The notes beneath the pieces were generated by a model that saw only the letters and a program-made list of their open reading frames with translations, searched no databases and had not been told where the DNA came from. Positions 1 through 64,000 of a DNA stretch of 64,000 nucleotides are shown in pieces (positions within the stretch are counted from its first letter, which is position 1; each line of letters opens with the position of its first letter). The translations under genes were made by a program, and so were the position numbers. The stretch comes from Caulobacter sp. NIBR1757. GTDB lineage: Bacteria > Pseudomonadota > Alphaproteobacteria > Caulobacterales > Caulobacteraceae. The DNA lies in NCBI RefSeq assembly GCF_027912495.1, contig NZ_CP115463.1:2131501-2195500 (forward strand), written 5' to 3'.

Positions 1-2
1 CA

Positions 3-743
3 ATGTTCGACCTCACCGGCAAGACCGCCCTCGTCACCGGCGCCACCGGCGGTATCGGCGGGGCCATCGCCAAGGCGCTGCATGACGCCGGCGCGCATGT
101 GGTGCTGTCGGGGACCCGGGAGGGCGTGCTGAGCGAGCTGGCCGCCGGGTTTGGCGAGCGCGTGTCGGTCGCCGCCGCCAATCTGTCGGACGCCGCCAGC
201 GTCGATGGGCTGATCGCCGCCGCCGAGGCGGCTTCGGGCAAGGAGCTCGACATCCTGGTCGCCAACGCCGGCATTACCCGCGACGGGCTGATGTTGCGGA
301 TGAAGGACGCTGACTGGGAGGAGGTGATTCGGGTGAACCTCGAATCCTACTTCCGCCTCTCGCGTGCCGCCCTGAAGGGGATGATGAAGCGCCGCTGGGG
401 CCGGATCATCGGCATTACCAGCATCGTCGGGGTCACCGGCAATCCGGGTCAGGCCAACTATGCGGCGTCGAAAGCCGGCATGATCGGCTTCTCCAAGGCC
501 CTCGCCCAGGAGGTCGCCAGCCGCAACGTCACCGTCAACTGCGTCGCCCCCGGCTTCATCACCAGTCCGATGACCGATGAGCTGAACGAGGCCCAGAAAG
601 CCGCCCTGACCACCCGCATCCCGGCCGGCCGGCTGGGCGAGGGGGCGGATGTCGCGGCGGCCTGTGTCTACCTGGCCAGCCAGGAGGCGGCCTATGTCAC
701 CGGCCAGACCTTGCATGTGAACGGCGGCATGGCGATGATCTGA
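3..743 (+). CDS. fabG: 3-oxoacyl-ACP reductase FabG
   Basis: NADPH-dependent reduction of 3-oxoacyl-ACP to 3-hydroxyacyl-ACP, the first reductive step of type II fatty-acid elongation in the cytoplasm. The 246-residue protein is a full-length short-chain dehydrogenase: the cofactor motif TGATGGIG lies at residues 12-19, NAG near residue 90, and the catalytic set is Ser140, Tyr153 and Lys157 (YAASK). It ends in the family-typical GGMAMI. The ATG two bases into the window gives the expected N-terminus, but the ribosome binding site is outside the window. It is followed by acpP and fabF, the classic fab order, which separates it from the many other SDR enzymes. Confidence 0.96.
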   Translation: MFDLTGKTALVTGATGGIGGAIAKALHDAGAHVVLSGTREGVLSELAAGFGERVSVAAANLSDAASVDGLIAAAEAASGKELDILVANAGITRDGLMLRMKDADWEEVIRVNLESYFRLSRAALKGMMKRRWGRIIGITSIVGVTGNPGQANYAASKAGMIGFSKALAQEVASRNVTVNCVAPGFITSPMTDELNEAQKAALTTRIPAGRLGEGADVAAACVYLASQEAAYVTGQTLHVNGGMAMI

Positions 744-876
744 ACACGCAAATGTTAGCGCAGGCCTGAAACCTTCTCATGCTGGCAAGCCTGAATAAAA
801 CCTGCTAGCGAGACACCCGATTTCCGCCGCCAGCGTTGGCGCGGACCTTTGAAAAGACCAAGAGGGACCATAGCGA

Positions 877-1116
877 ATGTCCGACATTCTCGAGCGTGTG
901 CGTAAGATCGTCATCGAACATCTCGATGCCGATCCCGAGAAGGTCACCGAGAAGGCGAGCTTCATCGATGACCTGGGCGCCGACAGCCTCGACAACGTTG
1001 AGCTGGTGATGGCGTTCGAAGAGGAGTTCGACATCGAAATCCCCGACGACGCCGCCGAACACATCCAAACGGTCGGTGACGCCGTGAAGTTCATCACGGA
1101 GAAGACCGGCGGCTAA
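877..1116 (+). CDS. acpP: acyl carrier protein
   Basis: Carrier of growing acyl chains through a phosphopantetheine arm. The 79-residue acidic four-helix protein has the modification site in [18 protein letters not shown]; the Ser of DSL is residue 37. Length and sequence are typical of the housekeeping ACP. A purine-rich GAGGGA ribosome binding site lies about 10 nt before the ATG. It has its own 133-nt leader after fabG, so separate high-level transcription is likely, and is followed by a strong hairpin before fabF. Confidence 0.97.
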
Positions 1117-1143
1117 ACCCGCCCAGACAGTTCTGATACGTTG

Positions 1144-1190
1144 GCCGCCGCGCCGCATGGGCTTAAACCTGATGCGCGCGGCGGTCTTCG
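1144..1190 (+). terminator. GC-rich hairpin after acpP
   Basis: A stem of about 14 bp with one bulged base (CCGCCGCGCCGCAT at 1145-1158 against ATGCGCGCGGCGG at 1172-1184), followed by a T-rich stretch (TCTTCGTTTCC). It sits between acpP and fabF, which are in the same direction. It probably ends or attenuates acpP transcripts so that acpP mRNA exceeds fabF mRNA; this role is inferred. Confidence 0.55.
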
Positions 1191-1241
1191 TTTCCGCGTA
1201 GGTTTCTTAAAGATTTCTGGGCTTTACGGAGCTTTCCTGAC

Positions 1242-2519
1242 ATGCGTCGAGTTGTTGTTACCGGAATCGGCCTGCTGACCCCGCTGGGCCAGGGCGCCGA
1301 AATCAGCTGGGAAGGCATCAAGGCCGGCAAATCCGGCGCGGGCCGGATCACCACCTTCGATCCGACCGGCTTCGGCTGCGAGATCGCCTGCGAGGTGCCG
1401 CGCATCGACGGCCGGGGCGGCGGCGGCCCCGATGTGCCCGGCAGCTTCGACCCGCTGGGCACCATGGCGCCCAAGGAACAGCGCAAGGTCGACGACTTCA
1501 TCCTCTACGGCATGGCCGCGGCCGACGAGGCCGTGCGTGATTCGGGCTGGGTCCCGGAGACCGACGAGCAGAAGGAACGGACCGGTGTGATCATCGGTTC
1601 GGGGATCGGCGGCCTGGCCACCATCGAAAAGACCTCGCTGGAAATGGCCGAAAAAGGTCCCCGCCGGGTCAGCCCCTTCTTCATCACCTCGGCCCTGATC
1701 AACCTGGTCTCGGGCCAGGTGTCGATCCGCTATGGCTTCAAGGGGCCCAACCATTCGGTGGTGACGGCCTGCGCCACCGGCGCCCACGCCATCGGCGACG
1801 CCTGCCGCCTGATCAAGTACGGCGACGCCGACGTCATGCTGGCCGGCGGGGCGGAAGCCTCGGTCTGCCCGATCGGCATCGCCGGCTTCGTGGCCTGCCG
1901 GGCCATGAACACCGACTTCAACGACAACCCGACCGCCGCCTCGCGTCCTTACGACAAGGACCGCTCGGGCTTCATCATGGGCGAAGGCGCCGGCATGGTG
2001 ATGCTGGAAGAGTATGAGCACGCCAAGGCGCGCGGCGCGAAGATCTATGCCGAGGTCATCGGCTACGGCCTGGCCGGCGACGCCTACCACATCACCGCCC
2101 CGGCCGAGGACGGCGACGGCGGCTTCCGCGCCATGAAGGCGGCCGTCAAGGACGCCGGCATCGACGCCGGCGACATCGACTACATCAACGCCCACGGCAC
2201 CTCGACCATGGCCGACTACCTCGAACTGGGAGCCGTCGAACGGCTGATGGGCGATGCCGCCAAGGGCAAGGCGATGAGCTCGACCAAGTCGATGACCGGC
2301 CACCTGCTGGGCGCCGCCGGGGCCATCGAGGCGATCTTCTCGATCCTGGCCATCCGCGACAACATCGCCCCGCCGACCATCAACCTGGACAACCAGGAGC
2401 AGGAAACGGCGCTGGATCTGGTCGCCAACAAGGCGAAGCCGATGAAGATCGACGTGGCGATGAGCAATAGCTTCGGCTTTGGCGGCACCAACGCCGCTGT
2501 CATTTTCCGCCGGGTGTAA
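1242..2519 (+). CDS. fabF: 3-oxoacyl-ACP synthase II (FabF, KAS II)
   Basis: Condenses malonyl-ACP with acyl-ACP in fatty-acid elongation. The 425-residue thiolase-fold protein shows the KAS II triad: Cys177 in TACATGAHAIG, His318 in NAHGTST and His354 in SMTGHLLGAAGAIE, plus the C-terminal NSFGFGGTNA loop. There is a short insertion near residues 50-75 (a Gly/Pro-rich stretch RGGGGPDVPG) relative to E. coli FabF, as is common in alphaproteobacteria. Its TAA overlaps the ATG of mltG by one base (TAATG), indicating translational coupling. Confidence 0.97.
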   Translation: MRRVVVTGIGLLTPLGQGAEISWEGIKAGKSGAGRITTFDPTGFGCEIACEVPRIDGRGGGGPDVPGSFDPLGTMAPKEQRKVDDFILYGMAAADEAVRDSGWVPETDEQKERTGVIIGSGIGGLATIEKTSLEMAEKGPRRVSPFFITSALINLVSGQVSIRYGFKGPNHSVVTACATGAHAIGDACRLIKYGDADVMLAGGAEASVCPIGIAGFVACRAMNTDFNDNPTAASRPYDKDRSGFIMGEGAGMVMLEEYEHAKARGAKIYAEVIGYGLAGDAYHITAPAEDGDGGFRAMKAAVKDAGIDAGDIDYINAHGTSTMADYLELGAVERLMGDAAKGKAMSSTKSMTGHLLGAAGAIEAIFSILAIRDNIAPPTINLDNQEQETALDLVANKAKPMKIDVAMSNSFGFGGTNAAVIFRRV

Positions 2520-3565
2520 TGCCGCGGGCGGAGCGTCGGGGCGGGGGCCTATCAGCTTTGCGTAGATTGATGATCATGCTGATCAGCGGCCTGCTGACGC
2601 TGGCCCTGGTCGGGGTGCTGGGCGGCATCTGGGCGCTGTGGACCTATCAGGGTCCGGGGCCGGCCACCAAGGACGGCGGCGTGCATGTGGTCATGCTGCG
2701 CCGGGGGGCGGGGCTGAACGAGATCGCCTCGGCGCTGGAGAAGGCGGGGGCGGTGCGGTCTGCGCCGGTCTTCCTGGCGGCGGCGCAGATCACCGGCGCG
2801 GCGCGGGAGCTGAAGGCGGGGGAATACGAATTCCCCAACAAGGCGCCGATGAGCACCGTCCTCGACTATGTCCGCAAGGGCAGGGTGGTGCGCCATCAGG
2901 TGACCATTCCCGAGGGCTGGACCAGCGAGATGGTCGTCGAGGCCCTGATGAAGGAATCCGCCCTGACCGGCGACGTGGCGACCCCGGCCGAGGGCACCAT
3001 CCTGCCGGAGACCTATGACTACGAGCGCGGCGAGGAACGGGCCGCGGTGCTGCAGCGGATGATGGACGACCGCGACCGGCTGCTGGCCGCCCTGTGGGAC
3101 AAGCGCAAGAGCGGCCTGCCGATCCGCACGCCGGAGGAGGCGGTGACCCTGGCCTCCATCGTCGAGAAGGAGACCGGCGTCGCCTCGGAGCGGCCGCGCG
3201 TGGCGGCGGTGTTCATGAACCGCCTGAACCAGGGCATCCGGCTGCAGAGCGACCCGACCATCATCTACGGCCTGAACGGCGGACGGCCGCTGGGCCGGGG
3301 CATCCGGCGGTCCGAGCTGGACGCGCCCAACCCCTACAACACCTATCAGATCGACGGCCTGCCGCCGGGACCGATCGCCAATCCCGGCCGCGCCAGCCTG
3401 GCCGCCGTGCTGGATCCGCCGGACACCACGGAGCTGTTCTTCGTGGCCGATGGCACGGGCGGGCATGTGTTCGCCTCGACCCTGGAAGAGCATAACGCCA
3501 ACGTCGCCCGCTGGCGGATTGTCGAGCAGCAGAAGGCCGCCGCAAAGGCGGCCAAGGGGAACTGA
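2519..3565 (+). CDS. mltG: endolytic murein transglycosylase MltG (YceG-like)
   Basis: Inner-membrane lytic transglycosylase that cleaves nascent glycan strands and sets their length. In its 348 residues there is a cytoplasmic Arg-rich start, one transmembrane helix (about residues 18-40), a LysM-like segment, and the YceG domain with IVEKETG carrying the predicted catalytic Glu216, followed by RLQSDPTIIYGL and the NPYNTYQIDGLPPGPI signature. Overlaps fabF and yicC by one base at each end, so it is embedded in the fab-gmk operon. This order is common in alphaproteobacteria. Confidence 0.95.
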   Translation: MPRAERRGGGLSALRRLMIMLISGLLTLALVGVLGGIWALWTYQGPGPATKDGGVHVVMLRRGAGLNEIASALEKAGAVRSAPVFLAAAQITGAARELKAGEYEFPNKAPMSTVLDYVRKGRVVRHQVTIPEGWTSEMVVEALMKESALTGDVATPAEGTILPETYDYERGEERAAVLQRMMDDRDRLLAALWDKRKSGLPIRTPEEAVTLASIVEKETGVASERPRVAAVFMNRLNQGIRLQSDPTIIYGLNGGRPLGRGIRRSELDAPNPYNTYQIDGLPPGPIANPGRASLAAVLDPPDTTELFFVADGTGGHVFASTLEEHNANVARWRIVEQQKAAAKAAKGN

Positions 3566-4449
3566 TGGCGCTTTCCGGCATGACGGGCTTCGGGCGGGCC
3601 GAGGGCGCGCAAGGCGCCTGGAGCTGGGCGGTCGAGGCGCGGAGCGTCAACGGCCGCAACCTGGAGATCCGCTTCAAGGGCCCGCCGGGCTTCGACGGGC
3701 TGGAGCGCGGGACCCGCGAGGCGGGGCAGGCGCGGTTCCAGCGCGGCCAGGTGTCGCTGACCCTGCAGGCCAAGCGGTCCGAGGGCGGCGCCTCGGCGGT
3801 CAGCGTCAACCTGGCCCAGCTGGAGCGCTATCTGGCGGCGGTGGCGCCCTATGTCGCCTCGGGCCAGGCCAGCGCGCCCAGCGCTGACGGATTGCTGGCC
3901 TTGCGGGGGGTGATCGAGACCGCCGACAGCGAGGATGCCGAGGAGGACCGGGTGAGCCTGGAGGCGGCCATGGCGGCCTCGGTGGCCGTGGCGCTGGATG
4001 CGTTGAAGAGCGCGCGGCTGGAGGAGGGGGCGGCGCTGCTGCCGGTGCTGTCCAGCCTCGTCGATCGCATCGAGGCGCTGACCGCTGCAGCGGGCACGCA
4101 GGCCGGCGAGCAGCCGCCGATGATTCGCGACCGCTTCCGCAAGCGGCTGACCGAACTGGCCGGCGAGGCGGCCAGCGAGGAGCGTATCCTGCAGGAAGCC
4201 GCCGCCATGGCCGTGAAGGCCGATGTGCGCGAGGAACTGGACCGGCTGGGCGGCCATGTCACCGCCGCCCGGCTGCTGCTGACCGGCGAGGGGCCGGCGG
4301 GACGGCGGCTGGACTTCCTGACCCAGGAATTCATGCGTGAGGCCAACACGCTTTGCTCGAAATCGGCGACGCCCGCCTTGACGGCGACCGGGCTGGAGTT
4401 GAAAGCCACCATCGAGCAGTTCCGGGAGCAGGTGCAGAATGTTGAGTGA
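3565..4449 (+). CDS. yicC: YicC family endoribonuclease-like protein
   Basis: Member of the YicC/YloC family, conserved next to gmk in many bacteria; E. coli YicC has been linked to RNA turnover. The 294-residue protein has the family start MALSGMTGFGRAEG and the C-terminal DUF1732 signature LTQEFMREANTLCSKS near residue 250. It overlaps mltG by 1 nt and gmk by 11 nt. The sequence does not show its catalytic residues directly, so the ribonuclease role rests on family knowledge. Confidence 0.9.
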   Translation: MALSGMTGFGRAEGAQGAWSWAVEARSVNGRNLEIRFKGPPGFDGLERGTREAGQARFQRGQVSLTLQAKRSEGGASAVSVNLAQLERYLAAVAPYVASGQASAPSADGLLALRGVIETADSEDAEEDRVSLEAAMAASVAVALDALKSARLEEGAALLPVLSSLVDRIEALTAAAGTQAGEQPPMIRDRFRKRLTELAGEAASEERILQEAAAMAVKADVREELDRLGGHVTAARLLLTGEGPAGRRLDFLTQEFMREANTLCSKSATPALTATGLELKATIEQFREQVQNVE

Positions 4450-5080
4450 GAAGCTCCCGACCCGTGGCCTGCTGATGATGGTCGTGGCGCCGTCCGGCGT
4501 CGGCAAGACCAGCCTGACCCGCCGCCTGGTGGCCGACCATTCGGACCTGCTGCTCAGCATCTCGGCGACGACCCGCGATCCGCGCCCCGGCGAGCACGAG
4601 GGCCGCGACTACCACTTCGTCGACCGGGCCGAGTTCGACGCCATGATCGACGACAACGCATTCCTCGAATGGGCCGAGGTCTACGGCAACCGTTACGGCA
4701 GCCCGCGCAAGCCGATCATGGACGCGCTGGAGCGCGGCGAGAGCGTGCTGTTCGACATCGACTACCAGGGGGCCATGTCGATCCACGACCAGGCGCCGGA
4801 GGATTCGGTGCTGGTCTACATCCTGCCGCCGTCGCTGGCCGAGATGAGCCGCCGGCTGCATGCGCGCTCGCAGGACAGCGAGGCGGTGATCGCCCAGCGC
4901 ATCGCCCGCTCGAAGGACGAGGTCGAGCAGTGGAAGACCTTCGATTACGTGCTGCTCAACGAGGATTTCGACAAGGCCTACTCGGACCTGGCGCACATCT
5001 ATCATGCCGAGCGAATGAAGCGGGCCCGCAACCTGTGGATCGCGCCGTTCGTCGATGAGCTGCTGAAGGAAGACGTCTAG
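4439..5080 (+). CDS. gmk: guanylate kinase
   Basis: Phosphorylates GMP to GDP with ATP. The 213-residue protein has the P-loop APSGVGKTS at residues 17-25, the GMP-binding segment with SATTRDPRPGEHEGRDYHFV, and the lid region ending in the Arg-rich RRLHARSQDSEAVIAQRI. The start overlaps yicC by 11 nt. It is the last gene of the first operon; a large perfect inverted repeat follows directly after its stop. Confidence 0.96.
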   Translation: MLSEKLPTRGLLMMVVAPSGVGKTSLTRRLVADHSDLLLSISATTRDPRPGEHEGRDYHFVDRAEFDAMIDDNAFLEWAEVYGNRYGSPRKPIMDALERGESVLFDIDYQGAMSIHDQAPEDSVLVYILPPSLAEMSRRLHARSQDSEAVIAQRIARSKDEVEQWKTFDYVLLNEDFDKAYSDLAHIYHAERMKRARNLWIAPFVDELLKEDV

Positions 5081-5090
5081 CGCCGGCGGA

Positions 5091-5178
5091 GAGATACGGG
5101 GACACTATACCTATCTCGCAAACCCGGCTGGCAGCCCAACGGACGGCGACAGAGATAGGTATAGTGTCCCCGTATCTC
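5091..5178. repeat. perfect 27-bp inverted repeat (REP/MITE-like, probable bidirectional terminator)
   Basis: Left arm 5091-5117 (begins GAGATACGGGGACACTATAC, ends CTATCTC) and right arm 5152-5178 are exact reverse complements, with a 34-nt spacer. The unit fills the gap between the converging stops of gmk (5080) and rsmA (5180). The GGGGACACTATACCTA core resembles palindromes spread by REP-associated transposases, but no transposase gene is nearby. In RNA either strand would form a 27-bp hairpin, so it may end transcription both ways. Confidence 0.85.
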
Positions 5179-5179
5179 G

Positions 5180-5992
5180 CTATAGCGCCTCGGCGAGCCG
5201 CAGGAACCCTGCGACGTCGATGGTTTCGGCGCGGGCGTCGGGGTCGATGGCGGCCGTCTCACACAGCGCCGCGCCGCCGAGCTGCTTCAGGCTCGAGCGC
5301 AGCATCTTGCGGCGTTGCCCGAAGGCGGCGGCGGTGACCTTTTCCAGCGCCGTGATCACTTCAGCGGACGGAGGGGTTTCCAGCGGGTCGAGGCGGACCA
5401 CGGCGGAAGCCACCTTCGGCGGCGGGGTGAAGGCCTTGGCCGGCAGGTCCATGACCACGCGGCAGCGGCAGATAGCCTGACTGATGACGCCCAGGCGACC
5501 GTAGGCGTCGGCGCCCACGGGCGCGGCGATGCGGTCGGCGACTTCCTTCTGGAACATCAGGCTCATGGAGGTGGGCCGCCAGGGGCCGGTCAGCCACTTG
5601 ATCAGCAGGGGGGTGCCGACGTTGTAGGGCAGGTTGGCGACGACCAGGCCGTCGCCGCCCGCCAGCTGGGCCTCATCGACTTTGAGGGCGTCGGCCTGGA
5701 CGATGGTCAGGGCGCCGCCGGACGCTTCGGCCAGTTCTTCGAGCAGGGGGACGAAGCGGGGATCCTTCTCGACCGCCACCACCCGGGCGCCGGCTTCCAG
5801 CAGGGCGCGGGTCAGGCCGCCGGGGCCGGGGCCGACCTCGATGACCGTCCGGCCCTCCAGCGGACCGGCCAGGCGGGCGATCTTGCGGGTGATGTTGAGG
5901 TCGAGCAGGAAGTGCTGGCCGAACGCCTTCTTGGCCAGCAGGCCGTGCTGTTCGAGGCTTTCGCGCAGGGGCGGAAGTTGGTCCAGGGTCAT
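5180..5992 (-). CDS. rsmA: 16S rRNA (adenine1518-N6/adenine1519-N6)-dimethyltransferase RsmA (KsgA)
   Basis: Dimethylates two adjacent adenines in helix 45 of 16S rRNA late in 30S assembly, using SAM. The 270-residue protein has GQHFLLDLNI near residue 24, the SAM motif EVGPGPGGLT near residue 52, and the catalytic NLPYN near residue 120. It overlaps pdxA by 4 nt (ATGA) as the last gene of the lptF-lptG-lptD-surA-pdxA-rsmA operon, the same lptD-surA-pdxA-rsmA order as in E. coli. Confidence 0.96.
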   Translation of the reverse strand: MTLDQLPPLRESLEQHGLLAKKAFGQHFLLDLNITRKIARLAGPLEGRTVIEVGPGPGGLTRALLEAGARVVAVEKDPRFVPLLEELAEASGGALTIVQADALKVDEAQLAGGDGLVVANLPYNVGTPLLIKWLTGPWRPTSMSLMFQKEVADRIAAPVGADAYGRLGVISQAICRCRVVMDLPAKAFTPPPKVASAVVRLDPLETPPSAEVITALEKVTAAAFGQRRKMLRSSLKQLGGAALCETAAIDPDARAETIDVAGFLRLAEAL

Positions 5993-7020
5993 GCGGCCAG
6001 CCGGCGGTCGGCGATCTGGCCCGCCATCTTGAGGGCGTTGATCAGGCTGTCGGCGCGGGCCAGGCCGCGGCCGGCGATGTCGAAGCCCGTGCCGTGGTCG
6101 GGCGATGTGCGGACGATGGGCAGGCCGAGCGTCACATTAACGCCGCCCCAGAAATCGAGCATCTTCAAGGGGATGAGGCCCTGATCATGATACATGCAAA
6201 GCGCCGCGTCATAGCGTCGGCGGGCCTCCGGATGGAACAGGGTGTCGGCCGGGGAGGGGCCGGTGGCCAGGACGCCGAGATCGTTCAGGGCCCGCACGGC
6301 GGGGGCGATGATGTCGATCTCTTCGCGACCGATGCCGCCGTCCTCGCCGGCATGGGGGTTCAAGCCCGCGACCGCCAGCCGCGGCTGGGCGATGCCGAAG
6401 TCGCGGCGCAGGGCCTGGGCGGTGACCAGTCCGGCGTTGACCAGGCCCTCGATGGTCAGGCTGCCGGCCACTTTTGAAAGCGGGGTATGGATGGTGGCCA
6501 GGCAGACGCGCAGGCCGCCATGGGTTCCCGGTTGCTCGGGCGCGGCCAGCATCATCACCGGGCCCCGGGCGCCGGCCTGGCTCTCGGCGGCGGTCAGCTC
6601 GGCGAGGAACTCGGTATGGCCGGGAAAGCCGAAGCCGGCGGCGTAGAGCGGCGCCTTGGCGATGGGGGCGGTGACCATGCCCTTGACGTCGCCGGTCAGG
6701 GCCAGGCCGACGGCGGTCTCGATCCAGCCGATCACCGACCGGGCGTAGGCGCTCGAGGGCTGGCCGCAGACCACCGGGGCCGACAGCGGCTGGTGCAGCA
6801 CGGGGATGGCCGTGGCGAAGACCTTGGCGGCCTCGGCGGGGCTGCCGATGGCCTGCACCGGCGTGCCGAGGCCGCCGGGGGCCGAGCGCAGGGCGCCGGC
6901 GTCGCCGACCACCAGAAAGGGGTGTCCCTCGGCGCGCAGAGCGTTCCAGGCCTTGACGATGATCTCCGCGCCGATGCCGGCCGGATCGCCCAGGGTGACG
7001 GCGAGAGGCCGGGCGGTCAC
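5989..7020 (-). CDS. pdxA: 4-hydroxythreonine-4-phosphate dehydrogenase PdxA
   Basis: NAD-dependent oxidation of 4-phospho-hydroxy-threonine in the DXP-dependent pyridoxal phosphate pathway. The 343-residue protein starts with the family signature TLGDPAGIGAEI and shows the metal/substrate histidine regions FGFPGHTEFLAELT, GLNPHAGEDG and the diagnostic MYHDQGLIPLKML. Overlaps surA upstream and rsmA downstream by 4 nt each, so the three are probably translationally coupled. Confidence 0.96.
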   Translation of the reverse strand: MTARPLAVTLGDPAGIGAEIIVKAWNALRAEGHPFLVVGDAGALRSAPGGLGTPVQAIGSPAEAAKVFATAIPVLHQPLSAPVVCGQPSSAYARSVIGWIETAVGLALTGDVKGMVTAPIAKAPLYAAGFGFPGHTEFLAELTAAESQAGARGPVMMLAAPEQPGTHGGLRVCLATIHTPLSKVAGSLTIEGLVNAGLVTAQALRRDFGIAQPRLAVAGLNPHAGEDGGIGREEIDIIAPAVRALNDLGVLATGPSPADTLFHPEARRRYDAALCMYHDQGLIPLKMLDFWGGVNVTLGLPIVRTSPDHGTGFDIAGRGLARADSLINALKMAGQIADRRLAA

Positions 7021-8375
7021 CGGTTCTCGATCGTGGCCTGCATCCTCAGGTCACGAAGCACGCGTTTGCCGATCAGATCCAGGGCCTGGCTCTGCAGACG
7101 GCGCTCTATCTGTTCGGGGGTCGGCAGGTTGCCGCCGGCGTTGCGCTTGCCGCAGACCATGACGAGGTGGACGCCGACGTCGGTGCGGATCGGCGTCGCC
7201 GAAAGCTGGTTGTCGGGGGTGTTGGCGGCGGCCTCGGCGAATCCGCCGGTCAGGCCGGAGACTTCCATCTCGCCCATGTCGCCGGCGACGATGTCCGGAA
7301 TCTGGCCGGCCTTGGTTTCCAGGTCGGCGCAGGTCGGCTTGAGGGCGCGCAGCTTCTCCAGCGAGGCGGAGGCCGCGTCGACGGCGGCCTGATCGGCGCT
7401 GGCGTCTACGGTGACGGCGGCCTGCTTGAGGGTCACCAGGCTGGTCGTGCCGCCGGCGCGCTTTTCCCGCACGAAGATGATGTAGACGCCGTCCTGGGTG
7501 GCGATCGGCGCGGAGAGCTGGCCGGGGCGCACGGAATCGAGCACGGCATCGACCTCGGGCGGCATTTCGCCCGGCGAGACCCAGCCGGCGTCGCCTCCGC
7601 TGGCGGCGGTCGGGGCGGCCGAGAACTGGCGGGCCACCTGCGGGAAGGGCGCGCCCTGCTGCATCTGGGCGATCAGCGACTGGGCGCCGTTGAAGGCGAT
7701 GTCCGGGCCGCCGACGCGGGCGTTGTCGATGAAGATCTCGCTGACCTGGTACTGCGGCTTGCTGGCCGCGTCGCTGAGGCGTTTCTGGACGGCCTTGATC
7801 TGGTCCTGGCCGATGCGCAGGCGACTGCCGTAGCGGCCCCGCATGTAGCCTTCCCAGCTGTACTCGATGCGGATCTGCTCGCGATAGGTGTCGCGGCCGA
7901 CGCCCTGCTGGGCCAGCTGGGCGTAGAACTGGTCGGGGGTGACCTTGAACTGACCCTGCACCTGTTCGGCGATGACCTCGTCGATCTCGGGGTCGGTGGC
8001 CAGGATGGTGGTCTTGTTTTCCTTCTCGACGCGGCGAAGCTCCTGCTTCTTCAGGCGTTCGTCGATCAGCTGGCGCTGGGCCTCGGCCTGCAGCTGCGGC
8101 AGGTTTTCCTGGGTCGGCTGGAAGCCGGTGGTCAGGATCAGCAGCTTCATGCGCTGCACCAGGTCGTAGCTGGAGATGATGTCGTCGTTGACCACCGCCG
8201 AGACGCCTTCGGCGATGTCGGGCTGCACCGCGGCGGGAGCCTCTTGCGCGAAAGCGGCCGTGGGCATGCCGGCCGTGGCCAGGGCGATGACCGATACCGT
8301 GGCCAGGATCCTGCCCGTTACCTTAAGCGTCGAGAGCAAATTCGTCGTTCCCATAGTGCAAGTCCGCCGGCGCAT
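7017..8375 (-). CDS. surA: periplasmic peptidyl-prolyl isomerase/chaperone SurA
   Basis: Periplasmic chaperone that delivers outer-membrane proteins, including LptD, to the Bam complex. The 452-residue protein has a hydrophobic signal region (VSVIALATAGMPTAAFAQ), an N-terminal SurA core domain (about residues 55-200), and a parvulin domain beginning at YQVSEIFID with GGDAGWVSPGEMPPEVDAVL. A second, degenerate parvulin-like part follows at about residues 300-430. An alternative start at 8354 (MGTTNLL) would give a shorter signal peptide; neither has a strong ribosome binding site. Its place directly after lptD supports the assignment. Confidence 0.9.
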   Translation of the reverse strand: MRRRTCTMGTTNLLSTLKVTGRILATVSVIALATAGMPTAAFAQEAPAAVQPDIAEGVSAVVNDDIISSYDLVQRMKLLILTTGFQPTQENLPQLQAEAQRQLIDERLKKQELRRVEKENKTTILATDPEIDEVIAEQVQGQFKVTPDQFYAQLAQQGVGRDTYREQIRIEYSWEGYMRGRYGSRLRIGQDQIKAVQKRLSDAASKPQYQVSEIFIDNARVGGPDIAFNGAQSLIAQMQQGAPFPQVARQFSAAPTAASGGDAGWVSPGEMPPEVDAVLDSVRPGQLSAPIATQDGVYIIFVREKRAGGTTSLVTLKQAAVTVDASADQAAVDAASASLEKLRALKPTCADLETKAGQIPDIVAGDMGEMEVSGLTGGFAEAAANTPDNQLSATPIRTDVGVHLVMVCGKRNAGGNLPTPEQIERRLQSQALDLIGKRVLRDLRMQATIENR

Positions 8376-8396
8376 TGGCGCGCTCGGCGGGGAAGG

Positions 8397-10706
8397 TCAC
8401 CGCCTGTAGCCTTTATCGCCCAATGTGGCGAGCGTTAGGCGCAGGACCACCGTGTCCGATGGTCCCAGCGAGCGGTTGAACGTCTCCTCATGGATCCAGA
8501 CGACGGCCAGATCGAGGCAGTCGTCGCGATAGAAGGCGCCGAGCTCCTGGCGGCGCCAGACATCGTTCTCGATATCCCAGACCCCGGTCGTGGTGACCCC
8601 GAAGGTCTTGGTGACCATGACGTCGGCGGCGAAGTCGATGTCCTGGCGTTCGACGCCGGTGATGTCCTGGTTGTCGTGCAGGTAGCGGACATAGCCGCTG
8701 GCCCGCCCGAAGGTGGCGTTGGCGCCGATCTCGAGGCGGCGCAGGTCCAGCGTCTCCGAATCGAAGCGGGCCCGGCCGTACAGGGTCAGGTTCTGGAATG
8801 GCTTGGCGTCACCGGCCACGATCCAGTCGCTGGCCTTGCGCTGCAGGCCGCTTCGGGCCGGCAGCGTCGTATCGTCGCTGTCGCGGAAGCTGCGGCCGAC
8901 CAGCAGGCTGAACGAGCGGCCGTCGTCGAAGGAGACCGTCGCCCGCGCCCCGAGATTGGCCCGCAGACCGCCCTCGTAGAGGTCGAAGCCCGGCGACTTG
9001 TTGGCCCGGAAGAGGTTGGTCTCGTCGAACTCCAGGACCACCGAATCCTCGCCCCCGTTCGCGGAATTGGGGATGCGGGGGTCCAGATCGCTGTCGGGCG
9101 ACAGGGCGATCTGGGCGATGGGCTCCACGACGATGGTGCGGTCGCCGTCGCGTCGGAACAGCGGATAGGTCAGGTCGACCCCGACCACGCCCAGACCGCG
9201 GCCAAAGCTCGAACCATCGTCGCCGATCGGATAGTCCTCGACGGAATAATAGTCACCGCGCGCTTCCAGGAAGGGCGACACCCGCAGGCCGTTGCTGAAG
9301 GTGAAGTTGGTCCGCCAGTCGGCCTGGACGGTGGCGCGACGCGAATCGGCGCCGTCGGCGCTGCCGACCGTCTGGGATTGCTGGCGGGTCAGCACCACGG
9401 CCGAGCCTTGCACGCGGAAACGGCCGCCCAGCACGGGAACCGGCAGCTCGAACCGCCCCTCGATCAGCGGGGCGATCGTCGGGAAGGTGCGGTCGTTGTC
9501 TGTGGGCCGCAGGCCCTGGACGCTGATAGCGTTGACCGAGAACCAGGAGAGGTTGTCCTGGCGGGTGGCGAACAGCTGGCTGGTCAGGCGGCGGTTGTCG
9601 CTGGCGACCAGACCGCGTTGGCGGGAGACGTTGCTGATGTCGTACTTGTCGAAGATCAGGTCATCGCTGGCCCGTTCGGCGGCGAAGCCCCACTTCCAGT
9701 TCTCGTCGATGTCGAAGGCGCCGTTGGCCAGCACGTAGGACCGGTGGGTCATGTCCCCGATCTTGCTGCCGTTGCTGTCGAGGTCCTTTTCGTAGGTGTA
9801 GCCGAATCGGGCCTCGATCTCGCCGCTGTAGAAGCGCTGGCGGTAGTCGAGGTTCACGAACGGCGTCACCTTCGTGTTGATCTGTGGACTGACGGTCAGG
9901 TCGGAGTAGGGATTGATCACCCAGAGGTAGGGCTGTTCGTAGCTGAGGCCGCGTCGTTGCGAGCCGAGGATGGTCGGCGGCAGCAGGCCCGACATGCGGT
10001 CGGCGTTCGGGTCGGCGTGCCACAGGATCGGCGTGTAAAACACTGGAACACCGAACATTTCGATGACGGCGTTCTCGTAATAGATCAGGTGGTTTTCACC
10101 ATCCTGAACCACCTTGTCTGCCTTGATCGACCAGGTCGGGTCCTTGGTCTTGTCCTCGGCGCACAGCTCGCAGGGGGTGTAGATGCCCTTGTTCAGTTCA
10201 GCGGTGTTGTCGTCGCGGCGGACCAGGGTGTCGCCGGCGATCTTGATGTTGTCCTTCAGCCGGGCCGAGAAGCCCTTGGCGACGCCGGCCCGCAGCTGGT
10301 CGTCGAGCACGATCTCGTTGGCGAAGGCGGTCGTGCCGTCGCGCTCGACGATGACGACGTCGCCGCTGGCGACGACGACGCCCGTGGCGCGGTTGTAGAC
10401 CACTTTCCCGGCCCGCAGGGTGCGGCCCTGGTTGCGGACCTGCACCTGGCCTTCGGCGGTGATCGTGCCGGCCTGATCGTCCTGGATGACGGTGTCGGCC
10501 TCCAGCAGGTAGCCGCCGTCTCCCAGTCCGTCATCGGCGACGGGGGCGGCGGACCCGGGCGCGGCGGCCAGCGCAGGCAGGGCGGTGGTGATCGCCTGGT
10601 CCTCGTCCGCGAAGGCGGGCAGGGCGAGGGCCGTGAACGCGAGCACCGTCGCGCCGGCCAGCAGGCGGGCGCGTGTGTTGCGCGGATCGGTGCTGTCCAG
10701 CCTCAT
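8397..10706 (-). CDS. lptD: LPS-assembly protein LptD (outer-membrane barrel)
   Basis: Outer-membrane component that inserts LPS into the outer leaflet together with LptE. The 769-residue protein has a signal peptide ending LALPAFADE, an OstA/LptA-like beta-jellyroll (about residues 60-180, with TITAEGQVQVRNQGRTLRAG-type repeats), a conserved cysteine pair in CELCAED, then the LptD barrel domain containing GLLPPTILGSQRRGLSYEQP. It lies between lptG and surA in a six-gene operon devoted mainly to LPS export. No separate lptE was seen here. Confidence 0.94.
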   Translation of the reverse strand: MRLDSTDPRNTRARLLAGATVLAFTALALPAFADEDQAITTALPALAAAPGSAAPVADDGLGDGGYLLEADTVIQDDQAGTITAEGQVQVRNQGRTLRAGKVVYNRATGVVVASGDVVIVERDGTTAFANEIVLDDQLRAGVAKGFSARLKDNIKIAGDTLVRRDDNTAELNKGIYTPCELCAEDKTKDPTWSIKADKVVQDGENHLIYYENAVIEMFGVPVFYTPILWHADPNADRMSGLLPPTILGSQRRGLSYEQPYLWVINPYSDLTVSPQINTKVTPFVNLDYRQRFYSGEIEARFGYTYEKDLDSNGSKIGDMTHRSYVLANGAFDIDENWKWGFAAERASDDLIFDKYDISNVSRQRGLVASDNRRLTSQLFATRQDNLSWFSVNAISVQGLRPTDNDRTFPTIAPLIEGRFELPVPVLGGRFRVQGSAVVLTRQQSQTVGSADGADSRRATVQADWRTNFTFSNGLRVSPFLEARGDYYSVEDYPIGDDGSSFGRGLGVVGVDLTYPLFRRDGDRTIVVEPIAQIALSPDSDLDPRIPNSANGGEDSVVLEFDETNLFRANKSPGFDLYEGGLRANLGARATVSFDDGRSFSLLVGRSFRDSDDTTLPARSGLQRKASDWIVAGDAKPFQNLTLYGRARFDSETLDLRRLEIGANATFGRASGYVRYLHDNQDITGVERQDIDFAADVMVTKTFGVTTTGVWDIENDVWRRQELGAFYRDDCLDLAVVWIHEETFNRSLGPSDTVVLRLTLATLGDKGYRR

Positions 10707-10746
10707 GAAACCCCTGTTCCCTCTCGCGATGCACTGGGGCCGCGAG

Positions 10747-11853
10747 TCACCCGTCTTCCGTATAGCAAAGCAGGGTCAGACCCGACAAAAGCGCCAACAG
10801 CGGCGGAGCCCAGGCTGCCAGCATGGCCGGTATGATCTCCGCCCTGCCGAGCGCTATGCACATTTGGTTGAAGAAGAAGAAGGCAAAACCAAGGACCACC
10901 CCGGATCCGGCCAGCGCCGGCAGCCCGCCGAGCCGCATCAGCCGCAACGAAAAGGCGGCGGCGAGGACCGACATGGCCGAAAACAGGATGGGTGTGGCCA
11001 ACAACTGCTGCAGCCGCAACCGGTAGGCCAGGGCCGAGAAGCCGGCCTTCTCGGTGCCGGCGATGGTGGCCGGCAGGCGCCAGAAGGCGATGGCCTCGGG
11101 CGTCGTAAACCGCTCGATGGCCGCCTGGTCGTCGAGGGTCGAGGGGATGGTCAGGGTCTCGGAGCGCACCGAGCCGGCCCCGGGCGTCGCCTCGCGCACG
11201 TCCGTCAGCTTCCAGTAGCCGGGGAACAGCCGCGCCTCGGCCGCCTCGACCCGGCGGGAGAAGGCCAGGCCGCCGTCGGCCTCGACCCTGTAGATGAACA
11301 TCGACACGGTCTTCAGCCGCACCACGCCGTCGACCTGGTCATGGCCGCGGGCGCGGATGACGACCTGACTCTTGTCGTCGGTCTGGCGCAGCCAGGTTTC
11401 CTTGGGCGCATTGGCCAGGTAGTCGTCCATCACCGCCGTGCGGGCCTGCTCGAACTTGACGTTCATCCAGGCGGCCATCGGATTGAGCACCGCCACGGTC
11501 AGGGCCCCGACCATGAAGGCGGCGGCGGCGGCCGGCAGGATGAAACGCCAGGCCGAGACGCCGGCCGCCCGCATGGCGATCAGCTCGCTGCGCCTGTTCA
11601 GGCCTACGAAGGCCGCCAGGGTGCCGAACAGGAAGGCGAACGGCAGCAGGGTGAGGATGGTCGAGGGCGCCTTGAGCAGGGTCAGCCAGAGCAGGACGAC
11701 GAAGCCGGCGTCGGCCCGGCCGCCGACGTTGCGCGACACATCGACGAAGTCGATCAGCAGGATGACGGCTGCGATGATGGCCAGGGCGCCGGCCACCGAC
11801 ACCATGGTGCGGTTGAGGACATAGAGCTCGAGGCGGCCCGGCAGCAGTCTCAT
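10747..11853 (-). CDS. lptG: LPS export ABC transporter permease LptG
   Basis: Inner-membrane permease of LptB2FG that extracts LPS and passes it to the periplasmic LptC/LptA bridge. The 368-residue YjgP/YjgQ-family protein has two N-terminal and several C-terminal transmembrane helices flanking a periplasmic jellyroll of about residues 140-270. It begins MRLLPGRLELYVLNRTM and contains RRSELIAMRAAGVSAWRFI, the coupling-helix region. Overlaps lptF by 4 nt; a 40-nt gap precedes lptD. Confidence 0.93.
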   Translation of the reverse strand: MRLLPGRLELYVLNRTMVSVAGALAIIAAVILLIDFVDVSRNVGGRADAGFVVLLWLTLLKAPSTILTLLPFAFLFGTLAAFVGLNRRSELIAMRAAGVSAWRFILPAAAAAFMVGALTVAVLNPMAAWMNVKFEQARTAVMDDYLANAPKETWLRQTDDKSQVVIRARGHDQVDGVVRLKTVSMFIYRVEADGGLAFSRRVEAAEARLFPGYWKLTDVREATPGAGSVRSETLTIPSTLDDQAAIERFTTPEAIAFWRLPATIAGTEKAGFSALAYRLRLQQLLATPILFSAMSVLAAAFSLRLMRLGGLPALAGSGVVLGFAFFFFNQMCIALGRAEIIPAMLAAWAPPLLALLSGLTLLCYTEDG

Positions 11854-13016
11854 GCGGCGGCTCCGACCAGCTGCGGCCCCCGCGGCGCCCTGGGCATGCG
11901 CATGAAGGGAATCCAGGCCTGCCAGCCGACACGGCTCTCGACCGGACGGAACACCTGGTCAAAGCCCCAGATCATCGCGCCGATGGGAATGGAGTACTGC
12001 AGCACGTTGAAGGCGACGGTGTCCTCGCAGGCGGCCTGGACCGCGAAGCCGATGATCCGCACCAGAGCGGCGGCGGCGCCAATCAGGGCGATGCGCTTGG
12101 CGTAGCCCATGCGGTTGAACCCGGCCCCGACCACGGCCGCCAGGGCCATGGCCATGAAGGCCAGCGCATAGAGCGGCGAGGCCAGACGCGAGTTGCCCTC
12201 GGCCAGCATGCGTTTGCGGTTCTTCTTCTCGTAGTCGAGGCTGAGGTCCGGATAGAAGAGCTCGTGCAGGTAGCGGTCGGAGGCCTTGAAGCGAATGGTG
12301 TCGTTGGAATTGAGGTAGGGCTTCAGGTCGAGGGCGTACTCGTCGAAGGTCAGGTAGTTGAGCACGCCGCGCTCTGAGAATTCCTGGGTCGAGCCGTGGC
12401 GCATGAGCAGCAGCGGCGCGCCGTTCTTGAACAGAACCTGGCCTTCCTTGGCGGTGTAGGTGGTCGCCTGGCCCTCCTCGGTCATCTGGTGGATGAAGAG
12501 GTTGTGGATGGCGCCGTTGCTGTCGACGGTCTGGCCATAGACGGTCAGGCGCGGCGCCGGGTCGGTGAACTGGCCCTCGACCACCAGCATGGCGGCCAGA
12601 TCCGTCTTGGCCTGGAAGATCAGCTTGCGATACTCGCGGTAGGCGGCCGGCTGGACCCACAGGTTGATGACCAGGCAGGTGAGGGTGGCCAGCACCGCCA
12701 GCTTGACGGCCGGGCTGATCACCCGCCAGCGGCTCATGCCCCCGGCGTAACAGACCACCAGCTCCTGATCGCCCTGCAGCTTGTTCAGCGCCACGAAGGC
12801 GGCGACCAGCACCGCGATAGGGATGATCAGGTTGGCCAGCTGCGGCATGGCCAGGATGATGATCTGCAGATAAATCCAGGCGCTCTGGCGCTGCTCGATG
12901 ATGATGTCCAGCTGGCCCAGGCTCTGGCTGAGCAGGCCCACGGCGGCGAGCGCCGCCGTCGCCAGCAGCGTGGGCCATAGCAGCTGGCCAAAGAGGTAGC
13001 GTTCGATCAGGCGCAT
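11850..13016 (-). CDS. lptF: LPS export ABC transporter permease LptF
   Basis: Partner permease of LptG in LptB2FG. The chosen ATG at 13016 starts MRLIERYLFGQLLWPTLL, the expected N-terminus; an in-frame extension of 52 residues upstream is Arg/Pro-rich, low in quality and rejected. The 388-residue protein has paired N-terminal helices, the coupling motif QELVVCYAGGMSRWRVI, a periplasmic domain (about 135-280) and C-terminal helices. Start of the six-gene minus-strand operon; the 176-nt divergent gap to pepA should hold its promoter. Confidence 0.93.
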   Translation of the reverse strand: MRLIERYLFGQLLWPTLLATAALAAVGLLSQSLGQLDIIIEQRQSAWIYLQIIILAMPQLANLIIPIAVLVAAFVALNKLQGDQELVVCYAGGMSRWRVISPAVKLAVLATLTCLVINLWVQPAAYREYRKLIFQAKTDLAAMLVVEGQFTDPAPRLTVYGQTVDSNGAIHNLFIHQMTEEGQATTYTAKEGQVLFKNGAPLLLMRHGSTQEFSERGVLNYLTFDEYALDLKPYLNSNDTIRFKASDRYLHELFYPDLSLDYEKKNRKRMLAEGNSRLASPLYALAFMAMALAAVVGAGFNRMGYAKRIALIGAAAALVRIIGFAVQAACEDTVAFNVLQYSIPIGAMIWGFDQVFRPVESRVGWQAWIPFMRMPRAPRGPQLVGAAA

Positions 13017-13192
13017 GCAGACTTGGAAGCTCGGCCTCTGTCGGGCCGCGGAAGGGTTGTTAGTAGTGCGCGTTGGCGGCGAACGGAACCCGGGCGGTCG
13101 TGATTCCTTGCTCCGACGGGCGAATTCCTGCCGCTTCCCCAATCGGCCGGAAAGGCCTATCTCGCAGCCCAAGACATTGTGAGGAGCGCTTC

Positions 13193-14671
13193 ATGCGTAT
13201 CGAGTTCGTACAGGCCGACCGCGCCAATCCGCCGGCCGAAGGCGCCATCGCCACCGCCATCATCGACGGCGGCAAGCTGTCGGAGGGCGCGCAGGACCTG
13301 GACAAGGCTACCAGCGGCGCCCTGGCCCGCGCCGTGGCCGCCGGCCGCTTCAAGGGCGCCAAGGGCGCCAGCCTGGAGCTGGTGGCTCCCGCCGGCCGCG
13401 AGAGCGCCCGCATCACCCTGCTGGGCGTCGGCGATGGCCAGTGGAACGGTGAGTCGGCCGAGACCTTCGGCGCCTCGGCCTATGCGTCGACCAAGACCAG
13501 CGGCGCCACGACCCTGACCCTGCTGCTGCCGGGCGTCAGCGGCGAAGAGGGGGCTCGCGCCGCCTTCGGCGCCACCCTGGCCAGCTACCGCTTCGACAAG
13601 TACCGGACCACCGAGAAGGCCGACAAGAAGCCGTCGGTCGAGACGGTGAAGGTCGCCGTCGATGATCCGGCCGCCGCCGAGGCCGCCTGGGGCGATCTCA
13701 AGGCGCTGGCGGACGCCATCTTCTTCAGCCGCGATCTGGTGTCCGAGCCGCCGAACGTCCTCTATCCGGAAAGCTATGCCCAGCGGATCAAGGCGCTGGA
13801 ATCGATGGGTCTGGAGGTCGAGATCCTCGGCGAGGCCGAGATGGCCAAGCTGGGCATGGGGTCCTTGCTCGGCGTCGGCCAGGGCTCGATCCGCGACAGC
13901 CAACTGGTCGTCATCCAGTGGAAGGGCGGCGGCGACGCCCAGCCCATCGCCTTCGTCGGCAAGGGCGTGACCTTCGACACCGGCGGCATCTCGATCAAGC
14001 CGGCCGACGGCATGGAAGACATGAAGTGGGACATGGGCGGCTCGGCCGCCGTGGCCGGCCTGATGCACGTCATCGCCGGCCGCAAGGCGAAAGCGAACGT
14101 CGTCGGCATCCTCGGCCTCGTCGAGAACATGCCCGACGGCAATGCCCAGCGTCCGGGCGACGTGGTCACCTCGATGTCGGGCCAGACCATCGAGATCATC
14201 AACACCGACGCCGAGGGCCGTCTCGTGCTGGCTGACGCCCTCTGGTACTGCCAGGACCGCTTCAAGCCGAAGTTCATGGTCGATCTCGCCACCCTGACCG
14301 GGGCGATCATCATCTCGCTGGGCAACGACGTCAGCGGCCTGTTCAGCAACAACGACGAGCTGTCGGAAAACCTGCTGGCCGCCTCCAAGGCGACGGGTGA
14401 GCAGCTGTGGCGCATGCCGCTGCCGCCGGCCTACGAAAAGCAGATCGACAGCATGATCGCCGATGTGAAGAACACCGGCGGCCGCGCCGGCGGCTCGATC
14501 ACCGCCGGCCTGTTCCTGCAGCGCTTCGTCAACAAGGTCCCCTGGGCCCACCTCGACATCGCCGGCACCGCCTGGAAGAAGCCGTCGAGCGAGCCGACCA
14601 TCCCGGACGGCGCCACCGGCTTCGGCGTGCGTCTGCTGAACCAGATGGTCGCGGACAAGTACGAGGGCTGA
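13193..14671 (+). CDS. pepA: leucyl (cytosol) aminopeptidase PepA
   Basis: M17 dinuclear-metal aminopeptidase releasing N-terminal residues from peptides in the cytoplasm. The 492-residue protein starts at ATG 13193 with a GAGGAG ribosome binding site 6 nt upstream; an upstream in-frame extension is rejected. The C-terminal catalytic domain has GKGVTFDTGGISIKP, MKWDMGGSAAV and the family signature NTDAEGRLVLAD, which contain the metal-binding Lys, Asp and Glu residues. Just downstream is holC, the common pepA-holC pairing. Confidence 0.96.
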   Translation: MRIEFVQADRANPPAEGAIATAIIDGGKLSEGAQDLDKATSGALARAVAAGRFKGAKGASLELVAPAGRESARITLLGVGDGQWNGESAETFGASAYASTKTSGATTLTLLLPGVSGEEGARAAFGATLASYRFDKYRTTEKADKKPSVETVKVAVDDPAAAEAAWGDLKALADAIFFSRDLVSEPPNVLYPESYAQRIKALESMGLEVEILGEAEMAKLGMGSLLGVGQGSIRDSQLVVIQWKGGGDAQPIAFVGKGVTFDTGGISIKPADGMEDMKWDMGGSAAVAGLMHVIAGRKAKANVVGILGLVENMPDGNAQRPGDVVTSMSGQTIEIINTDAEGRLVLADALWYCQDRFKPKFMVDLATLTGAIIISLGNDVSGLFSNNDELSENLLAASKATGEQLWRMPLPPAYEKQIDSMIADVKNTGGRAGGSITAGLFLQRFVNKVPWAHLDIAGTAWKKPSSEPTIPDGATGFGVRLLNQMVADKYEG

Positions 14672-14675
14672 TCCC

Positions 14676-15137
14676 CTGTCCGCCAACGCCTGCGAGGTCT
14701 GGTTCTACCACCTGGAGCGCTCGACGCTCGATCAGGTGCTGCCTGAACTGTTGACCAAGACCCTGCAGCGCGGTTGGCGGGCCCTGGTGCGCAGCACGGA
14801 GCCCGAGCGCCTGGAGCAGATGGATAGTTTCCTCTGGACCTTCCAGGAGGACGGCTTCCTGCCGCACGGGGTCAGCAACGAGCCGTTCGCCGACCACCAG
14901 CCGGTGTTGCTGACCACCGGCGAGGACAACCCGAACGGCGCCCAGGCGTTGTTCCTCATCGATGGCGCCCAACCCGGCGACCTGAAGCCTTTCGAGCGCT
15001 GCATCGTGCTGTTCGACGGTCGCGACGAGGAGGCGCTGGCCGGGGCGCGGGGGCTGTGGAAATCTGTCAAGGCGCAAGGCTTGCCCGCGTCCTACTGGCG
15101 GCAAGGCGAGCGCAAAGGTTGGGAGAAGCAGGCATGA
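14676..15137 (+). CDS. holC: DNA polymerase III subunit chi (HolC), probable CTG start
   Basis: Clamp-loader accessory subunit that links the replisome to SSB. The conserved N-terminus CEVWFYHLERSTLDQVLPELL lies in frame upstream of the first GTG (14736), so the gene must start earlier, but no ATG, GTG or TTG exists in that frame after the pepA stop (14671). A CTG at 14676, preceded by GAGGG at 14664-14667 (8-nt spacing), is the best start and gives 153 residues. C-terminal WRQGERKGWEKQA is typical. Stop overlaps the next start by ATGA. The family is clear; the start codon is inferred. Confidence 0.8.
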   Translation: MSANACEVWFYHLERSTLDQVLPELLTKTLQRGWRALVRSTEPERLEQMDSFLWTFQEDGFLPHGVSNEPFADHQPVLLTTGEDNPNGAQALFLIDGAQPGDLKPFERCIVLFDGRDEEALAGARGLWKSVKAQGLPASYWRQGERKGWEKQA

Positions 15138-15472
15138 AGACGGTTCGCGTGGCGGTTTCGGTTCTCGGCTTGATGGCCCTGTTCGCCTGTGCGACGCCGG
15201 AGCCCGCGCCGGCTCCCACCCCGCCGCCTGCGCCGCCGAAGGTCGAGGAACCCCGACCCATGCCCGTGCAGGAGCCGAAGGACAGCTGCGGGGCCAGCGC
15301 CTTGCAGTCCCTGGTCGGCAAGCCAAAGAGCGAAATCCCGGTGCCGGTCGATCCGAGCAAGCGGCGGGTCACCTGTTCGACCTGCGCGGTGACGATGGAC
15401 TACCGCGAAGACCGGCTGAACATTGTGTTCGACGTCGACACGGGCATCATCACGCAGGTGAAGTGCGGCTGA
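15134..15472 (+). CDS. putative lipoprotein with I78-family protease-inhibitor-like domain
   Basis: A 112-residue exported protein: signal segment VAVSVLGLMALFACATP with a lipobox-like LFAC (lipidated Cys near residue 19), a Pro-rich linker, then a domain with CGASALQSLVGKPKSEIPVP, TMDYREDRLNIVFD and a C-terminal ITQVKCG. The order Cys-Gly...LVG...T-DYR-DRLN...V-CG matches the potato-inhibitor-like I78 family, with two extra cysteines (CSTC). It overlaps holC by 4 nt. Binding to a protease is inferred from the family only. Confidence 0.72.
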   Translation: MKTVRVAVSVLGLMALFACATPEPAPAPTPPPAPPKVEEPRPMPVQEPKDSCGASALQSLVGKPKSEIPVPVDPSKRRVTCSTCAVTMDYREDRLNIVFDVDTGIITQVKCG

Positions 15473-15502
15473 CCGACCGTCAGCGCGTACCGTATTCGCA
15501 AA

Positions 15503-15544
15503 GAAAAACCCCCGGCCGCGTGAGCGACCGGGGGTTCTCTTTTG
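15503..15544. terminator. bidirectional intrinsic terminator
   Basis: A 9-bp stem AACCCCCGG (15507-15515) / CCGGGGGTT (15528-15536) with a 12-nt loop, flanked by AAGAAAAA on the left and TTCTCTTTT on the right. It can terminate both the pepA-holC-lipoprotein operon (+) and the autotransporter gene (-), which converge here. Confidence 0.85.
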
Positions 15545-15561
15545 GTCTGACGACTTTCAGC

Positions 15562-18291
15562 CTACCACTTGAAGCGGAAGCCGAGGCGCACGCCGCCGCC
15601 GCTCATGTCGTTGCCGAAGTTGCCGTCGGCCTGGACGTAGCCGGTGAAGCCCGACAGCGGACCGGTCCAGGGCGAGAAGCCCAGGCCCAGCTGCGCCTGG
15701 CCGTAGGTCTCCGGCGCCAGGTTGGCGATCGCCAGATCGATGCCGCCGTTGGTGAAGGTCAGGCCGTCTTCGCCTTCGAACTCTTCGACCGCATAGACCG
15801 CGCCGTAGGGGATGACCCGGCCGCCGCTGCTCATGTTCCAGACGCCGCCGCCGCGAAGGCCCAGCTTGCCGCGAAGACTGTCGTTGTCGTCGTAGCTGAT
15901 GCTGGAGTTCATCACGTCGAAGTCGTCCATTTCGGTGCGAACGTACGACAGGCTGACCACCGGCTCGACGAAGAAGGCCGAGCCGCCGAAGCGGTAGCCG
16001 CCTTCCAGGGCCGCGCCGTAGGCCTGGGCGTCGAATTCGGCGCGCTGGGCGACATTGGCGAAGGTGGTGTCGCCCTTCAGGAAGTCGGCCTTGAGCAGGC
16101 CGTTCACGAACAGGCCGCCCTGGCTGTAGCCGACCGAGGCGCCGACGTTGAAGCCGGTGAAGTCGATGCTGCCGCCGTCATCGTTGAAGTTGAGGTAGGA
16201 GCCGGCGTAGCCGCCGGTGACGCCCATCGCCAAGGTTCCCGAGCCCATCGGCCGGTACCAGTCGATGCCGCCCTGATAGCCGACGTAGTCCTGGTCGTAG
16301 CCGAGATCGACGGTCTGGTTGACGCCGAAGGTGGTGAAGCCGCCGTCGGTGTCGCGGCGGTCGGAGCCGGCGAGGAATTCGCCCCAGACATGGGCGCCTT
16401 CGCTCATCGCCATCTGGTCGCCGGCCCAGGCGCCGTCGCGGACGCTGGACATGTGGTTCGACCAGCTGTCGCTGGTCTTGCGCCAGAGGTTGCCGGCCGC
16501 TTCGCCGGCCAGGGCCTGCTGGAAGACGACGCTTTGCGGCGTGCCGATCAGGAGGAAGTTGGCGGTCGGGGCGTCATAGACGATCTGGTACTGCACCAGG
16601 TCGAGATTGACGTTCGACGGATCGAGCACGAAGGCGGTCGTCGGCGAGGCCGTGACGCCATCGACGATGACGACACCGGGGGTCAGGACCCCGCCGCCGA
16701 CATTGTTGACCTGCACGCCGGTCGAGCCGGTCGCCGAGCCGATGATCAGGCGGTCGGCCACCGGCGTGGCGCCGGTGAAGTTGACGTCCAGCGCCAGGCG
16801 GCTACCCGCGCCGCCGTTGAAGACGCCCGGCAGGGTGAAGCTGTCGCCGGCGCGGCCGTTCTGCAGCGAGACGCGGCCGGTGTTGTTGAAGGTCTCCAGG
16901 TTGGCGAAGGTGACGTTGCCGACCGGGAAGACGCCGTTCAGGACGTTGAAATTGCCCGAGTTGTTGAAGACGTCCGCGTCCGCGCCGAAGTCGGCTCCGG
17001 CGTTGGCGTTCCAGGTCCCGGTGTTGGTCACCGTGTCGGCGCCCGCGCCGAACAGGCTGACGCCCGCGGCGTTGACCGTGCCGGCGTTATTGATGACGTC
17101 CGCGCTGTCGCTGAGCCGCACGCGGCCGTTGATGACCGCGCCGGCGGTGTTGGTGATGCTGGCGAGGCCGCCGGTGACATCGATGGCGTAGCCGGCCGAG
17201 GAACCGATGGTCCCGCGATTGGTGACGCCCGTGCCGTTGATCGAGGTGGCGCGGATGCCCGCGGTCTGGCCGTTGATGACCGAGCCCGCCTGGGTGTTCA
17301 CCGAGACGGTGAGGCCGGTCAGGGTCATGGCGTCGGCCTGGGTCGAGGTGACCCCGGCGCCGTTGACGTTGACGTTGACCGCTTCCGTGGCGCTGGTGGC
17401 GACGATGCCCGACGCGCCGGCGCCGGTAACGGCGACTCGGCTGACCCCGATGGTGGCGACGCCGTTCGAGGTGACGAGGATGCCGGTGGCGCCGGCGCTC
17501 GTGGTGGTCACCGTGGTCGGGGTGACCGAGACGGAGCCGAGGTCGGCGTTGGCCCGGATGCCGACCGAACCGGCGCCGGTGGTGCTGAAGGTCCCGCCCG
17601 TGACCGAGACGTCGCCGCCGGCGTCGCTGCTGGCGTTAACCGCGAAGGCGTTGTCGCCGGTGGTGCTGACGTTGAGGCCGGAGATGGCGATATCGCCGCT
17701 GTTGGTCAGGATATCGACGGCGTTGGCGCCGAGGCCGGTGGTCGTGATCGTGCCGGCGTTGACCGTCACATTGCCGGTCGCCGAACCGCCGACGATGCCG
17801 AAGGCGTTCACACCGCTGGTGTTGATCGAGCTGATGTTGATCGCCAGGTCGCCGTCGGTGGTGGCGCCGAGGATGCCGAAGCCGCCGTCGGCGTCGGTGG
17901 TGATCGAGGCGCCGGTCAGGCCGTTGATGGTCAGGGCGTCCGTGCCGAGACCGAGTCCCAGGATGCCGGCGTTGAGGCCGCCGCTGGTGTCGATGACAAC
18001 ATCGCCGTCGAGGTTGATGGTCAGGTCGCCGGCCGGCGTGAAGTAGGTGATGCCGTTCGGGTAGGGGTTGCCGGCCGAGGTGCAGGTGACCGTGTCACCG
18101 CCCGGCGCGGCGACGCCGCATTCGTCCTGGGCCAGGGCGACACCCGGCGCGCCGATGGCGGCCAAGGCCAGGAAGCCGCCGATGGCGGTCGAAGCGGTCG
18201 AAAGGAGGAGAGTGCGGCTGCGAGCGCCGGATTTGGCGCGCAGGGCGGAGCTCACGAGCCCCTGGCCCGTGAGGGAATTGGTCGTACGCAT
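15562..18291 (-). CDS. autotransporter (type Va) outer-membrane protein
   Basis: A 909-residue secreted/surface protein. The N-terminus is a long signal region of about 55 residues (Arg-rich start, hydrophobic FLALAAIGAPGVALAQ). The passenger (about 56-600) is Gly/Asn/Thr/Val-rich with beta-helix repeats such as ADVINNAGTV, ADTVTNTGTW and ADVFNNSGNF. The C-terminal autotransporter barrel (about 640-909) ends GVRLGFRFKW, the aromatic C-terminus used for Bam-dependent insertion. No protease or lipase motif was seen in the passenger; adhesion or biofilm is possible but not shown. It is monocistronic between two terminators/gaps. Confidence 0.9.
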   Translation of the reverse strand: MRTTNSLTGQGLVSSALRAKSGARSRTLLLSTASTAIGGFLALAAIGAPGVALAQDECGVAAPGGDTVTCTSAGNPYPNGITYFTPAGDLTINLDGDVVIDTSGGLNAGILGLGLGTDALTINGLTGASITTDADGGFGILGATTDGDLAINISSINTSGVNAFGIVGGSATGNVTVNAGTITTTGLGANAVDILTNSGDIAISGLNVSTTGDNAFAVNASSDAGGDVSVTGGTFSTTGAGSVGIRANADLGSVSVTPTTVTTTSAGATGILVTSNGVATIGVSRVAVTGAGASGIVATSATEAVNVNVNGAGVTSTQADAMTLTGLTVSVNTQAGSVINGQTAGIRATSINGTGVTNRGTIGSSAGYAIDVTGGLASITNTAGAVINGRVRLSDSADVINNAGTVNAAGVSLFGAGADTVTNTGTWNANAGADFGADADVFNNSGNFNVLNGVFPVGNVTFANLETFNNTGRVSLQNGRAGDSFTLPGVFNGGAGSRLALDVNFTGATPVADRLIIGSATGSTGVQVNNVGGGVLTPGVVIVDGVTASPTTAFVLDPSNVNLDLVQYQIVYDAPTANFLLIGTPQSVVFQQALAGEAAGNLWRKTSDSWSNHMSSVRDGAWAGDQMAMSEGAHVWGEFLAGSDRRDTDGGFTTFGVNQTVDLGYDQDYVGYQGGIDWYRPMGSGTLAMGVTGGYAGSYLNFNDDGGSIDFTGFNVGASVGYSQGGLFVNGLLKADFLKGDTTFANVAQRAEFDAQAYGAALEGGYRFGGSAFFVEPVVSLSYVRTEMDDFDVMNSSISYDDNDSLRGKLGLRGGGVWNMSSGGRVIPYGAVYAVEEFEGEDGLTFTNGGIDLAIANLAPETYGQAQLGLGFSPWTGPLSGFTGYVQADGNFGNDMSGGGVRLGFRFKW

Positions 18292-18298
18292 ATGTGGG

Positions 18299-18333
18299 AA
18301 CTGCCTGAAAAGCTGTGGTTACTGGAGGCAGTT
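18299..18333 (-). promoter_or_regulatory. inverted repeat in the autotransporter leader
   Basis: AACTGCCT (18299-18306) and AGGCAGTT (18326-18333) are perfect 8-bp inverted arms 19 nt apart, ending 8 nt before the start codon at 18291. No clear Shine-Dalgarno sequence is visible there. It could be an operator or an mRNA hairpin that hides the start; both are inference. Confidence 0.4.
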
Positions 18334-18401
18334 ACGTACGGCCGGGCAGATCGTTGCGGGCCTCGGAAAAGAATCATCGAGCTCGTCAAAAAGGACGCAG
18401 G

Positions 18402-20291
18402 TCAGCCGGCCACCGCTTCCAGCGCTTCGGCCGCCGCCATCCAGGCCGCTTCCGCCTCATCGACCTGCGCCTGAACCTTCTCGCGCCGCTTGCCGAGGTC
18501 GGCGGCGACGGTGGGGTCGCGGACGTAGAGGTTGGGATCGCCGAGCTTCTCGTCGATCTCCGCCAGCTGCCTGGTGACCCGGGCGAGGGTCTCTTCGGCC
18601 GCCGTCAGTTTGCGCTTCAGGGGGCCGGCCGCCGCCGCCGGGTCGCGGTTGGACGCAAGGGGGGCCTTGGTGTTGACGGTCGGGTTGGGCGCCTCGCCCT
18701 TGACCTGGGTCGGGGCGCGGGCGGCGACGCGGGCGCGGTCGAGGACGAACTTGGCATAGTCGTCCATGTCGCCGTCGAAGGTCTTCACGCCGCCATCCGC
18801 CGCCAGCCACAGCCGGTCGGCGACCAGCTCCATCAGCGAACGGTCGTGGGTGATCAGGATGACGGCGCCCCGGTAGTCGTTGAGGGCGTCAAGCAGGGCC
18901 CGGCGGCTGTCGATGTCGAGGTGGTTGGTCGGCTCATCGAGGATCAGCAGGTGGGGCGCTTCCATAGCGACCATGTTGAGCAGCAGCCGCGCGCGCTCGC
19001 CGCCGGACAGGTTGGCGACGTTGGTCTCCGCCTTTTCGTAGCTGATGCCCCACTGCGCCAGTTTCGACCGACGCTGCGACTCGCTGGACTCGGGCAACGC
19101 GCGGCGGATGATGTCCATCGGGGTATCAACCGGGTCGAGGGCCTCGATCTGGTGCTGGTGGAACCAGCCGACCTTGATACGGCGGTCGCGGTGCAGGTCG
19201 CCCGACTGGATGGGCAGGGCGCCGGCGATCATCTTGGCGAAGGTCGACTTGCCGGCCCCGTTGACGCCCAGGAGGCCGATACGGTCGTCGACGTCCATGC
19301 GCAGGTTGAGGTTCTTGAGGATCGGCGGGCCGCCATAGCCGACCGTGGCGTTGTCCAGCCGCACCAGCGGCGGCGCCAGGGGCCGGGTCGGGGAGGGGAT
19401 GGTGAAGGGGGCGGTGCGCTCCTCCAGGGTCATCGTCACCGGCGGCAGCTTCTGCAGCATCTTCAGGCGCGACTGGGCCTGGGTGGCCTTTGACGCGGTG
19501 GCGCGGAAGCGATCGACGAAGGCCTGCATATGGGCCCGCTTGGCTTCGATCTTGCCGCGCATGGCCTCGGCCAGGCGGGCCTTTTCGGCGTGCTGCTCCT
19601 CGAAGCTGTCGTAGCCGCCGGTGTAGAGGTCGAGCTTTCCCTCACGAACATGCAGGATGTAACCGCAGGAATTATTGAGCAATTCCCGGTCGTGGCTGAT
19701 GATCAGGGCGGTGTGCGGATACTTCTTCAGCCGCGCCTCGAGCCAGAGGGCGCCTTCGAGGTCGAGGTAGTTGGTCGGCTCGTCGAGCAGCAGGAGGTCT
19801 GGCTGGCTGAACAGGGCGGCGGCCAGCGCCACCCGCATCCGCCAGCCGCCGGAGAACTCCGCCATCGGCCGGGTCAGGTCTTCATTGCTGAAGCCGAGGC
19901 CGGCGAGGATTTCGGACGCCCGCGACGGGGCCGAGTCGGCATCGATCTCGATCAACCGGGTCCAGATGTCGCCCATCTCCTCGGGATCGGCGGTTTCCAG
20001 CCGGGTCATCAGGCTGTGGCGTTCCTCGTCAGCCTCAAGCACCGTGTCGAGCAAGGAGACCGGGGTGGCCGGGTGCTCCTGGGCGACGGTGCCGATGCGG
20101 GCGGCCTTCGGGATCTTGATCTCGTCCTCGCCGCCGTGCAGCTCGCCGAGGATCAGCTTGAACAGCGTCGACTTGCCGATGCCGTTGCGGCCGACCAGGC
20201 CGATCTTCCCCCCGGTCGGCAAGGTGACGCTCGCCTTGTCGAAGAAGCGTCTGCCCCAGGCGTTGAATGTCAGTTCGTTGATCTGGAGCAT
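18402..20291 (-). CDS. ABC-F family ATPase (YheS-like)
   Basis: Duplicated ATP-binding cassette protein without membrane segments; ABC-F proteins act on the ribosome. The start MLQINELTFNAWGRRFFD at 20291 is chosen; longer in-frame sequence upstream is antisense to ndk. The 629 residues have Walker A GRNGIGKST (near 36) and GVNGAGKST, signature LSGG-type motifs FSGGWRMR and LSGGERAR, Walker B LLLDEPTN/LILDEPTN, the interdomain linker with RFRATASKATQAQSR, and a C-terminal coiled coil (about 540-629). Length and linker match E. coli YheS rather than EttA. Divergent from ndk. Confidence 0.9.
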   Translation of the reverse strand: MLQINELTFNAWGRRFFDKASVTLPTGGKIGLVGRNGIGKSTLFKLILGELHGGEDEIKIPKAARIGTVAQEHPATPVSLLDTVLEADEERHSLMTRLETADPEEMGDIWTRLIEIDADSAPSRASEILAGLGFSNEDLTRPMAEFSGGWRMRVALAAALFSQPDLLLLDEPTNYLDLEGALWLEARLKKYPHTALIISHDRELLNNSCGYILHVREGKLDLYTGGYDSFEEQHAEKARLAEAMRGKIEAKRAHMQAFVDRFRATASKATQAQSRLKMLQKLPPVTMTLEERTAPFTIPSPTRPLAPPLVRLDNATVGYGGPPILKNLNLRMDVDDRIGLLGVNGAGKSTFAKMIAGALPIQSGDLHRDRRIKVGWFHQHQIEALDPVDTPMDIIRRALPESSESQRRSKLAQWGISYEKAETNVANLSGGERARLLLNMVAMEAPHLLILDEPTNHLDIDSRRALLDALNDYRGAVILITHDRSLMELVADRLWLAADGGVKTFDGDMDDYAKFVLDRARVAARAPTQVKGEAPNPTVNTKAPLASNRDPAAAAGPLKRKLTAAEETLARVTRQLAEIDEKLGDPNLYVRDPTVAADLGKRREKVQAQVDEAEAAWMAAAEALEAVAG

Positions 20292-20387
20292 GAAACGCTT
20301 TGAGGTGTTGGCGCGGGGAGGGCCCGCCGCTATAAGCTCGCGACCTCCCAAATCCCACCTCTTTGTAGGGCTGAAAGAAACTAGGCC

Positions 20388-20807
<420 letters not shown>

Positions 20808-20831
20808 GTCTGGCGACATCGCTGAGATTTG

Positions 20832-20862
20832 GGCCGGCCAGGGCAACCTGGCCGGCCTTTTT
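20832..20862 (+). terminator. intrinsic terminator of ndk
   Basis: Perfect 11-bp stem GGCCGGCCAGG (20832-20842) / CCTGGCCGGCC (20847-20857), GCAA tetraloop, then TTTTT. A textbook Rho-independent terminator 25 nt after the ndk stop. Confidence 0.92.
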
Positions 20863-20868
20863 CATGGC

Positions 20869-22161
20869 CTAGTGCTCGGCCTTGGATGGCGGTGAATCCG
20901 GGTCGGCAGGCGCCCAGCGCTTCATGGCCGGACCGATGCTGCCGCCCTGCACCAGCACCGAGAAGAGAACCACGACGTAGGTCGCGGCCACCAGGATGTC
21001 CTTGGCCGGGCCGGGCGGCAGGGACAGGGCCAGCGCGATGGATATGCCGCCCCGCAGGCCGCCCCAGCTCATCACCCGGAACGCCAGCTTGAAGGGCAGC
21101 AGGTCGCGCCAGAAGGCGAGCGGCACGCCAACCGATATCATCCGGGCCAGCAGCACCAGCGGAATGGTCAGCGCGCCCAGCCACAGCAGGCCCAGGCGGT
21201 CGGCGAGAACGATCCCCTCGAGGCCAATGAGCAGGAACAGGACCGCATTGAGGATCTCGTCGATGAGTTCCCAGAATTTGAGCAGGTGGTCGCGGGTGAT
21301 CTCGCTCATGGCGTAGCTGACCCCCTGGTTGCCGATCAGCAGGCCGGCAACGGCCATGGCGACGGGACCACTGATATGCAGGGCCGAGGCCAGCGCATAA
21401 CCGCCCATGACGACCGCCAGGCTGATCATCACCTCGACCGCATAATCATCGATCGCCTTCATGGCGCGATACCCGATCCAGCCGACGACCAGCCCGAGCG
21501 CGGCCCCGCCCAGCGCCTCGACCACGAACATCTCTCCCGCATGAAGAAGCGAGAAGTGACTGCCGGCCGCGGTCGCCGCGGCCAGCAGGATGGAGAAGAT
21601 CACCACCCCGACGCCATCGTTGAACAGGCTCTCGCCGACGATGGTCGCCTGAAGGGTCGGCGGCACCCTTGCGGTCTTCATGACCCCGAGCACGGCGACC
21701 GGGTCGGTTGGACTGATCAACGCCCCGAAGACGAAGCACCACATCAGGGGCAACTGCATGCCCAGCAGCTGAACGATGCCGAAGAGACCAAGACCGACCA
21801 TGATCGTCGAGGCGACAACGCCGACGGTGCTCAGGATGCCGATCTGCAACGCGCCCCGCTTAAGATGTTTGAGATCGACATGGAGCGCGCCGGCGAACAG
21901 CAGGAAGGACAGCATGCCTTCCATCAGGGTCTTTTCGAAGTCGATGCCTTCCAGGAATCCGGCCACGGCCGCCGACAGGCTGATGGATGGCATCAGCCTG
22001 TCGAGCACGATGACGGCAAGCGAGGCCAGCGCCCCCATCAAGGTGAGGGCGACCGTGGCCGGGAGCTTGAGGTGCCGATGGTTGAGCCATCCAAGCGCCG
22101 CTGCCAGCACGACGAGGATCGCGGCGGCGTCAAAGGCCGAGAGGGGCAGGGTGCCTGTCAT
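20869..22161 (-). CDS. sodium:proton antiporter (CPA1/NhaP family)
   Basis: Integral inner-membrane cation/H+ exchanger. The 430 residues contain about 12 predicted transmembrane helices; the family ion-site motif is seen in GALISPTDPVAVLGVMK near residue 150, and a second conserved region is GESLFNDGVGVVIF. A short hydrophilic tail follows the last helix with no large cytoplasmic regulatory domain. Substrate (Na+, K+ or Li+) cannot be read from the sequence. It lies after the purMN pair with a 95-nt gap, so it may or may not be cotranscribed. Confidence 0.9.
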   Translation of the reverse strand: MTGTLPLSAFDAAAILVVLAAALGWLNHRHLKLPATVALTLMGALASLAVIVLDRLMPSISLSAAVAGFLEGIDFEKTLMEGMLSFLLFAGALHVDLKHLKRGALQIGILSTVGVVASTIMVGLGLFGIVQLLGMQLPLMWCFVFGALISPTDPVAVLGVMKTARVPPTLQATIVGESLFNDGVGVVIFSILLAAATAAGSHFSLLHAGEMFVVEALGGAALGLVVGWIGYRAMKAIDDYAVEVMISLAVVMGGYALASALHISGPVAMAVAGLLIGNQGVSYAMSEITRDHLLKFWELIDEILNAVLFLLIGLEGIVLADRLGLLWLGALTIPLVLLARMISVGVPLAFWRDLLPFKLAFRVMSWGGLRGGISIALALSLPPGPAKDILVAATYVVVLFSVLVQGGSIGPAMKRWAPADPDSPPSKAEH

Positions 22162-22256
22162 GGTCGTCCAGCGGATGGTCTGGGCAGGTGCGGCGACGTC
22201 GCCCGTTCAAGGTTCAAACTGAAGGTCCCGGCCGCCGCTGTCGATTCCAATCGGCC

Positions 22257-22841
22257 CTACACGGCCCGCGACCGCACAAATTCCGCCAGGGCCCGGGGGT
22301 AGAGGGCATGCTCGGCGGCCAGCACGCGGGCGGTCAGCGACTCGACCGAATCAGTCTCGGTGATCGGCGTCCGGGCCTGCGCCAGCACCGGGCCTTCATC
22401 GACCCCCGCCGTCACCAGATGCACCGAACAGCCGGCCTCGGCGTCTCCCGCCTCGATGGCGCGGCGATGGGTGTCGAGGCCCGGATGGCGGGGCAACAGC
22501 GAGGGGTGGATGTTCAGCATCCGTCCCTCCCAGGCCCCGACCAGGAAGGGCGTCATGATCCGCATATAGCCGGCCAGGGCGACGACATGGCAGTTGAACC
22601 GCCTCAGGGCGGCGTCGAGGGCATGCTCGTGCGCCTCGCGGTCCTTGCCGAACGGGGCATGATCGACAGCCAACGCCGTCACCCCGAGCGCCCTGGCCCG
22701 TTCCAGTCCCGCCGCATCCGGCCGGTTGGAGATCACCACGGCCACCGCATAGGGGCAGTCATCCGCCTCCGCCGCCCGGATCAGGGCTTCCATGTTGGAG
22801 CCTGTTCCGGAGATCAGGATGCCAACACGGGCCTTTGTCAT
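22257..22841 (-). CDS. purN: phosphoribosylglycinamide formyltransferase PurN
   Basis: Transfers a formyl group from 10-formyl-THF to GAR in purine synthesis. The 194-residue protein has the [10 protein letters not shown] phosphate-binding loop near residue 11, [14 protein letters not shown], and the catalytic region with [16 protein letters not shown] containing the essential Asn and His. ATGA overlap with purM upstream. Confidence 0.95.
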
Positions 22842-23860
22842 GCCTTGGCGAGCTCGCCGCAGACGAAAGCGTCCTCGCCGGCGTCGAGGAGGGCCATCAG
22901 CACCTCCGGCGCCTGGTCCCTGGCGACGATCAGGAGAAGACCGATGCCGCAGTTGAAGGTCCGGCGCAGTTCGTGGTCGTCGATGCCGCCCTCGCGTTGC
23001 AGCCAGTCGAACACCGGCGGCAGGGGCCAGGCATTCCAGTCGAACCGGGGCTCCAGGCCCTCGGCGATGGCGCGGGGCGGGTTCTCGATAAGGCCGCCGC
23101 CGGTGATGTGGGCGACGCCCTTGACCTTGCCGGCCTTGAGCAGCGGATGGACGCTCTTCACATAGATGCGCGTGGGGGCCATCAGCGCCTCGGCCAGCGT
23201 GCCGTCGCCGAACGGGCAGGGGGCGTCCCAGCTGAGGCCCGAACGCTCGACCACCTTGCGGACCAGGGAATAGCCGTTGCTGTGCGGGCCGCTGGAGCCG
23301 AGGCCGATCAGCACGTCGCCGGGCCGTTGCTCGTCCAGCCGCGGCAGGACGCCGTCGCGGTTCACCGCCCCGACCGTGAAGCCGGCCAGGTCGTAGTCAC
23401 CTTCGGAATACATGCCGGGCATCTCGGCCGTCTCGCCGCCGACCAGGGCGCAGCCGGCCAGTTTGCAGCCCTCGGCGATACCGGCCACCACGCTGGTCGC
23501 CGTCGCCACGTCCAGCTTCCCGGTCGCATAGTAGTCGAGGAACAGCAGCGGCTCGGCGCCCTGGGCCAGGAGGTCGTTGACGCACATGGCCACCAGATCG
23601 ATGCCGACCTGGCCGTGCAGCCCGGTGTCGATGGCGATCTTCAGCTTGGTGCCGACCCCGTCGGTGGTGCTGACCAGCAGCGGGTCGTCGTAGCCGGCCG
23701 CCTTCAGATCGAACAAGGCCCCGAATCCGCCCAGGCCTCCCGAGACGCCGGGGCGGTTGGTGGCCTTGGCCAGTGGCTTGATGGCTTCCACCAGGGCGGC
23801 GCCGGCGTCGATGTCGACGCCTGCCTGTGCGTAAGTCAGCCCGTTCTTGAGGTCGGTCAT
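22838..23860 (-). CDS. purM: phosphoribosylformylglycinamidine cyclo-ligase PurM (AIR synthase)
   Basis: ATP-dependent ring closure of FGAM to AIR. The 340-residue protein shows the signature [28 protein letters not shown], and [14 protein letters not shown]. Divergent from rnd over 91 nt; its stop overlaps the purN start by 4 nt, the usual purM-purN arrangement. Confidence 0.96.
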
Positions 23861-23951
23861 GGCGGCATCCGTGTCACGAAGGGGCGAGAATCGAAACGGG
23901 CGGCATTCAAAAACTTGCAGACTCGCCCGCGCGCGGGGCTATAGCTGCCGC

Positions 23952-25133
23952 ATGACGCCTATTACAACCACCGCCGACCTGGCGGCGTTCTGCAATCAAC
24001 TGAAGGGCCAGCCTTTCGTCGCCGTGGACACCGAGTTCATGCGCGAAACGACCTACTGGCCGATGCTTTGCCTGATCCAGGCCGCCGCGCCGAATGGGGC
24101 CGAAGCCTGCATCGACCCGCTGGCCCCCGGCATCGACCTGAGTCCCTTCCTCGATGTCCTGCGCGACACCTCGATCCAGAAGGTGTTCCACGCCGCCCGC
24201 CAGGACGTCGAAATCTTCAACAACCTGGGCGCCATGCCGAGGCCGTTGTTCGACACCCAGATCGCCGGCATGGCCGCGGGCTTCGGCGAGCAGATCGCCT
24301 ATGACGCCCTGGTCCGCCAGATGCTGAAGATCGACCTCGACAAGTCCAGCCGCTTCACCGACTGGAGCCGCCGGCCGCTGAGCGACAACCAGCTGACCTA
24401 CGCCATCGCCGACGTCACCCACCTGGCGCGCCTCTATCCGGTGCTGCGCGGCAGCCTGGAGAAGGCCGGCCGCCTGGCCTGGGTCGAGGAGGAGATGGAA
24501 GCGCTCATCGATCCCGAGCTCTACGACGTCAATCCGGAGAACGCCTGGAAGCGCCTGCGCCCGCGCAAGCACTCGGCCAAGTACATGGCCGTGTTCAAGG
24601 CCGTCGCCGCCTGGCGCGAACGCACCGCCCAGACCCGCGATCAGCCGCGGGGCCGCATCCTCAAGGATGACGCTATCGACGAACTGGCCGCCCAGGCCCC
24701 GACCGATGCGGCGGCCATGGACCGGCTGCGCGGCGTGCCGAAGGGTTTCTCGGGCTCCAAATTCGGCCCCGACCTGATGGCCGCCATCAAGGAAGCCCTG
24801 CGCGATCCGGAGGCCTACGCCCCCGTCGTCGAGCGCGAGAAGACCAACCACAACCCGGCCGCCGGCGCGGTGGTCGAGCTGCTCAAGGTCCTGCTCAAGG
24901 CCCGGGCCGAGGATGCGGGCGTGGCGTCGAAGCTGATCGCCACCGTCTCCGACCTCGAAAAGATCGCAAACGACGACAACGCCGACGTCGGCGCCCTGAC
25001 CGGCTGGCGCAAGGACGCCTTCGGGACGGACGCCCTGAAGCTCAAGCGCGGCGAACTGGCCCTGGTGCTGGACGGCACCCGGGTGCGGGTGGTCGAGGTG
25101 CGGCGGGCGCCGAAGCAGGCGGCGGCGGAGTAA
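23952..25133 (+). CDS. rnd: ribonuclease D
   Basis: 3'-5' exoribonuclease for tRNA and stable RNA maturation. The start MTPITTTADLAAF at 23952 is chosen over an upstream in-frame extension. The 393-residue protein has the DEDD catalytic set: FVAVDTEFMRE (Exo I, near residue 20), FHAARQDVEIF (Exo II) and LTYAIADVTHL (Exo III), followed by HRDC-type helical domains (about 210-290 and a second, weaker one). Divergent from purM. Confidence 0.95.
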   Translation: MTPITTTADLAAFCNQLKGQPFVAVDTEFMRETTYWPMLCLIQAAAPNGAEACIDPLAPGIDLSPFLDVLRDTSIQKVFHAARQDVEIFNNLGAMPRPLFDTQIAGMAAGFGEQIAYDALVRQMLKIDLDKSSRFTDWSRRPLSDNQLTYAIADVTHLARLYPVLRGSLEKAGRLAWVEEEMEALIDPELYDVNPENAWKRLRPRKHSAKYMAVFKAVAAWRERTAQTRDQPRGRILKDDAIDELAAQAPTDAAAMDRLRGVPKGFSGSKFGPDLMAAIKEALRDPEAYAPVVEREKTNHNPAAGAVVELLKVLLKARAEDAGVASKLIATVSDLEKIANDDNADVGALTGWRKDAFGTDALKLKRGELALVLDGTRVRVVEVRRAPKQAAAE

Positions 25134-25142
25134 TCCGCCGCC

Positions 25143-25418
25143 TCAGCGGTCTTCGAGGCCGTGAAAGATGCGGACGATCCGGACTTCGGTCTGCAGGACC
25201 AGATAGCGGATCACATAGCCACGCTTGCCAAAGGGCACGCGTAGCTGTCGCTGGCCGCCAACGCCCCCATAGCCGCGACCCGGAAACTGGCTCAGGGAGC
25301 GGGCGGAAGCGATGATAGCTTCCATGGCGCGGCTTGCTGCCTTGGGATTTTTCTCATCCAGCCACTGCCATAGTCGGACCAGATCTGCGTTCGCCGCAGA
25401 GGTGAAGGTGACCCTCAA
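25143..25418 (-). CDS. type II toxin, RelE/ParE family
   Basis: A 91-residue protein with the ParE-like fold pattern: TSAANADLVRLWQWL at the N-terminus, a helical hairpin with ASARSLSQFPGRGYGG, and the C-terminal strands VIRYLV and EVRIVRIFHGLEDR, which is the ParE-type ending. Its ATG overlaps the stop of the upstream antitoxin by 4 nt. ParE toxins poison gyrase, RelE toxins cut mRNA; the sequence favours ParE but does not settle it. Confidence 0.87.
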   Translation of the reverse strand: MRVTFTSAANADLVRLWQWLDEKNPKAASRAMEAIIASARSLSQFPGRGYGGVGGQRQLRVPFGKRGYVIRYLVLQTEVRIVRIFHGLEDR

Positions 25419-25717
25419 ACTTTGCGAGCCAACGGCGGTGAGAGGGGATTGTCGGTAGACAAGGAACGCACCCAGCGTTCGACATCCTCTAGTGGGACAC
25501 CCATTCGCGTCCGCTCAAACTCTTCCAGTCGTGCAAGATCTTCCGCGATATACGGGCCGGTCCAGCCTTCAGTGTCGAGTTCGCCAAAGCCTGCGATCTG
25601 ATTTTCGATGAGTTGCAGGCCGAGTTCTTCCAGCGTCACGCCTTCGTCGGCGGCCATCTCGCGTAACCGCCGCTCCAGCGTCTCGTTGAGCTTCAGAGTG
25701 ATCTCGCCATCAGCCAT
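25415..25717 (-). CDS. antitoxin of a ParE-type pair
   Basis: A 100-residue acidic protein. The N-terminal EITLKLNETLERRLREMAADEGVTLEELGLQLIE fits a ribbon-helix-helix DNA-binding domain, with an acidic, Trp/Pro-containing tail likely to wrap the toxin. It precedes and overlaps the toxin gene by 4 nt, the usual antitoxin-toxin order. It probably represses its own promoter in the 100-nt gap toward the HAD gene. The exact antitoxin family is not recognised. Confidence 0.8.
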   Translation of the reverse strand: MADGEITLKLNETLERRLREMAADEGVTLEELGLQLIENQIAGFGELDTEGWTGPYIAEDLARLEEFERTRMGVPLEDVERWVRSLSTDNPLSPPLARKV

Positions 25718-25817
25718 GTCCCGAGCCTAATCCCGATCCCGATTTCCCGCAAACCTTGCCAACCGACCCGGAAAGGTGATTCACAGTCCCTCCAAGCAAC
25801 CGCCATTAGAGCGCTCG

Positions 25818-26669
25818 ATGTCCAAACTCCTCCAGACCGCCATCATCTACGACTTCGACGGTACGCTCGCCCGCGGCAACATGCAGGAAACCAGCTTCAT
25901 CCCGGCGCTCGGCCTGACGCCCAAGGAGTTCTGGAACGACACGGTCCGGCCGCAGACCATCAAGTCCGACGGCGACGACATCCTGATGTACATGCAGCTG
26001 ATGCTGCAGACGGCCCGCAAGGCCGGGCTGACCGTCACCAAGGAGATGCTGCAGAAGCACGGCGAGGGCGTCCTGCTGTTCGACGGCCTGCGCGACATGA
26101 GCTGGTTCGACCGCATCAACGCCTTCGGGGCCAACTATGGCCTGAAGATCCAGCACTACATCCTCTCGTCCGGCCTGCAGGAGATGGTCGAGGGCTGTCC
26201 CATCTATCCGGCCTTCGAGCACGTCTTCGCCAGCCACTATGTCTACAATGACGACGGCGAGGCCGAGTGGCCGGCGGTGGGCATAAACTACACCACCAAG
26301 ACCCAGTACCTTTTCCGCATCAACAAGGGTGTGCACAACAACTGGGAGCACGAGAAGATCAACCGCTTCATGCCCGACGACGAGCGTCCGGTGCCGTTCG
26401 AGCGGATGATCTTCGTCGGCGACGGCGACACCGACGTGCCGACCATGAAGATGATGCACACCAAGGGCGGCCACTCGATCGCCGTCTATGACCCGCGCAC
26501 CGAGCCCAACGACCAGACCAAGCTTCACCGCCTGATCGCCGAGGACCGGGTCAACTTCGTCGCCGCCGCCAACTACACCGACGGCAGCGCGCTGGACCTG
26601 ATCGTCAAGGGCATCCTCGGCCGTATCGCCATCCATGAGGGGACGATGCCGGCCGATCAGCGGGACTAG
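25818..26669 (+). CDS. HAD-superfamily hydrolase (phosphatase-like)
   Basis: A 283-residue soluble protein with the HAD motifs: DFDGTLARGN (nucleophile Asp near residue 12), a Ser in ILSSGLQEM, Lys in the NKGVHNNWE region, and the metal-binding FVGDGDTDVPTMKMM. The start MSKLLQTAIIYDFDGT at 25818 is preferred to one 14 residues upstream. The cap looks large and helical, like phosphoserine-phosphatase relatives; the substrate is not known. Confidence 0.85.
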   Translation: MSKLLQTAIIYDFDGTLARGNMQETSFIPALGLTPKEFWNDTVRPQTIKSDGDDILMYMQLMLQTARKAGLTVTKEMLQKHGEGVLLFDGLRDMSWFDRINAFGANYGLKIQHYILSSGLQEMVEGCPIYPAFEHVFASHYVYNDDGEAEWPAVGINYTTKTQYLFRINKGVHNNWEHEKINRFMPDDERPVPFERMIFVGDGDTDVPTMKMMHTKGGHSIAVYDPRTEPNDQTKLHRLIAEDRVNFVAAANYTDGSALDLIVKGILGRIAIHEGTMPADQRD

Positions 26670-26670
26670 A

Positions 26671-26713
26671 GCGCGTACCGATAAGCGGGAACCGGTTATC
26701 GGATCAAACGCGC
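26671..26713. terminator. interrupted stem-loop after the HAD gene
   Basis: Nested inverted repeat: outer GCGCGT (26671-26676)/ACGCGC (26708-26713) and inner CCGATAA (26678-26684)/TTATCGG (26696-26702) with CGG/CCG inside. It starts two nt after the HAD stop and lies between two converging genes. There is no T-run; it looks like a dispersed palindromic unit that may also stop transcription. Confidence 0.55.
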
Positions 26714-26738
26714 GACCACAAAGACTCTAGGCCGGGCG

Positions 26739-28550
26739 TCAGTCGTCGTTGCCGATGTTGCGGATCTCCTCGATCGGCGGGGCGCTCTCGCGCGCCAGCG
26801 TGACGGTGGCGCCGGTCTCGCGGTGGTTCAGCGTCAGGGTCTCGCCGTTGAGCGAATAGCGGAAGCTGACCTGGGACTGCGGCAGGCTCAAACGGTTGCC
26901 GCGCGCCTTGAAGGGTTCCGGCTCCTCCGACTGCTCATAGCCGCCCGCGAGGCGACTGACCGTCGCCCGGTTGTCCGTGCCCAGTTGCAGCCGGTCGCCG
27001 GCCTTCATGCCGACGTCGCCGCGCACCCCGGTCACCCGCCAGTCGCCGAACAGCTCCAGGGCCGACATGGCCTTGGGCGGCTCGGCGCTGTGGCCTGAGA
27101 GGAAGGCGGTCTGGCCATACAGCCGTTGGGCCAGTTCCCGCTCGGGCTTGAGACGGGGGTCGTTGGCCTGGTCCAGCCGCGCGTTGAGTTGGCGGAACAG
27201 GTTGTAGGCGCCCTCGTCGTCGCCGCCGTGAAACAGGGTGGCCCCTTCCCGCAGCAACAGGAACTCGTCCATCAGCGTCTGGCCCAGCACCAGGTCCTGT
27301 CCGGGCCGCCCGGAGACGCCCGCGATGCTCAGGCTGTGGCTCCCCGCCTTGCCGTCCTTGGCGTCGACATAGGTCAGATCGACCTTCGCCAGCGCCTGAC
27401 CCGGCGCCAGCCGCGGCGCCGGCAGGTTGGGTTCGCTGCGGGCCAGGGTGACGAAGACCCCGCCGCCTTCCCGGCTGAGGAAGACGGTCGGGATGGTGAA
27501 GGACACCTCGTCCTCGCCACGCCAGGCCAGCATTTCGCCGGGCACGCCGTAGACGGCGGTGATCCGGTATCCGGGCGCCGGGGCGACGTTGAGACGGATG
27601 TCGTGCGCCACCTCGGCGGCCATGTAGTCCAGCTTGGCGGCGAAGACGCTGTCCACCTCCGCCTCGTTGGCCATGAAGAAGAGGTTGCCGCCGCGCACGC
27701 TGGAGATGTCGGTGGCCAGGGCGGCATCGAACTGCACCCCGACGCCAATGGTGGTCAGGCCCACGCTCCGGGCCGAGGCTTCCTTCGCCATGCCCATGAA
27801 GCTCTCGGCGTCTGTCGCCCCGACGTTGGGCTGCTCGTCGGTGAACAGCATCACCCGGGTCGCGCCCTTGAAGCTGGTCTGTGTCTCGAAGGCGGCGTCG
27901 TAACCGACCCTCAGGCCCTCTTCCATGTTGGTCGAGCCGTTGCTCTCGATCCGGTCGATCTTGCCCAGAATGTCGGGGACGTTGGTCCGGGTGATCGCGG
28001 TGGGCGCGAGATAGCGGTGCGATTCATTGCCATACAGCACGATGGTGATCTGATCGCCGGGCCGCATCTGGCGCACGATGGTCTTCAGGCTGCGCCGCAC
28101 CAGCGCCAACGGCTCGCCGCTCATGGAGCCGGACTTGTCTACCACCGCCACCAGGTTCAGCGGCTCACGCGTCCATTTTTCAGCGTCGATATTGCTGGCG
28201 AAGCCCAGCCCGACGAATACCTCGTCCTTCGGCCGCAACAGCAGGTCGGCGTTCATCGCCTCGCCGGTCAGGCAGAACAGCTGCGGACAGGCCGTCTGCG
28301 GCCCCAGCATCAGATTGTAGCCGCCCATCAGGCCTTCCGGCGTCAGGCTGCCCGGCATCGGCACCCGCATCGCGGCCGCTTCGTTACGGAAGAAGCTGAT
28401 GTCCTGGGCCCCGCCCTGTCGCACCTGGGCGGTGATGATCAGTTCGCCGACATCGTTGTTGCTGTCGTCGTCATCCTGGGCGAAGGCCGGCAGCGCGGCG
28501 GTAGCGGCGAGCAGCGCGCTCAGCCCGACGGAAATCATCCAGCGTTTCAT
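26739..28550 (-). CDS. exported von Willebrand factor A-domain protein
   Basis: A 603-residue protein starting MKRWMISVGLSALLAATAALPAFAQ, a clear signal peptide (the longer reading upstream is rejected). After about 100 residues with a Cys-pair segment (CPQLFCLTGE) comes a VWA domain with the metal-site DKSGSMSG near residue 140 and LFTDEQPNVG. The C-terminal 90 residues (FGDWRVTGVRGDVGM onward) form a beta-rich, META/lipocalin-like piece. No Ca-channel or peptidase domain was seen. Likely a periplasmic or surface protein; its partner is unknown. Monocistronic. Confidence 0.8.
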   Translation of the reverse strand: MKRWMISVGLSALLAATAALPAFAQDDDDSNNDVGELIITAQVRQGGAQDISFFRNEAAAMRVPMPGSLTPEGLMGGYNLMLGPQTACPQLFCLTGEAMNADLLLRPKDEVFVGLGFASNIDAEKWTREPLNLVAVVDKSGSMSGEPLALVRRSLKTIVRQMRPGDQITIVLYGNESHRYLAPTAITRTNVPDILGKIDRIESNGSTNMEEGLRVGYDAAFETQTSFKGATRVMLFTDEQPNVGATDAESFMGMAKEASARSVGLTTIGVGVQFDAALATDISSVRGGNLFFMANEAEVDSVFAAKLDYMAAEVAHDIRLNVAPAPGYRITAVYGVPGEMLAWRGEDEVSFTIPTVFLSREGGGVFVTLARSEPNLPAPRLAPGQALAKVDLTYVDAKDGKAGSHSLSIAGVSGRPGQDLVLGQTLMDEFLLLREGATLFHGGDDEGAYNLFRQLNARLDQANDPRLKPERELAQRLYGQTAFLSGHSAEPPKAMSALELFGDWRVTGVRGDVGMKAGDRLQLGTDNRATVSRLAGGYEQSEEPEPFKARGNRLSLPQSQVSFRYSLNGETLTLNHRETGATVTLARESAPPIEEIRNIGNDD

Positions 28551-28628
28551 GGTAAGCCTCCCAATCGTTTCCCCGGATTGAGAGACTACGCCGACTTCGG
28601 CGTCTGTCACCTGTTCGTTTACGCTACG

Positions 28629-30104
28629 TCAATCCGCCCGGATTTCCGCCTTCGCATCCAGGTGCCCGGCCAGGGTGTTCGCCCGCCGCCCCGTCTGCTC
28701 CCCAAGCAGCAGGTCGGCGCGGTCGGCGTCGGTGGTCAGCAGCAGCCGGCCGTCCTTCAGGCTCAGGCGCGTATGCGCCAGCAGGGCGCTGTCGCGGGCT
28801 GTCAGGTCGCAACCGAGGCGGATGGCGGCGCCCAGGGCCCGGGCGCGTTTCCTCGCCACGTCGGGGAGCAGGCGGGTGATTGTGCCCTGTTCCGGCGTGC
28901 TGTTGGAACTGGTGTGGCGGCTGAAGGCGGCCATGGCCAGGAAGGCGCGTTCGGCATGGCTCTGGCCGGCGACGGGGGCCCGCAGAACCTGCTCGAAGAC
29001 CAGGTCGGCGCGGTGGTCGGGGTGCAGCCGGGCCCCGAGGTCGGCCAGGCGGCAGGCGGCGGCCAGCAGGATGGCGTCGCGGCCGGGGAAGATCGGATCG
29101 AGCGAGCCGAATACCGGCGTCAGCCAGGCCTCCAGGGTCGGCCCCAGGGTGGCGTCGGCGCCGGTGCGGATGGTCAGGGCGTCACAGCCCTCGACCAGCG
29201 GGTCCAGGGCCTGCGTCCGCGCGTCCATGGCCTCGAACAGCATGCCTTCGCGCACGCCATAGGCCGACAGCACCACCGTCTCGATCCCCAGCGCCACGAT
29301 CAGCCGCTCCAGCACCACGGCGGCATGGGGCAGGGTCTCGGCCCGCTTCTTGGAGACGCCTTCGACGGCTTCGAGCGAGCGGCGCGACTGGCTGGCCACG
29401 AAGCGGCAGGCGTTCAGGGCCTCCGCCCGGGTCAGCTCGTACTGGTGCACGACCCTGAGCGGATAGCCGGTCATATGCATGTGGATGAGCGCCAGGTTGC
29501 GCCAGGCGCCGCCGACGGCGTGAAAGGTCGGGGTGTGGAACTGGCCCAGATCGTGGATCCGCTCGTCGACCTCGGCGCGGCGGATCTCTGGGTCGTCGTC
29601 CGGAAAGGCTCCGAAGGAGAAGGGCCCGAGCGGCAGGGTGACGCCTTCGCCGGCGCCCTTGGGCCCGATGGCCGTCAGTTCCAGGCTGGCGCCGCCCAGG
29701 TCGCCGACCACGCCGTCGCCGGCCGGAGCGCCGGCCAGCACGCCCAGCGCTGCATAACGGGCTTCCTCGGCCCCGCTGAGCACCCGCAGAGTCAGGCCGG
29801 TCTCGGCCTGAACGCGTTCAGCGAACATAGGGCCGTCCTCGGCGTCGCGGATGGCGGCGGTGGCGGCGGTGAACACCCGCTCGGGCGGTAGCCGTTCGAC
29901 CACCATGCGAAAGCGCTTGAGGGCGGCGAGGGCGCTGACCGCGCCGTCTTCGCTCAAGCGGCCGGTCTTCTTCAGGTCGCGGCCAAGGCCGGCCAGCACC
30001 TTCTCGTTGAACACCGTCCACATCGACCGGCCCTCGACCCGGTACAGCACCAGGCGGACCGAGTTGGAGCCGACGTCGACGACGGCGGCGTCATGGCTGG
30101 TCAT
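28629..30104 (-). CDS. ppx: Ppx/GppA family phosphatase (exopolyphosphatase)
   Basis: Hydrolyses polyphosphate ends and/or pppGpp. The start [23 protein letters not shown] at 30104 overlaps the ppk1 stop by 4 nt. The 491-residue protein has the ASKHA phosphate loops DVGSNSVRL (near residue 10) and [11 protein letters not shown] (near 135), and a C-terminal helical HD-like extension (about 300-491). Coupling to the polyphosphate kinase gene favours exopolyphosphatase over GppA activity, though one enzyme may do both. Confidence 0.9.
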
Positions 30105-32296
30105 TGGTCGAGGTCCAGGGCCAGGACGCCGGGCAGGTCGCGGACATGGTGACCCCGGCCCGACAGACTGGGGTTGGTCATGAAGTAGTCGTGGGCGGAG
30201 AAGGCCATTCGCTTGTTCCAGGCCGGGTCGCGCGTGTAGCCGCCCTGGCTGTCCAGCGTCCAGCTTTGCGCCTCGTCGTTGAGGTTGGCGACCATGATCT
30301 GGCTGAGCACCTGTTCGTGCACCGTCGGGTTGTCGATGGGCGTCATGGCCTCGACGCGGCGGTCGAGGTTGCGCGGCATCCAGTCTGCCGAGGAGATGAA
30401 CACCTTGGCCGCCTTGCTGGGCAGCGGCTCGCCGTTGGCGAAGGCGGCGATGCGCGAATGCTCCAGGAAGCGTCCGACGATCGACTTGACCCGGATGTTC
30501 TCCGACAGGCCGGCGACGCCGGGCTTCAGGCAGCAGATGCCGCGGATGACCAGGTCGATGGGCACGCCCGCCTGGCTGGCGCGGTAGAGGGCGTCGATGA
30601 TCTCCGGATCGACCAGGGCGTTGAGCTTGGCCCATATGCCGCAGGGCTTGCCGGCCCTGGCGTTATCGGCCTCGGCGGCGATCATGGCCAGCAGGTCCGG
30701 CTTCATGGTCTCGGGCGAGAAGCTCAGCTTCTCCAGCCGCTCGGGGCGGGCATAGCCGGTGATGTAGTTGAACAGCCGTGCGCTGTCGCGGCCCAGCGCC
30801 GGGTCGGTGGTGAACAGGCTGAGGTCAGTGTAAACCTTGGCTGTCACCGGGTGATAGTTGCCGGTCCCGAAGTGGCAGTAGGTGCGCAGGGTCTCGCCCT
30901 CGCGGCGCACCACCAGGCTCAGCTTGGCGTGGGTCTTGTACTCCACGAAGCCGAAGACGACGTGGACCCCGACCTTCTCCAGGTCCTTGGCCCAGCGCAG
31001 GTTGTTCTCCTCGTCGAACCGCGCCTTGATCTCGACCAGGGCGGTGACGTTCTTGCCGTTCTCGGCCGCCTCGATCAGGGCGGCGATGATCGGGCTGTCC
31101 TGGCTGGTGCGGTACAGGGTCTGCTTGATGGCCAGCACCTGCGGGTCGCGGGCCGCCTGGCGCAGGAACTGGACGACCACGTCGAAGCTTTCGAACGGGT
31201 GGTGGACCAGGATGTCCTTCTCGCGGATGGCGGCGAAGCAGTCGCCGGCATGGTCGCGGATACGCTCGGGGAAGCGGGCGACGAAGGGCGGGAATTTCAG
31301 GTCGGCGCGATCCTTGGGGATCATCTCCGACATCGCGGCCAGGCCCAGCTTGCCGTCGATGAGCACCACGTCGTCGGGCCGGGCGTCGAGGCCGTCGAGG
31401 ATGAACTCGCGCAGGTCGTCGGGCATGGTGGTCTGGACCTTGACCCGCACCACCTCGCCCATGCGGCGACGCTTCAGCTGGGTCTCGAACTCCAGGACCA
31501 GGTCCTCGGCCTCTTCCTCGATCTCGATGTCGCTGTCGCGGATCACCCGGAACAGGCCCCGGCCCTCGACCGTGTAGCCGGGGAACAGCTGGTCGAGGAA
31601 CAGGATGATCAGGCTTTCCAGGGCAATGAACCGCCGCTCCTTGCGCCGCGCCGGGCCGGGAAGCTCCCAGAACCGCTTCACCTGCTGGGGCACCGGCACC
31701 AGGGCGAACAAGAGCTTGCCGTCGGCCCGCTTCATCTTCAGTCCCAGGCAGAAGCCGAGGTTGGGGATGAAGGGGAAGGGGTGGGCAGGGTCGATGGCCA
31801 GGGGGGTCAGCACCGGGAACAGCTTGTTCTGGAAGACCTCCAGCGCCGCCGGCAGATCGACCGCCGTGACGTCGCGGGCGTCGAGCAGGCGCAGGCCCTC
31901 ATGCCCGAGTTCGGCCCGCAGACTGCGCCAGATGCGCTGCTGGTCGTCCATCAGCACCGAGGCGGCGGCGTTGAGGCGGTCCAGCTGTTCGATGGGCGTC
32001 AGGCCATCGAGGCTGACCTTGCGCACGCCCTCCCGGACCTGGCCCTTCAGGCCGGCGACGCGGACCATGTAGAATTCGTCGAGGTTGTTGGCGCTGATCG
32101 ACAGGAAGCGCAGGCGCTCCAGCAGCGGATGGCGCTGGTTCTCGGCCTCTTCCAGCACCCGCTTGTTGAAGGCCAGCCAGGAGATTTCGCGGTTGAAGAA
32201 CCGCTCCGGCGAGGCCAGCAGGGTCTCGTCCAACGTGAGGTCCCTGAGGGCCGTGGGGCTTTTCCTGGAGGCGCTGGCAGTCGCGGTTCGGGGCAT
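30101..32296 (-). CDS. ppk1: polyphosphate kinase Ppk1
   Basis: Reversibly polymerises the gamma-phosphate of ATP into polyphosphate at the membrane. The 731-residue protein has [18 protein letters not shown] (N domain), the phosphohistidine region [19 protein letters not shown], and [14 protein letters not shown] near the C-terminus. Both PLD-like catalytic histidines are visible. ppk1-ppx is a common alphaproteobacterial operon. Confidence 0.97.
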
Positions 32297-32418
32297 CGGG
32301 ACTCTATAGGCGGTTTCGCCGACCTTTGGCCCATGGTCGTGACAGTTTCAACGATATAGGCAGGCGCGGTGATTGCCGGCTTAACGGCGGGCGCTTGTCT
32401 TATGATCCGGGGGCTGAC

Positions 32419-34107
32419 GTGTTTCTCAGAGCTGTGCTGATGCTGGCCGTCGTCGCCTGCCTGGGGGCCGCGCCGGCGATCGAGCCCATCCGATATACCA
32501 TCTCGCCGGTGCTGGAGGACGGCCGCCTGACGGCCCTGGTGGTCGTCATGCAGGCAGACGGCGACGAAGACGGCGAGACACGCCTGACTCTGCCCTCCAG
32601 CGGCGTCGCCGATGATGAGCCCGCCCCCTATCTGGGCGCTGTCGATGTCACGGGCGGCGAGGCCCGGCGGGAGAGCCCGTCGGCCATCGTCGTCACCCAC
32701 GACCCGGGCGCGCGCCTGACAATACGCTACCGCCTGATGACCGGCTACGACGGCGATCCGCCCGGCCAGCCTTTCCGCCCGGTGGTCCGGCCCGACTGGT
32801 TCGTCGTCCACGGCGAGGCGGCCTTCATCCTCATCCGGGAGCGGCCGGGCACGCCTGTCCGCCTGACCTGGTCCGGGATGCCCAGGGGATGGCTGGCCCA
32901 ATCGAGCCTCGGCCCAGCTGATACGGCGGACACCCTGTCCGACAGCATGCTGTTCGGCGGCGCCGGTTGGCGGCGCGAAATCCGGCCGCTGGGCCCGGCC
33001 CGCCTGTCCCTCTATTTCCGCGAACCCGGCTGGCAGGTTTCGCCGGCTCTGGCGGCCGACATGCTGGCTTCGACCCTGAAAGCCGACTTCGACTACTGGG
33101 GCGATCGGCCCCGCGACATGACCGTGCCCGTCATCCAGGTTTCCGGCGGCGACTTCGGCGGACGGGGCCTGGCCGGCGGCTTCGCCCTGTTCGCGGGTCC
33201 GGATCTTGATCTGCGCACCCTGCGCCGGATCGTGGCCCACGAGCATACCCACAGCTGGATCTCCCGCCAGGTCGGCGGCTTCCCGATGCGGGACGACAAC
33301 CTCTCGGCCTGGTTCAACGAGGGTTTCACAGAGGCGGTGGCGGGCCGCTCCCTGCTGCGCTCTGGCCAGTGGTCGCTGGAGGATTTCGTGACCGACCTCA
33401 ACGAGTCGCTGCTGCGCTACGGCCTCTCGCCGGCCGTCGAGGCCAGCAACCGCCGGCTGGCGGATGAACGCATGACGGACTTCGACGTCGGTAAGATGCC
33501 CTACGACCGGGGGCGGCTGCTCGCCATCCTCTGGGACCGCCGCTTTCGCCAGGAGACGGGCGGCAAACTCGGGCTCGACGCCGTGCTGGCCGAACAGCGC
33601 CGTCTCGCCGCCGCCGACGAGGGCGGCGACCACCGCGTGCCGGCCAACGAACTCTTCCCATGGGCCGCCCTCAAGGTCACCGGCCTCAACCTGGAGCAGG
33701 ATATCCGGCGGCGGGTGGACAACGGCGAGCGCATCGAACTGCCCGCCGACCTGTTCGGCGACTGCGGCCGCCTGGTCGAGGTCCGCCAGCCGGCTTTCGA
33801 GCGCGGCTTCGACCTCCTCGCGACCCTGCGCAACAAGGGTCGGCTCGTCGGTCTGGTCCCCGGCGGCCCGGCCGAGCGGGCCGGCCTGCGTGACGGCGAC
33901 CGCCTCCGGATCAGCGAAATCCCCTCACGCGACAGCCAGACCCCGCTGACCTACCGCGTGGTGGACGAGGCGAAGAGGCCGCTTCGGACCGTGACCTATC
34001 TGCCGGTCGGCGAGGGCGAGGTCCGCTTCCAGCGCTTCGTTCTGACCCCCGCCATGTCCCCGGCGCGGCAGCAGGCCTGCACGGCCATGCTGAGCGGGAG
34101 GTCCTAG
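32419..34107 (+). CDS. exported M61-like metallopeptidase with PDZ-like tail
   Basis: Starts at GTG 32419 after a CCGGGGGC ribosome binding site, giving a signal peptide (FLRAVLMLAVVACLGAAPA). The 562-residue protein has the zinc motif HEHTH (an HExxH) in AHEHTHSWISRQ near residue 273 and the downstream Glu in WFNEGFTEAV, as in M61 glycyl aminopeptidases. A C-terminal PDZ-like segment follows (LVGLVPGGPAERAGLRDGD). Earlier in-frame sequence lacks a signal peptide and was not used. Stop codon overlaps that of hdaA in CTAG. Confidence 0.82.
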   Translation: MFLRAVLMLAVVACLGAAPAIEPIRYTISPVLEDGRLTALVVVMQADGDEDGETRLTLPSSGVADDEPAPYLGAVDVTGGEARRESPSAIVVTHDPGARLTIRYRLMTGYDGDPPGQPFRPVVRPDWFVVHGEAAFILIRERPGTPVRLTWSGMPRGWLAQSSLGPADTADTLSDSMLFGGAGWRREIRPLGPARLSLYFREPGWQVSPALAADMLASTLKADFDYWGDRPRDMTVPVIQVSGGDFGGRGLAGGFALFAGPDLDLRTLRRIVAHEHTHSWISRQVGGFPMRDDNLSAWFNEGFTEAVAGRSLLRSGQWSLEDFVTDLNESLLRYGLSPAVEASNRRLADERMTDFDVGKMPYDRGRLLAILWDRRFRQETGGKLGLDAVLAEQRRLAAADEGGDHRVPANELFPWAALKVTGLNLEQDIRRRVDNGERIELPADLFGDCGRLVEVRQPAFERGFDLLATLRNKGRLVGLVPGGPAERAGLRDGDRLRISEIPSRDSQTPLTYRVVDEAKRPLRTVTYLPVGEGEVRFQRFVLTPAMSPARQQACTAMLSGRS

Positions 34108-34805
34108 ACCTCCTCGAACAGATCCGAGGTCTCGTCCAGCAGTTCGCGGGCCAGCGCCCGGTTGATCGCCCGGCCTCGCGAGCCCGCCGCCTCATCCATC
34201 CGGGCCGCCAGGATGCGGGCCGCCGACACCGACCGCTCCATGCGGCTCAGCAGGTAGGGATAGAGGTCGTCATCCGGCTTGATGTGCCGGGCCTTGAACA
34301 GGGCTTCCAGCACAGCGCGCAATTGGGCGTCGTCGGGCGGATCGATCTCGGCCACCGCCAGGGCGTTGTAGCGCGAACGCAGGTCGGGCAGGGTGGTCGG
34401 CCAGGCCAGCGGCCGCTCGCGGCCGGTCAGCAGGACCGCGCGGCCAGCCTGGGCCTGGTTGAGCAGGTGGAAAACCGCCTCGTCCTGGCCGAGCAGGTCG
34501 GCGTCCTCGACCAACACGGGTCCTGAGCCCTCCAGGCTCAGGCCACGTCCCGGAAACACCAGCTGCGCCCCGTTGGCGTCGGCCCAGCTCTGGGCCAGAT
34601 GGGTTTTGCCGCTGCCGGCCGGTCCGATTAGGGCCAGGGCGCCGCGCCCGAGGCTGGCCCAGTCGTCGAGCGACAACACCGCCGAGCGATTGGCGTCGGA
34701 CAGCACGAAGGCGTCGCGCGTCCAGCTGGTCGCGGGCTCGAACGGCAGTCGGAACTGGGCGGCGGTCACGGCAGGGGTTGTAGCAAGCGCCCGCGCGGCG
34801 GTCAC
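34104..34805 (-). CDS. hdaA: HdaA-like DnaA regulatory inactivation protein
   Basis: DnaA-related AAA+ protein that, with the sliding clamp, promotes ATP hydrolysis by DnaA after initiation. The protein carries the clamp-binding QFRLPF near its N-terminus, Walker A GPAGSGKTHL, Walker B VLVEDADLL and a sensor region with Arg (SRMERSVSAARI), and lacks DnaA's DNA-binding domain IV. The listed GTG start gives 233 residues; a second GTG at 34769 (221 residues) would put the clamp motif almost at the N-terminus. Neither has a visible ribosome binding site. Confidence 0.86.
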   Translation of the reverse strand: MTAARALATTPAVTAAQFRLPFEPATSWTRDAFVLSDANRSAVLSLDDWASLGRGALALIGPAGSGKTHLAQSWADANGAQLVFPGRGLSLEGSGPVLVEDADLLGQDEAVFHLLNQAQAGRAVLLTGRERPLAWPTTLPDLRSRYNALAVAEIDPPDDAQLRAVLEALFKARHIKPDDDLYPYLLSRMERSVSAARILAARMDEAAGSRGRAINRALARELLDETSDLFEEV

Positions 34806-35128
34806 GGCGGGCGCGCCGCGGGGGCGGGGAGAACCGCTCCCGGCCTGTGGACAACAGGCTTAACGGCGCCCCTGATGAATATGTCTAGACATATTCATCG
34901 CGTTTTGGACCGCCGAGCGAACCGTCGTTCGGTCACCGACGCCAATCGGCACGCGGCCGGGTGGGTTTCGGGCTGGTTTGTGTGGTCTCGCGGGTGGTCT
35001 TGTGTGGTCATTTCAGTCGGCAATTGCGGTCAGATAGTGGGTCTTATGACGTTGTATTTTATTGGCTTTCTATGACCTGAAACCTCTGGCCAACAGCGCC
35101 GCCGTGCTATACTGGGCCCGCCGCTTCG
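34806..35128. other. 323-nt intergenic region with palindrome and TGGTC direct repeats
   Basis: No convincing gene. Composition is clearly less GC-rich than the flanks, particularly 34975-35090. It holds the 26-bp palindrome described separately and three TGGTC repeats (GTGTGGTC twice, TGGTC once) at about 34978-35009. It is upstream of hdaA and downstream of the methyltransferase, so it should contain the hdaA promoter. Confidence 0.6.
34874..34899. promoter_or_regulatory. 26-bp perfect palindrome (TATGTCTAGACATA core), copy 1
   Basis: Bases 34874-34899 are a perfect palindrome, outer bases GATGAAT...ATTCATC around ATATGTCTAGACATAT. Located 69 nt upstream of the hdaA start. A near-identical copy is at 57395-57419. 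Symmetry and position suggest a dimeric regulator's operator; the regulator is unknown. Confidence 0.6.
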
Positions 35129-35848
35129 CTAACGCTTTCGACCGGTCACCGCTGTGGCGCAGCCGAAGAACAGCCGGTGGTAGGTGACCTCCAGCCCCTC
35201 GGCCCGCATCATCTCCGCCAGCCCGGACGCGTCCCCGAATTTGCTGCTGTAGGTACCGATCATCGCAAAATCCTGCGCGCCCCGCAGGAACAGCCGCTCG
35301 ATCAGCGGCAACACGACCAACAGATGCAGCCGATACACCGGCCGCAGCCACCACCCCTTCGGATCGGAGGCCTCGACCATCGAAAACACCCCGCCCGGCT
35401 TCAGCACCCGCGCCGTCAGCTTCGCCAGGCGTCCATGCTGCTCGGGATTGAAGGTCTTCAGCCCGAAGGTCGCCACCACGAAGTCGGCGCTTTCGGAGGC
35501 CAGGTCGCTGGCCAGCAGGTCGTCCTCGATGAAGGCGATCTTGTGAGCCCGCATCGCGTGCAGCCGCTCCAGCGCCCGCCGGTGCATGCCCGAGGAAATG
35601 TCGACGGCGGTGATGGCGCCAAGGTCAGGGAACCGCTTCAGCAGATGCGGCCAGACCTCGCCGGTGCCGGCCATGAAGTCGTAGCCGCTGGGCGCCGCCA
35701 CGGCCGGCGCCGGCATCAGCGCCACGCACTGACGCCGCCACCGCTCGGTGAAACCCATCGAGCAGATGTAACTGAAAGCGATGTAGCGGTCCGAACAACG
35801 GTCGAAGACGGCCTTGACGAACCGGGGGTCATAGAGGTCTTCGGACAT
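35129..35848 (-). CDS. UbiE/COQ5-like SAM-dependent methyltransferase
   Basis: A 239-residue class I methyltransferase starting MSEDLYDPRFVKAVFDRCS at 35848. SAM motifs: DFMAGTGEVWPHL (motif I, near residue 57), AVDISSGMHRRAL, and VVATFGLKTFNPEQHG in place of the usual post-motif; LKPGGVFSMVEASDPKG resembles UbiE motif III. The N-terminal YDPRFVKAVFDRCSDRY also resembles UbiE. The true substrate is unknown; a membrane-near C-terminal helix (YRLHLLVVLPLIERL) is present. Longer upstream reading is antisense to the neighbour gene. Confidence 0.83.
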   Translation of the reverse strand: MSEDLYDPRFVKAVFDRCSDRYIAFSYICSMGFTERWRRQCVALMPAPAVAAPSGYDFMAGTGEVWPHLLKRFPDLGAITAVDISSGMHRRALERLHAMRAHKIAFIEDDLLASDLASESADFVVATFGLKTFNPEQHGRLAKLTARVLKPGGVFSMVEASDPKGWWLRPVYRLHLLVVLPLIERLFLRGAQDFAMIGTYSSKFGDASGLAEMMRAEGLEVTYHRLFFGCATAVTGRKR

Positions 35849-35893
35849 GCGGCCAGATGATCCGGCTTCGCCGCCCGGCGCAACGGGGGAAAC

Positions 35894-36223
35894 ATGCCAC
35901 AAGGATTCCTGCGCAGCTTCGCCAAGGTCGCCACGATGGCCGAGGCGCTGGACGTCGCCCACGACCTGCTGGCCGCGCTCGAAGGCGTTGCGACGGTGAA
36001 GAGCCTGCTGGTCGAGCCCTACTACAAGGAAGAGGGCTGGATCGAGGTGACGCCGACCTTCAGCGACTTCGACCTGGAGGCCGTGAAGGCGCGGCTGGCG
36101 GCCGATTGGGTCGAGGGCGGCGGCGACTGGATCTGGAATCCGGAGGCCCACTGGAACCAGGGGGAGGGGGCCTCCTTCGCGGTTCCGAACATCGTCTGGG
36201 CGCTGGTCGAAAGCACCGACTGA
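35894..36223 (+). CDS. small acidic protein of unknown function
   Basis: A 109-residue acidic, Trp-rich protein ([26 protein letters not shown]) with no signal peptide or membrane helix. No family recognised. Divergent from the methyltransferase (45-nt gap, sharing a promoter region) and 79 nt upstream of aspS. Coding potential is supported by good codon positions and a start placed correctly for divergent transcription. Confidence 0.65.
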
Positions 36224-36302
36224 AGCGCCGTTTGCCTTGACTTTCCAAGGCCCTCATGCGCCCTTCCGCGCCTCTCGAAATCCGACTCCAAAGCACAGAT
36301 TC

Positions 36303-38081
36303 ATGCACGCCTATCGCACCCATACCTGCGGCGCCCTGCGCGCCACCGACACCGGCGCCACGGTGCGCCTGTCCGGCTGGATCCATCGCAAGCGTGACCA
36401 CGGCGGCCTGCTGTTCATCGACCTGCGCGACCACTACGGCCTGACCCAGCTGGTCCTGCATCCGGGCACGCCCGGCTTCGACGCCGTCGAGCGGCTGCGG
36501 GCCGAGAGCGTCATCCGCGTGGACGGTGAAGTTGTCGCCCGCTCGGCCGAGACCATCAACGCCAACCTCGGCACTGGCGAAGTCGAAGTGCGGGTCACTT
36601 CGGTCGAGGTGCTGTCGGAAGCGGCCGAGCTGCCGCTGCCGGTGTTCGGCGAGCCCGACTACCCCGAGGAGATCCGCCTCAAGCACAGGTACCTCGACCT
36701 GCGCCGCGAGACCCTGCACAAGAACATCATCCTGCGCTCCAGGGTCATCGACAGCATCCGCAAGCGGATGGTCGCCCAGGGCTTCCTCGAGTACCAGACG
36801 CCGATCCTGACCGCCTCGTCGCCGGAAGGCGCGCGCGACTTCCTGGTGCCGTCGCGTCTGCACCCCAGCAAGTTCTACGCGCTGCCGCAGGCCCCGCAGC
36901 AGTTCAAGCAGCTGCTGATGGTCTCGGGCTTCGACCGCTACTTCCAGATCGCCCCCTGTTTCCGCGACGAGGACCTGCGCGCCGACCGCAGCCTGGAATT
37001 CTACCAGCTCGACGTCGAGATGAGCTTCGTCACGCAAGAGGACGTGTTCGCGGCCATCGAGCCGGTGATGCACGGCGTGTTCGAGGAGTTCGCCGACGGC
37101 AAGTCGGTGACGCCCTATCCGTTCCCGCGCATCCCCTACCGCGACGCCATCGCCTGGTACGGCAGCGACAAGCCCGACACCCGCAACCCGATCAAGATGT
37201 CGGACGTCTCGGAGAGCTTCCGCGGCGGCGGCTTCGGCCTCTTCGCCCGCATTCTTGAAACCGAGAAGAACGCCGTCTGGGCCGTGCCGGCCCCCGGCGG
37301 CGGTTCGCGCGCCTTCTGCGACCGCATGAACAGCTGGGCCCAGGGCGAAGGCCAGCCGGGTCTCGGCTACATCTTCTGGAGCGCCGACCAGAACGCCTGG
37401 GGCGGCCCGATCGCCAAGAACCTGGGTGAAGAGAAGACCCAGGCCCTGATGACCAGCCTCGGTCTCGGCGAAGGCGACGCCGCCTTCTTCGTGGCCGGCG
37501 ATCCGGGCGTCTTCTACAAGTTCGCCGGCTCGGCCCGCACCCGCGTGGGCACGGAGCTGAAGCTGATCGACGAGGGGACGTTCGAGTTCTGCTGGATCGT
37601 CGACTTCCCGATGTTCGAATGGTCGGACGAAGAGAAGAAGGTCGACTTCAGCCACAACCCCTTCTCGATGCCGCAGGGCGAACTCGAGGCGCTCGAAACC
37701 AAGAGCCCGCTCGATATTCTCGCCTACCAGTACGACATCGTCTGCAACGGCTACGAGCTGTGCTCGGGCGCGATCCGGAACCACAAGCCCGAGATCATGC
37801 TCAAGGCCTTCGAAATCGCCGGCTATGGCGCCGACGTGGTCGAGGAGCAGTTCGGCGGCATGCTGAACGCCTTCCGCTATGGCGCCCCGCCGCACGGTGG
37901 TCTGGCCCCCGGCATCGACCGCATCGTCATGCTGCTGGCCGGCCAGACGGCCATCCGCGAAGTCATCGCCTTCCCGCTGAACCAGCAGGGGCAGGATCTG
38001 TTGATGAGCGCGCCGTCGGAAGTGTCGGAGAAGCAGTTGAAAGAACTGCACATCCGGCTGAACCCGCCGATCAAGGCCTGA
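36303..38081 (+). CDS. aspS: aspartyl-tRNA synthetase
   Basis: Charges tRNA-Asp. The start [14 protein letters not shown] at 36303 is chosen (22 extra residues upstream are unlikely). The 592-residue class II enzyme has the OB-fold anticodon domain (about 1-105), motif 1/flipping region [14 protein letters not shown], motif 2 [15 protein letters not shown], a GAD insertion (about 290-420), and motif 3 [15 protein letters not shown]. Whether it also charges tRNA-Asn cannot be decided from the window. Confidence 0.97.
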
Positions 38082-38088
38082 TCTATCG

Positions 38089-38409
38089 CTAGTGCTGCGC
38101 TTCCGGCAGGCGGACGATCAGTCCGTCGTGCTCGTCCGCGATCTTGATCTGGCAGGCGAGGCGGGAGGTTTCCCGCACGCCCTCGGCGAAGTCGAGCATC
38201 GAGGCCTCCATGGCCCCGCGCTCGCCCACGCGGCCCATCCAGGCCGGATCGACATAGACGTGGCATGTGGCGCAGGCGCAGGCCCCGCCGCAGTCGGCGT
38301 CGATGCCCGGGACGTTGTTGCTGATCGCCCCCTGCATCAGGCTGACCCCGACCGGGAGGGTGACGCGATGCTCCGCGCCGTCGTGCTGGACGTAGGTGAT
38401 GACGGGCAT
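38089..38409 (-). CDS. 2Fe-2S ferredoxin (putidaredoxin/adrenodoxin type)
   Basis: A 106-residue redox protein with the vertebrate-type [2Fe-2S] ligands: [15 protein letters not shown] (Cys near residues 40, 45 and 48) and the fourth Cys in SRLACQI near 87. It follows the P450 gene by 8 nt on the same strand and is its probable electron donor; a ferredoxin reductase is not in the window. Confidence 0.93.
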
Positions 38410-38417
38410 GGAGGCTC

Positions 38418-39671
38418 TCAGGCGGGGATGCGGACGGGCAGGTTGAGGTAGCCCTTGACGAAGGGCGAGGGGACGCGGTCGGGCTCGCCCATCACCTCTA
38501 TGACCGGGAAGCGCTTGAGGATCTCTTCCCAGATCACCCGCAGCTGCATCTCGGCCAGCCGGTTGCCGACGCAGCGGTGGATGCCATATCCGAACGACAT
38601 GTGGGTGCGGGGCCGTTCGCGGTCGATGATGAAGGCGTTGGGATTGTCGATGACGGCGTCGTCGCGGTTGCCCGAGACGTACCACATGACGACCTTGTCG
38701 CCCTTCCTGATGGTCTTGCCCTGGAACTCGATGTCCTCCAGTGCCGTGCGCCGCATATGGGCCAGGGGCGTCTGCCAGCGGATGGTCTCGGAGACCATCG
38801 AGGGGATCAGCTCCGGGTTGGCCCGCAGCTTGGCGAACTGGTCGGGGTTCTTGCTCAGGGCGTAGAGCGAGCCGGAGATGCTGTTGCGGGTGGTGTCGTT
38901 GCCGCCGACGATCAGCAGGATCAGGTTCCCCAGATACTCCTCGGGGCTCATGTTCCGGGTCGCCTCGCCGTGCGCCAGCATGGAGATCAGATCGCCGGTC
39001 GGCGGGGCGTTGACCCGCTGGTTCCACAGCTCGGTGAAGGCGACCAAGCACTCCATCAGCTCGGCCAGCTTCTGCTCCTCGGTCTCGACCACCTGGCCGG
39101 GTCCGGGAATGCAGGAGCCGACGTCCGACCACCAGGTCAGCTTGCGGCGCTGTTCGAAGGGGAAGTCGAACAGGGTGGCCAGCATCTGGGTCGTCAGCTC
39201 GATCGACACCCGGTCGACCCAGTCGAAGGTCTCGCCGCGCGGCAGGGCGTCGAGAATGGCGCAGGCCCGCTCGCGGATCAGCGGTTCCAGCCGTTCGAGG
39301 TTGGCCGGGGATACGGCGGGGCTGACCACCTTTCGCTGTTGATCATGCTTGGGCGGGTCCATGGCGATGAACATCGGCAGGCGAAGGTCGGCGCCCTGGT
39401 CGAGGATGGCGATGCCGCCCAGCGCCGCTTCCGACGAGAAGACCTGGTGGTTGATGTCCACCGCCATGATGTCGTTGTAGCGGGTGATCGACCAGTAGGG
39501 TCCGAAGACGCTGTTGGCGCAATAATGGACCGGGTCCTCGGCCCGCAGGCGCTCGAAATAGGCCAGTGCTGTCGTCCGCACGCTCGTCCGCTGATCGCGA
39601 CATCGTCCGACGCGATCTGTCGAGGAATAGGCGCGATCTCTCGCGGACTGGTGCACGGAACCGTCGGCCAT
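38418..39671 (-). CDS. cytochrome P450
   Basis: Soluble bacterial P450 monooxygenase, 417 residues. I-helix motif VGGNDTTRN, ExxR as ETIRW, and the heme loop [15 protein letters not shown] with the Cys thiolate near residue 364 are intact, so the catalytic core is whole. A strong GGAGGAA ribosome binding site precedes ATG 39671. Residues about 11-27 look out of frame: the +1 frame at 39640-39590 reads [17 protein letters not shown], a more protein-like segment. This may be a compensated pair of indels. The substrate is unknown. Confidence 0.9.
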
Positions 39672-39746
39672 CGGATTTCCTCCAGGGCGCCCGCCTTGGG
39701 ACGGGTCTATGCAAGCAGCCTAGGCGTGACGTAGCGACAGGGGGAT

Positions 39747-39780
39747 GGCGCAGAATGCCAATCTCATGGCATTTTGCGCC
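39747..39780. promoter_or_regulatory. 34-bp inverted repeat between P450 and AraC genes
   Basis: Arms GGCGCAGAATGCCA (39747-39760) and TGGCATTTTGCGCC (39767-39780) pair at 13 of 14 positions around a 6-nt ATCTCA centre. It sits in the divergent promoter gap and ends two nt before the AraC ATG (39783). A likely operator for the adjacent regulator; in the AraC mRNA it would also fold over the ribosome binding region. Confidence 0.65.
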
Positions 39781-39782
39781 AG

Positions 39783-40781
39783 ATGGAGAGCACGCTCGCC
39801 CGACTGCCGATGACGCCGGGATACTTCCGGCTGATCCTGCGCGGCTATGGCGACACCCCTGAGCGCCGGGCGGCGATCCTTGAGGGCACGGGGGTCACCG
39901 AGGCCATGGCGGCCGACGGAGCCGCTGACATCAGCCTGTTCCAGCAGGTCCGGCAGATCGGGAACATGGTCGCCCTGTTCGGCGACGGCTGGGCCCTGGA
40001 CCATCCGGACCTGTGGAATCCGGCCTCGCACGGGCCGCTGGGCGTGGCCGGGGTGACGGCGCCGAACGTCGCCGGGCTGATCGATGTGCTGCAGCGCTTC
40101 AGCTTCGTGCGGGCGCCCTTCTATCAGATGACGGTGGCCAAGGGGCCGGCCTGGCTGCAGATGGACTATGCGCTGACGGTCTCCATCGATGAGCGGCTGT
40201 GGCGGCCGATGATGGAGATCGCCCTGATCGGGGTGCAGCGCATCCTGGCCACCGTGCTGACGGCGCCGACCCGGGGGGCGGTCTTCCACTTCGCCTGTCC
40301 GGAACCGGGCCATGCCGACCAGGCCCGGGCCGTGCTGGGCGACCAGGTTGTCTATGGCGCGCCGGTCAATTCGGTGCGGGTTCCCGCGGCCTGGCTGGAG
40401 GTGGCCTCGCCGTTCGCCGATCCGGCCCTGCACGCGGCGGCGGTGGCGGAGCTGCAGGCGGCGCTCAAACGGGTGTCGGAGCCGGTCGGCCTGCGGGGGC
40501 GGGTCGAGCGGTTGCTGCGCACCCTGCCGGCGGGTCGGCTGACAGCCGAGGAGACGGCGCGGCTGATGGGGGTGTCGCGGCGGACTCTGGTGCGCAAGCT
40601 GGCCGAGACCGGGGTCGGCTATCGGGAGCTGCTGGACGCCGAACTGCGTACGCGGGCGATGCGGATGCTGCGGGACAGCAGCCTGAGCCAGGCGCGGATC
40701 GCCGAGATGTTGGGCTATGCCGATCCCACCAGCTTCAGCCGGTCATGCCGTCGCTGGTTCGGCGCCGAGCGGCCGCGTTAG
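39783..40781 (+). CDS. AraC family transcriptional regulator
   Basis: A 332-residue regulator: an N-terminal ligand-sensing domain of the arabinose-binding-like AraC type (about 1-190) and a C-terminal AraC DNA-binding domain with two helix-turn-helix units, the first with TAEETARLMGVSRRTLVRKLAE, the second with SLSQARIAEMLGYADPTSFS. ATG 39783 is preferred; a TTG nine bases upstream lies within the inverted repeat. Divergent orientation suggests control of the P450-ferredoxin pair. Its stop overlaps that of the next gene. Confidence 0.88.
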   Translation: MESTLARLPMTPGYFRLILRGYGDTPERRAAILEGTGVTEAMAADGAADISLFQQVRQIGNMVALFGDGWALDHPDLWNPASHGPLGVAGVTAPNVAGLIDVLQRFSFVRAPFYQMTVAKGPAWLQMDYALTVSIDERLWRPMMEIALIGVQRILATVLTAPTRGAVFHFACPEPGHADQARAVLGDQVVYGAPVNSVRVPAAWLEVASPFADPALHAAAVAELQAALKRVSEPVGLRGRVERLLRTLPAGRLTAEETARLMGVSRRTLVRKLAETGVGYRELLDAELRTRAMRMLRDSSLSQARIAEMLGYADPTSFSRSCRRWFGAERPR

Positions 40782-41644
40782 TTGCGCGGAGACTTCGGCG
40801 GCCTGGGCGCTTCGGGAGGCTTGGGCGGCGCCGGGGCGTTGAAGATCATGATCTTGCGGCCCTTGCAGAGGCGGGGGGTCAGGCCGGCCGGCAGCCGTGT
40901 AGAGCTGTCGGAGCAGGCCTCGCTGACCTGGTGCTGGGTCAGGTTGCGGGCCCGGCTGAGATCGGCGCCGAACAGGGTCGCGCGCGACAGGTCGGCGTCG
41001 CGGAAGTCGGCGTTGTGGAAGGTCGAGCGAACCAGAACGGCGCCGGACAGGTCGGCGTCGCGGAAGTTGGCGCCGGTGAAGGTCGAGCTGATCAGGCTGG
41101 CGCCGACCAGTTCGGCGTCGCGGAAGCTGGCGCCGGAGGCCTGGACGTTGGTGATGACCGCGTGCGGCAGCTCGGCGTCGCGAAAGTTGGCGTTGCTCAG
41201 GTTGGCGCCGTTGAAGTTGACGGCCGGCAGTTCGGCGTCCTGCAGGCTGGCGCGGGTGAAGTTGGCCTTCTGGAACACCGCTCCGGCCCCCTCGACCCCG
41301 TCGAGTTCGGCCCCGGTAAAGTCGGCGTAGGAGAAGTTGGAGCCCATCATCTCGGCGCCCGAGAGATCGGAGTCGGCCAGGTGGGCGCCCTGGAAGTTGG
41401 AGCCGACGAAGCTGGCCCCGCGCAGGTCGGCCCGGATCAGGGTGGCGCCGCCGAAATCGGCGCCGGTGAAGCGGGCGTTGACCAGTTTCTTGCCCGACAG
41501 ATCGCACTGGCGGCAGGTCCCGCCGAACAACAGCTGGCGCGGTATGTCCCTCTCGTCCCGAACGACCCGGGCCTCGGCGACGCCTGCGGCGGCGGCCAGG
41601 ACGGTGAAGGCGGCAAGGGCGATTGCGAACTTGTTCATCGCCAT
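40778..41644 (-). CDS. exported pentapeptide-repeat protein (long paralog)
   Basis: A 288-residue protein with a signal peptide (MNKFAIALAAFTVLAAAAGVAEA; a second Met lies two codons in) and about 35 pentapeptide repeats of the A(D/N)LxX type (GADFGGATLIRADLRGASF), giving a right-handed quadrilateral beta-helix. Mature cysteines are only four: a CRQC pair before the repeats and two in the cap EACSDSSTRLPAGLTPRLC. A Pro-rich, basic tail ends the protein. Same strand as the shorter paralog upstream, 70 nt away. Confidence 0.88.
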   Translation of the reverse strand: MAMNKFAIALAAFTVLAAAAGVAEARVVRDERDIPRQLLFGGTCRQCDLSGKKLVNARFTGADFGGATLIRADLRGASFVGSNFQGAHLADSDLSGAEMMGSNFSYADFTGAELDGVEGAGAVFQKANFTRASLQDAELPAVNFNGANLSNANFRDAELPHAVITNVQASGASFRDAELVGASLISSTFTGANFRDADLSGAVLVRSTFHNADFRDADLSRATLFGADLSRARNLTQHQVSEACSDSSTRLPAGLTPRLCKGRKIMIFNAPAPPKPPEAPRPPKSPRN

Positions 41645-41714
41645 CAGATGTGGCCCACGCCCCGCAAGGACGCCACTTAATTCGCGGTAAGGATTGGGTT
41701 TTCCCGAAACTGGG

Positions 41715-42200
41715 TCAGCACTTCGGAATTCTGAGGCCACGCGGCAGCTGGGTCGTCTCGTCGCCGCAGGCCTGGTCGAGCTGGCGCTGGGTCAGGCCGA
41801 CAGCCCGATCCATCTCGGCGCCGGAGAACACCGCCCCGGTCAGGACGGCGCCGCTGAAGTTGGCGCCTTGCAGGTAGCTGCCGACGAAGTTGGCGTTGGT
41901 CAGGTTGGCGCCGGCGAAGCTGGCTCCGCCGAAGACGGCGGCCGAGGCATCGACGTCGCGCAGGTCGGCTCCGGCGAAGCTGGCCCGGTTCATGACCACG
42001 GCGGTCAGGGTGGCCTGACGCAGGCGCGCCTTGCGGAAGTTGAGGCCGCTGCGCTCCATGCCCATCAGGTCGGCCTGGAACAGGTTGCAGCCGGGACAGC
42101 TGGCCCCGGCGCGCACCCGCGCGATCTGGCCGGCGTTCTGGGCCGAGGCTGGACCTGCGAGGGAGGCCACGGCGAGCGTGAGGGCGATGAGGCGCTTCAT
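41715..42200 (-). CDS. exported pentapeptide-repeat protein (short paralog)
   Basis: A 161-residue protein with a signal peptide (MKRLIALTLAVASLAGPASAQ), a CPGC pair, about 17 pentapeptide repeats (ASFAGANLTNANFVGSYL), and the cap GLTQRQLDQACGDETTQLP ending in PKC. It shares with the downstream paralog the N-terminal CxxC, the C-terminal LTQxQ...AC cap and the final Cys, i.e. exactly four mature cysteines. The pair probably arose by duplication. Function unknown. Confidence 0.88.
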   Translation of the reverse strand: MKRLIALTLAVASLAGPASAQNAGQIARVRAGASCPGCNLFQADLMGMERSGLNFRKARLRQATLTAVVMNRASFAGADLRDVDASAAVFGGASFAGANLTNANFVGSYLQGANFSGAVLTGAVFSGAEMDRAVGLTQRQLDQACGDETTQLPRGLRIPKC

Positions 42201-42246
42201 GGCGCAAACCCTTGCATGGCAGGGGTCTTCGTTCGGTTAACGGCGG

Positions 42247-44802
42247 TCAGGAGCTGACGTTCTGCTCCACCACAACGCCGCAGGTATCGCAGACCCCGCT
42301 GAACACCGACTGGTCGCCGCAGGACGGGCAGACGCTGGCGGCGCGGGGGTTGTCCATCATCACCTCGCCCGGCCGCTTGCCGAAGGGCAGGAAGACCAGG
42401 TTGTCGGGCGCCGCGCCTCTCGAGAAGCCCTTGGAGATGAAGCGGCTGGCCGGTTGCGGTTCGGCCTCGTAGCCGCCCCCGGCAAGCGCCGGGGCGGCGT
42501 CGGCCTTGCCGCGGCCGAGGCCGTCGGCATTGAGTTCCTCGCCATCGGCGTTGGAGAGGTCGTTGCGCCCCAGGTAGCTGACGCCAAGCTCGCGGAAGAC
42601 GTAGTCGAGGATCGAGGTGGCCGAGCGTATGGTGTCGTTGCCGGTCACCGGGCCGGCCGGTTCGAACCGGGTGAAGACGAAGGCGTCGACGAATTCGTCG
42701 AGCGGCACGCCGTATTGCAGGCCGATGGAGATGGCGATGGCGAAGTTGTTCATCACGCTGCGGAAGGCTGCGCCTTCCTTGTGCATGTCGATGAAGATCT
42801 CGCCCAGCTCGCCGTCGTCGTACTCGCCGGTGTGCAGGTAGACCTTGTGGCCGCCGACGGCCGCCTTCTGGATGTAGCCCTTGCGGCGGTCGGGCAGCTT
42901 GCGGCGGGTGCGCTCGCGCTCGACCACCCGCTCGATGATGCGCTCCTGGGCCGGGGCGGCGCGGGGCGCCTCGGGGGCGGCTTCCTCGGGGATGCCGAGG
43001 CTGAAGGCCAGCGGCGGGCCGGCGCGGTCGAGGCGCAGGGCGCGGACCCCGGCGGCCAGCGCCTGGGCCTGCAGCAGGGCGGCCTCCGACGGCAGGGCGG
43101 TGAAGGCCAGCGGCAGGCGCAGGGTCCCGGCGTGGCCGCAGGCGTCCTCGATGGCGGCATGCAGGGCCAGCCGGGCGGCGAAGGACGGGTCGGGGTCGAG
43201 GATGGCGCGGGCGGCCGGGGAGAGGTCGGTCGCCTGGTCGAGCGAGGCCGAGCCGAGGACATAGGCATTGGCCTCGGCGATCTGGCGGTCGGTGAAGCCG
43301 GCCAGGCCGAGGGTGTCGAAACCGGGCTGGCGAAGCGCCTCGGGATCGGCGCCGAGGATGTCGCGCAGGAAGCCCTCGCCGACGACCAGCGGGCTGAAAG
43401 CGTCGCGCAGGTCGGTGACCAGCGGCAGCACGGCCTGGATCGACTCGGTCTCGAGGACGGTGAAACCCAGCGCCGACAGCGAGGCGGTGTTGATGTGCGG
43501 CGCCTCGGCGAAGTCGCGGTGGCCGAGCATGGCCAGGCGCAGGGCGTCGGGGTCCTCGCCCAGGTAGGCCAGAGCGTCGAGGGCCGGCTCGGCGATGACA
43601 CGCAGGGTTTCGCCGTCCTCGGTCTCGGCGAGGGTCAGCGGGCCGGACCAGGGAGCGGCGGCCATGCAGGCGGCGCCAAGGCGAATCTGCAGCTCGGCAT
43701 CCTCGTGCGGGGCGACGTCGGCCAGGCCGCGGGAGGCGGAGGCGGCGCGGCTCCACAGGTCGGCGGCGAGGTCGCGGGCCTCGTCGCTGTCATAAGCCAG
43801 CCCCCGGGAGACGATCAGGGCGGCGGTATTGGCCAGGGTCAGGGTGGCCGGGGCGTCTGGGCCGGCGTCGAGGCGGACGGCGGCAGCCAGCAGGCGGGCA
43901 GAGGCCTCGAAGCCGGGCATGTCGAAGGCCTGGCCGTCCTGGAAGGCGATCAGGTCGAGGGCGGCGACGGGGCCGGCGGCGCGGCCCGACAGGGCGGCGG
44001 CGTCCTGCGCGGTCAGGGCCAGGGTGGCCGCGCCGGTGCGCCAGCCGAGGCCGGCCAGCTCGCGCTCGCGGCCGGTGTGGGCGTCGTCGGCGGCCTGCAG
44101 GACGACGGCCGGGCGCGAGGGAGCCGGGGTGGCCGGCGGGGCGATGGACAGGCCGCACAGACCGGCCCCGATGGCGTCGCTGATGGCGGCGTCGCTGGCC
44201 CCGGCGGCGCGGGCGGCCCGGGCCATGCGGGCCAGGGCCGGGTTGGCGGCCGGATCGGCGCAGGCGCTGGCGTCGCCCTCGCAGCGGCGCACGGCGTCGC
44301 TGACGGCGGTCAGCCGGTCGGTCAGGGTGCGCAGGGCGGGGGCGGTCAGGTCGTGGGCGGCGACCTCGGCGGCGAAGGCGGCCAGGGCGCGGTCGGCGTC
44401 GGGGCCGGCGAGGTCGATGACGGGCAGGGCTGTGGCCCGCCGGGGCTCGGCGAAGGCGACGATGCCGTGGCTCATCAGGGCGAACAGCTCGTCGCGGAAG
44501 GCGCCGGCGTCGGTCGGCCGGGCGAACAGGCCGAGGGTCCAGCCCTTGCTGGCCAGATCCTGCGCCTTGCGGGCCGGGCCGGCCCCGAGCAGGCCAATCG
44601 GTGTCAGGGGCTGGCTGAGGACATTGGGCAGGTCGCCGGCGGCGGGCTCGGGCAGGGTCGCGGCCCAGTCGGCCCAGGCCTGGACGCGGGCGCCGGGCCA
44701 GCTGACGGGCGCCAGCACGCCGGTCAGGGCGCTGGTCCCCTCCAGGGTGCGAAGCTCGACTTCCGGCCCCGCGGCCTTGGCTCGCCGCCGCTCGAAACGC
44801 AT
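42247..44802 (-). CDS. degenerate class II ribonucleotide reductase-like protein with TSCPD domain
   Basis: An 851-residue protein. Residues about 634-746 ([65 protein letters not shown]) closely match the C-terminal TSCPD region of B12-dependent NrdJ, and the tail has the zinc-ribbon pairs CPSC and CDTC (about 825-841). Residues near 500 ([20 protein letters not shown]) also look NrdJ-like. However, the first 600 residues are short, Ala-rich and divergent, and the class II finger-loop pattern NxCxE is absent. Probably a catalytically dead paralog; regulatory or nucleic-acid role is speculative. Confidence 0.8.
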
Positions 44803-45164
44803 CCGTCCGCCGCTCCCACGCTTAGGCGGGCAGGGTAGGGCGCGCGCGCGGCGGGAGCAATAGATGATGGGGTGCGGCAAGGGGTCATCCACAAGATATG
44901 GTGCAATTGCTGATCCCTTCTCCCGCTTGTCGGGAGAAGGTGGCCGCGTAGCGGTCGGATGAGGGCAGCGCCTGCGGCAAGCGATTGCGCGTGTTCTGGC
45001 GCCTTCGGCGCTGTCGCCAGTCTTCCTCTTCCGCTCTGCCCTCATCCGACCCCCTTCGGGGGCCACCTTCTCCCGACAAGCGGGAGAAGGAACGCTTTGT
45101 TTTTCCGGCCCCGCCCTCTATGTTCCGCCTGAAATTCGACCTCCCCCGACAGACGGATTCTCCT
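44803..45164. other. 362-nt intergenic region dominated by a palindromic unit
   Basis: Apart from the palindromic unit at 44916-45090 it contains no convincing gene. The left part (44803-44915) should hold the promoter of the RNR-like gene. The right part (45091-45164) precedes the NDUFA12 gene; an in-frame ATG at 45120 could extend that gene by 15 residues. Confidence 0.6.
44916..45090. repeat. long palindromic repeat unit (REP/BIME-like)
   Basis: Outer hairpins CCTTCTCCCG-CTTGT-CGGGAGAAGG (44916-44940) and CTTCTCCCGACAAGCGGGAGAAG (45067-45089) are inverted copies. Next inside, GGTCGGATGAGGGCAG (44954-44969) pairs with CTGCCCTCATCCGAC (45036-45050). The centre carries further short palindromes (GGCGCCTTCGGCGC). 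This whole-unit inverted symmetry is typical of dispersed non-coding elements in alphaproteobacteria. Confidence 0.82.
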
Positions 45165-45563
45165 GTGCTGAAAGCGATCTTTACCTGGTGGAACGGCGCC
45201 ACGTTGGGGCAGACCTTCCACATCAAGCGCCGCGGCGTGAAGATCGGCCAGGATGAGTTCGGTAACACCTACTATGAAGCCCGCGACGACAAGGACAGCT
45301 ACGACGTCGGTCGCAAGCGCCGCTGGGTGATCTACAACGGCTATGCCGAGGCCTCGAAGGTGCCGCCGGACTGGCACGGCTGGCTGCGCTACACCTTCGA
45401 CGAACCGCCGACCATCGCCCCGCTGCCGCGGCGCAGCTGGGAAAAGGAGCACCGGCCAAACCTGACCGGCACCGTCCATGCCTGGCGACCCAAGGGCTCG
45501 ATCTCGGGTGACGGCCAGCGCGACAAGGCGACGGGCGACTACCTGCCCTGGACCCCGGAATAG
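45165..45563 (+). CDS. NDUFA12 family complex I accessory subunit
   Basis: Homolog of the mitochondrial 17.2-kDa/B17.2 subunit, an accessory subunit of alphaproteobacterial NADH:quinone oxidoreductase. Start GTG 45165 gives LKAIFTWWNGATLGQTFHI, the usual N-terminus, and 132 residues. Signature pieces: VKIGQDEFGNTYYEARD, RRWVIYNGYAEASKVPP, WHGWLRYTFDEPPT. An ATG at 45120 is an alternative. Located before DUF2155, a common pair in the class. Confidence 0.9.
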   Translation: MLKAIFTWWNGATLGQTFHIKRRGVKIGQDEFGNTYYEARDDKDSYDVGRKRRWVIYNGYAEASKVPPDWHGWLRYTFDEPPTIAPLPRRSWEKEHRPNLTGTVHAWRPKGSISGDGQRDKATGDYLPWTPE

Positions 45564-45579
45564 GGACGCCGGAACCGGC

Positions 45580-46179
45580 ATGAAGATCACGGTCCGCATC
45601 CTGGCGGCGATGAGCCTGGCCCTGGCAGGCGTGGCCAGCGCCCAGCCCGGCGCGCCGACGCCCAGGGCCGCGCCGCAGCCCAAGCCGGCGCCGACCGCAC
45701 CGGCCGCCGAGGAGCCGCCGCCGGCCAATGTCACCGCCCCGCCGCCGGTGGTCTCAGCGCCGGCGTCGCCCGTGCCGATCGTGCCGCTGCCCGATCCCAA
45801 ACCGGCCCCCAAGGCCAAGGCCGCCGAAGCCAAGCCGGTCGAGCCGCTGAAGCGGGTGCGGGCCGGCTCGGCCATCGTCCAGGCTCTGGACAAGGTGACC
45901 GCCGAGACCCTGCGCTTCGAGGTGCCGGTCGGCGGGTCGGTGCGCTACAAGTCGCTGGTCTTCACGGTGCGGGCCTGCGAGAGCGCCGCGCCGGACGAGA
46001 CGGCTCCGGAATCGGCCGCCTATATGACGGTGGACTCATCGCCCAAGCCGCAGCCCGGCCGGCCGACGCCGCCGACCCGTCAGGTGTTCAAGGGCTGGAT
46101 GTTCGCCTCGTCGCCGGGGCTGAACCCCCTGCAGCACCCGGTCTATGACGCCTGGCTGATCGCCTGCAAGGCGGCCTGA
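45580..46179 (+). CDS. DUF2155 exported protein
   Basis: A 199-residue protein with signal peptide ([20 protein letters not shown]), a long Pro/Ala-rich linker (about 22-90), and a C-terminal DUF2155 domain with [27 protein letters not shown] and [27 protein letters not shown]. Two cysteines bracket the domain. Sixteen nt after the NDUFA12 stop, so likely one operon. Its last 37 nt overlap the converging aat gene. Function unknown; the genomic link to complex I assembly is only suggestive. Confidence 0.9.
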
Positions 46180-46799
46180 CCGCCGCCTTCGAAACGGCCG
46201 AAATCGCCTTTGACCTCAAGCGCTTGCGCCAGCCTTCTGTGGTATTCGGCGCGCGGAATCTCGACGACGCCGAACTGGGTCAGGTGATCGGTGACGAACT
46301 GGCAGTCGAGCAGGCGGTAGCCGCCGACCCGCAGGCGGGCCACCAGGTGGACGAGAGCGACCTTGCTGGCGTCGGTGGCGCGGCTGAACATGCTCTCGCC
46401 GAAGAAGGCCCCGCCGAGCGAGACGCCGTAGAGGCCGCCGATCAGTTCGCCGTCGCGCCAGGTCTCGACACTGTGGGCCTGGCCGCGCCGGTGAAGCTCG
46501 CCATAGAGGTGCTCGATCACCGGATTGATCCAGGTGTCCTCACGGCCCGGGGCGGACTGGGCGCAGAGGCCGACGACGCGGTTGAAGGCGGTGTCCGTGC
46601 GGACCTCGAAGCGGTCCGATCTGACCGTACGGGCTAGGCGGGATGACAACTGGAACCCGTCAAGCGGCAATACCCCGCGCCGCTGCGGGTCGATGAGGAA
46701 GACCCCCTCATCGTCCCGCGAATCGGCCATCGGGAAGACGCCGCGCTGGTAGCAGGCGATCAGGTCTTCGGGGGTGAAGGCGTCGTCCGTGTCCTTCAT
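46143..46799 (-). CDS. aat: leucyl/phenylalanyl-tRNA--protein transferase
   Basis: Adds Leu/Phe to N-terminal Arg/Lys proteins, directing them to ClpAP (N-end rule). The 218-residue protein has [53 protein letters not shown] and the core [21 protein letters not shown]. It is the last gene of aroQ-accB-accC-aat, 13 nt after accC, and overlaps the converging DUF2155 gene by 37 nt. Confidence 0.96.
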
Positions 46800-46812
46800 C
46801 CGAGACGAAGTC

Positions 46813-48156
46813 CTAGCCCTGTGCTTTGAGCCAGTTTTCCAGCCAGTGGATGTTGTAGTCGCCGGCCCGGATGTCCTCGTTCTGCAGCAGGTCCTGGAAT
46901 AGCGGGATCGTCGTCTCGATGCCGCTGACGACCATTTCGCCCAGGCACCGCTGGGTGCGGGCGATGCATTCGGCGCGGTCGCGGCCGTGGACGATCAGCT
47001 TGCCGACCAGGCTGTCGTAGTAGGGCGGGATCGAATAGCCGGCGTAGAGGCCGCTATCGAGCCGCACGCCCAGGCCGCCCGGCGCATGGAAGTCCGTCAC
47101 CTTGCCCGGCGAGGGGGTGAAGGTGCGCGGGTTCTCGGCGTTGATGCGGCATTCGATGGCGTGGCCTTCGAAAGTCACGTCGGCCTGGGTGAAGCTGAGC
47201 GGCAGGCCGGCGGCGATGCGGATCTGTTCGCGGACCAGGTCGATGCCGGTGATGGCCTCGGTGACCGGGTGTTCGACCTGCAGGCGGGTGTTCATCTCGA
47301 TGAAGAAGAACTCGTCGTTCTCCCACAGGAACTCGATGGTGCCGACGCCGAGATAGCCGATGGCGCGGATGGCCTCGACGACGACCGCGCCGATCTTCTT
47401 GCGGGCCTCTGAATTGAGGGCCGGCGAAGGGGCTTCTTCCAGCACCTTCTGGTGGCGGCGCTGCAGCGAACAGTCCCGTTCGCCCAGGTGCACGACGTTG
47501 CCGTGGCTGTCTGCGACGACCTGGATCTCGATGTGGCGCGGGGTCTGGAGGTAGCGCTCCATGTAGACGGCGTCGTCGCCGAAGGCCGCGCGGGCCTCGG
47601 AACGGGCCGTCGAGACCGCTTCGTAGAGGTCTTCCTGGGTCGCCGCGACCTTCATGCCGCGACCGCCGCCGCCGGCCGCCGCCTTGATGAGGACCGGGAA
47701 GCCGATCTCCTTGGCCGCCGCGAAGGCCTCTTCTTCCGTGGTCACGGCGCCGTCGGAGCCGGGGACTACGGGGATGCCGGCGTCCTTGACCGCCTGTTTG
47801 GCGCTGATCTTGTCGCCCATCATGCGGATGTGCTCGGGACGCGGCCCGATGAAGGTCATGCCGTGGGTGTTGACGATCTCGGCGAAGCGGGCGTTTTCAG
47901 ACAGGAAGCCGTAGCCGGGGTGGATCGCCTGTGCGCCGGTGATCTCGGCCGCCGCGATGATCGAGGGGATGTTGAGGTAGCTCTTGGCCGCCGGGGCCGG
48001 ACCGATGCAGACGCTTTCGTCGCACAGCCGGGCCCACATGCCGCTGGCGTCGGGCTCGGAGTGGACCGCCACGGTGGCGATGCCCATCTCCTTGCAGGCG
48101 CGGTGGATGCGAAGGGCGATCTCGCCCCGGTTGGCGATCAGGATCTTGTCGAACAC
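46813..48156 (-). CDS. accC: acetyl-CoA carboxylase, biotin carboxylase subunit
   Basis: ATP-dependent carboxylation of biotin on AccB, the first step in malonyl-CoA synthesis. The 447-residue ATP-grasp enzyme has [17 protein letters not shown] at the start, the glycine-rich [11 protein letters not shown] (near residue 160), the active-site [14 protein letters not shown] (near 290) and a C-terminal lid domain. Five nt after accB. Confidence 0.97.
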
Positions 48157-48161
48157 AGCGG

Positions 48162-48665
48162 CTACTCGAGGATCACGAGCGGCTGGCCAAACTCGACCGG
48201 CTGGGCGTCGCCGACCAGGATTTCGACCACGACGCCGGCGCGGGGCGCGGGGATCGGGTTCATCGTCTTCATGGCCTCGACGATCAGCAGGGTCTGGCCC
48301 TCGCCGACCTTGTCGCCGACCTTGATGAAGGCGGGGCTGCCCGGCTGCGGCTGCAGGTAGACGGTGCCGACCATCGGCGACTTGACCTCGTCGCCCTTGC
48401 GGGCGGCGGGCGCGGCCTCGACCGGCGCGGCGACGGCGACAGGCGCCGGGGCGGCCATCGGAGCCGGGGCCGGGGCAGCGGCATAGGCCTGCTGCGGCGC
48501 GGCGCTGACGGTGATCTCGCGGGCGACGCGGATGCGCAGGTCGCCGCGCTCCACTTCGATCTCAGTCAGGCCGGTGCTCTTGAGGATGTCGGCGAGCTTG
48601 CGGACCGTCCGGGTGTCGATGGCGGCGCTGTTCTCGGCGGAGTCGTCGGCCGGGGTATTGGACAT
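48162..48665 (-). CDS. accB: biotin carboxyl carrier protein of acetyl-CoA carboxylase
   Basis: Carries the biotin arm between biotin carboxylase and carboxyltransferase. The 167-residue protein starts [12 protein letters not shown] at 48665, has an N-terminal helical domain, an Ala/Pro-rich linker (about 65-90) and a C-terminal biotinyl domain with the biotin Lys in EAMKTMNPI (near residue 132). Upstream in-frame sequence is antisense to aroQ and rejected. Confidence 0.96.
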
Positions 48666-48694
48666 CAGGGATACCTTGTTCTTGGTCTTTAAGC

Positions 48695-49144
48695 CTACGA
48701 CCGGGCCGCGCCGACAAGGCCGGCGGCGGCTTCGATCGCCAGTTCGTAACTTGCCGCGCCGAATCCGGACACGATGCCGGTCGCCGCGAGCGAAACATAG
48801 GTCGTCTTGCGAAACGCCTCGCGCGCCGCAGGGTTCGACAGGTGACACTCCACCACCGGAATAGCGAGAGTCTTCAGCGCGTCCAGCAGGGCCACGGAAG
48901 TGTGACCGTAGCCGGCCGGGTTGATGATCAGGGCGCTGGCGGCCTCCCGGGCCTCCTGGACCCAGTCGATCAGCTGGCCTTCGTGGTTGGATTGTCGGCA
49001 GTCGACGGTCAAGCCGAAGGCCTCCGCGCGGGCGGCGCAGCGGTCGTGGATATCCGACAGGGTGTCGTATCCATAGATGTCGGGTTCACGCGTCCCAAGC
49101 AGGTTGAGATTGGGCCCGCTCAAAACAAAGATCGGTTTCGGCAT
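48695..49144 (-). CDS. aroQ: type II 3-dehydroquinate dehydratase
   Basis: Converts 3-dehydroquinate to 3-dehydroshikimate in aromatic amino-acid synthesis. The start [20 protein letters not shown] at 49144 is chosen. The 149-residue protein has [15 protein letters not shown] (catalytic Arg/Tyr loop), [16 protein letters not shown] and [15 protein letters not shown] with the active-site His. First gene of aroQ-accB-accC-aat. Confidence 0.96.
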
Positions 49145-49209
49145 CCGGCCCCGCCGTCGATTCAAGACGGGCCTTGTATCGCCGCAAGGCCGGGGTAACA
49201 AGCGCAGGC

Positions 49210-49410
49210 ATGCGGATACAGCTGAACGGCGAAGAACAGACGTTTGAAGACGTGGCGACGGTGGCCGCCCTGGTGGCGGCGCTGGAGCTCGATCCGAGGA
49301 AGGTCGCGGTCGAGCGAAACCTTGAGATCGTGCCGCGTTCGACCTATGCCGATACGCCGGTGATGGACGGGGACCGCATCGAGATCGTGACGTTCATCGG
49401 GGGTGGGTGA
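49210..49410 (+). CDS. thiS: sulfur carrier protein ThiS
   Basis: Ubiquitin-fold carrier whose C-terminal thiocarboxylate supplies sulfur for the thiazole of thiamine. The start [19 protein letters not shown] at 49210 gives 66 residues ending [12 protein letters not shown], with the functional di-glycine tail. Unlike the usual thiS-thiG order, thiG is not adjacent: the next gene is an opposing monooxygenase. Confidence 0.88.
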
Positions 49411-49468
49411 GGAGGCCGCGCGTCGCTGCCAGCCCCACCAATCCCGTGGGGGAGGGCGGAGCCAACCC

Positions 49469-50917
49469 TTAAGCCACCTCGTAATCGCTGAGCACCGGTT
49501 CCCGCATCACCTTCATGTAGGTCGCGGTATCGCCGCTCCAGTTGTTGGTAATCTTCCCCGACGCCGTCTTGTACCAGCTTGAACACGACCCGGCCCAGGC
49601 CGTGTCCTGCAGGTCGTGCTGCAGCTGGGTATTGAACCGCGCCTGCGCGTCCGGCTTCAGCTTCAGCGCCTTCGCCCCCCGGGCCTTCAGCACCCGCATC
49701 GCCTCGACCATGTAGCCGACCTGGGCCTCGATCATCAGGATGATGCTGTTGTGGCCGAGGTTGGTGTTGGGGCCATAGAGCAGGAAGAGGTTGGGGAAAC
49801 CCGCCACTGTCACCCCGTAATAGGCCTCCGCCCCGTCCTTCCAGGCCTCGTCGAGCGAGCGGCCGTTCTCGCCGTGGATGGCCAGGGGGGCCAGGAAGTC
49901 GGTGGTCTCGAAGCCGGTGCCGAAGACCAGCACGTCACAGGCATGCTCGGCCCCGTCGCCGGTCCGCACGCCGGCCCCGGTGATCGCCTTCACATCCTCG
50001 GTGACCAGCTCGACGTTGGGTTGGGCCAGGGCCTGGTAGTAGTCGTCCGACACCAGGATGCGCTTGCAGCCGATCGGATAGTCCGGCGTCAGCTTGGCCT
50101 TCAGCACCGGGTCGGTGATGGTGGCGTCGAGATAGTCCATCGCCACCTTGCGGAAGTCCGCCGCCGCCTTGGTCCCCTGTTTGAAGGCCTGGAACCTGGC
50201 GTCCATCAGCTTCCAGGTCAGCCACCGCTGGGCCCGGTCGATGAAGGGGAAGGCCGCATACAGCGCCTGCCGCCCCGGGCTCATCGCCTTGTCGAGGCGC
50301 GGCACGACATAGTTGGGGGTGCGCTGGAAGACCACGACCTTGCCGGCCGTCTTGACCAGTTCGGGGATGTACTGGATGGCGCTGGCCCCGGCCCCGATGC
50401 AGCCGACCGTCTTGCCGGCCAGATCGACATCGTGGTTCCAGCGGGCGCTATGCCAGCTGTCGCCCTTGAAATTCTCGCGGCCGGGAATGCCGGCGAAGCT
50501 CGGCCGGTTCAGTTGCCCCAGCCCGGACACCAGCACCGGCGCGCTCAAGGTCTCGCCGCCCTTCAAGGTGACCGTCCAGGCCTCGCCGTCCCAGTCGGCC
50601 CGCTCGACCTCGGCGTTGAAGCGGAACCGGTCGCGCACCCCGAAGCGGACCGCGACGTCCTCCATGTACTGACGAATCTCGGCATGGCCGCTGTAGGCGC
50701 GGCTCCAGTTCGGATTGAGCGCGAAGCTGTAGGAATAGAGCCGCGAGGGCACGTCGCAGCAGGCCCCGGGATAGGTGTTGTCCCGCCAGGTGCCGCCGAG
50801 GCGGTCGGCCTTTTCCAGCACGAGCAGCCGTTTGAACCCGGCTTCCTTCAGCTTGATGGCCGCGCACAGGCCGCCGAAGCCCGCCCCGATGATGATGGCG
50901 TCGAGACCGTCAGACAC
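49469..50917 (-). CDS. flavin-dependent Baeyer-Villiger-type monooxygenase
   Basis: A 482-residue FAD/NADPH monooxygenase. Start GTG 50917, preceded by AGGGGAG at 7-nt spacing, gives SDGLDAIIIGAGFGGLCAA. Motifs: FAD Rossmann GAGFGG (near residue 11), GGTWRDNTYPGACCDVPS, the BVMO fingerprint NFKGDSWHSARW, and the NADPH Rossmann GCIGAGASAIQ. The substrate cannot be told. Divergent from the EF-G-like gene. Confidence 0.9.
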   Translation of the reverse strand: MSDGLDAIIIGAGFGGLCAAIKLKEAGFKRLLVLEKADRLGGTWRDNTYPGACCDVPSRLYSYSFALNPNWSRAYSGHAEIRQYMEDVAVRFGVRDRFRFNAEVERADWDGEAWTVTLKGGETLSAPVLVSGLGQLNRPSFAGIPGRENFKGDSWHSARWNHDVDLAGKTVGCIGAGASAIQYIPELVKTAGKVVVFQRTPNYVVPRLDKAMSPGRQALYAAFPFIDRAQRWLTWKLMDARFQAFKQGTKAAADFRKVAMDYLDATITDPVLKAKLTPDYPIGCKRILVSDDYYQALAQPNVELVTEDVKAITGAGVRTGDGAEHACDVLVFGTGFETTDFLAPLAIHGENGRSLDEAWKDGAEAYYGVTVAGFPNLFLLYGPNTNLGHNSIILMIEAQVGYMVEAMRVLKARGAKALKLKPDAQARFNTQLQHDLQDTAWAGSCSSWYKTASGKITNNWSGDTATYMKVMREPVLSDYEVA

Positions 50918-50972
50918 GCGTCGCTCCCCTTGTTTTCCCAAAGGATGACCCAACCCCGCCGTTCCCGAAAGC

Positions 50973-50987
50973 GTGACCTCACGTCAC
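50973..50987. promoter_or_regulatory. GTGAC-N5-GTCAC inverted repeat
   Basis: A 15-bp dyad (GTGACCTCACGTCAC) in the 194-nt divergent gap between the monooxygenase and the EF-G-like gene, 56 nt upstream of the monooxygenase GTG. Size and position suit a TetR-type or similar operator; no regulator gene is adjacent. Confidence 0.35.
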
Positions 50988-51111
50988 CGCGCTTGCTGCT
51001 GCGCCGCACACAGGCGTGAAGTGGCGCCGTGAAGGGCCGGTCTGGTCCTTCCCTGACCCTAAACCGCGGCATGGCCGCGAGGCCGTCCGCCTGACAGTGG
51101 GAGGTCTCCTC

Positions 51112-53133
51112 ATGGGTAGAAAAGCAGGCGCCGTCCGGACCATCGTCCTTGTCGGTCCGAACGGCGCGGGAAAAACCACTCTCTTCGAAGCCCTGCTGCA
51201 TGCGGCGGGCGCCACCGATCGCCAGGTCCCGGTCGGCCAGGGCTCGGTGGGCGACGGCAGCCCCGAGGCCCGGGCGGCCGGGCAGTCGGTCGAGCTCAAC
51301 ATCGCCAGCTTCGACTTCATGGACGACCGCTACGCCCTCATCGACTGCCCGGGATCGGTGGAATTCCGCGCTGAGGCCGACCACGCCCTGGCCTGCGCTG
51401 ATCTCGCCCTGCTGGTCATCGATCCCGAGCCCGACAAGGCCATCCTCGCCCAGCCCTGGCTGAAGGAGATCGAGCGGCTGGGCATTCCCCGCGCCATCTT
51501 CGTCAATCGCATCGACCAGGCGCGCGGCAACGTCGGCGACCTGCTGGCCGCCCTGCAGCCGGTCTCGGCCGCGCCCGTGGTGGCGCGCCAGCTGCCGATC
51601 TGGAAGGACGAGCACGTCACCGGCTTTATCGATCTCGCCCTCGAACGGGCCTTCGTCTACCGCCCCGGCAAGGCCTCCGAGCAGGTGGACATTCCCGGCG
51701 ACCTGAAGGCCGAGGAGGAGGGCGCCCGCTTCCACATGCTCGAACAGATGGCCGATTTCGACGACACGCTGATGGAACAGCTGCTGTCCGACGAGACGCC
51801 GGACCTCGGCGCCGTCTTCGCCGACATCATCGCCGAGACCCGCGCCGCCCAGATCGTCCCGGTCTTCCTCGGCGTGGCCCAGCAGGGCAGCGGCGTGCGC
51901 CGGCTGCTGAAGGCCCTGCGCCACGATGCGCCGGAACCGGATGCGGCGGCCCGTCGGCTCGGGGCTGATGGCCCGTCCGCCTATGTGGTCAAGACCAGCC
52001 ATGCCGGCCAGGCGGGCAAGATGACCTATGCCCGGGTGTTCGGCGCCGATCTCGCCGACGGCTCGGACGTCACCCTGCCGGATGAGGGGAAGGGCCGAAT
52101 CAGCGGCCTGTTCCAGGTCCTGGGCCAGGCGACGAAGAAGGTCGCCTCGGCCCGTTGCGGCGACGTCGTGGCCCTCGGCAAGGTCGAGGGCGCCCATGCC
52201 GGCGATCTGCTCAGCATCGGCAAGACAGGCGTGAAGGCGGCGGTGTCGGCCACGGCCCGCTTCCCGGTCTACGAGATCGCCATCGAAACCCGCGACCGCA
52301 AGGACGACGTGCGGCTGTCCGGGGCCCTGAGCAAGCTGCTGGAAGAGGACCCTGGCCTGAAGCTCGTCCACGACGGCGAACTGCATGAGATGCGGCTGGC
52401 CGGGCAGGGCGAGGCCCACCTGCGCATCGCCCTCGATCGCCTCAAACGCCGCTACGGCCTCGAGGTCACCCAGCACGCCCCGACCACCCCCTACAAGGAG
52501 ACCATCCGCAAGGCCGTCACCCAGCGCGGTCGCCACAAGAAACAGACCGGCGGCCATGGCCAGTTCGGCGACGTGCTGTTGGAGATCCGCCCGCTGGCCC
52601 GCGGCGAGGGCTTCCAGTTCAGCGACCGCATCACCGGCGGCGTGGTGCCCAAGCAATGGATTCCCGCCGTCGAGGCCGGGGTGCGCGATGCGCTGGAGAA
52701 GGGGCCCCTGGGCTTCCCCGTGGTCGATGTCGCCGTGACGCTTGTCGATGGCAGCTGGCATCCGGTCGACAGCAGCGAAATGGCCTTCCGCACGGCCGGC
52801 CGCATCGGCATGAGCGAAGGCCTCGCCGCCGCCTCACCCATCCTGCTGGAGCCGATCGAGAAGCTGACCATCTACGCCCCCAACACGGCGACCGCCCGCA
52901 TCACCTCGACCCTGTCCAACAAGCGCGGCCAGATCCTCGGCTTCGACGCCCGCGACGGCTGGCCCGGCTGGGACCGCATCGAGGTCTGCATGCCGCACGC
53001 CGAACGCCAGGACTTCATCATCGACCTGCGCTCGATGACCCAGGGCCTCGGCGCCTTCGAAGCGGCCTTCGACCACCGCGTCGAACTGACCGGCCGCAAG
53101 GCCGAAGAGGTGGTGTCGCGGGCTTCGGCGTAG
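51112..53133 (+). CDS. EF-G-like translational GTPase (EF-G2 type)
   Basis: A 673-residue homolog of elongation factor G. Start ATG 51112. G1 is GPNGAGKT (near residue 14), G3 DCPG, and G4 reads NRID instead of the usual NKxD. Domains II-V follow, with domain IV GGHGQFGDVLLEI and TAGRIGMSEGLAAASPILLEP. The G domain lacks the usual long G-prime insert. Paralogs of this class often lack full translocase activity; the real role is unknown. Housekeeping fusA would be elsewhere. Confidence 0.88.
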   Translation: MGRKAGAVRTIVLVGPNGAGKTTLFEALLHAAGATDRQVPVGQGSVGDGSPEARAAGQSVELNIASFDFMDDRYALIDCPGSVEFRAEADHALACADLALLVIDPEPDKAILAQPWLKEIERLGIPRAIFVNRIDQARGNVGDLLAALQPVSAAPVVARQLPIWKDEHVTGFIDLALERAFVYRPGKASEQVDIPGDLKAEEEGARFHMLEQMADFDDTLMEQLLSDETPDLGAVFADIIAETRAAQIVPVFLGVAQQGSGVRRLLKALRHDAPEPDAAARRLGADGPSAYVVKTSHAGQAGKMTYARVFGADLADGSDVTLPDEGKGRISGLFQVLGQATKKVASARCGDVVALGKVEGAHAGDLLSIGKTGVKAAVSATARFPVYEIAIETRDRKDDVRLSGALSKLLEEDPGLKLVHDGELHEMRLAGQGEAHLRIALDRLKRRYGLEVTQHAPTTPYKETIRKAVTQRGRHKKQTGGHGQFGDVLLEIRPLARGEGFQFSDRITGGVVPKQWIPAVEAGVRDALEKGPLGFPVVDVAVTLVDGSWHPVDSSEMAFRTAGRIGMSEGLAAASPILLEPIEKLTIYAPNTATARITSTLSNKRGQILGFDARDGWPGWDRIEVCMPHAERQDFIIDLRSMTQGLGAFEAAFDHRVELTGRKAEEVVSRASA

Positions 53134-53147
53134 GCGGCAAACGCAGC

Positions 53148-53377
53148 AAATCCTCCTCCGGCGCGAAGCGACGGGGGAGGGGGACCGCCGGCCCGACTTC
53201 AGGGCCGGTGGTGGAGGGGGCAGCACCGGCTCCAGCCGGCTAGCCTCGTTCTGGCGCATGAGGCGATGACGGCGCCAGAACGGGAATAATACCCTCCGCC
53301 GGCGCCGCCCCCTCCACCACGACCTTCGGTCGCGGTCCCCCTCCCCCGTGACGCTGCGCGTCCCGAAGGAGGATTTT
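53148..53377. repeat. palindromic repeat unit between convergent genes
   Basis: Left arm 53148-53188 and right arm 53332-53377 are imperfect inverted copies (AAATCCTCCT...GGGGGAGGGGGACCGC against GCGGTCCCCCTCCCCC...AGGAGGATTT). Inner arms near 53206-53222 and 53306-53323 (GGTGGTGGAGGGGGC / GCCCCCTCCACCAC) also pair. It fills the gap after the EF-G-like gene and touches the stop of the beta-lactamase gene. Confidence 0.8.
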
Positions 53378-54383
53378 ACGCCACCGCCTTCGCGATCACC
53401 CTCATCGCCTCGGCGATCACCCCCTCGCGCGTCTTCAGATCGGCCGTCGAGTCGGCCAGCAAGACCACCACCGCATATTTCCGCCCATCCTTCAGCGTCA
53501 GGATGCCGATGTCGTTGGTCGCCACCGTCACCCCGAAATTCGTCGCCGACGTCCCGGTCTTGTGGGCCAGCGTCGCCCCCTCCGGCAGACCGGCCTTCAA
53601 CCGGTTGGCCCCCGTCTTGGTCTCCGTCATCAACCCCAGCAACAGCTTGGTCGAGGCCGGCGACAACAGCTGCCCGGTCGACAGCTGCCGCAGGAAATTC
53701 AGCGACCCTGACGCGACCGTGGTGTCGCGCGGATCGGCGGCATAGGCCTCCCACGCCGCCCGGCGCTGGGCCTCCGGCACGGCCAGCTTCGCCGCCTCGA
53801 AGGCCTGCGGCGTCCGCCAGGCCGGGCGGAAAGAGTGCATGCCGATCGCCTCCACCTGCAGCTCGCGCTCATAGCGGTCGATCCGCAGCCCGATGATGCC
53901 GTGCTCGACCAGCCAGCTCTTCAACGCCCCCGGCCCGCCGATCTTGCGCATCAGCACGTCGGCGGCGGTGTTGTCACTGTCGCGCACGGCGGCGACCAGC
54001 AGCTCGCGCACGCTGTAGGTCGTTCGTCCGGGCCAGGCCAGGGAGATGGGGCTGAGGGGCGGCGAAAGCTCCATGTCGCTGATGGTCAGAACCTCGTCCA
54101 GCGACAGCCTGCCGCCATCGACCTCGGCCAGCACAGCCGCTCCCAACGGCGCCTTGAAGACGCTCTGCAATGGGAAGGTCTGCTGCGAATTGCGGGCCCA
54201 GACCTCACCGCCGTCGATGTTCTGCACCGCCACCTCGAGCCGCCCATCGACGCCGTCGGCCAGCCGGGTGATGCCCTCGTCGAGCACCTTGATCCGCATG
54301 ACCGGCGTCTTGGCGACCGTTTCGGTTTCGCCTCCGCAGGCGGCGAGCAGCAGGGCGAGGCAGAGGAGGAGAGGGCGCATCAT
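53376..54383 (-). CDS. class A beta-lactamase-like lipoprotein
   Basis: A 335-residue serine hydrolase with a lipoprotein signal (LLLCLALLLAACGG, lipobox LAAC). Class A motifs are intact: SVFK (Ser nucleophile), SDN in RDSDNTAAD, a Glu in the omega-loop RYERELQ, and KTG in AHKTGTSATN. The omega-loop lacks the usual Asn after Leu (ELQ rather than ELN), as in some A2-subclass enzymes. Likely inner-leaflet outer-membrane or inner-membrane anchored penicillinase; the spectrum cannot be predicted. Confidence 0.9.
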   Translation of the reverse strand: MMRPLLLCLALLLAACGGETETVAKTPVMRIKVLDEGITRLADGVDGRLEVAVQNIDGGEVWARNSQQTFPLQSVFKAPLGAAVLAEVDGGRLSLDEVLTISDMELSPPLSPISLAWPGRTTYSVRELLVAAVRDSDNTAADVLMRKIGGPGALKSWLVEHGIIGLRIDRYERELQVEAIGMHSFRPAWRTPQAFEAAKLAVPEAQRRAAWEAYAADPRDTTVASGSLNFLRQLSTGQLLSPASTKLLLGLMTETKTGANRLKAGLPEGATLAHKTGTSATNFGVTVATNDIGILTLKDGRKYAVVVLLADSTADLKTREGVIAEAMRVIAKAVA

Positions 54384-54447
54384 CGCACCCTAACGCGCGA
54401 GCGGGCCGTTCGACATCCGCCACCCGTGTGGAGTAGGAAGCCGCCCC

Positions 54448-55251
54448 ATGTCTTCCCTTCCGAATATGTCCACCCGCCCCCCCGTCGTCATCCTCAACGA
54501 ACCCCAGCTGGCCGAGAACATCGGCGCCGTCGCCCGGGTGATGGCCAATTTCGGCCTGTCCGAACTACGCCTGGTGCGTCCCCGCGATGGCTGGCCGCAG
54601 GACCGCGCCTGGGCCAGCGCCTCGGGCGCCAGCTGGCCGCTCGACAACGCTCAGGTGTTCGACACCCTGGCCGAGGCCATTGGCGACCTTTCCCTGACCT
54701 TCGCCACCACCGCCCGCCCGCGCGAGACCCAGCTGCCCGTCATCACCCCGCGCCAGGCAGCGGCCGACCTGCACGAGCGTGTCGCCGCCGGCCAGGCCGT
54801 GGGCATGTTGTTCGGCGGCGAGCGGGCGGGGCTGGAGACCCACGACATCGCCCTTTGCCAGGCCATCGTCACCATCCCGGTCGACGAGCGCTTCCGCTCG
54901 CTGAACCTGGCCCAGGCCGTGGCCCTCAACGCCTACGAATGGCGCCTGACCATCGACGAGGGCCCCCGCCAGGCCTTCGCCCACAACGCCCTGCCGCCGG
55001 CCGACCAGAAGGCGATGATGGGCCTCTACGAACAGCTCGAGGCCGAACTCGACGAGGCCGGCTTCTTCCACCCGCCCGCCAAACGCCCCTCTATGGTCCG
55101 CAACCTGCGCGTCGCCCTCGGCAAGGCCCAGATGACCGACCAGGAAGTCCGCACCTTCCGCGGCGTTGTGACCGCGCTGTCGAAAGGCAGGGGCCGCGTC
55201 CTCGCCAAACTGGCGGCCCAGAAGGCGGCGGCGGAAAAGGCCGGCGACTGA
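54448..55251 (+). CDS. trmJ: tRNA (cytidine/uridine-2'-O-)-methyltransferase TrmJ
   Basis: SPOUT-class methyltransferase modifying position 32 of tRNA. The 267-residue protein has VILNEPQLAENIGAVARVM (motif 1), GMLFGGERAGLETHDI (motif 2) and the knot motif IPVDERFRSLNLAQAVAL (motif 3), followed by a helical C-terminal extension (about 180-267) that TrmJ uses to bind tRNA. A second in-frame ATG lies six codons in. Divergent from the beta-lactamase gene. Confidence 0.92.
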   Translation: MSSLPNMSTRPPVVILNEPQLAENIGAVARVMANFGLSELRLVRPRDGWPQDRAWASASGASWPLDNAQVFDTLAEAIGDLSLTFATTARPRETQLPVITPRQAAADLHERVAAGQAVGMLFGGERAGLETHDIALCQAIVTIPVDERFRSLNLAQAVALNAYEWRLTIDEGPRQAFAHNALPPADQKAMMGLYEQLEAELDEAGFFHPPAKRPSMVRNLRVALGKAQMTDQEVRTFRGVVTALSKGRGRVLAKLAAQKAAAEKAGD

Positions 55252-55553
55252 GCGCAGACGGCGCGCGAGTTTTGCTCTCCGCCCTTGGGGCGGAGGACAG
55301 GTTTGGAGCGTCAGCGACAAACCAGGAGGCGGGACGTCCACCGGCGGTCGTGCGCTGTGTCCGCGGACGCCGGCTCATAAGGCTATAAGCCAACCTTCAA
55401 ACGCCGGAGTGCCCGCCTCCTGCTTTCTCGCTTGGAGGCTCGAAAGCGGTCCTCCGCCCACGCCAACGCGGAGAGCCAGATTCCCCGCCGAACACGAAGT
55501 CTTGGCAAAATGAAACCGCCCGGTTACATTCCGCTCAACCACGGGAGCCCGCC
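55252..55553. other. 302-nt intergenic region filled by a palindromic unit
   Basis: Contains the palindromic unit at 55274-55476 and the leader of the DUF1254 gene. No convincing coding sequence was seen. Confidence 0.6.
55274..55476. repeat. palindromic repeat unit (REP-like)
   Basis: GCTCTCCGC (55274-55282) pairs with GCGGAGAGC (55468-55476); GGCGGAGGAC (55290-55299) pairs with GTCCTCCGCC (55449-55458); AGGAGGCGGG (55324-55333) pairs with CCCGCCTCCT (55412-55421). Nested inverted arms around a 78-nt centre define a non-coding element different in sequence from the others in the window. Confidence 0.8.
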
Positions 55554-56840
55554 ATGAATCGCCGCGAACTCATGCTGACCTTCGGCGCCCTCGGCCTGTC
55601 CGGCCTCGCCCCCACCGCCTTCGCCCAAACTGACCTCAAGTCCGCCGCCCGCGACGCCTGGATCTTCGGCCTGCCGCTGATCGAGATGGCCACCACCCGG
55701 GCCCGCCAGATGAAGCAGGGCCTGCCGCCCAACTTTTTCGCCGGCGGCCGCGCCCTGTCCGACCACACCGCCCGCGTCGTCACCACCCCGAACAACGACA
55801 CCCTCTACCTGTCGGCCTGGCTCGACCTGACCAACGGCCCCGTGACCCTGACCGTCCCCGAGACCGGCGACCGCTACTGGTCGGTGGCCATCATGGACAT
55901 GTTCACCAACAACAATGCCGTCCTCGGCAGCCGCACGATCGGCGGGGCCGGCGGGACCTTCACCCTCTGCGGCCCGGGCCAGCCCTCGACCGGTCCCAAC
56001 CCGGTGCGCGTCGCCACGCCTCACGCCTGGGCCCTGGCCCGGGTGCTCGTCGATGGTCCTGAAGAGGTCCCCCAGGTCCAGCAGCTGCTGCGCGGCTTCA
56101 AGGTCTCGGGCAAGGCCGGCAAGCCGCCGGGCGCCTACGCCGAGCGCGGCGCCGACCCCGTCGCCTATTTCGCCAGCGTCCGCGACCTGATGGCCAGCGA
56201 CCCGGCCACCGCCCTCGACCTGCGCCTGCTGCGCCGCACCGCCGGCCTGCTCGGCGAAGGGCAGATCGCGCCGGCCGACATGGCGGCCGTCGCCGCCGGC
56301 GTCGCCGAGGCGAAGAGCCTGATCAAGGTCGGCTTCGGCGGCCAGGAGTCGATCAAGGGCTGGCGCTATCCGCGCGCCAACCTCGGCGACTATGGCCAGG
56401 ACTACGTCTATCGCGCCGCCGTCGCCCTGGCTGGCCTCGGCGCCCTGCCCACCGCCGAGGCCATGTATATGCGGCCCGACGGGGAGAAGGACGGCGTCTT
56501 CCACGGCGATGGCCTCTACCGCTTCAGCCTGCCCGCCGATGTCCCGCTGGACGGCTTCTGGTCGCTGTCGATGTATGAGGCCACGCCCGACGGCCAGTTC
56601 TTCTTCACCGACAATCCGTTGAAGCGCTACGCCATCGGCGACCGCAGCAAGGGCCTCAAGCGCCGCAAGGACGGCGGCGTCGATGTCTGGATCGGCCGCA
56701 CCGATCCGGGCGGCGAGCGCACCGCCAACTGGTTGCCCGCCCCCAAGGCCGGCCCCTGGATGGTCACCTGGCGCGCCTATCTGCCCAGGCCCGCCCTGAT
56801 CAACGGCGAATGGCGCCTGTCGCCGATCACCCGCGCCTGA
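55554..56840 (+). CDS. exported DUF1254/DUF1214 protein
   Basis: A 428-residue protein with a Tat-like signal (NRRELMLTFGALGLSGLAPTAFAQ). The DUF1254 half (about 30-160) has DAWIFGLPLIEMATTRARQM, TPNNDTLYLSAWLDL and DRYWSVAIMDMFTNN; the DUF1214 half (about 310-420) has GFWSLSMYEATPDGQFF, NPLKRYAIGDRS and NWLPAPKAGPW. This two-domain family is widespread in alphaproteobacteria; the biochemical role is unknown. Confidence 0.9.
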   Translation: MNRRELMLTFGALGLSGLAPTAFAQTDLKSAARDAWIFGLPLIEMATTRARQMKQGLPPNFFAGGRALSDHTARVVTTPNNDTLYLSAWLDLTNGPVTLTVPETGDRYWSVAIMDMFTNNNAVLGSRTIGGAGGTFTLCGPGQPSTGPNPVRVATPHAWALARVLVDGPEEVPQVQQLLRGFKVSGKAGKPPGAYAERGADPVAYFASVRDLMASDPATALDLRLLRRTAGLLGEGQIAPADMAAVAAGVAEAKSLIKVGFGGQESIKGWRYPRANLGDYGQDYVYRAAVALAGLGALPTAEAMYMRPDGEKDGVFHGDGLYRFSLPADVPLDGFWSLSMYEATPDGQFFFTDNPLKRYAIGDRSKGLKRRKDGGVDVWIGRTDPGGERTANWLPAPKAGPWMVTWRAYLPRPALINGEWRLSPITRA

Positions 56841-56908
56841 CCCCACCCCAACGGGGGAAGACGGCGCCCGCCGCCCGGCGCAAAGGTCACCGGACAACGG
56901 AGACCCCC

Positions 56909-57379
56909 ATGCGCGGACGACTGATCCTGGCCCTGTGCCTGACCCTTGCCCTCGGCGCCCCCGCGCTCGCCCAGACGCCGGGCCCCGCCGAGGTCATCGC
57001 CGACCTCTACAAGCCCGTCCCCGATCCCGACCCCGACGCCGAGCCGATCGAGGAAGCCCCCGACGAGCCGTCGCTCTACGCCGCCGGCCTGCGGGCCCTG
57101 CTGGCCATCGACGCCCAGCGCGACATGAACTACCTCGATTTCGACTGGGTCTCGGGCGGCCAGGACCTGGCCGACTACCGGAACCTGAAGATCGTGGTCC
57201 TCAAACAGACCGCCGAAACCGCCCAGGTCCGGGTGACCTTCAGAAACTACAGCGAGGCCCGCGAGCGCCTGATCGACATGGTCGTCGAGGATGGCCGCTG
57301 GGTCATCGAGGACGTCTACATGAAGACCCCCGAGAAAGAGTGGCTCAGCCGCCGCTTGGTCGCCAATCCGCAGGACTAG
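56909..57379 (+). CDS. exported small protein, possible DUF3828-like
   Basis: A 156-residue protein with signal peptide (RGRLILALCLTLALGAPALAQ), an acidic Pro/Asp-rich segment (PVPDPDPDAEPIEEAPD), and a compact alpha+beta domain of NTF2-like type: LRALLAIDAQRDMNYLDFD, TAQVRVTFRNYSEARERLID and GRWVIEDVYM. The pattern suggests the DUF3828/NTF2-like exported group, but I am not sure. Start ATG 56909 is 68 nt after the preceding gene. Confidence 0.7.
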   Translation: MRGRLILALCLTLALGAPALAQTPGPAEVIADLYKPVPDPDPDAEPIEEAPDEPSLYAAGLRALLAIDAQRDMNYLDFDWVSGGQDLADYRNLKIVVLKQTAETAQVRVTFRNYSEARERLIDMVVEDGRWVIEDVYMKTPEKEWLSRRLVANPQD

Positions 57380-57394
57380 AGGGCCTCGAAACTT

Positions 57395-57419
57395 GATGAA
57401 TATGTCTAGACATATCCAT
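57395..57419. promoter_or_regulatory. near-perfect palindrome (TATGTCTAGACATA core), copy 2
   Basis: Shares 22 consecutive bases (starting TGATGAATATG at 57394, through GACATAT) with the palindrome at 34874-34899. Symmetry is broken by one base (CATATCCAT instead of CATATTCAT). It lies 16 nt after the stop of the small exported protein and about 300 nt upstream of the next gene. Confidence 0.55.
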
Positions 57420-57620
57420 TTTCGGCCGTTTTCACCCCTGATCGACGATGCGACACATTTCGGCGGATATGTAGGCTGCCCGCCCCAGGACTCACCCCAC
57501 ATTCCCTGACGAGCGACCCACGCCGCCGCTACAGGCCGGGCTACATTGCCAGCGCTCGACCCAACACCCCGCCCCACGGTTCCTCAAGGATTTCAAAGGG
57601 CGGCGGCGCCATCCCCGGCC

Positions 57621-57644
57621 TTGCCCCGATGAGCGGGGTATAAT
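57621..57644 (+). promoter_or_regulatory. possible promoter for nitronate monooxygenase gene
   Basis: TTGCCC (57621-57626) and TATAAT (57639-57644), 12 nt apart. The spacing is short for E. coli but matches the short spacers reported for Caulobacter housekeeping promoters. GCCCCG-ATGAG-CGGGG dyad overlaps it. Inference only. Confidence 0.35.
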
Positions 57645-57717
57645 GGTAGGTCCGCTTCGATTAGGGCCGACAGCCAGCCGTCTTTCGTTCCGCCAGCCCA
57701 TGCCCCATCTTCCTGCC

Positions 57718-58809
57718 ATGACCGCCGCCGCCCTGCTCGCCAACCTCGCCATCCCCATCATCCAGGCCCCGATGCTCGGCGCGTCCGGCCCTGCCATGGC
57801 CCTGGCCGTCACCCAGGCCGGCGGCATGGGCTCGCTGGCAGCCGGCGCCCTGGCGCCCGAGGAAATCGCCCAGCAGATCGCGGCGCTGAAGGCCGCCACC
57901 GACCGGCCCTTCGGCGTCAACCTGCTGATCACCCGCCCGGCGACGCCCGACCCCGCCATGGTCAGCGAGGCGCTCGAACGCCTCGCCCCCTGGTACGATC
58001 GCCTGGGCATCGGCCTGCCGGAATCGCCCAACGACTACGCCCCGGATTTCGACGCCCAGTTCGCCGCCCTGCTGGCCGCCGCCCCGCCCCTGGCCAGCTT
58101 CACCTTCGATGTCCTGACCCGCGATCAGGTGGTGGCCCTGCAGGCGGCCGGAACCCTGGTCGTCGGCACGGCCACCACTGTCGCCGAGGCCCACGCCTGG
58201 GCGGCAATCGGCGTGGACGCGATCTGCGCGCAGGGGTCCGAGGCCGGCGGTCATCGCGGCGAGTTTCTCAGGCCCGGCCCCGAGAGCCTGATCGGGACCA
58301 TGGCCCTGGTCGCCACCATCCGGCCGGTGGTCGCGGCGCCGGTCATCGCCGCCGGCGGCATCATGGACGGGCGAGGCGTGGCGGCGGCCTTGAGTCTCGG
58401 CGCGGCGGCGGCGCAGATGGGCACCGCCTTCCTACTGGCTGAAGAGGCGACGATCAGCGAACCCTGGCGCCGCCGGATCGAGACCGTTCCCGATGACGCC
58501 ACCGCCGTCACCCGCGCCTTCACCGGCCGCAACGCGCGGGGCATCGAGAACGAGTTCATGCAGACCTTTCGGGCCGTCGAAGGTGAGGTCCCGGCCTATC
58601 CCGTGCAGAACCGCCTGACCCGGGAGCTGCGCGTCGTTGCCGGCCGGCTGGGCGACAGCGAGACGCTGTCGCTGTGGGCCGGGCAGGGGGTGTCGCTGAC
58701 CCGCAAGGGCAGGGCGGCCGATCTGGTCCGGGCCTGGTGGCACGAAGCCTGCGAGGTTTCTGCCTTGCTCCACTATCGAACCCATGGACCGGACCCCGAC
58801 AACAGCTAG
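57718..58809 (+). CDS. nitronate monooxygenase family flavoprotein
   Basis: FMN-dependent TIM-barrel enzyme (2-nitropropane dioxygenase-like), oxidising propionate-3-nitronate or related nitronates. Start MTAAALLANLAIPIIQAPM at 57718 is preferred to ATG 57700. The 363 residues have IIQAPMLGASGPAMA, the FMN/active-site AQGSEAGGHRGEF (catalytic His near residue 180), IAAGGIMDGRGVAAALSLGA and GTAFLLAEEA. Ends 30 nt before the formaldehyde dehydrogenase gene. Confidence 0.9.
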   Translation: MTAAALLANLAIPIIQAPMLGASGPAMALAVTQAGGMGSLAAGALAPEEIAQQIAALKAATDRPFGVNLLITRPATPDPAMVSEALERLAPWYDRLGIGLPESPNDYAPDFDAQFAALLAAAPPLASFTFDVLTRDQVVALQAAGTLVVGTATTVAEAHAWAAIGVDAICAQGSEAGGHRGEFLRPGPESLIGTMALVATIRPVVAAPVIAAGGIMDGRGVAAALSLGAAAAQMGTAFLLAEEATISEPWRRRIETVPDDATAVTRAFTGRNARGIENEFMQTFRAVEGEVPAYPVQNRLTRELRVVAGRLGDSETLSLWAGQGVSLTRKGRAADLVRAWWHEACEVSALLHYRTHGPDPDNS

Positions 58810-58839
58810 GTTGTCCGCCGATCAGAGGAGATTCTACCC

Positions 58840-59949
<1,110 letters not shown>

Positions 59950-59961
59950 GACCCCACCAAA

Positions 59962-60093
59962 CCGTCATCCCGGAAGCCCCGCAGGGGCTATCCGGGACCC
60001 AGGGGGCGACGTGCGCGGGCGGTTGATATAGCGGAGTTCACGCACCCCCTGGGTCCCGGCTCTCCGCGCTTCGCGCTCCGGCCGGGATGACGG
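59962..60093. repeat. palindromic repeat unit (REP-like)
   Basis: Outer CCGTCATCCCGG (59962-59973) / CCGGGATGACGG (60082-60093) and inner CCGGGACCCAGGGGG (59992-60006) / CCCCCTGGGTCCCGG (60045-60059), both perfect. This is a widely seen alphaproteobacterial unit type (GTCATCCCGG ends). Lies 13 nt after frmA. Confidence 0.85.
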
Positions 60094-60123
60094 AGATAGA
60101 GTTGTTTCCTTGGGGCAGAGGCA

Positions 60124-60155
60124 AAGAGAAAGGGGCCGGCGACCTCGCCGACCCC
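60124..60155 (-). terminator. terminator of the flotillin operon
   Basis: Stem GGGG(C)CGGCG (60132-60141) / CGCCG(A)CCCC (60146-60155). Read on the minus strand it is followed by TTTCTCTTTG. Placed 29 nt after the flotillin stop. Confidence 0.7.
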
Positions 60156-60183
60156 TCCATTCGCCCCAAAAAGGCTGTGCTGC

Positions 60184-62043
60184 TTACGCCTCGGTGTCGT
60201 CCTCGACTTCGGCTTCCTCGACGTCCTCTTCCTCGACGACGACCGGCTCGGCCTTCTTGCGGCGGCGTTTGGCCGGGGCGGCCTCGGCTTCCGGCTCCAG
60301 CAGAACCGGGGCGGGCGTACGCAGGGCGCTGGTCAGGCCGTCGAGCGTCCCGCCGCTGAGGCCCACCTCGGCCATCAGCTGATCCATCAGCGGGGCCTGG
60401 GCGCGGTAGCGCAAGGCGCCGGAGACCACCTGGTCGGCGAGGTTGCCGCCGCCTGACGAGCCGCCCTCGGCGCTCGAGGCGCCGCCGGCCCCGTTCATGC
60501 CGTCCATCTGGACGATACGGATGCTGTCGATGTTCTCCAGCGGCTTCACCGACTCGGCAATGATCCGGTCGAGGTTCTCGATCAGCTTGATGCGGATCTG
60601 CATGGCCACCTGTTCGGCGCTCAGCAGGTTGGCGGCCTCGTTGATCGCCTTGGCGCCGGCGGCGTCGACCGCGTAGCGGACCCGCGAGGCCTCGGCGGCG
60701 GCGCGGACAGCCTCGGCGGCGGCCTCGGCCTCGATCTTGGTCTTGTCGGCGGCGCCGCGGGCGGTCTCGCGCGAGGCCTCGGCCTTGTCGATGGCGGCCA
60801 TCTTCTCGGCTTCGGCGGCCACCTTGATGCCGATGGCGGCGCGTTCAGCCTCCTTCGAGGCCTCGATCAGCTCGATGATCTTCTGGCGGTCGGCGGCCTC
60901 GCGATCCCGCACAGTCTTGACCTGTTCCTCGGCCTGGACGGCCAGGGCCAGGGCCTTGTCGGCCAGGGCCTGGGCGTTGGACTGCTCCTTCGACTTCTCG
61001 GCCACGGCGATGGCGCGGTCCTGTTCGGACAGCTCGATGGCCTTGGCCTTCTCGATGTTCTGGGTCTCGACGGCGCGTTCCTTGGAGATCTCGCGTTCCT
61101 TGAGTTCCTGCTCCATGGCGATGCGCTGCTGGCCGACGTTGCGCTCGGCCTCGATCTTGGCCTGCTCGATCTCCTGCTCGGCGGTGATCTTGGCGCCCTC
61201 GGCCTCGCGGGCCTTTTCGGCCTGCTGGCGGGCGACGTCGGCGGACTGTTCGGCCCGGCGGATCTCGATCTCCCGCTGCTGCTCGAGCTTGGCGTACTCC
61301 TCGTCGCGGGTGATGGTCAGGGTCTGGCGCTGGGCTTCCAGGTTCTTGTTCTTGATCTGGACCTGGGTGTCCTGCTCGATGTCGTTGCGCATCTTCTTGC
61401 GCCGCTCGATCTCCTCGGTCAGCCGCGTCAGGCCTTCGGCGTCGAAGGCGTTGGACGGGTTGAAGTATTCCATCGCTGTCTGGTCGAGGCCGGTCAGCGA
61501 CACGGTTTCCAGCTCCAGGCCGTTCTTCAGCAGGTCCTCGCTGGAGACCTGCTGCACCTTCTGGACGAAATGGGTGCGCTGCTCATGCAGGTCGGTCATG
61601 GTCATCTCGGCGGCGACCGAGCGCAGGGCGTCGACGAACTTGCCCTCGATCAGGTCCTTCAGCTGCTCGGGATGCATGGTCCGCTGGCCAAGCGTCTGGG
61701 CGGCGAAGGCGATCGCGTCGCTGCTCGGCTGCACCCGCACGTAGAACTCGGCCAGCACGTCGACGCGCATGCGGTCCTTGGTGATCAGGGCCTGTTCATT
61801 CTTGCGCTCCACGGCCAGGCGCAGGGTGTTCATGTTGACCGGGATGGTCTCATGCAGGATCGGGATGATCAGCGCCCCGCCGTTCATCACCACCTTCTCG
61901 CCGCCAAAGCCGGTGCGGACGAAGGAGGTCTCCTTTGAGGCGCGCTTGTACAGCCGCGCCACGATGAGGCCGAGGATCAGCAGGCCGACGAGGCCGAGGC
62001 CCGCCAGGATGAGGATTTCGAAGATAGCGGGCAAGCCGGTCAT
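60184..62043 (-). CDS. yqiK: flotillin-like membrane scaffold protein (YqiK-like)
   Basis: A 619-residue SPFH-domain protein organising membrane microdomains. One N-terminal transmembrane helix (about 7-28), SPFH/band-7 domain (about 45-210, LIIPILHETIPVNMNTLRL), a very long Ala/Glu/Lys coiled coil (about 220-480) rich in AEKxxEA repeats, and an unusual tail with a basic KRRRKK block followed by a strongly acidic end (VVVEEEDVEEAEVEDD). Follows yqiJ by 12 nt, the same pair as in E. coli. Confidence 0.92.
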   Translation of the reverse strand: MTGLPAIFEILILAGLGLVGLLILGLIVARLYKRASKETSFVRTGFGGEKVVMNGGALIIPILHETIPVNMNTLRLAVERKNEQALITKDRMRVDVLAEFYVRVQPSSDAIAFAAQTLGQRTMHPEQLKDLIEGKFVDALRSVAAEMTMTDLHEQRTHFVQKVQQVSSEDLLKNGLELETVSLTGLDQTAMEYFNPSNAFDAEGLTRLTEEIERRKKMRNDIEQDTQVQIKNKNLEAQRQTLTITRDEEYAKLEQQREIEIRRAEQSADVARQQAEKAREAEGAKITAEQEIEQAKIEAERNVGQQRIAMEQELKEREISKERAVETQNIEKAKAIELSEQDRAIAVAEKSKEQSNAQALADKALALAVQAEEQVKTVRDREAADRQKIIELIEASKEAERAAIGIKVAAEAEKMAAIDKAEASRETARGAADKTKIEAEAAAEAVRAAAEASRVRYAVDAAGAKAINEAANLLSAEQVAMQIRIKLIENLDRIIAESVKPLENIDSIRIVQMDGMNGAGGASSAEGGSSGGGNLADQVVSGALRYRAQAPLMDQLMAEVGLSGGTLDGLTSALRTPAPVLLEPEAEAAPAKRRRKKAEPVVVEEEDVEEAEVEDDTEA

Positions 62044-62055
62044 GACTGTTCCTGG

Positions 62056-62679
62056 TTAGACAATGGCGTCGCGCAGCGACGGACTGGTATTGGCGATTGC
62101 GAAGAACTTGGCCCCGGCCATGCGGACGAGGATGACGCTGTCCCCCTGCTGAAAGGTCTCGCCCTCGTCGTCGGGCTCGACCATGACGTAGTGGACCTGG
62201 CCGTGCTCGTCGCGGACCCGCGCCTGGGCGGCGCTGCCGACCCGCGCCTCGCCGGTGACGATGGCGGCGACGCGGCCGACCAGGCTGTCGCGGGAGATGG
62301 CGGTGGTCTCGTCCTTGGGCATGATGCGGGAGACCCAGCGGCCGAAGGTGCGGGTGAGGGGCAGGGCGGCCAGCAGGCCGAGCGGGGTGGAGATCCAGAC
62401 CGGGGCGTAGATGCCGGCGATGGCGTGCAGCAGCCGCTGGCCGATCACCCCGATCATGCCGAAGCTGAACAGGAAGACGACGATCAGCATCAGCAGCGGC
62501 AGGCGGCCGATGTTGAGCCAGGACAGGAGGGAGGGACTTTCGCCATCGATGAGGTCGCCGTCGCCATCACTGGACAGGCCGCCGCCCAGCCCGAGCAGTT
62601 CGACCGCCCCGACCAGGATCATCAGCAACAAGGCGGCGACGAAGGGCACATTGCCCCCGGCCGTCAGAAACCCCCACAT
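62056..62679 (-). CDS. yqiJ: YqiJ-like (NfeD-related) membrane protein with OB-fold
   Basis: A 207-residue inner-membrane protein. Three hydrophobic helices (VPFVAALLLMILVGAVELL; LPLLMLIVVFLFSFGMIGV; IYAPVWISTPLGLLAALPL) precede a C-terminal soluble OB-fold (about 130-200, LVGRVAAIVTGEARVGSAAQ). This layout is that of YqiJ/DUF1449 proteins, partners of flotillins. It sits between pspA-like and flotillin genes. Confidence 0.86.
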   Translation of the reverse strand: MWGFLTAGGNVPFVAALLLMILVGAVELLGLGGGLSSDGDGDLIDGESPSLLSWLNIGRLPLLMLIVVFLFSFGMIGVIGQRLLHAIAGIYAPVWISTPLGLLAALPLTRTFGRWVSRIMPKDETTAISRDSLVGRVAAIVTGEARVGSAAQARVRDEHGQVHYVMVEPDDEGETFQQGDSVILVRMAGAKFFAIANTSPSLRDAIV

Positions 62680-62693
62680 CGACGCGGTCCCCC

Positions 62694-63374
62694 TCAGTCT
62701 TTCGCTACCTTAGCACGCAGAGTCGCCAGCCGCTCCTCGACCCGGTTCTGCCTCGACAGTCTGTCCAGTTCGGCGAGGCGGCTGTCCAGCCCACGATCGA
62801 CCCGGCCGACGCCGGAGCCGCCCTCGCGGGCCATGACCCGGTTGAAGGCGGTGGTGGCGTCATCGATGCGGCGGGCGACGCCGGGGCCGTTGCCGCCGAG
62901 GGGGGCGGCTCCGACCTTCTCGGCCGCATATTTGCGGGCGGCGAGCAGCGACTGGAAGCCGTCTTCCATCTCGCGGCGCTTGGCCTGCAGGGCGGCGACA
63001 TAGCCTTCCAGCTCGCGTTCGCGGCTGGCGGTGTCGGCGACGGTGCTTTCCAGCACCGGGACCTGGGCCTCGATGTCGAGCTGGCTTTCGATGGCGGCCT
63101 TGGCGAGGTCCTCGCGGCCCTGGCCCAGCGCGATCTCGACCTGTTCGGACAGGTCCTCATGGCGGCTGCTCTGTTCGGTCAGGCGCTTGCTGGCCAGATG
63201 ACGCGAGGCGATGGCCTTGCCGAGTTCCGTGCGCACCTCGTCGATGGCGGCGTCGATCTCGCGCAGGGTCTGCTGCATGACCGCGTCGGGCAGGGCGCCT
63301 TCGACCTGGTCGATCAGCGCATGAGCGCTGGCGCTGATGATTCGCCCGACGCGGACACCAAGACTGTCAGCCAT
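62694..63374 (-). CDS. pspA: PspA/IM30 family protein
   Basis: Membrane-remodelling, ESCRT-III-like protein. Start MADSLGVRVGRIISASAHAL at 63374 is chosen. The 226 residues are almost wholly helical with a long charged coiled coil (about 40-160) and the N-terminal amphipathic stretch that binds membranes. The MQQTLREIDAAIDEVRTEL segment is PspA-like. Overlaps the upstream gene by 8 nt. No pspF or pspBC is present, so phage-shock regulation must differ. Confidence 0.85.
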   Translation of the reverse strand: MADSLGVRVGRIISASAHALIDQVEGALPDAVMQQTLREIDAAIDEVRTELGKAIASRHLASKRLTEQSSRHEDLSEQVEIALGQGREDLAKAAIESQLDIEAQVPVLESTVADTASRERELEGYVAALQAKRREMEDGFQSLLAARKYAAEKVGAAPLGGNGPGVARRIDDATTAFNRVMAREGGSGVGRVDRGLDSRLAELDRLSRQNRVEERLATLRAKVAKD

Positions 63375-63882
63375 GGGAGGACTCCTTACGGTTGGCATGA
63401 AGGGCGATGAGGTCAGCCAAAGCCGCAATGCGTCGCGAGACCACGGCCGGGTCGTAGGCGGGGGCGGTCGGGGTGACCGACCAGCGCAGCAGCTGTTCGG
63501 CGATCCGGGCGGCGCGATCCACCAGCCGGGCCTCGTAGCGGGCCAGGTCGTGCGGCTCGCCCGAGCGGACCTCGGCCGGGGCGGCCAGGCCGACGGCCAG
63601 CAGTTCCTCGGCCTCGCTGAGCAGGGTGCGGACGACGCCAGAATGGACGCCGGCCCGATCCTCGGCCTCGCGCACCGCCTGGGCCGGCTCGGCCAGCAGG
63701 TCGCGGCTGACGGCGAGGGCGCCGCCGTAGCCTTCCGGCGCCTCGGCCCGCTGGCGCGCCTGACGGATCAGGGCCCTCACCTTGTCGCTGGCCGTGATGG
63801 CGTCGTCGATGCGCAGGGCGGCCAGAAAGACCGCGTCGTCATCCGCCAACCGCACGCTGAGAGGTTTGTTCAAACCGACCAT
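63367..63882 (-). CDS. possible ribbon-helix-helix DNA-binding protein with helical tail, unknown function
   Basis: A 171-residue protein. Residues 7-43 (LSVRLADDDAVFLAALRIDD, then a helix KVRALIRQAR) fit a ribbon-helix-helix motif: a short beta-strand with alternating residues then two helices. The rest (about 45-165) is helical, Ala/Glu/Arg-rich, with a Leu-rich surface. Start ATG 63882. It overlaps pspA by 8 nt and is first in the operon, just downstream of two direct repeats that could be its operator. No known family recognised. Confidence 0.7.
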   Translation of the reverse strand: MVGLNKPLSVRLADDDAVFLAALRIDDAITASDKVRALIRQARQRAEAPEGYGGALAVSRDLLAEPAQAVREAEDRAGVHSGVVRTLLSEAEELLAVGLAAPAEVRSGEPHDLARYEARLVDRAARIAEQLLRWSVTPTAPAYDPAVVSRRIAALADLIALHANRKESSHG

Positions 63883-63894
63883 GCAGCGACGTTA

Positions 63895-63934
63895 ACATAT
63901 GTCAGACGTTTGTATACATTTGTCTTTCGTTTGT
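63895..63934. promoter_or_regulatory. two 19-bp direct repeats, 21-bp period, upstream of the PspA-flotillin operon
   Basis: ACATATGTCAGACGTTTGT (63895-63913) and ACATTTGTCTTTCGTTTGT (63916-63934) agree at 15 of 19 positions. The start-to-start distance is 21 bp, about two DNA turns, as expected for cooperative binding on one DNA face. They are AT-rich in a GC-rich genome and end 13 nt before the start codon at 63882, probably covering the promoter. Confidence 0.6.
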
Positions 63935-63995
63935 GTGCGGCATGGCTTTTTCCCGGTTGGATCGTCTAGGAAGACGCAACGCCCCAGGAGCCGTC

Positions 63996-64000
63996 ATGCT
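63996..64000 (+). CDS. start of a divergent gene (partial)
   Basis: ATG at 63996 preceded by CAGGAG at 6-nt spacing, at the extreme end of the window. Only the first codon and two further bases are present, so the product cannot be identified. It is divergent from the PspA-flotillin operon and shares its promoter gap. Confidence 0.4.

What the first reader, a model, noticed from the sequence alone, without database searches (positions are those of the whole stretch)
60184..63934. RHH-like protein - PspA - YqiJ - flotillin operon with its own direct-repeat operator
Four genes are packed (8-nt overlap, then 14 and 12 nt gaps) and end in a terminator. YqiJ-YqiK and PspA are membrane-repair/scaffold modules, but phage-shock regulators (PspF, PspBC) are absent. 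Instead the first gene encodes a 171-residue protein with a ribbon-helix-helix-like N-terminus and an unknown helical tail, directly behind two 19-bp direct repeats of 21-bp period. This suggests an autoregulated membrane-stress system in which the helical tail might sense PspA or membrane state.
Basis: partly seen in the sequence, partly recalled or inferred. Interest (0 to 1): 0.65.

Follow-up and report, generated by a model that had tools for sequence, protein, structure and literature searches.

The report
Dedicated regulator of a membrane-repair operon
A four-gene bacterial membrane-repair operon (PspA, YqiJ, flotillin) carries its own unnamed, probably DNA-binding regulator as first gene, and the gene order and a likely DNA switch in front of it recur in distant bacteria, which points to a new way of controlling a known kind of envelope-repair system.

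Summary
Window 60184-63882(-) encodes an RHH-like protein, PspA, YqiJ and flotillin (gaps -8, 14, 12 nt). The 171-aa protein has no Pfam match, but its N-terminus matches an RHH_1 profile (hhalign 90.6%; 60 column-shuffled controls at most 7.3%) and its 51-residue model aligns best with AtaR, a DNA-bound RHH protein (Z 5.0, weak). The tail is predicted as four helices. Regulator and pspA are adjacent in 33 of 33 loci examined, all four genes present in 32 (one fetched stretch ends early), in Caulobacteraceae, other genomes of the class and three outside it. In the genus, regulator and yqiJ occur in the same 14 of 75 genomes.

What recurs is a TGT-NN-ACA core among ACA/TGT units spaced 10-11 bp: core in 16 of 24 operons with the regulator, 0 of 14 yqiJ operons without it. 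The conserved 18-mer has one exact match in this genome. Best reading: an operon-specific autoregulator, probably a repressor, in place of PspF. Binding, sign and signal are untested. In print I found CesT/Tir-PspA-flotillin operons and an RHH gene ending another PspA operon type, not this system.

The parts
63370..63882 (-). RHH-like regulator, 171 aa: extended segment about 6-12 and helices 14-22, 31-46 (head), then helices 51-77, 82-99, 110-136, 145-169 (tail)
   Evidence: no Pfam family
62697..63374 (-). PspA/IM30 family protein, 226 aa, start overlaps the regulator's stop by 8 nt
62056..62679 (-). YqiJ (NfeD-like membrane protein), 207 aa
   Evidence: YqiJ_OB 1.9e-30, YqiJ_N 2.1e-22
60184..62043 (-). 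YqiK-type flotillin (SPFH/Band 7), 619 aa
   Evidence: Flot 2.8e-39, Band_7 3.4e-15
63900..63917 (-). proximal operator candidate GTATACAAACGTCTGACA, the part conserved in genus relatives
63895..63934 (-). full candidate operator: four ACANNYGT-like units with spacers 3, 2, 3, i.e. 10-11-bp spacing; contains the core TGTATACA
60118..60183 (-). terminator-like hairpin after the flotillin gene
   Evidence: not listed by the strict scan

Best explanation
A self-contained envelope-maintenance cassette with a dedicated one-component regulator. The first gene makes an RHH-type protein that (inferred) binds, as neighbouring dimers on one face of the DNA, an array of TGT/ACA half-sites spaced 10-11 bp in front of its own operon and represses it. 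PspA, YqiJ and flotillin, made from the same message, repair or organise the inner membrane. The C-terminal helical tail (inferred) is the input domain; the most economical input is the neighbouring PspA or the flotillin complex, in the way E. coli PspA holds PspF (recalled). Shown here by computation: gene order, RHH relationship of the head, predicted helical tail, conserved upstream site and its association with the regulator. Inferred: binding, sign of regulation, signal.
For: Regulator and pspA are neighbours in 33 of 33 loci examined, gap 32 nt or less in 32. Regulator and yqiJ occur in the same 14 of 75 genus genomes; in the class sample the 11 credible regulator genomes are all among the 25 of 385 with yqiJ. 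RHH: hhalign 90.6% over 43 columns, 60 column shuffles at most 7.3%; best structural match of the head is the RHH protein AtaR on DNA, Z 5.0, rmsd 2.8, 47 aligned. Site: 14 of 18 columns of an 18-bp island are invariant in 8 genus genomes, window included, with poorly conserved surroundings; pattern discovery without a preset motif in 13 distant upstream regions puts TGT-N2-ACA first, seen in 9, 0.64 expected, at most 7 for any pattern in 100 shuffled sets; core in 16 of 24 operons with the regulator (10 of 14 distant ones) and 0 of 14 yqiJ operons without it (10/14 against 0/14 gives p 1.5e-4). The conserved 18-mer has its only exact match in the genome here. No PspF passes its cut-off.
Against: No binding, expression or interaction data. 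The exact core is missing in 8 of 24. The paired-octamer score is at chance in L015, L022, L024, L050 and L100 and weak in L004, L026 and L048. The pattern defined from the genus alone gives only modest combined support in the 14 distant regions (Fisher p 0.002; 3 of 14 below 0.05). The octamer test with p 5e-10 was not blind: I had read those sequences first. TGTTGACA and TGTTTACA contain a -35-like hexamer, so part of the conservation may be promoter. Foldseek gave no match with E below 1 for head or full model, and no member passes a Pfam RHH model. One relative (L102) has a divergent tail and a 331-nt gap before pspA.
Confidence: 0.7

Rival explanations
1. The conserved sequence is the operon's promoter (-35 element and flanks) or the site of another factor, and the RHH protein acts elsewhere.
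For: Cores such as TGTTGACA and TGTTTACA include TTGACA/TTTACA. A promoter-like match overlaps the repeats in the window, though on the opposite strand.
Against: The core begins 27 to 76 nt before the start codon in different genomes and is TGTATACA, TGTAGACA or TGTCTACA in several, poor -35 boxes; patterns spaced 10-11 bp beyond the hexamer are also enriched; 0 of 14 yqiJ operons without the regulator have it.
Confidence: 0.15
2. The RHH protein acts as a co-repressor complex with PspA, in the manner of toxin-antitoxin operons (RHH head, partner-binding tail, overlapping second gene), so that loss of free PspA to a damaged membrane releases the operon; or it is an activator. This overlaps with the best explanation and differs in the role of PspA and the sign.
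For: Head-and-tail architecture and tight spacing to pspA, overlapping in 9 of 33, resemble RHH antitoxin operons (recalled); the best fold match of the head is the antitoxin AtaR, with ParD among the next.
Against: No evidence of a complex; the fold search of the full model found no antitoxin-like tail (which barely test this); PspA is not known as a toxin.
Confidence: 0.35
3. The tail senses something unrelated to PspA (a small molecule, redox state or metal) and the operon is induced by that chemical stress; in this genome it lies between formaldehyde-detoxification genes.
For: The operon sits between frmA and fghA here and next to fghA-frmA in two Caulobacter genomes.
Against: fghA was found in no other fetched stretch, and frmA only as distant dehydrogenase matches in L015 and L079, so the link is local. 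I saw no conserved cysteine or histidine cluster in the tail alignment (by eye).
Confidence: 0.15

Closest known systems
CesT/Tir-PspA operons with band-7/flotillin and YqiJ/YuaF (PMC11237479; passages seen)
   Same: PspA with a YqiJ-type membrane protein and a Band_7+flotillin protein in one operon
   Different: the partner dyad there is CesT/Tir-PspA and a novel AAA+ ATPase joins; here the gene before pspA is an RHH-like protein with a helical tail, and the four-gene operon has no ATPase gene
RHH gene at the end of the CesT/Tir-PspA-spermidine-synthase operon (same paper, passage seen)
   Same: RHH regulator linked to a pspA operon
   Different: there it is the last gene, in some cases, of an operon for which the passage names no flotillin; here it is the first gene, overlapping or abutting pspA; whether the two RHH proteins are related was not tested
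E. coli PspF-PspABC (recalled, and introduction passages of PMC11237479)
   Same: dedicated transcription regulator of a pspA operon
   Different: PspF is an NtrC-type AAA+ enhancer-binding activator; none passes its cut-off here
yqiJ-yqiK of E. coli (SPFH2 with NfeD homolog; PMC2636767, passages seen)
   Same: YqiJ and flotillin gene pair
   Different: PspA is not mentioned in that paper's main text (0 occurrences), nor an RHH gene in the passages seen
RHH antitoxins AtaR and ParD (structures 6gts, 8c24)
   Same: predicted RHH head; partner gene directly downstream (antitoxin operon layout recalled)
   Different: tail predicted as four long helices; partner is PspA, not a toxin

Membership tests
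Ribbon-helix-helix (MetJ/Arc) DNA-binding superfamily | strand-helix-helix sequence profile | tested here: met
   hhalign of the head alignment A5 with 29 RHH_1 members from class genomes (30 fetched of the 42 matches listed; one read out of frame and was dropped): 90.6%, 43 columns; 60 column shuffles at most 7.3%, reversed 1.6%
Ribbon-helix-helix (MetJ/Arc) DNA-binding superfamily | RHH fold in a model | tested here: inconclusive
   helices 14-22 and 31-47 after an extended segment, pLDDT 86, monomer only; of 20 chains aligned the best is AtaR 6gts_C Z 5.0, then ParD 8c24_E Z 3.7 tied with plant TCP domains; Foldseek E above 1
Ribbon-helix-helix (MetJ/Arc) DNA-binding superfamily | passes a curated Pfam RHH cut-off | tested here: not met
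   no named RHH family among matches of 19 members scanned singly; DUF6290 is best with E 0.0018, 2 of 19
Ribbon-helix-helix (MetJ/Arc) DNA-binding superfamily | dimer binding DNA through the strand pair | not testable with these tools
   indirect only: S9 and R11 of the presumed strand are invariant in 19 sequences
PspF-PspABC phage-shock system | PspA/IM30 protein | tested here: met
   PF04012 67.4 bits, cut-off 33.9; but far below the NCBIfam equivalog cut-off for PspA (58.6 against 242.95)
PspF-PspABC phage-shock system | PspF activator | tested here: not met
   best of 5 matches 277.4 bits, cut-off 443.55
PspF-PspABC phage-shock system | PspB and PspC | not tested
   not among the four genes; genome not searched
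CesT/Tir-PspA-flotillin-YqiJ operon | PspA with YqiJ and flotillin in one operon | tested here: met
CesT/Tir-PspA-flotillin-YqiJ operon | CesT/Tir-type partner gene beside pspA | tested here: not met
   the gene before pspA has no Pfam match at E up to 5, DUF2170 included, and is predicted all-helical behind the head

The most novel reading that the evidence does not exclude
A PSP system with its own one-component switch: the RHH protein's four-helix tail reads the free or membrane-engaged state of PspA (or flotillin) and sets occupancy of a helically phased TGT/ACA operator, so that PspA controls its own transcription through an RHH repressor instead of the sigma-54 activator PspF.
Probability: 0.35. 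Interest if true: 0.75.

Novelty: new variant of a known kind. Interest (0 to 1): 0.55.

Why it matters
Flotillin-YqiJ operons, with or without PspA, are spread over bacteria and archaea (PMC11237479, passage), and how they are controlled outside the PspF, ClgR and Lia systems is, to my knowledge, largely open. A regulator that keeps company with the operon in every locus examined, together with a short candidate operator, gives a direct handle: it names the switch protein, the DNA site and a testable sensor domain, and could reveal what condition these membrane-repair proteins answer to. The regulator family has no Pfam entry that its members match.

Tried and rejected
Pfam and NCBIfam found no family for the regulator; the NCBIfam MFS hit (E 0.1) is taken as chance. 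Profile searches of solved structures with full length and head gave nothing credible. Fold search with the full model gave only generic helical matches, best Z 6.1, so nothing can be said on the tail's relatives.

A wider regulon: the strict octamer pair has one further match; the conserved 18-mer has one match at 2 mismatches, and at up to 3 mismatches its 8 matches equal the 9 of the reversed-pattern control, so no further target is claimed. Dropped before counting: G333 (E 5e-4, three stops inside, L040) and a match at E 0.41 (L002). G003/L010 and L027 are the same truncated locus, counted once; L003-L009 are genus loci some of which recur among the named L011-L021, and only the latter are in the count of 33.

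Upstream tests used 24 starts: the window, 9 near and 14 distant loci. Near-duplicates or repeats L005-L007, L011, L012, L014, L016-L021, L023 and L025 were left out (printed; L023 and L025 show only a degenerate site); L010, L027 and L028 have no start on the contig. L046 was dropped from the 13-sequence discovery run (same genus as L044). In one search the control regions began at the tblastn match start, which for L087 lies inside the gene; one search repeated them from in-frame start codons, 110 nt and wider regions: still 0 of 14, paired-octamer Fisher p 0.24 (0.42). The gap of L045 starts from an aligned CTC codon; the ATG follows it.
Full report
What is there. On the minus strand of window 60184-63882 four genes follow one another: a 171-aa protein, PspA, YqiJ and a flotillin, with spacings of -8, 14 and 12 nt. 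Pfam supports PspA_IM30, YqiJ_N and YqiJ_OB, Band_7 and Flot; the first protein has no family. A strong hairpin follows the last gene, with an imperfect U tract and not listed by the strict scan. The genome is a single 4.47-Mb contig. Its genus also holds genomes whose contigs equal named Caulobacter records in number of bases (for example G056 contig 33, 150,764 bases, and Caulobacter endophyticus 774), so the window is taken to be from Caulobacter or a close relative.

The first protein. Relatives occur in 18 named Caulobacter and Brevundimonas loci, in 9 of 119 genomes of the family sample, in 14 of 75 of the genus, in 12 of 385 of the class sample, of which one (G333) has stops inside and is dropped, and in 5 of 398 of the phylum sample, three of them outside the class; each of these counts includes the window's own genome except the named loci. 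In 19 aligned members the head has S9, R11, A28, S32, K34, R36 and A42 invariant. Its profile matches 29 RHH_1 members from class genomes with 90.6% probability over 43 columns, while 60 column-shuffled controls stay at or below 7.3%. AlphaFold models (pLDDT 86) show helices 14-22 and 31-46 behind an extended segment, then four long helices. The head alone is matched best by AtaR bound to DNA (Z 5.0, 47 residues, 2.8 A), then by ParD and plant TCP domains at Z 3.7: weak values, but the first is to the right superfamily. Foldseek itself gives no significant match, and no member matches a named Pfam RHH model.

The operon is conserved. tblastn of the four window proteins finds PspA, YqiJ and flotillin in order behind the regulator in all 18 named loci, in all 10 distant loci of the class and in the window's own locus; in L049 the regulator itself was seen only by the profile, and in L027 and L028 its gene is cut by the contig end. 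Of the four further loci of the phylum sample three have all four genes, and L101 has regulator and PspA in a fetched stretch that ends there. That makes 33 loci with regulator and pspA side by side, 32 with all four genes. The gap is at most 20 nt in 30 of 33, with overlap in 9; L048 and L050 have about 30 nt and L102 331 nt. In the genus the regulator and YqiJ_OB are found in the same 14 of 75 genomes. In the class sample 25 of 385 genomes have YqiJ_OB: 11 with the regulator, 5 with PspA-YqiJ-flotillin but no regulator match, 9 with YqiJ-flotillin only within the stretches looked at. In no locus examined was the regulator found without pspA.

The upstream site. In eight genus genomes, window included, an island GTNTACAANCGTNTNACA with 14 of 18 columns invariant ends 17-19 nt before the start codon, within poorly conserved surroundings. 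The window has it at 63900-63917, its only exact match in the genome. A search without preset motif in 13 distant upstream regions ranks TGT-N2-ACA first (9 of 13; expected 0.64; the best pattern of any kind in 100 shuffled sets reached 7), with TGT-N7-TGT, ACA-N7-ACA and TAC-N8-ACA, i.e. 10-11-bp spacing, among the next. The exact core is in 16 of 24 regulator-linked upstream regions (6 of 10 near, 10 of 14 distant) and in 0 of 14 upstream regions of the class-sample yqiJ operons that lack the regulator; with corrected starts and wider regions the control stays at 0 of 14, 10/14 against 0/14 gives p 1.5e-4 by Fisher's exact test (two of the 14 are from one genus), and the paired-octamer score of the controls is at chance, p 0.24. 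The paired ACANNYGT score in the 14 distant regions gives p 5e-10, but I had seen these sequences when I wrote the octamer; the pattern taken from the genus alone gives p 0.002, with 3 of 14 below 0.05. Misses of the exact core: L004, L015, L022, L024, L048, L050, L099, L100; the octamer score is at chance in L015, L022, L024, L050 and L100.

How it probably works. Spacing near one helical turn puts the units on one face of the DNA, as expected for neighbouring RHH dimers (knowledge of RHH repressors, recalled). The array lies 17 to about 80 nt before the start, where a promoter is expected, so repression is the simplest output; this is inferred, no start site is known. PspF is not found above its cut-off in the genome, so the PspF route is unlikely. 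The tail as sensor of PspA or flotillin is suggested only by constant adjacency and by analogy with PspA-PspF; I give it about one in three.

Known or new. The 2024 survey of PSP systems (PMC11237479, passages seen) describes CesT/Tir-PspA-flotillin-YqiJ operons, and an RHH gene as last gene of another PspA operon type in some cases. The 2009 SPFH study (PMC2636767, passages) describes yqiJ-yqiK pairs; PspA does not occur in its main text. Full-text searches for PspA with flotillin and YqiJ, PspA with ribbon-helix-helix and phage shock, flotillin with Caulobacter and PspA, YqiK with YqiJ, ribbon-helix-helix with flotillin, PspA with SPFH, repressor, operon and envelope stress, and YuaF with PspA, flotillin and operon listed no paper that, by title, start of abstract or passages opened, treats an RHH-PspA-YqiJ-flotillin operon. 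In two of the listed papers the RHH mention is only a cited title (PMC8656257, PMC3853003); the remaining listed papers I saw as listings only. The library holds open-licence papers only. I therefore call it a new variant of a known kind.

Genomic setting. In the window the operon lies on the opposite strand between frmA (58840-59949, TIGR02818) and fghA (from 63996, TIGR02821). In two Caulobacter genomes (L011, L014) frmA and fghA are adjacent and the operon lies beyond fghA; in the other fetched stretches no fghA was found, and only distant dehydrogenase matches to frmA in L015 and L079. The flanks thus differ while the regulator stays with the operon, as expected of a unit that moves as a whole (inference).

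Noticed in passing
window 58840-63996 and L011, L014: The operon separates frmA from fghA (glutathione-dependent formaldehyde detoxification), which are adjacent next to the same operon in two other Caulobacter genomes: an insertion or rearrangement.
   Followed up: partly
L085:2600-3802, L086:2891-4051, L088:3006-4163, L089:5231-6385, L090:2710-3858: In 5 of 5 class-sample genomes with PspA-YqiJ-flotillin but no RHH match, the pspA frame is open upstream and carries an extra conserved N-terminal domain of about 165 aa without a convincing Pfam or PDB match, possibly a fused partner in the slot where the RHH gene sits; a resemblance to the N-terminal part of TnpB is a recalled impression only.
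   Followed up: partly
window 63892-63920 (+): A sigma-70-like match TTAACA-17-TACATT on the plus strand, towards fghA, overlaps the repeats (1 found, 0.2 expected); the regulator might also affect fghA.
   Followed up: no
L102 (G603): The most divergent relative matches the profile only over positions 1-100 and has a 331-nt gap before pspA.
   Followed up: no
L101 upstream of the regulator: Two TGTNNACA cores 20 bp apart (TGTCTACA and TGTAGACA) lie in front of this relative from outside the class.
   Followed up: no
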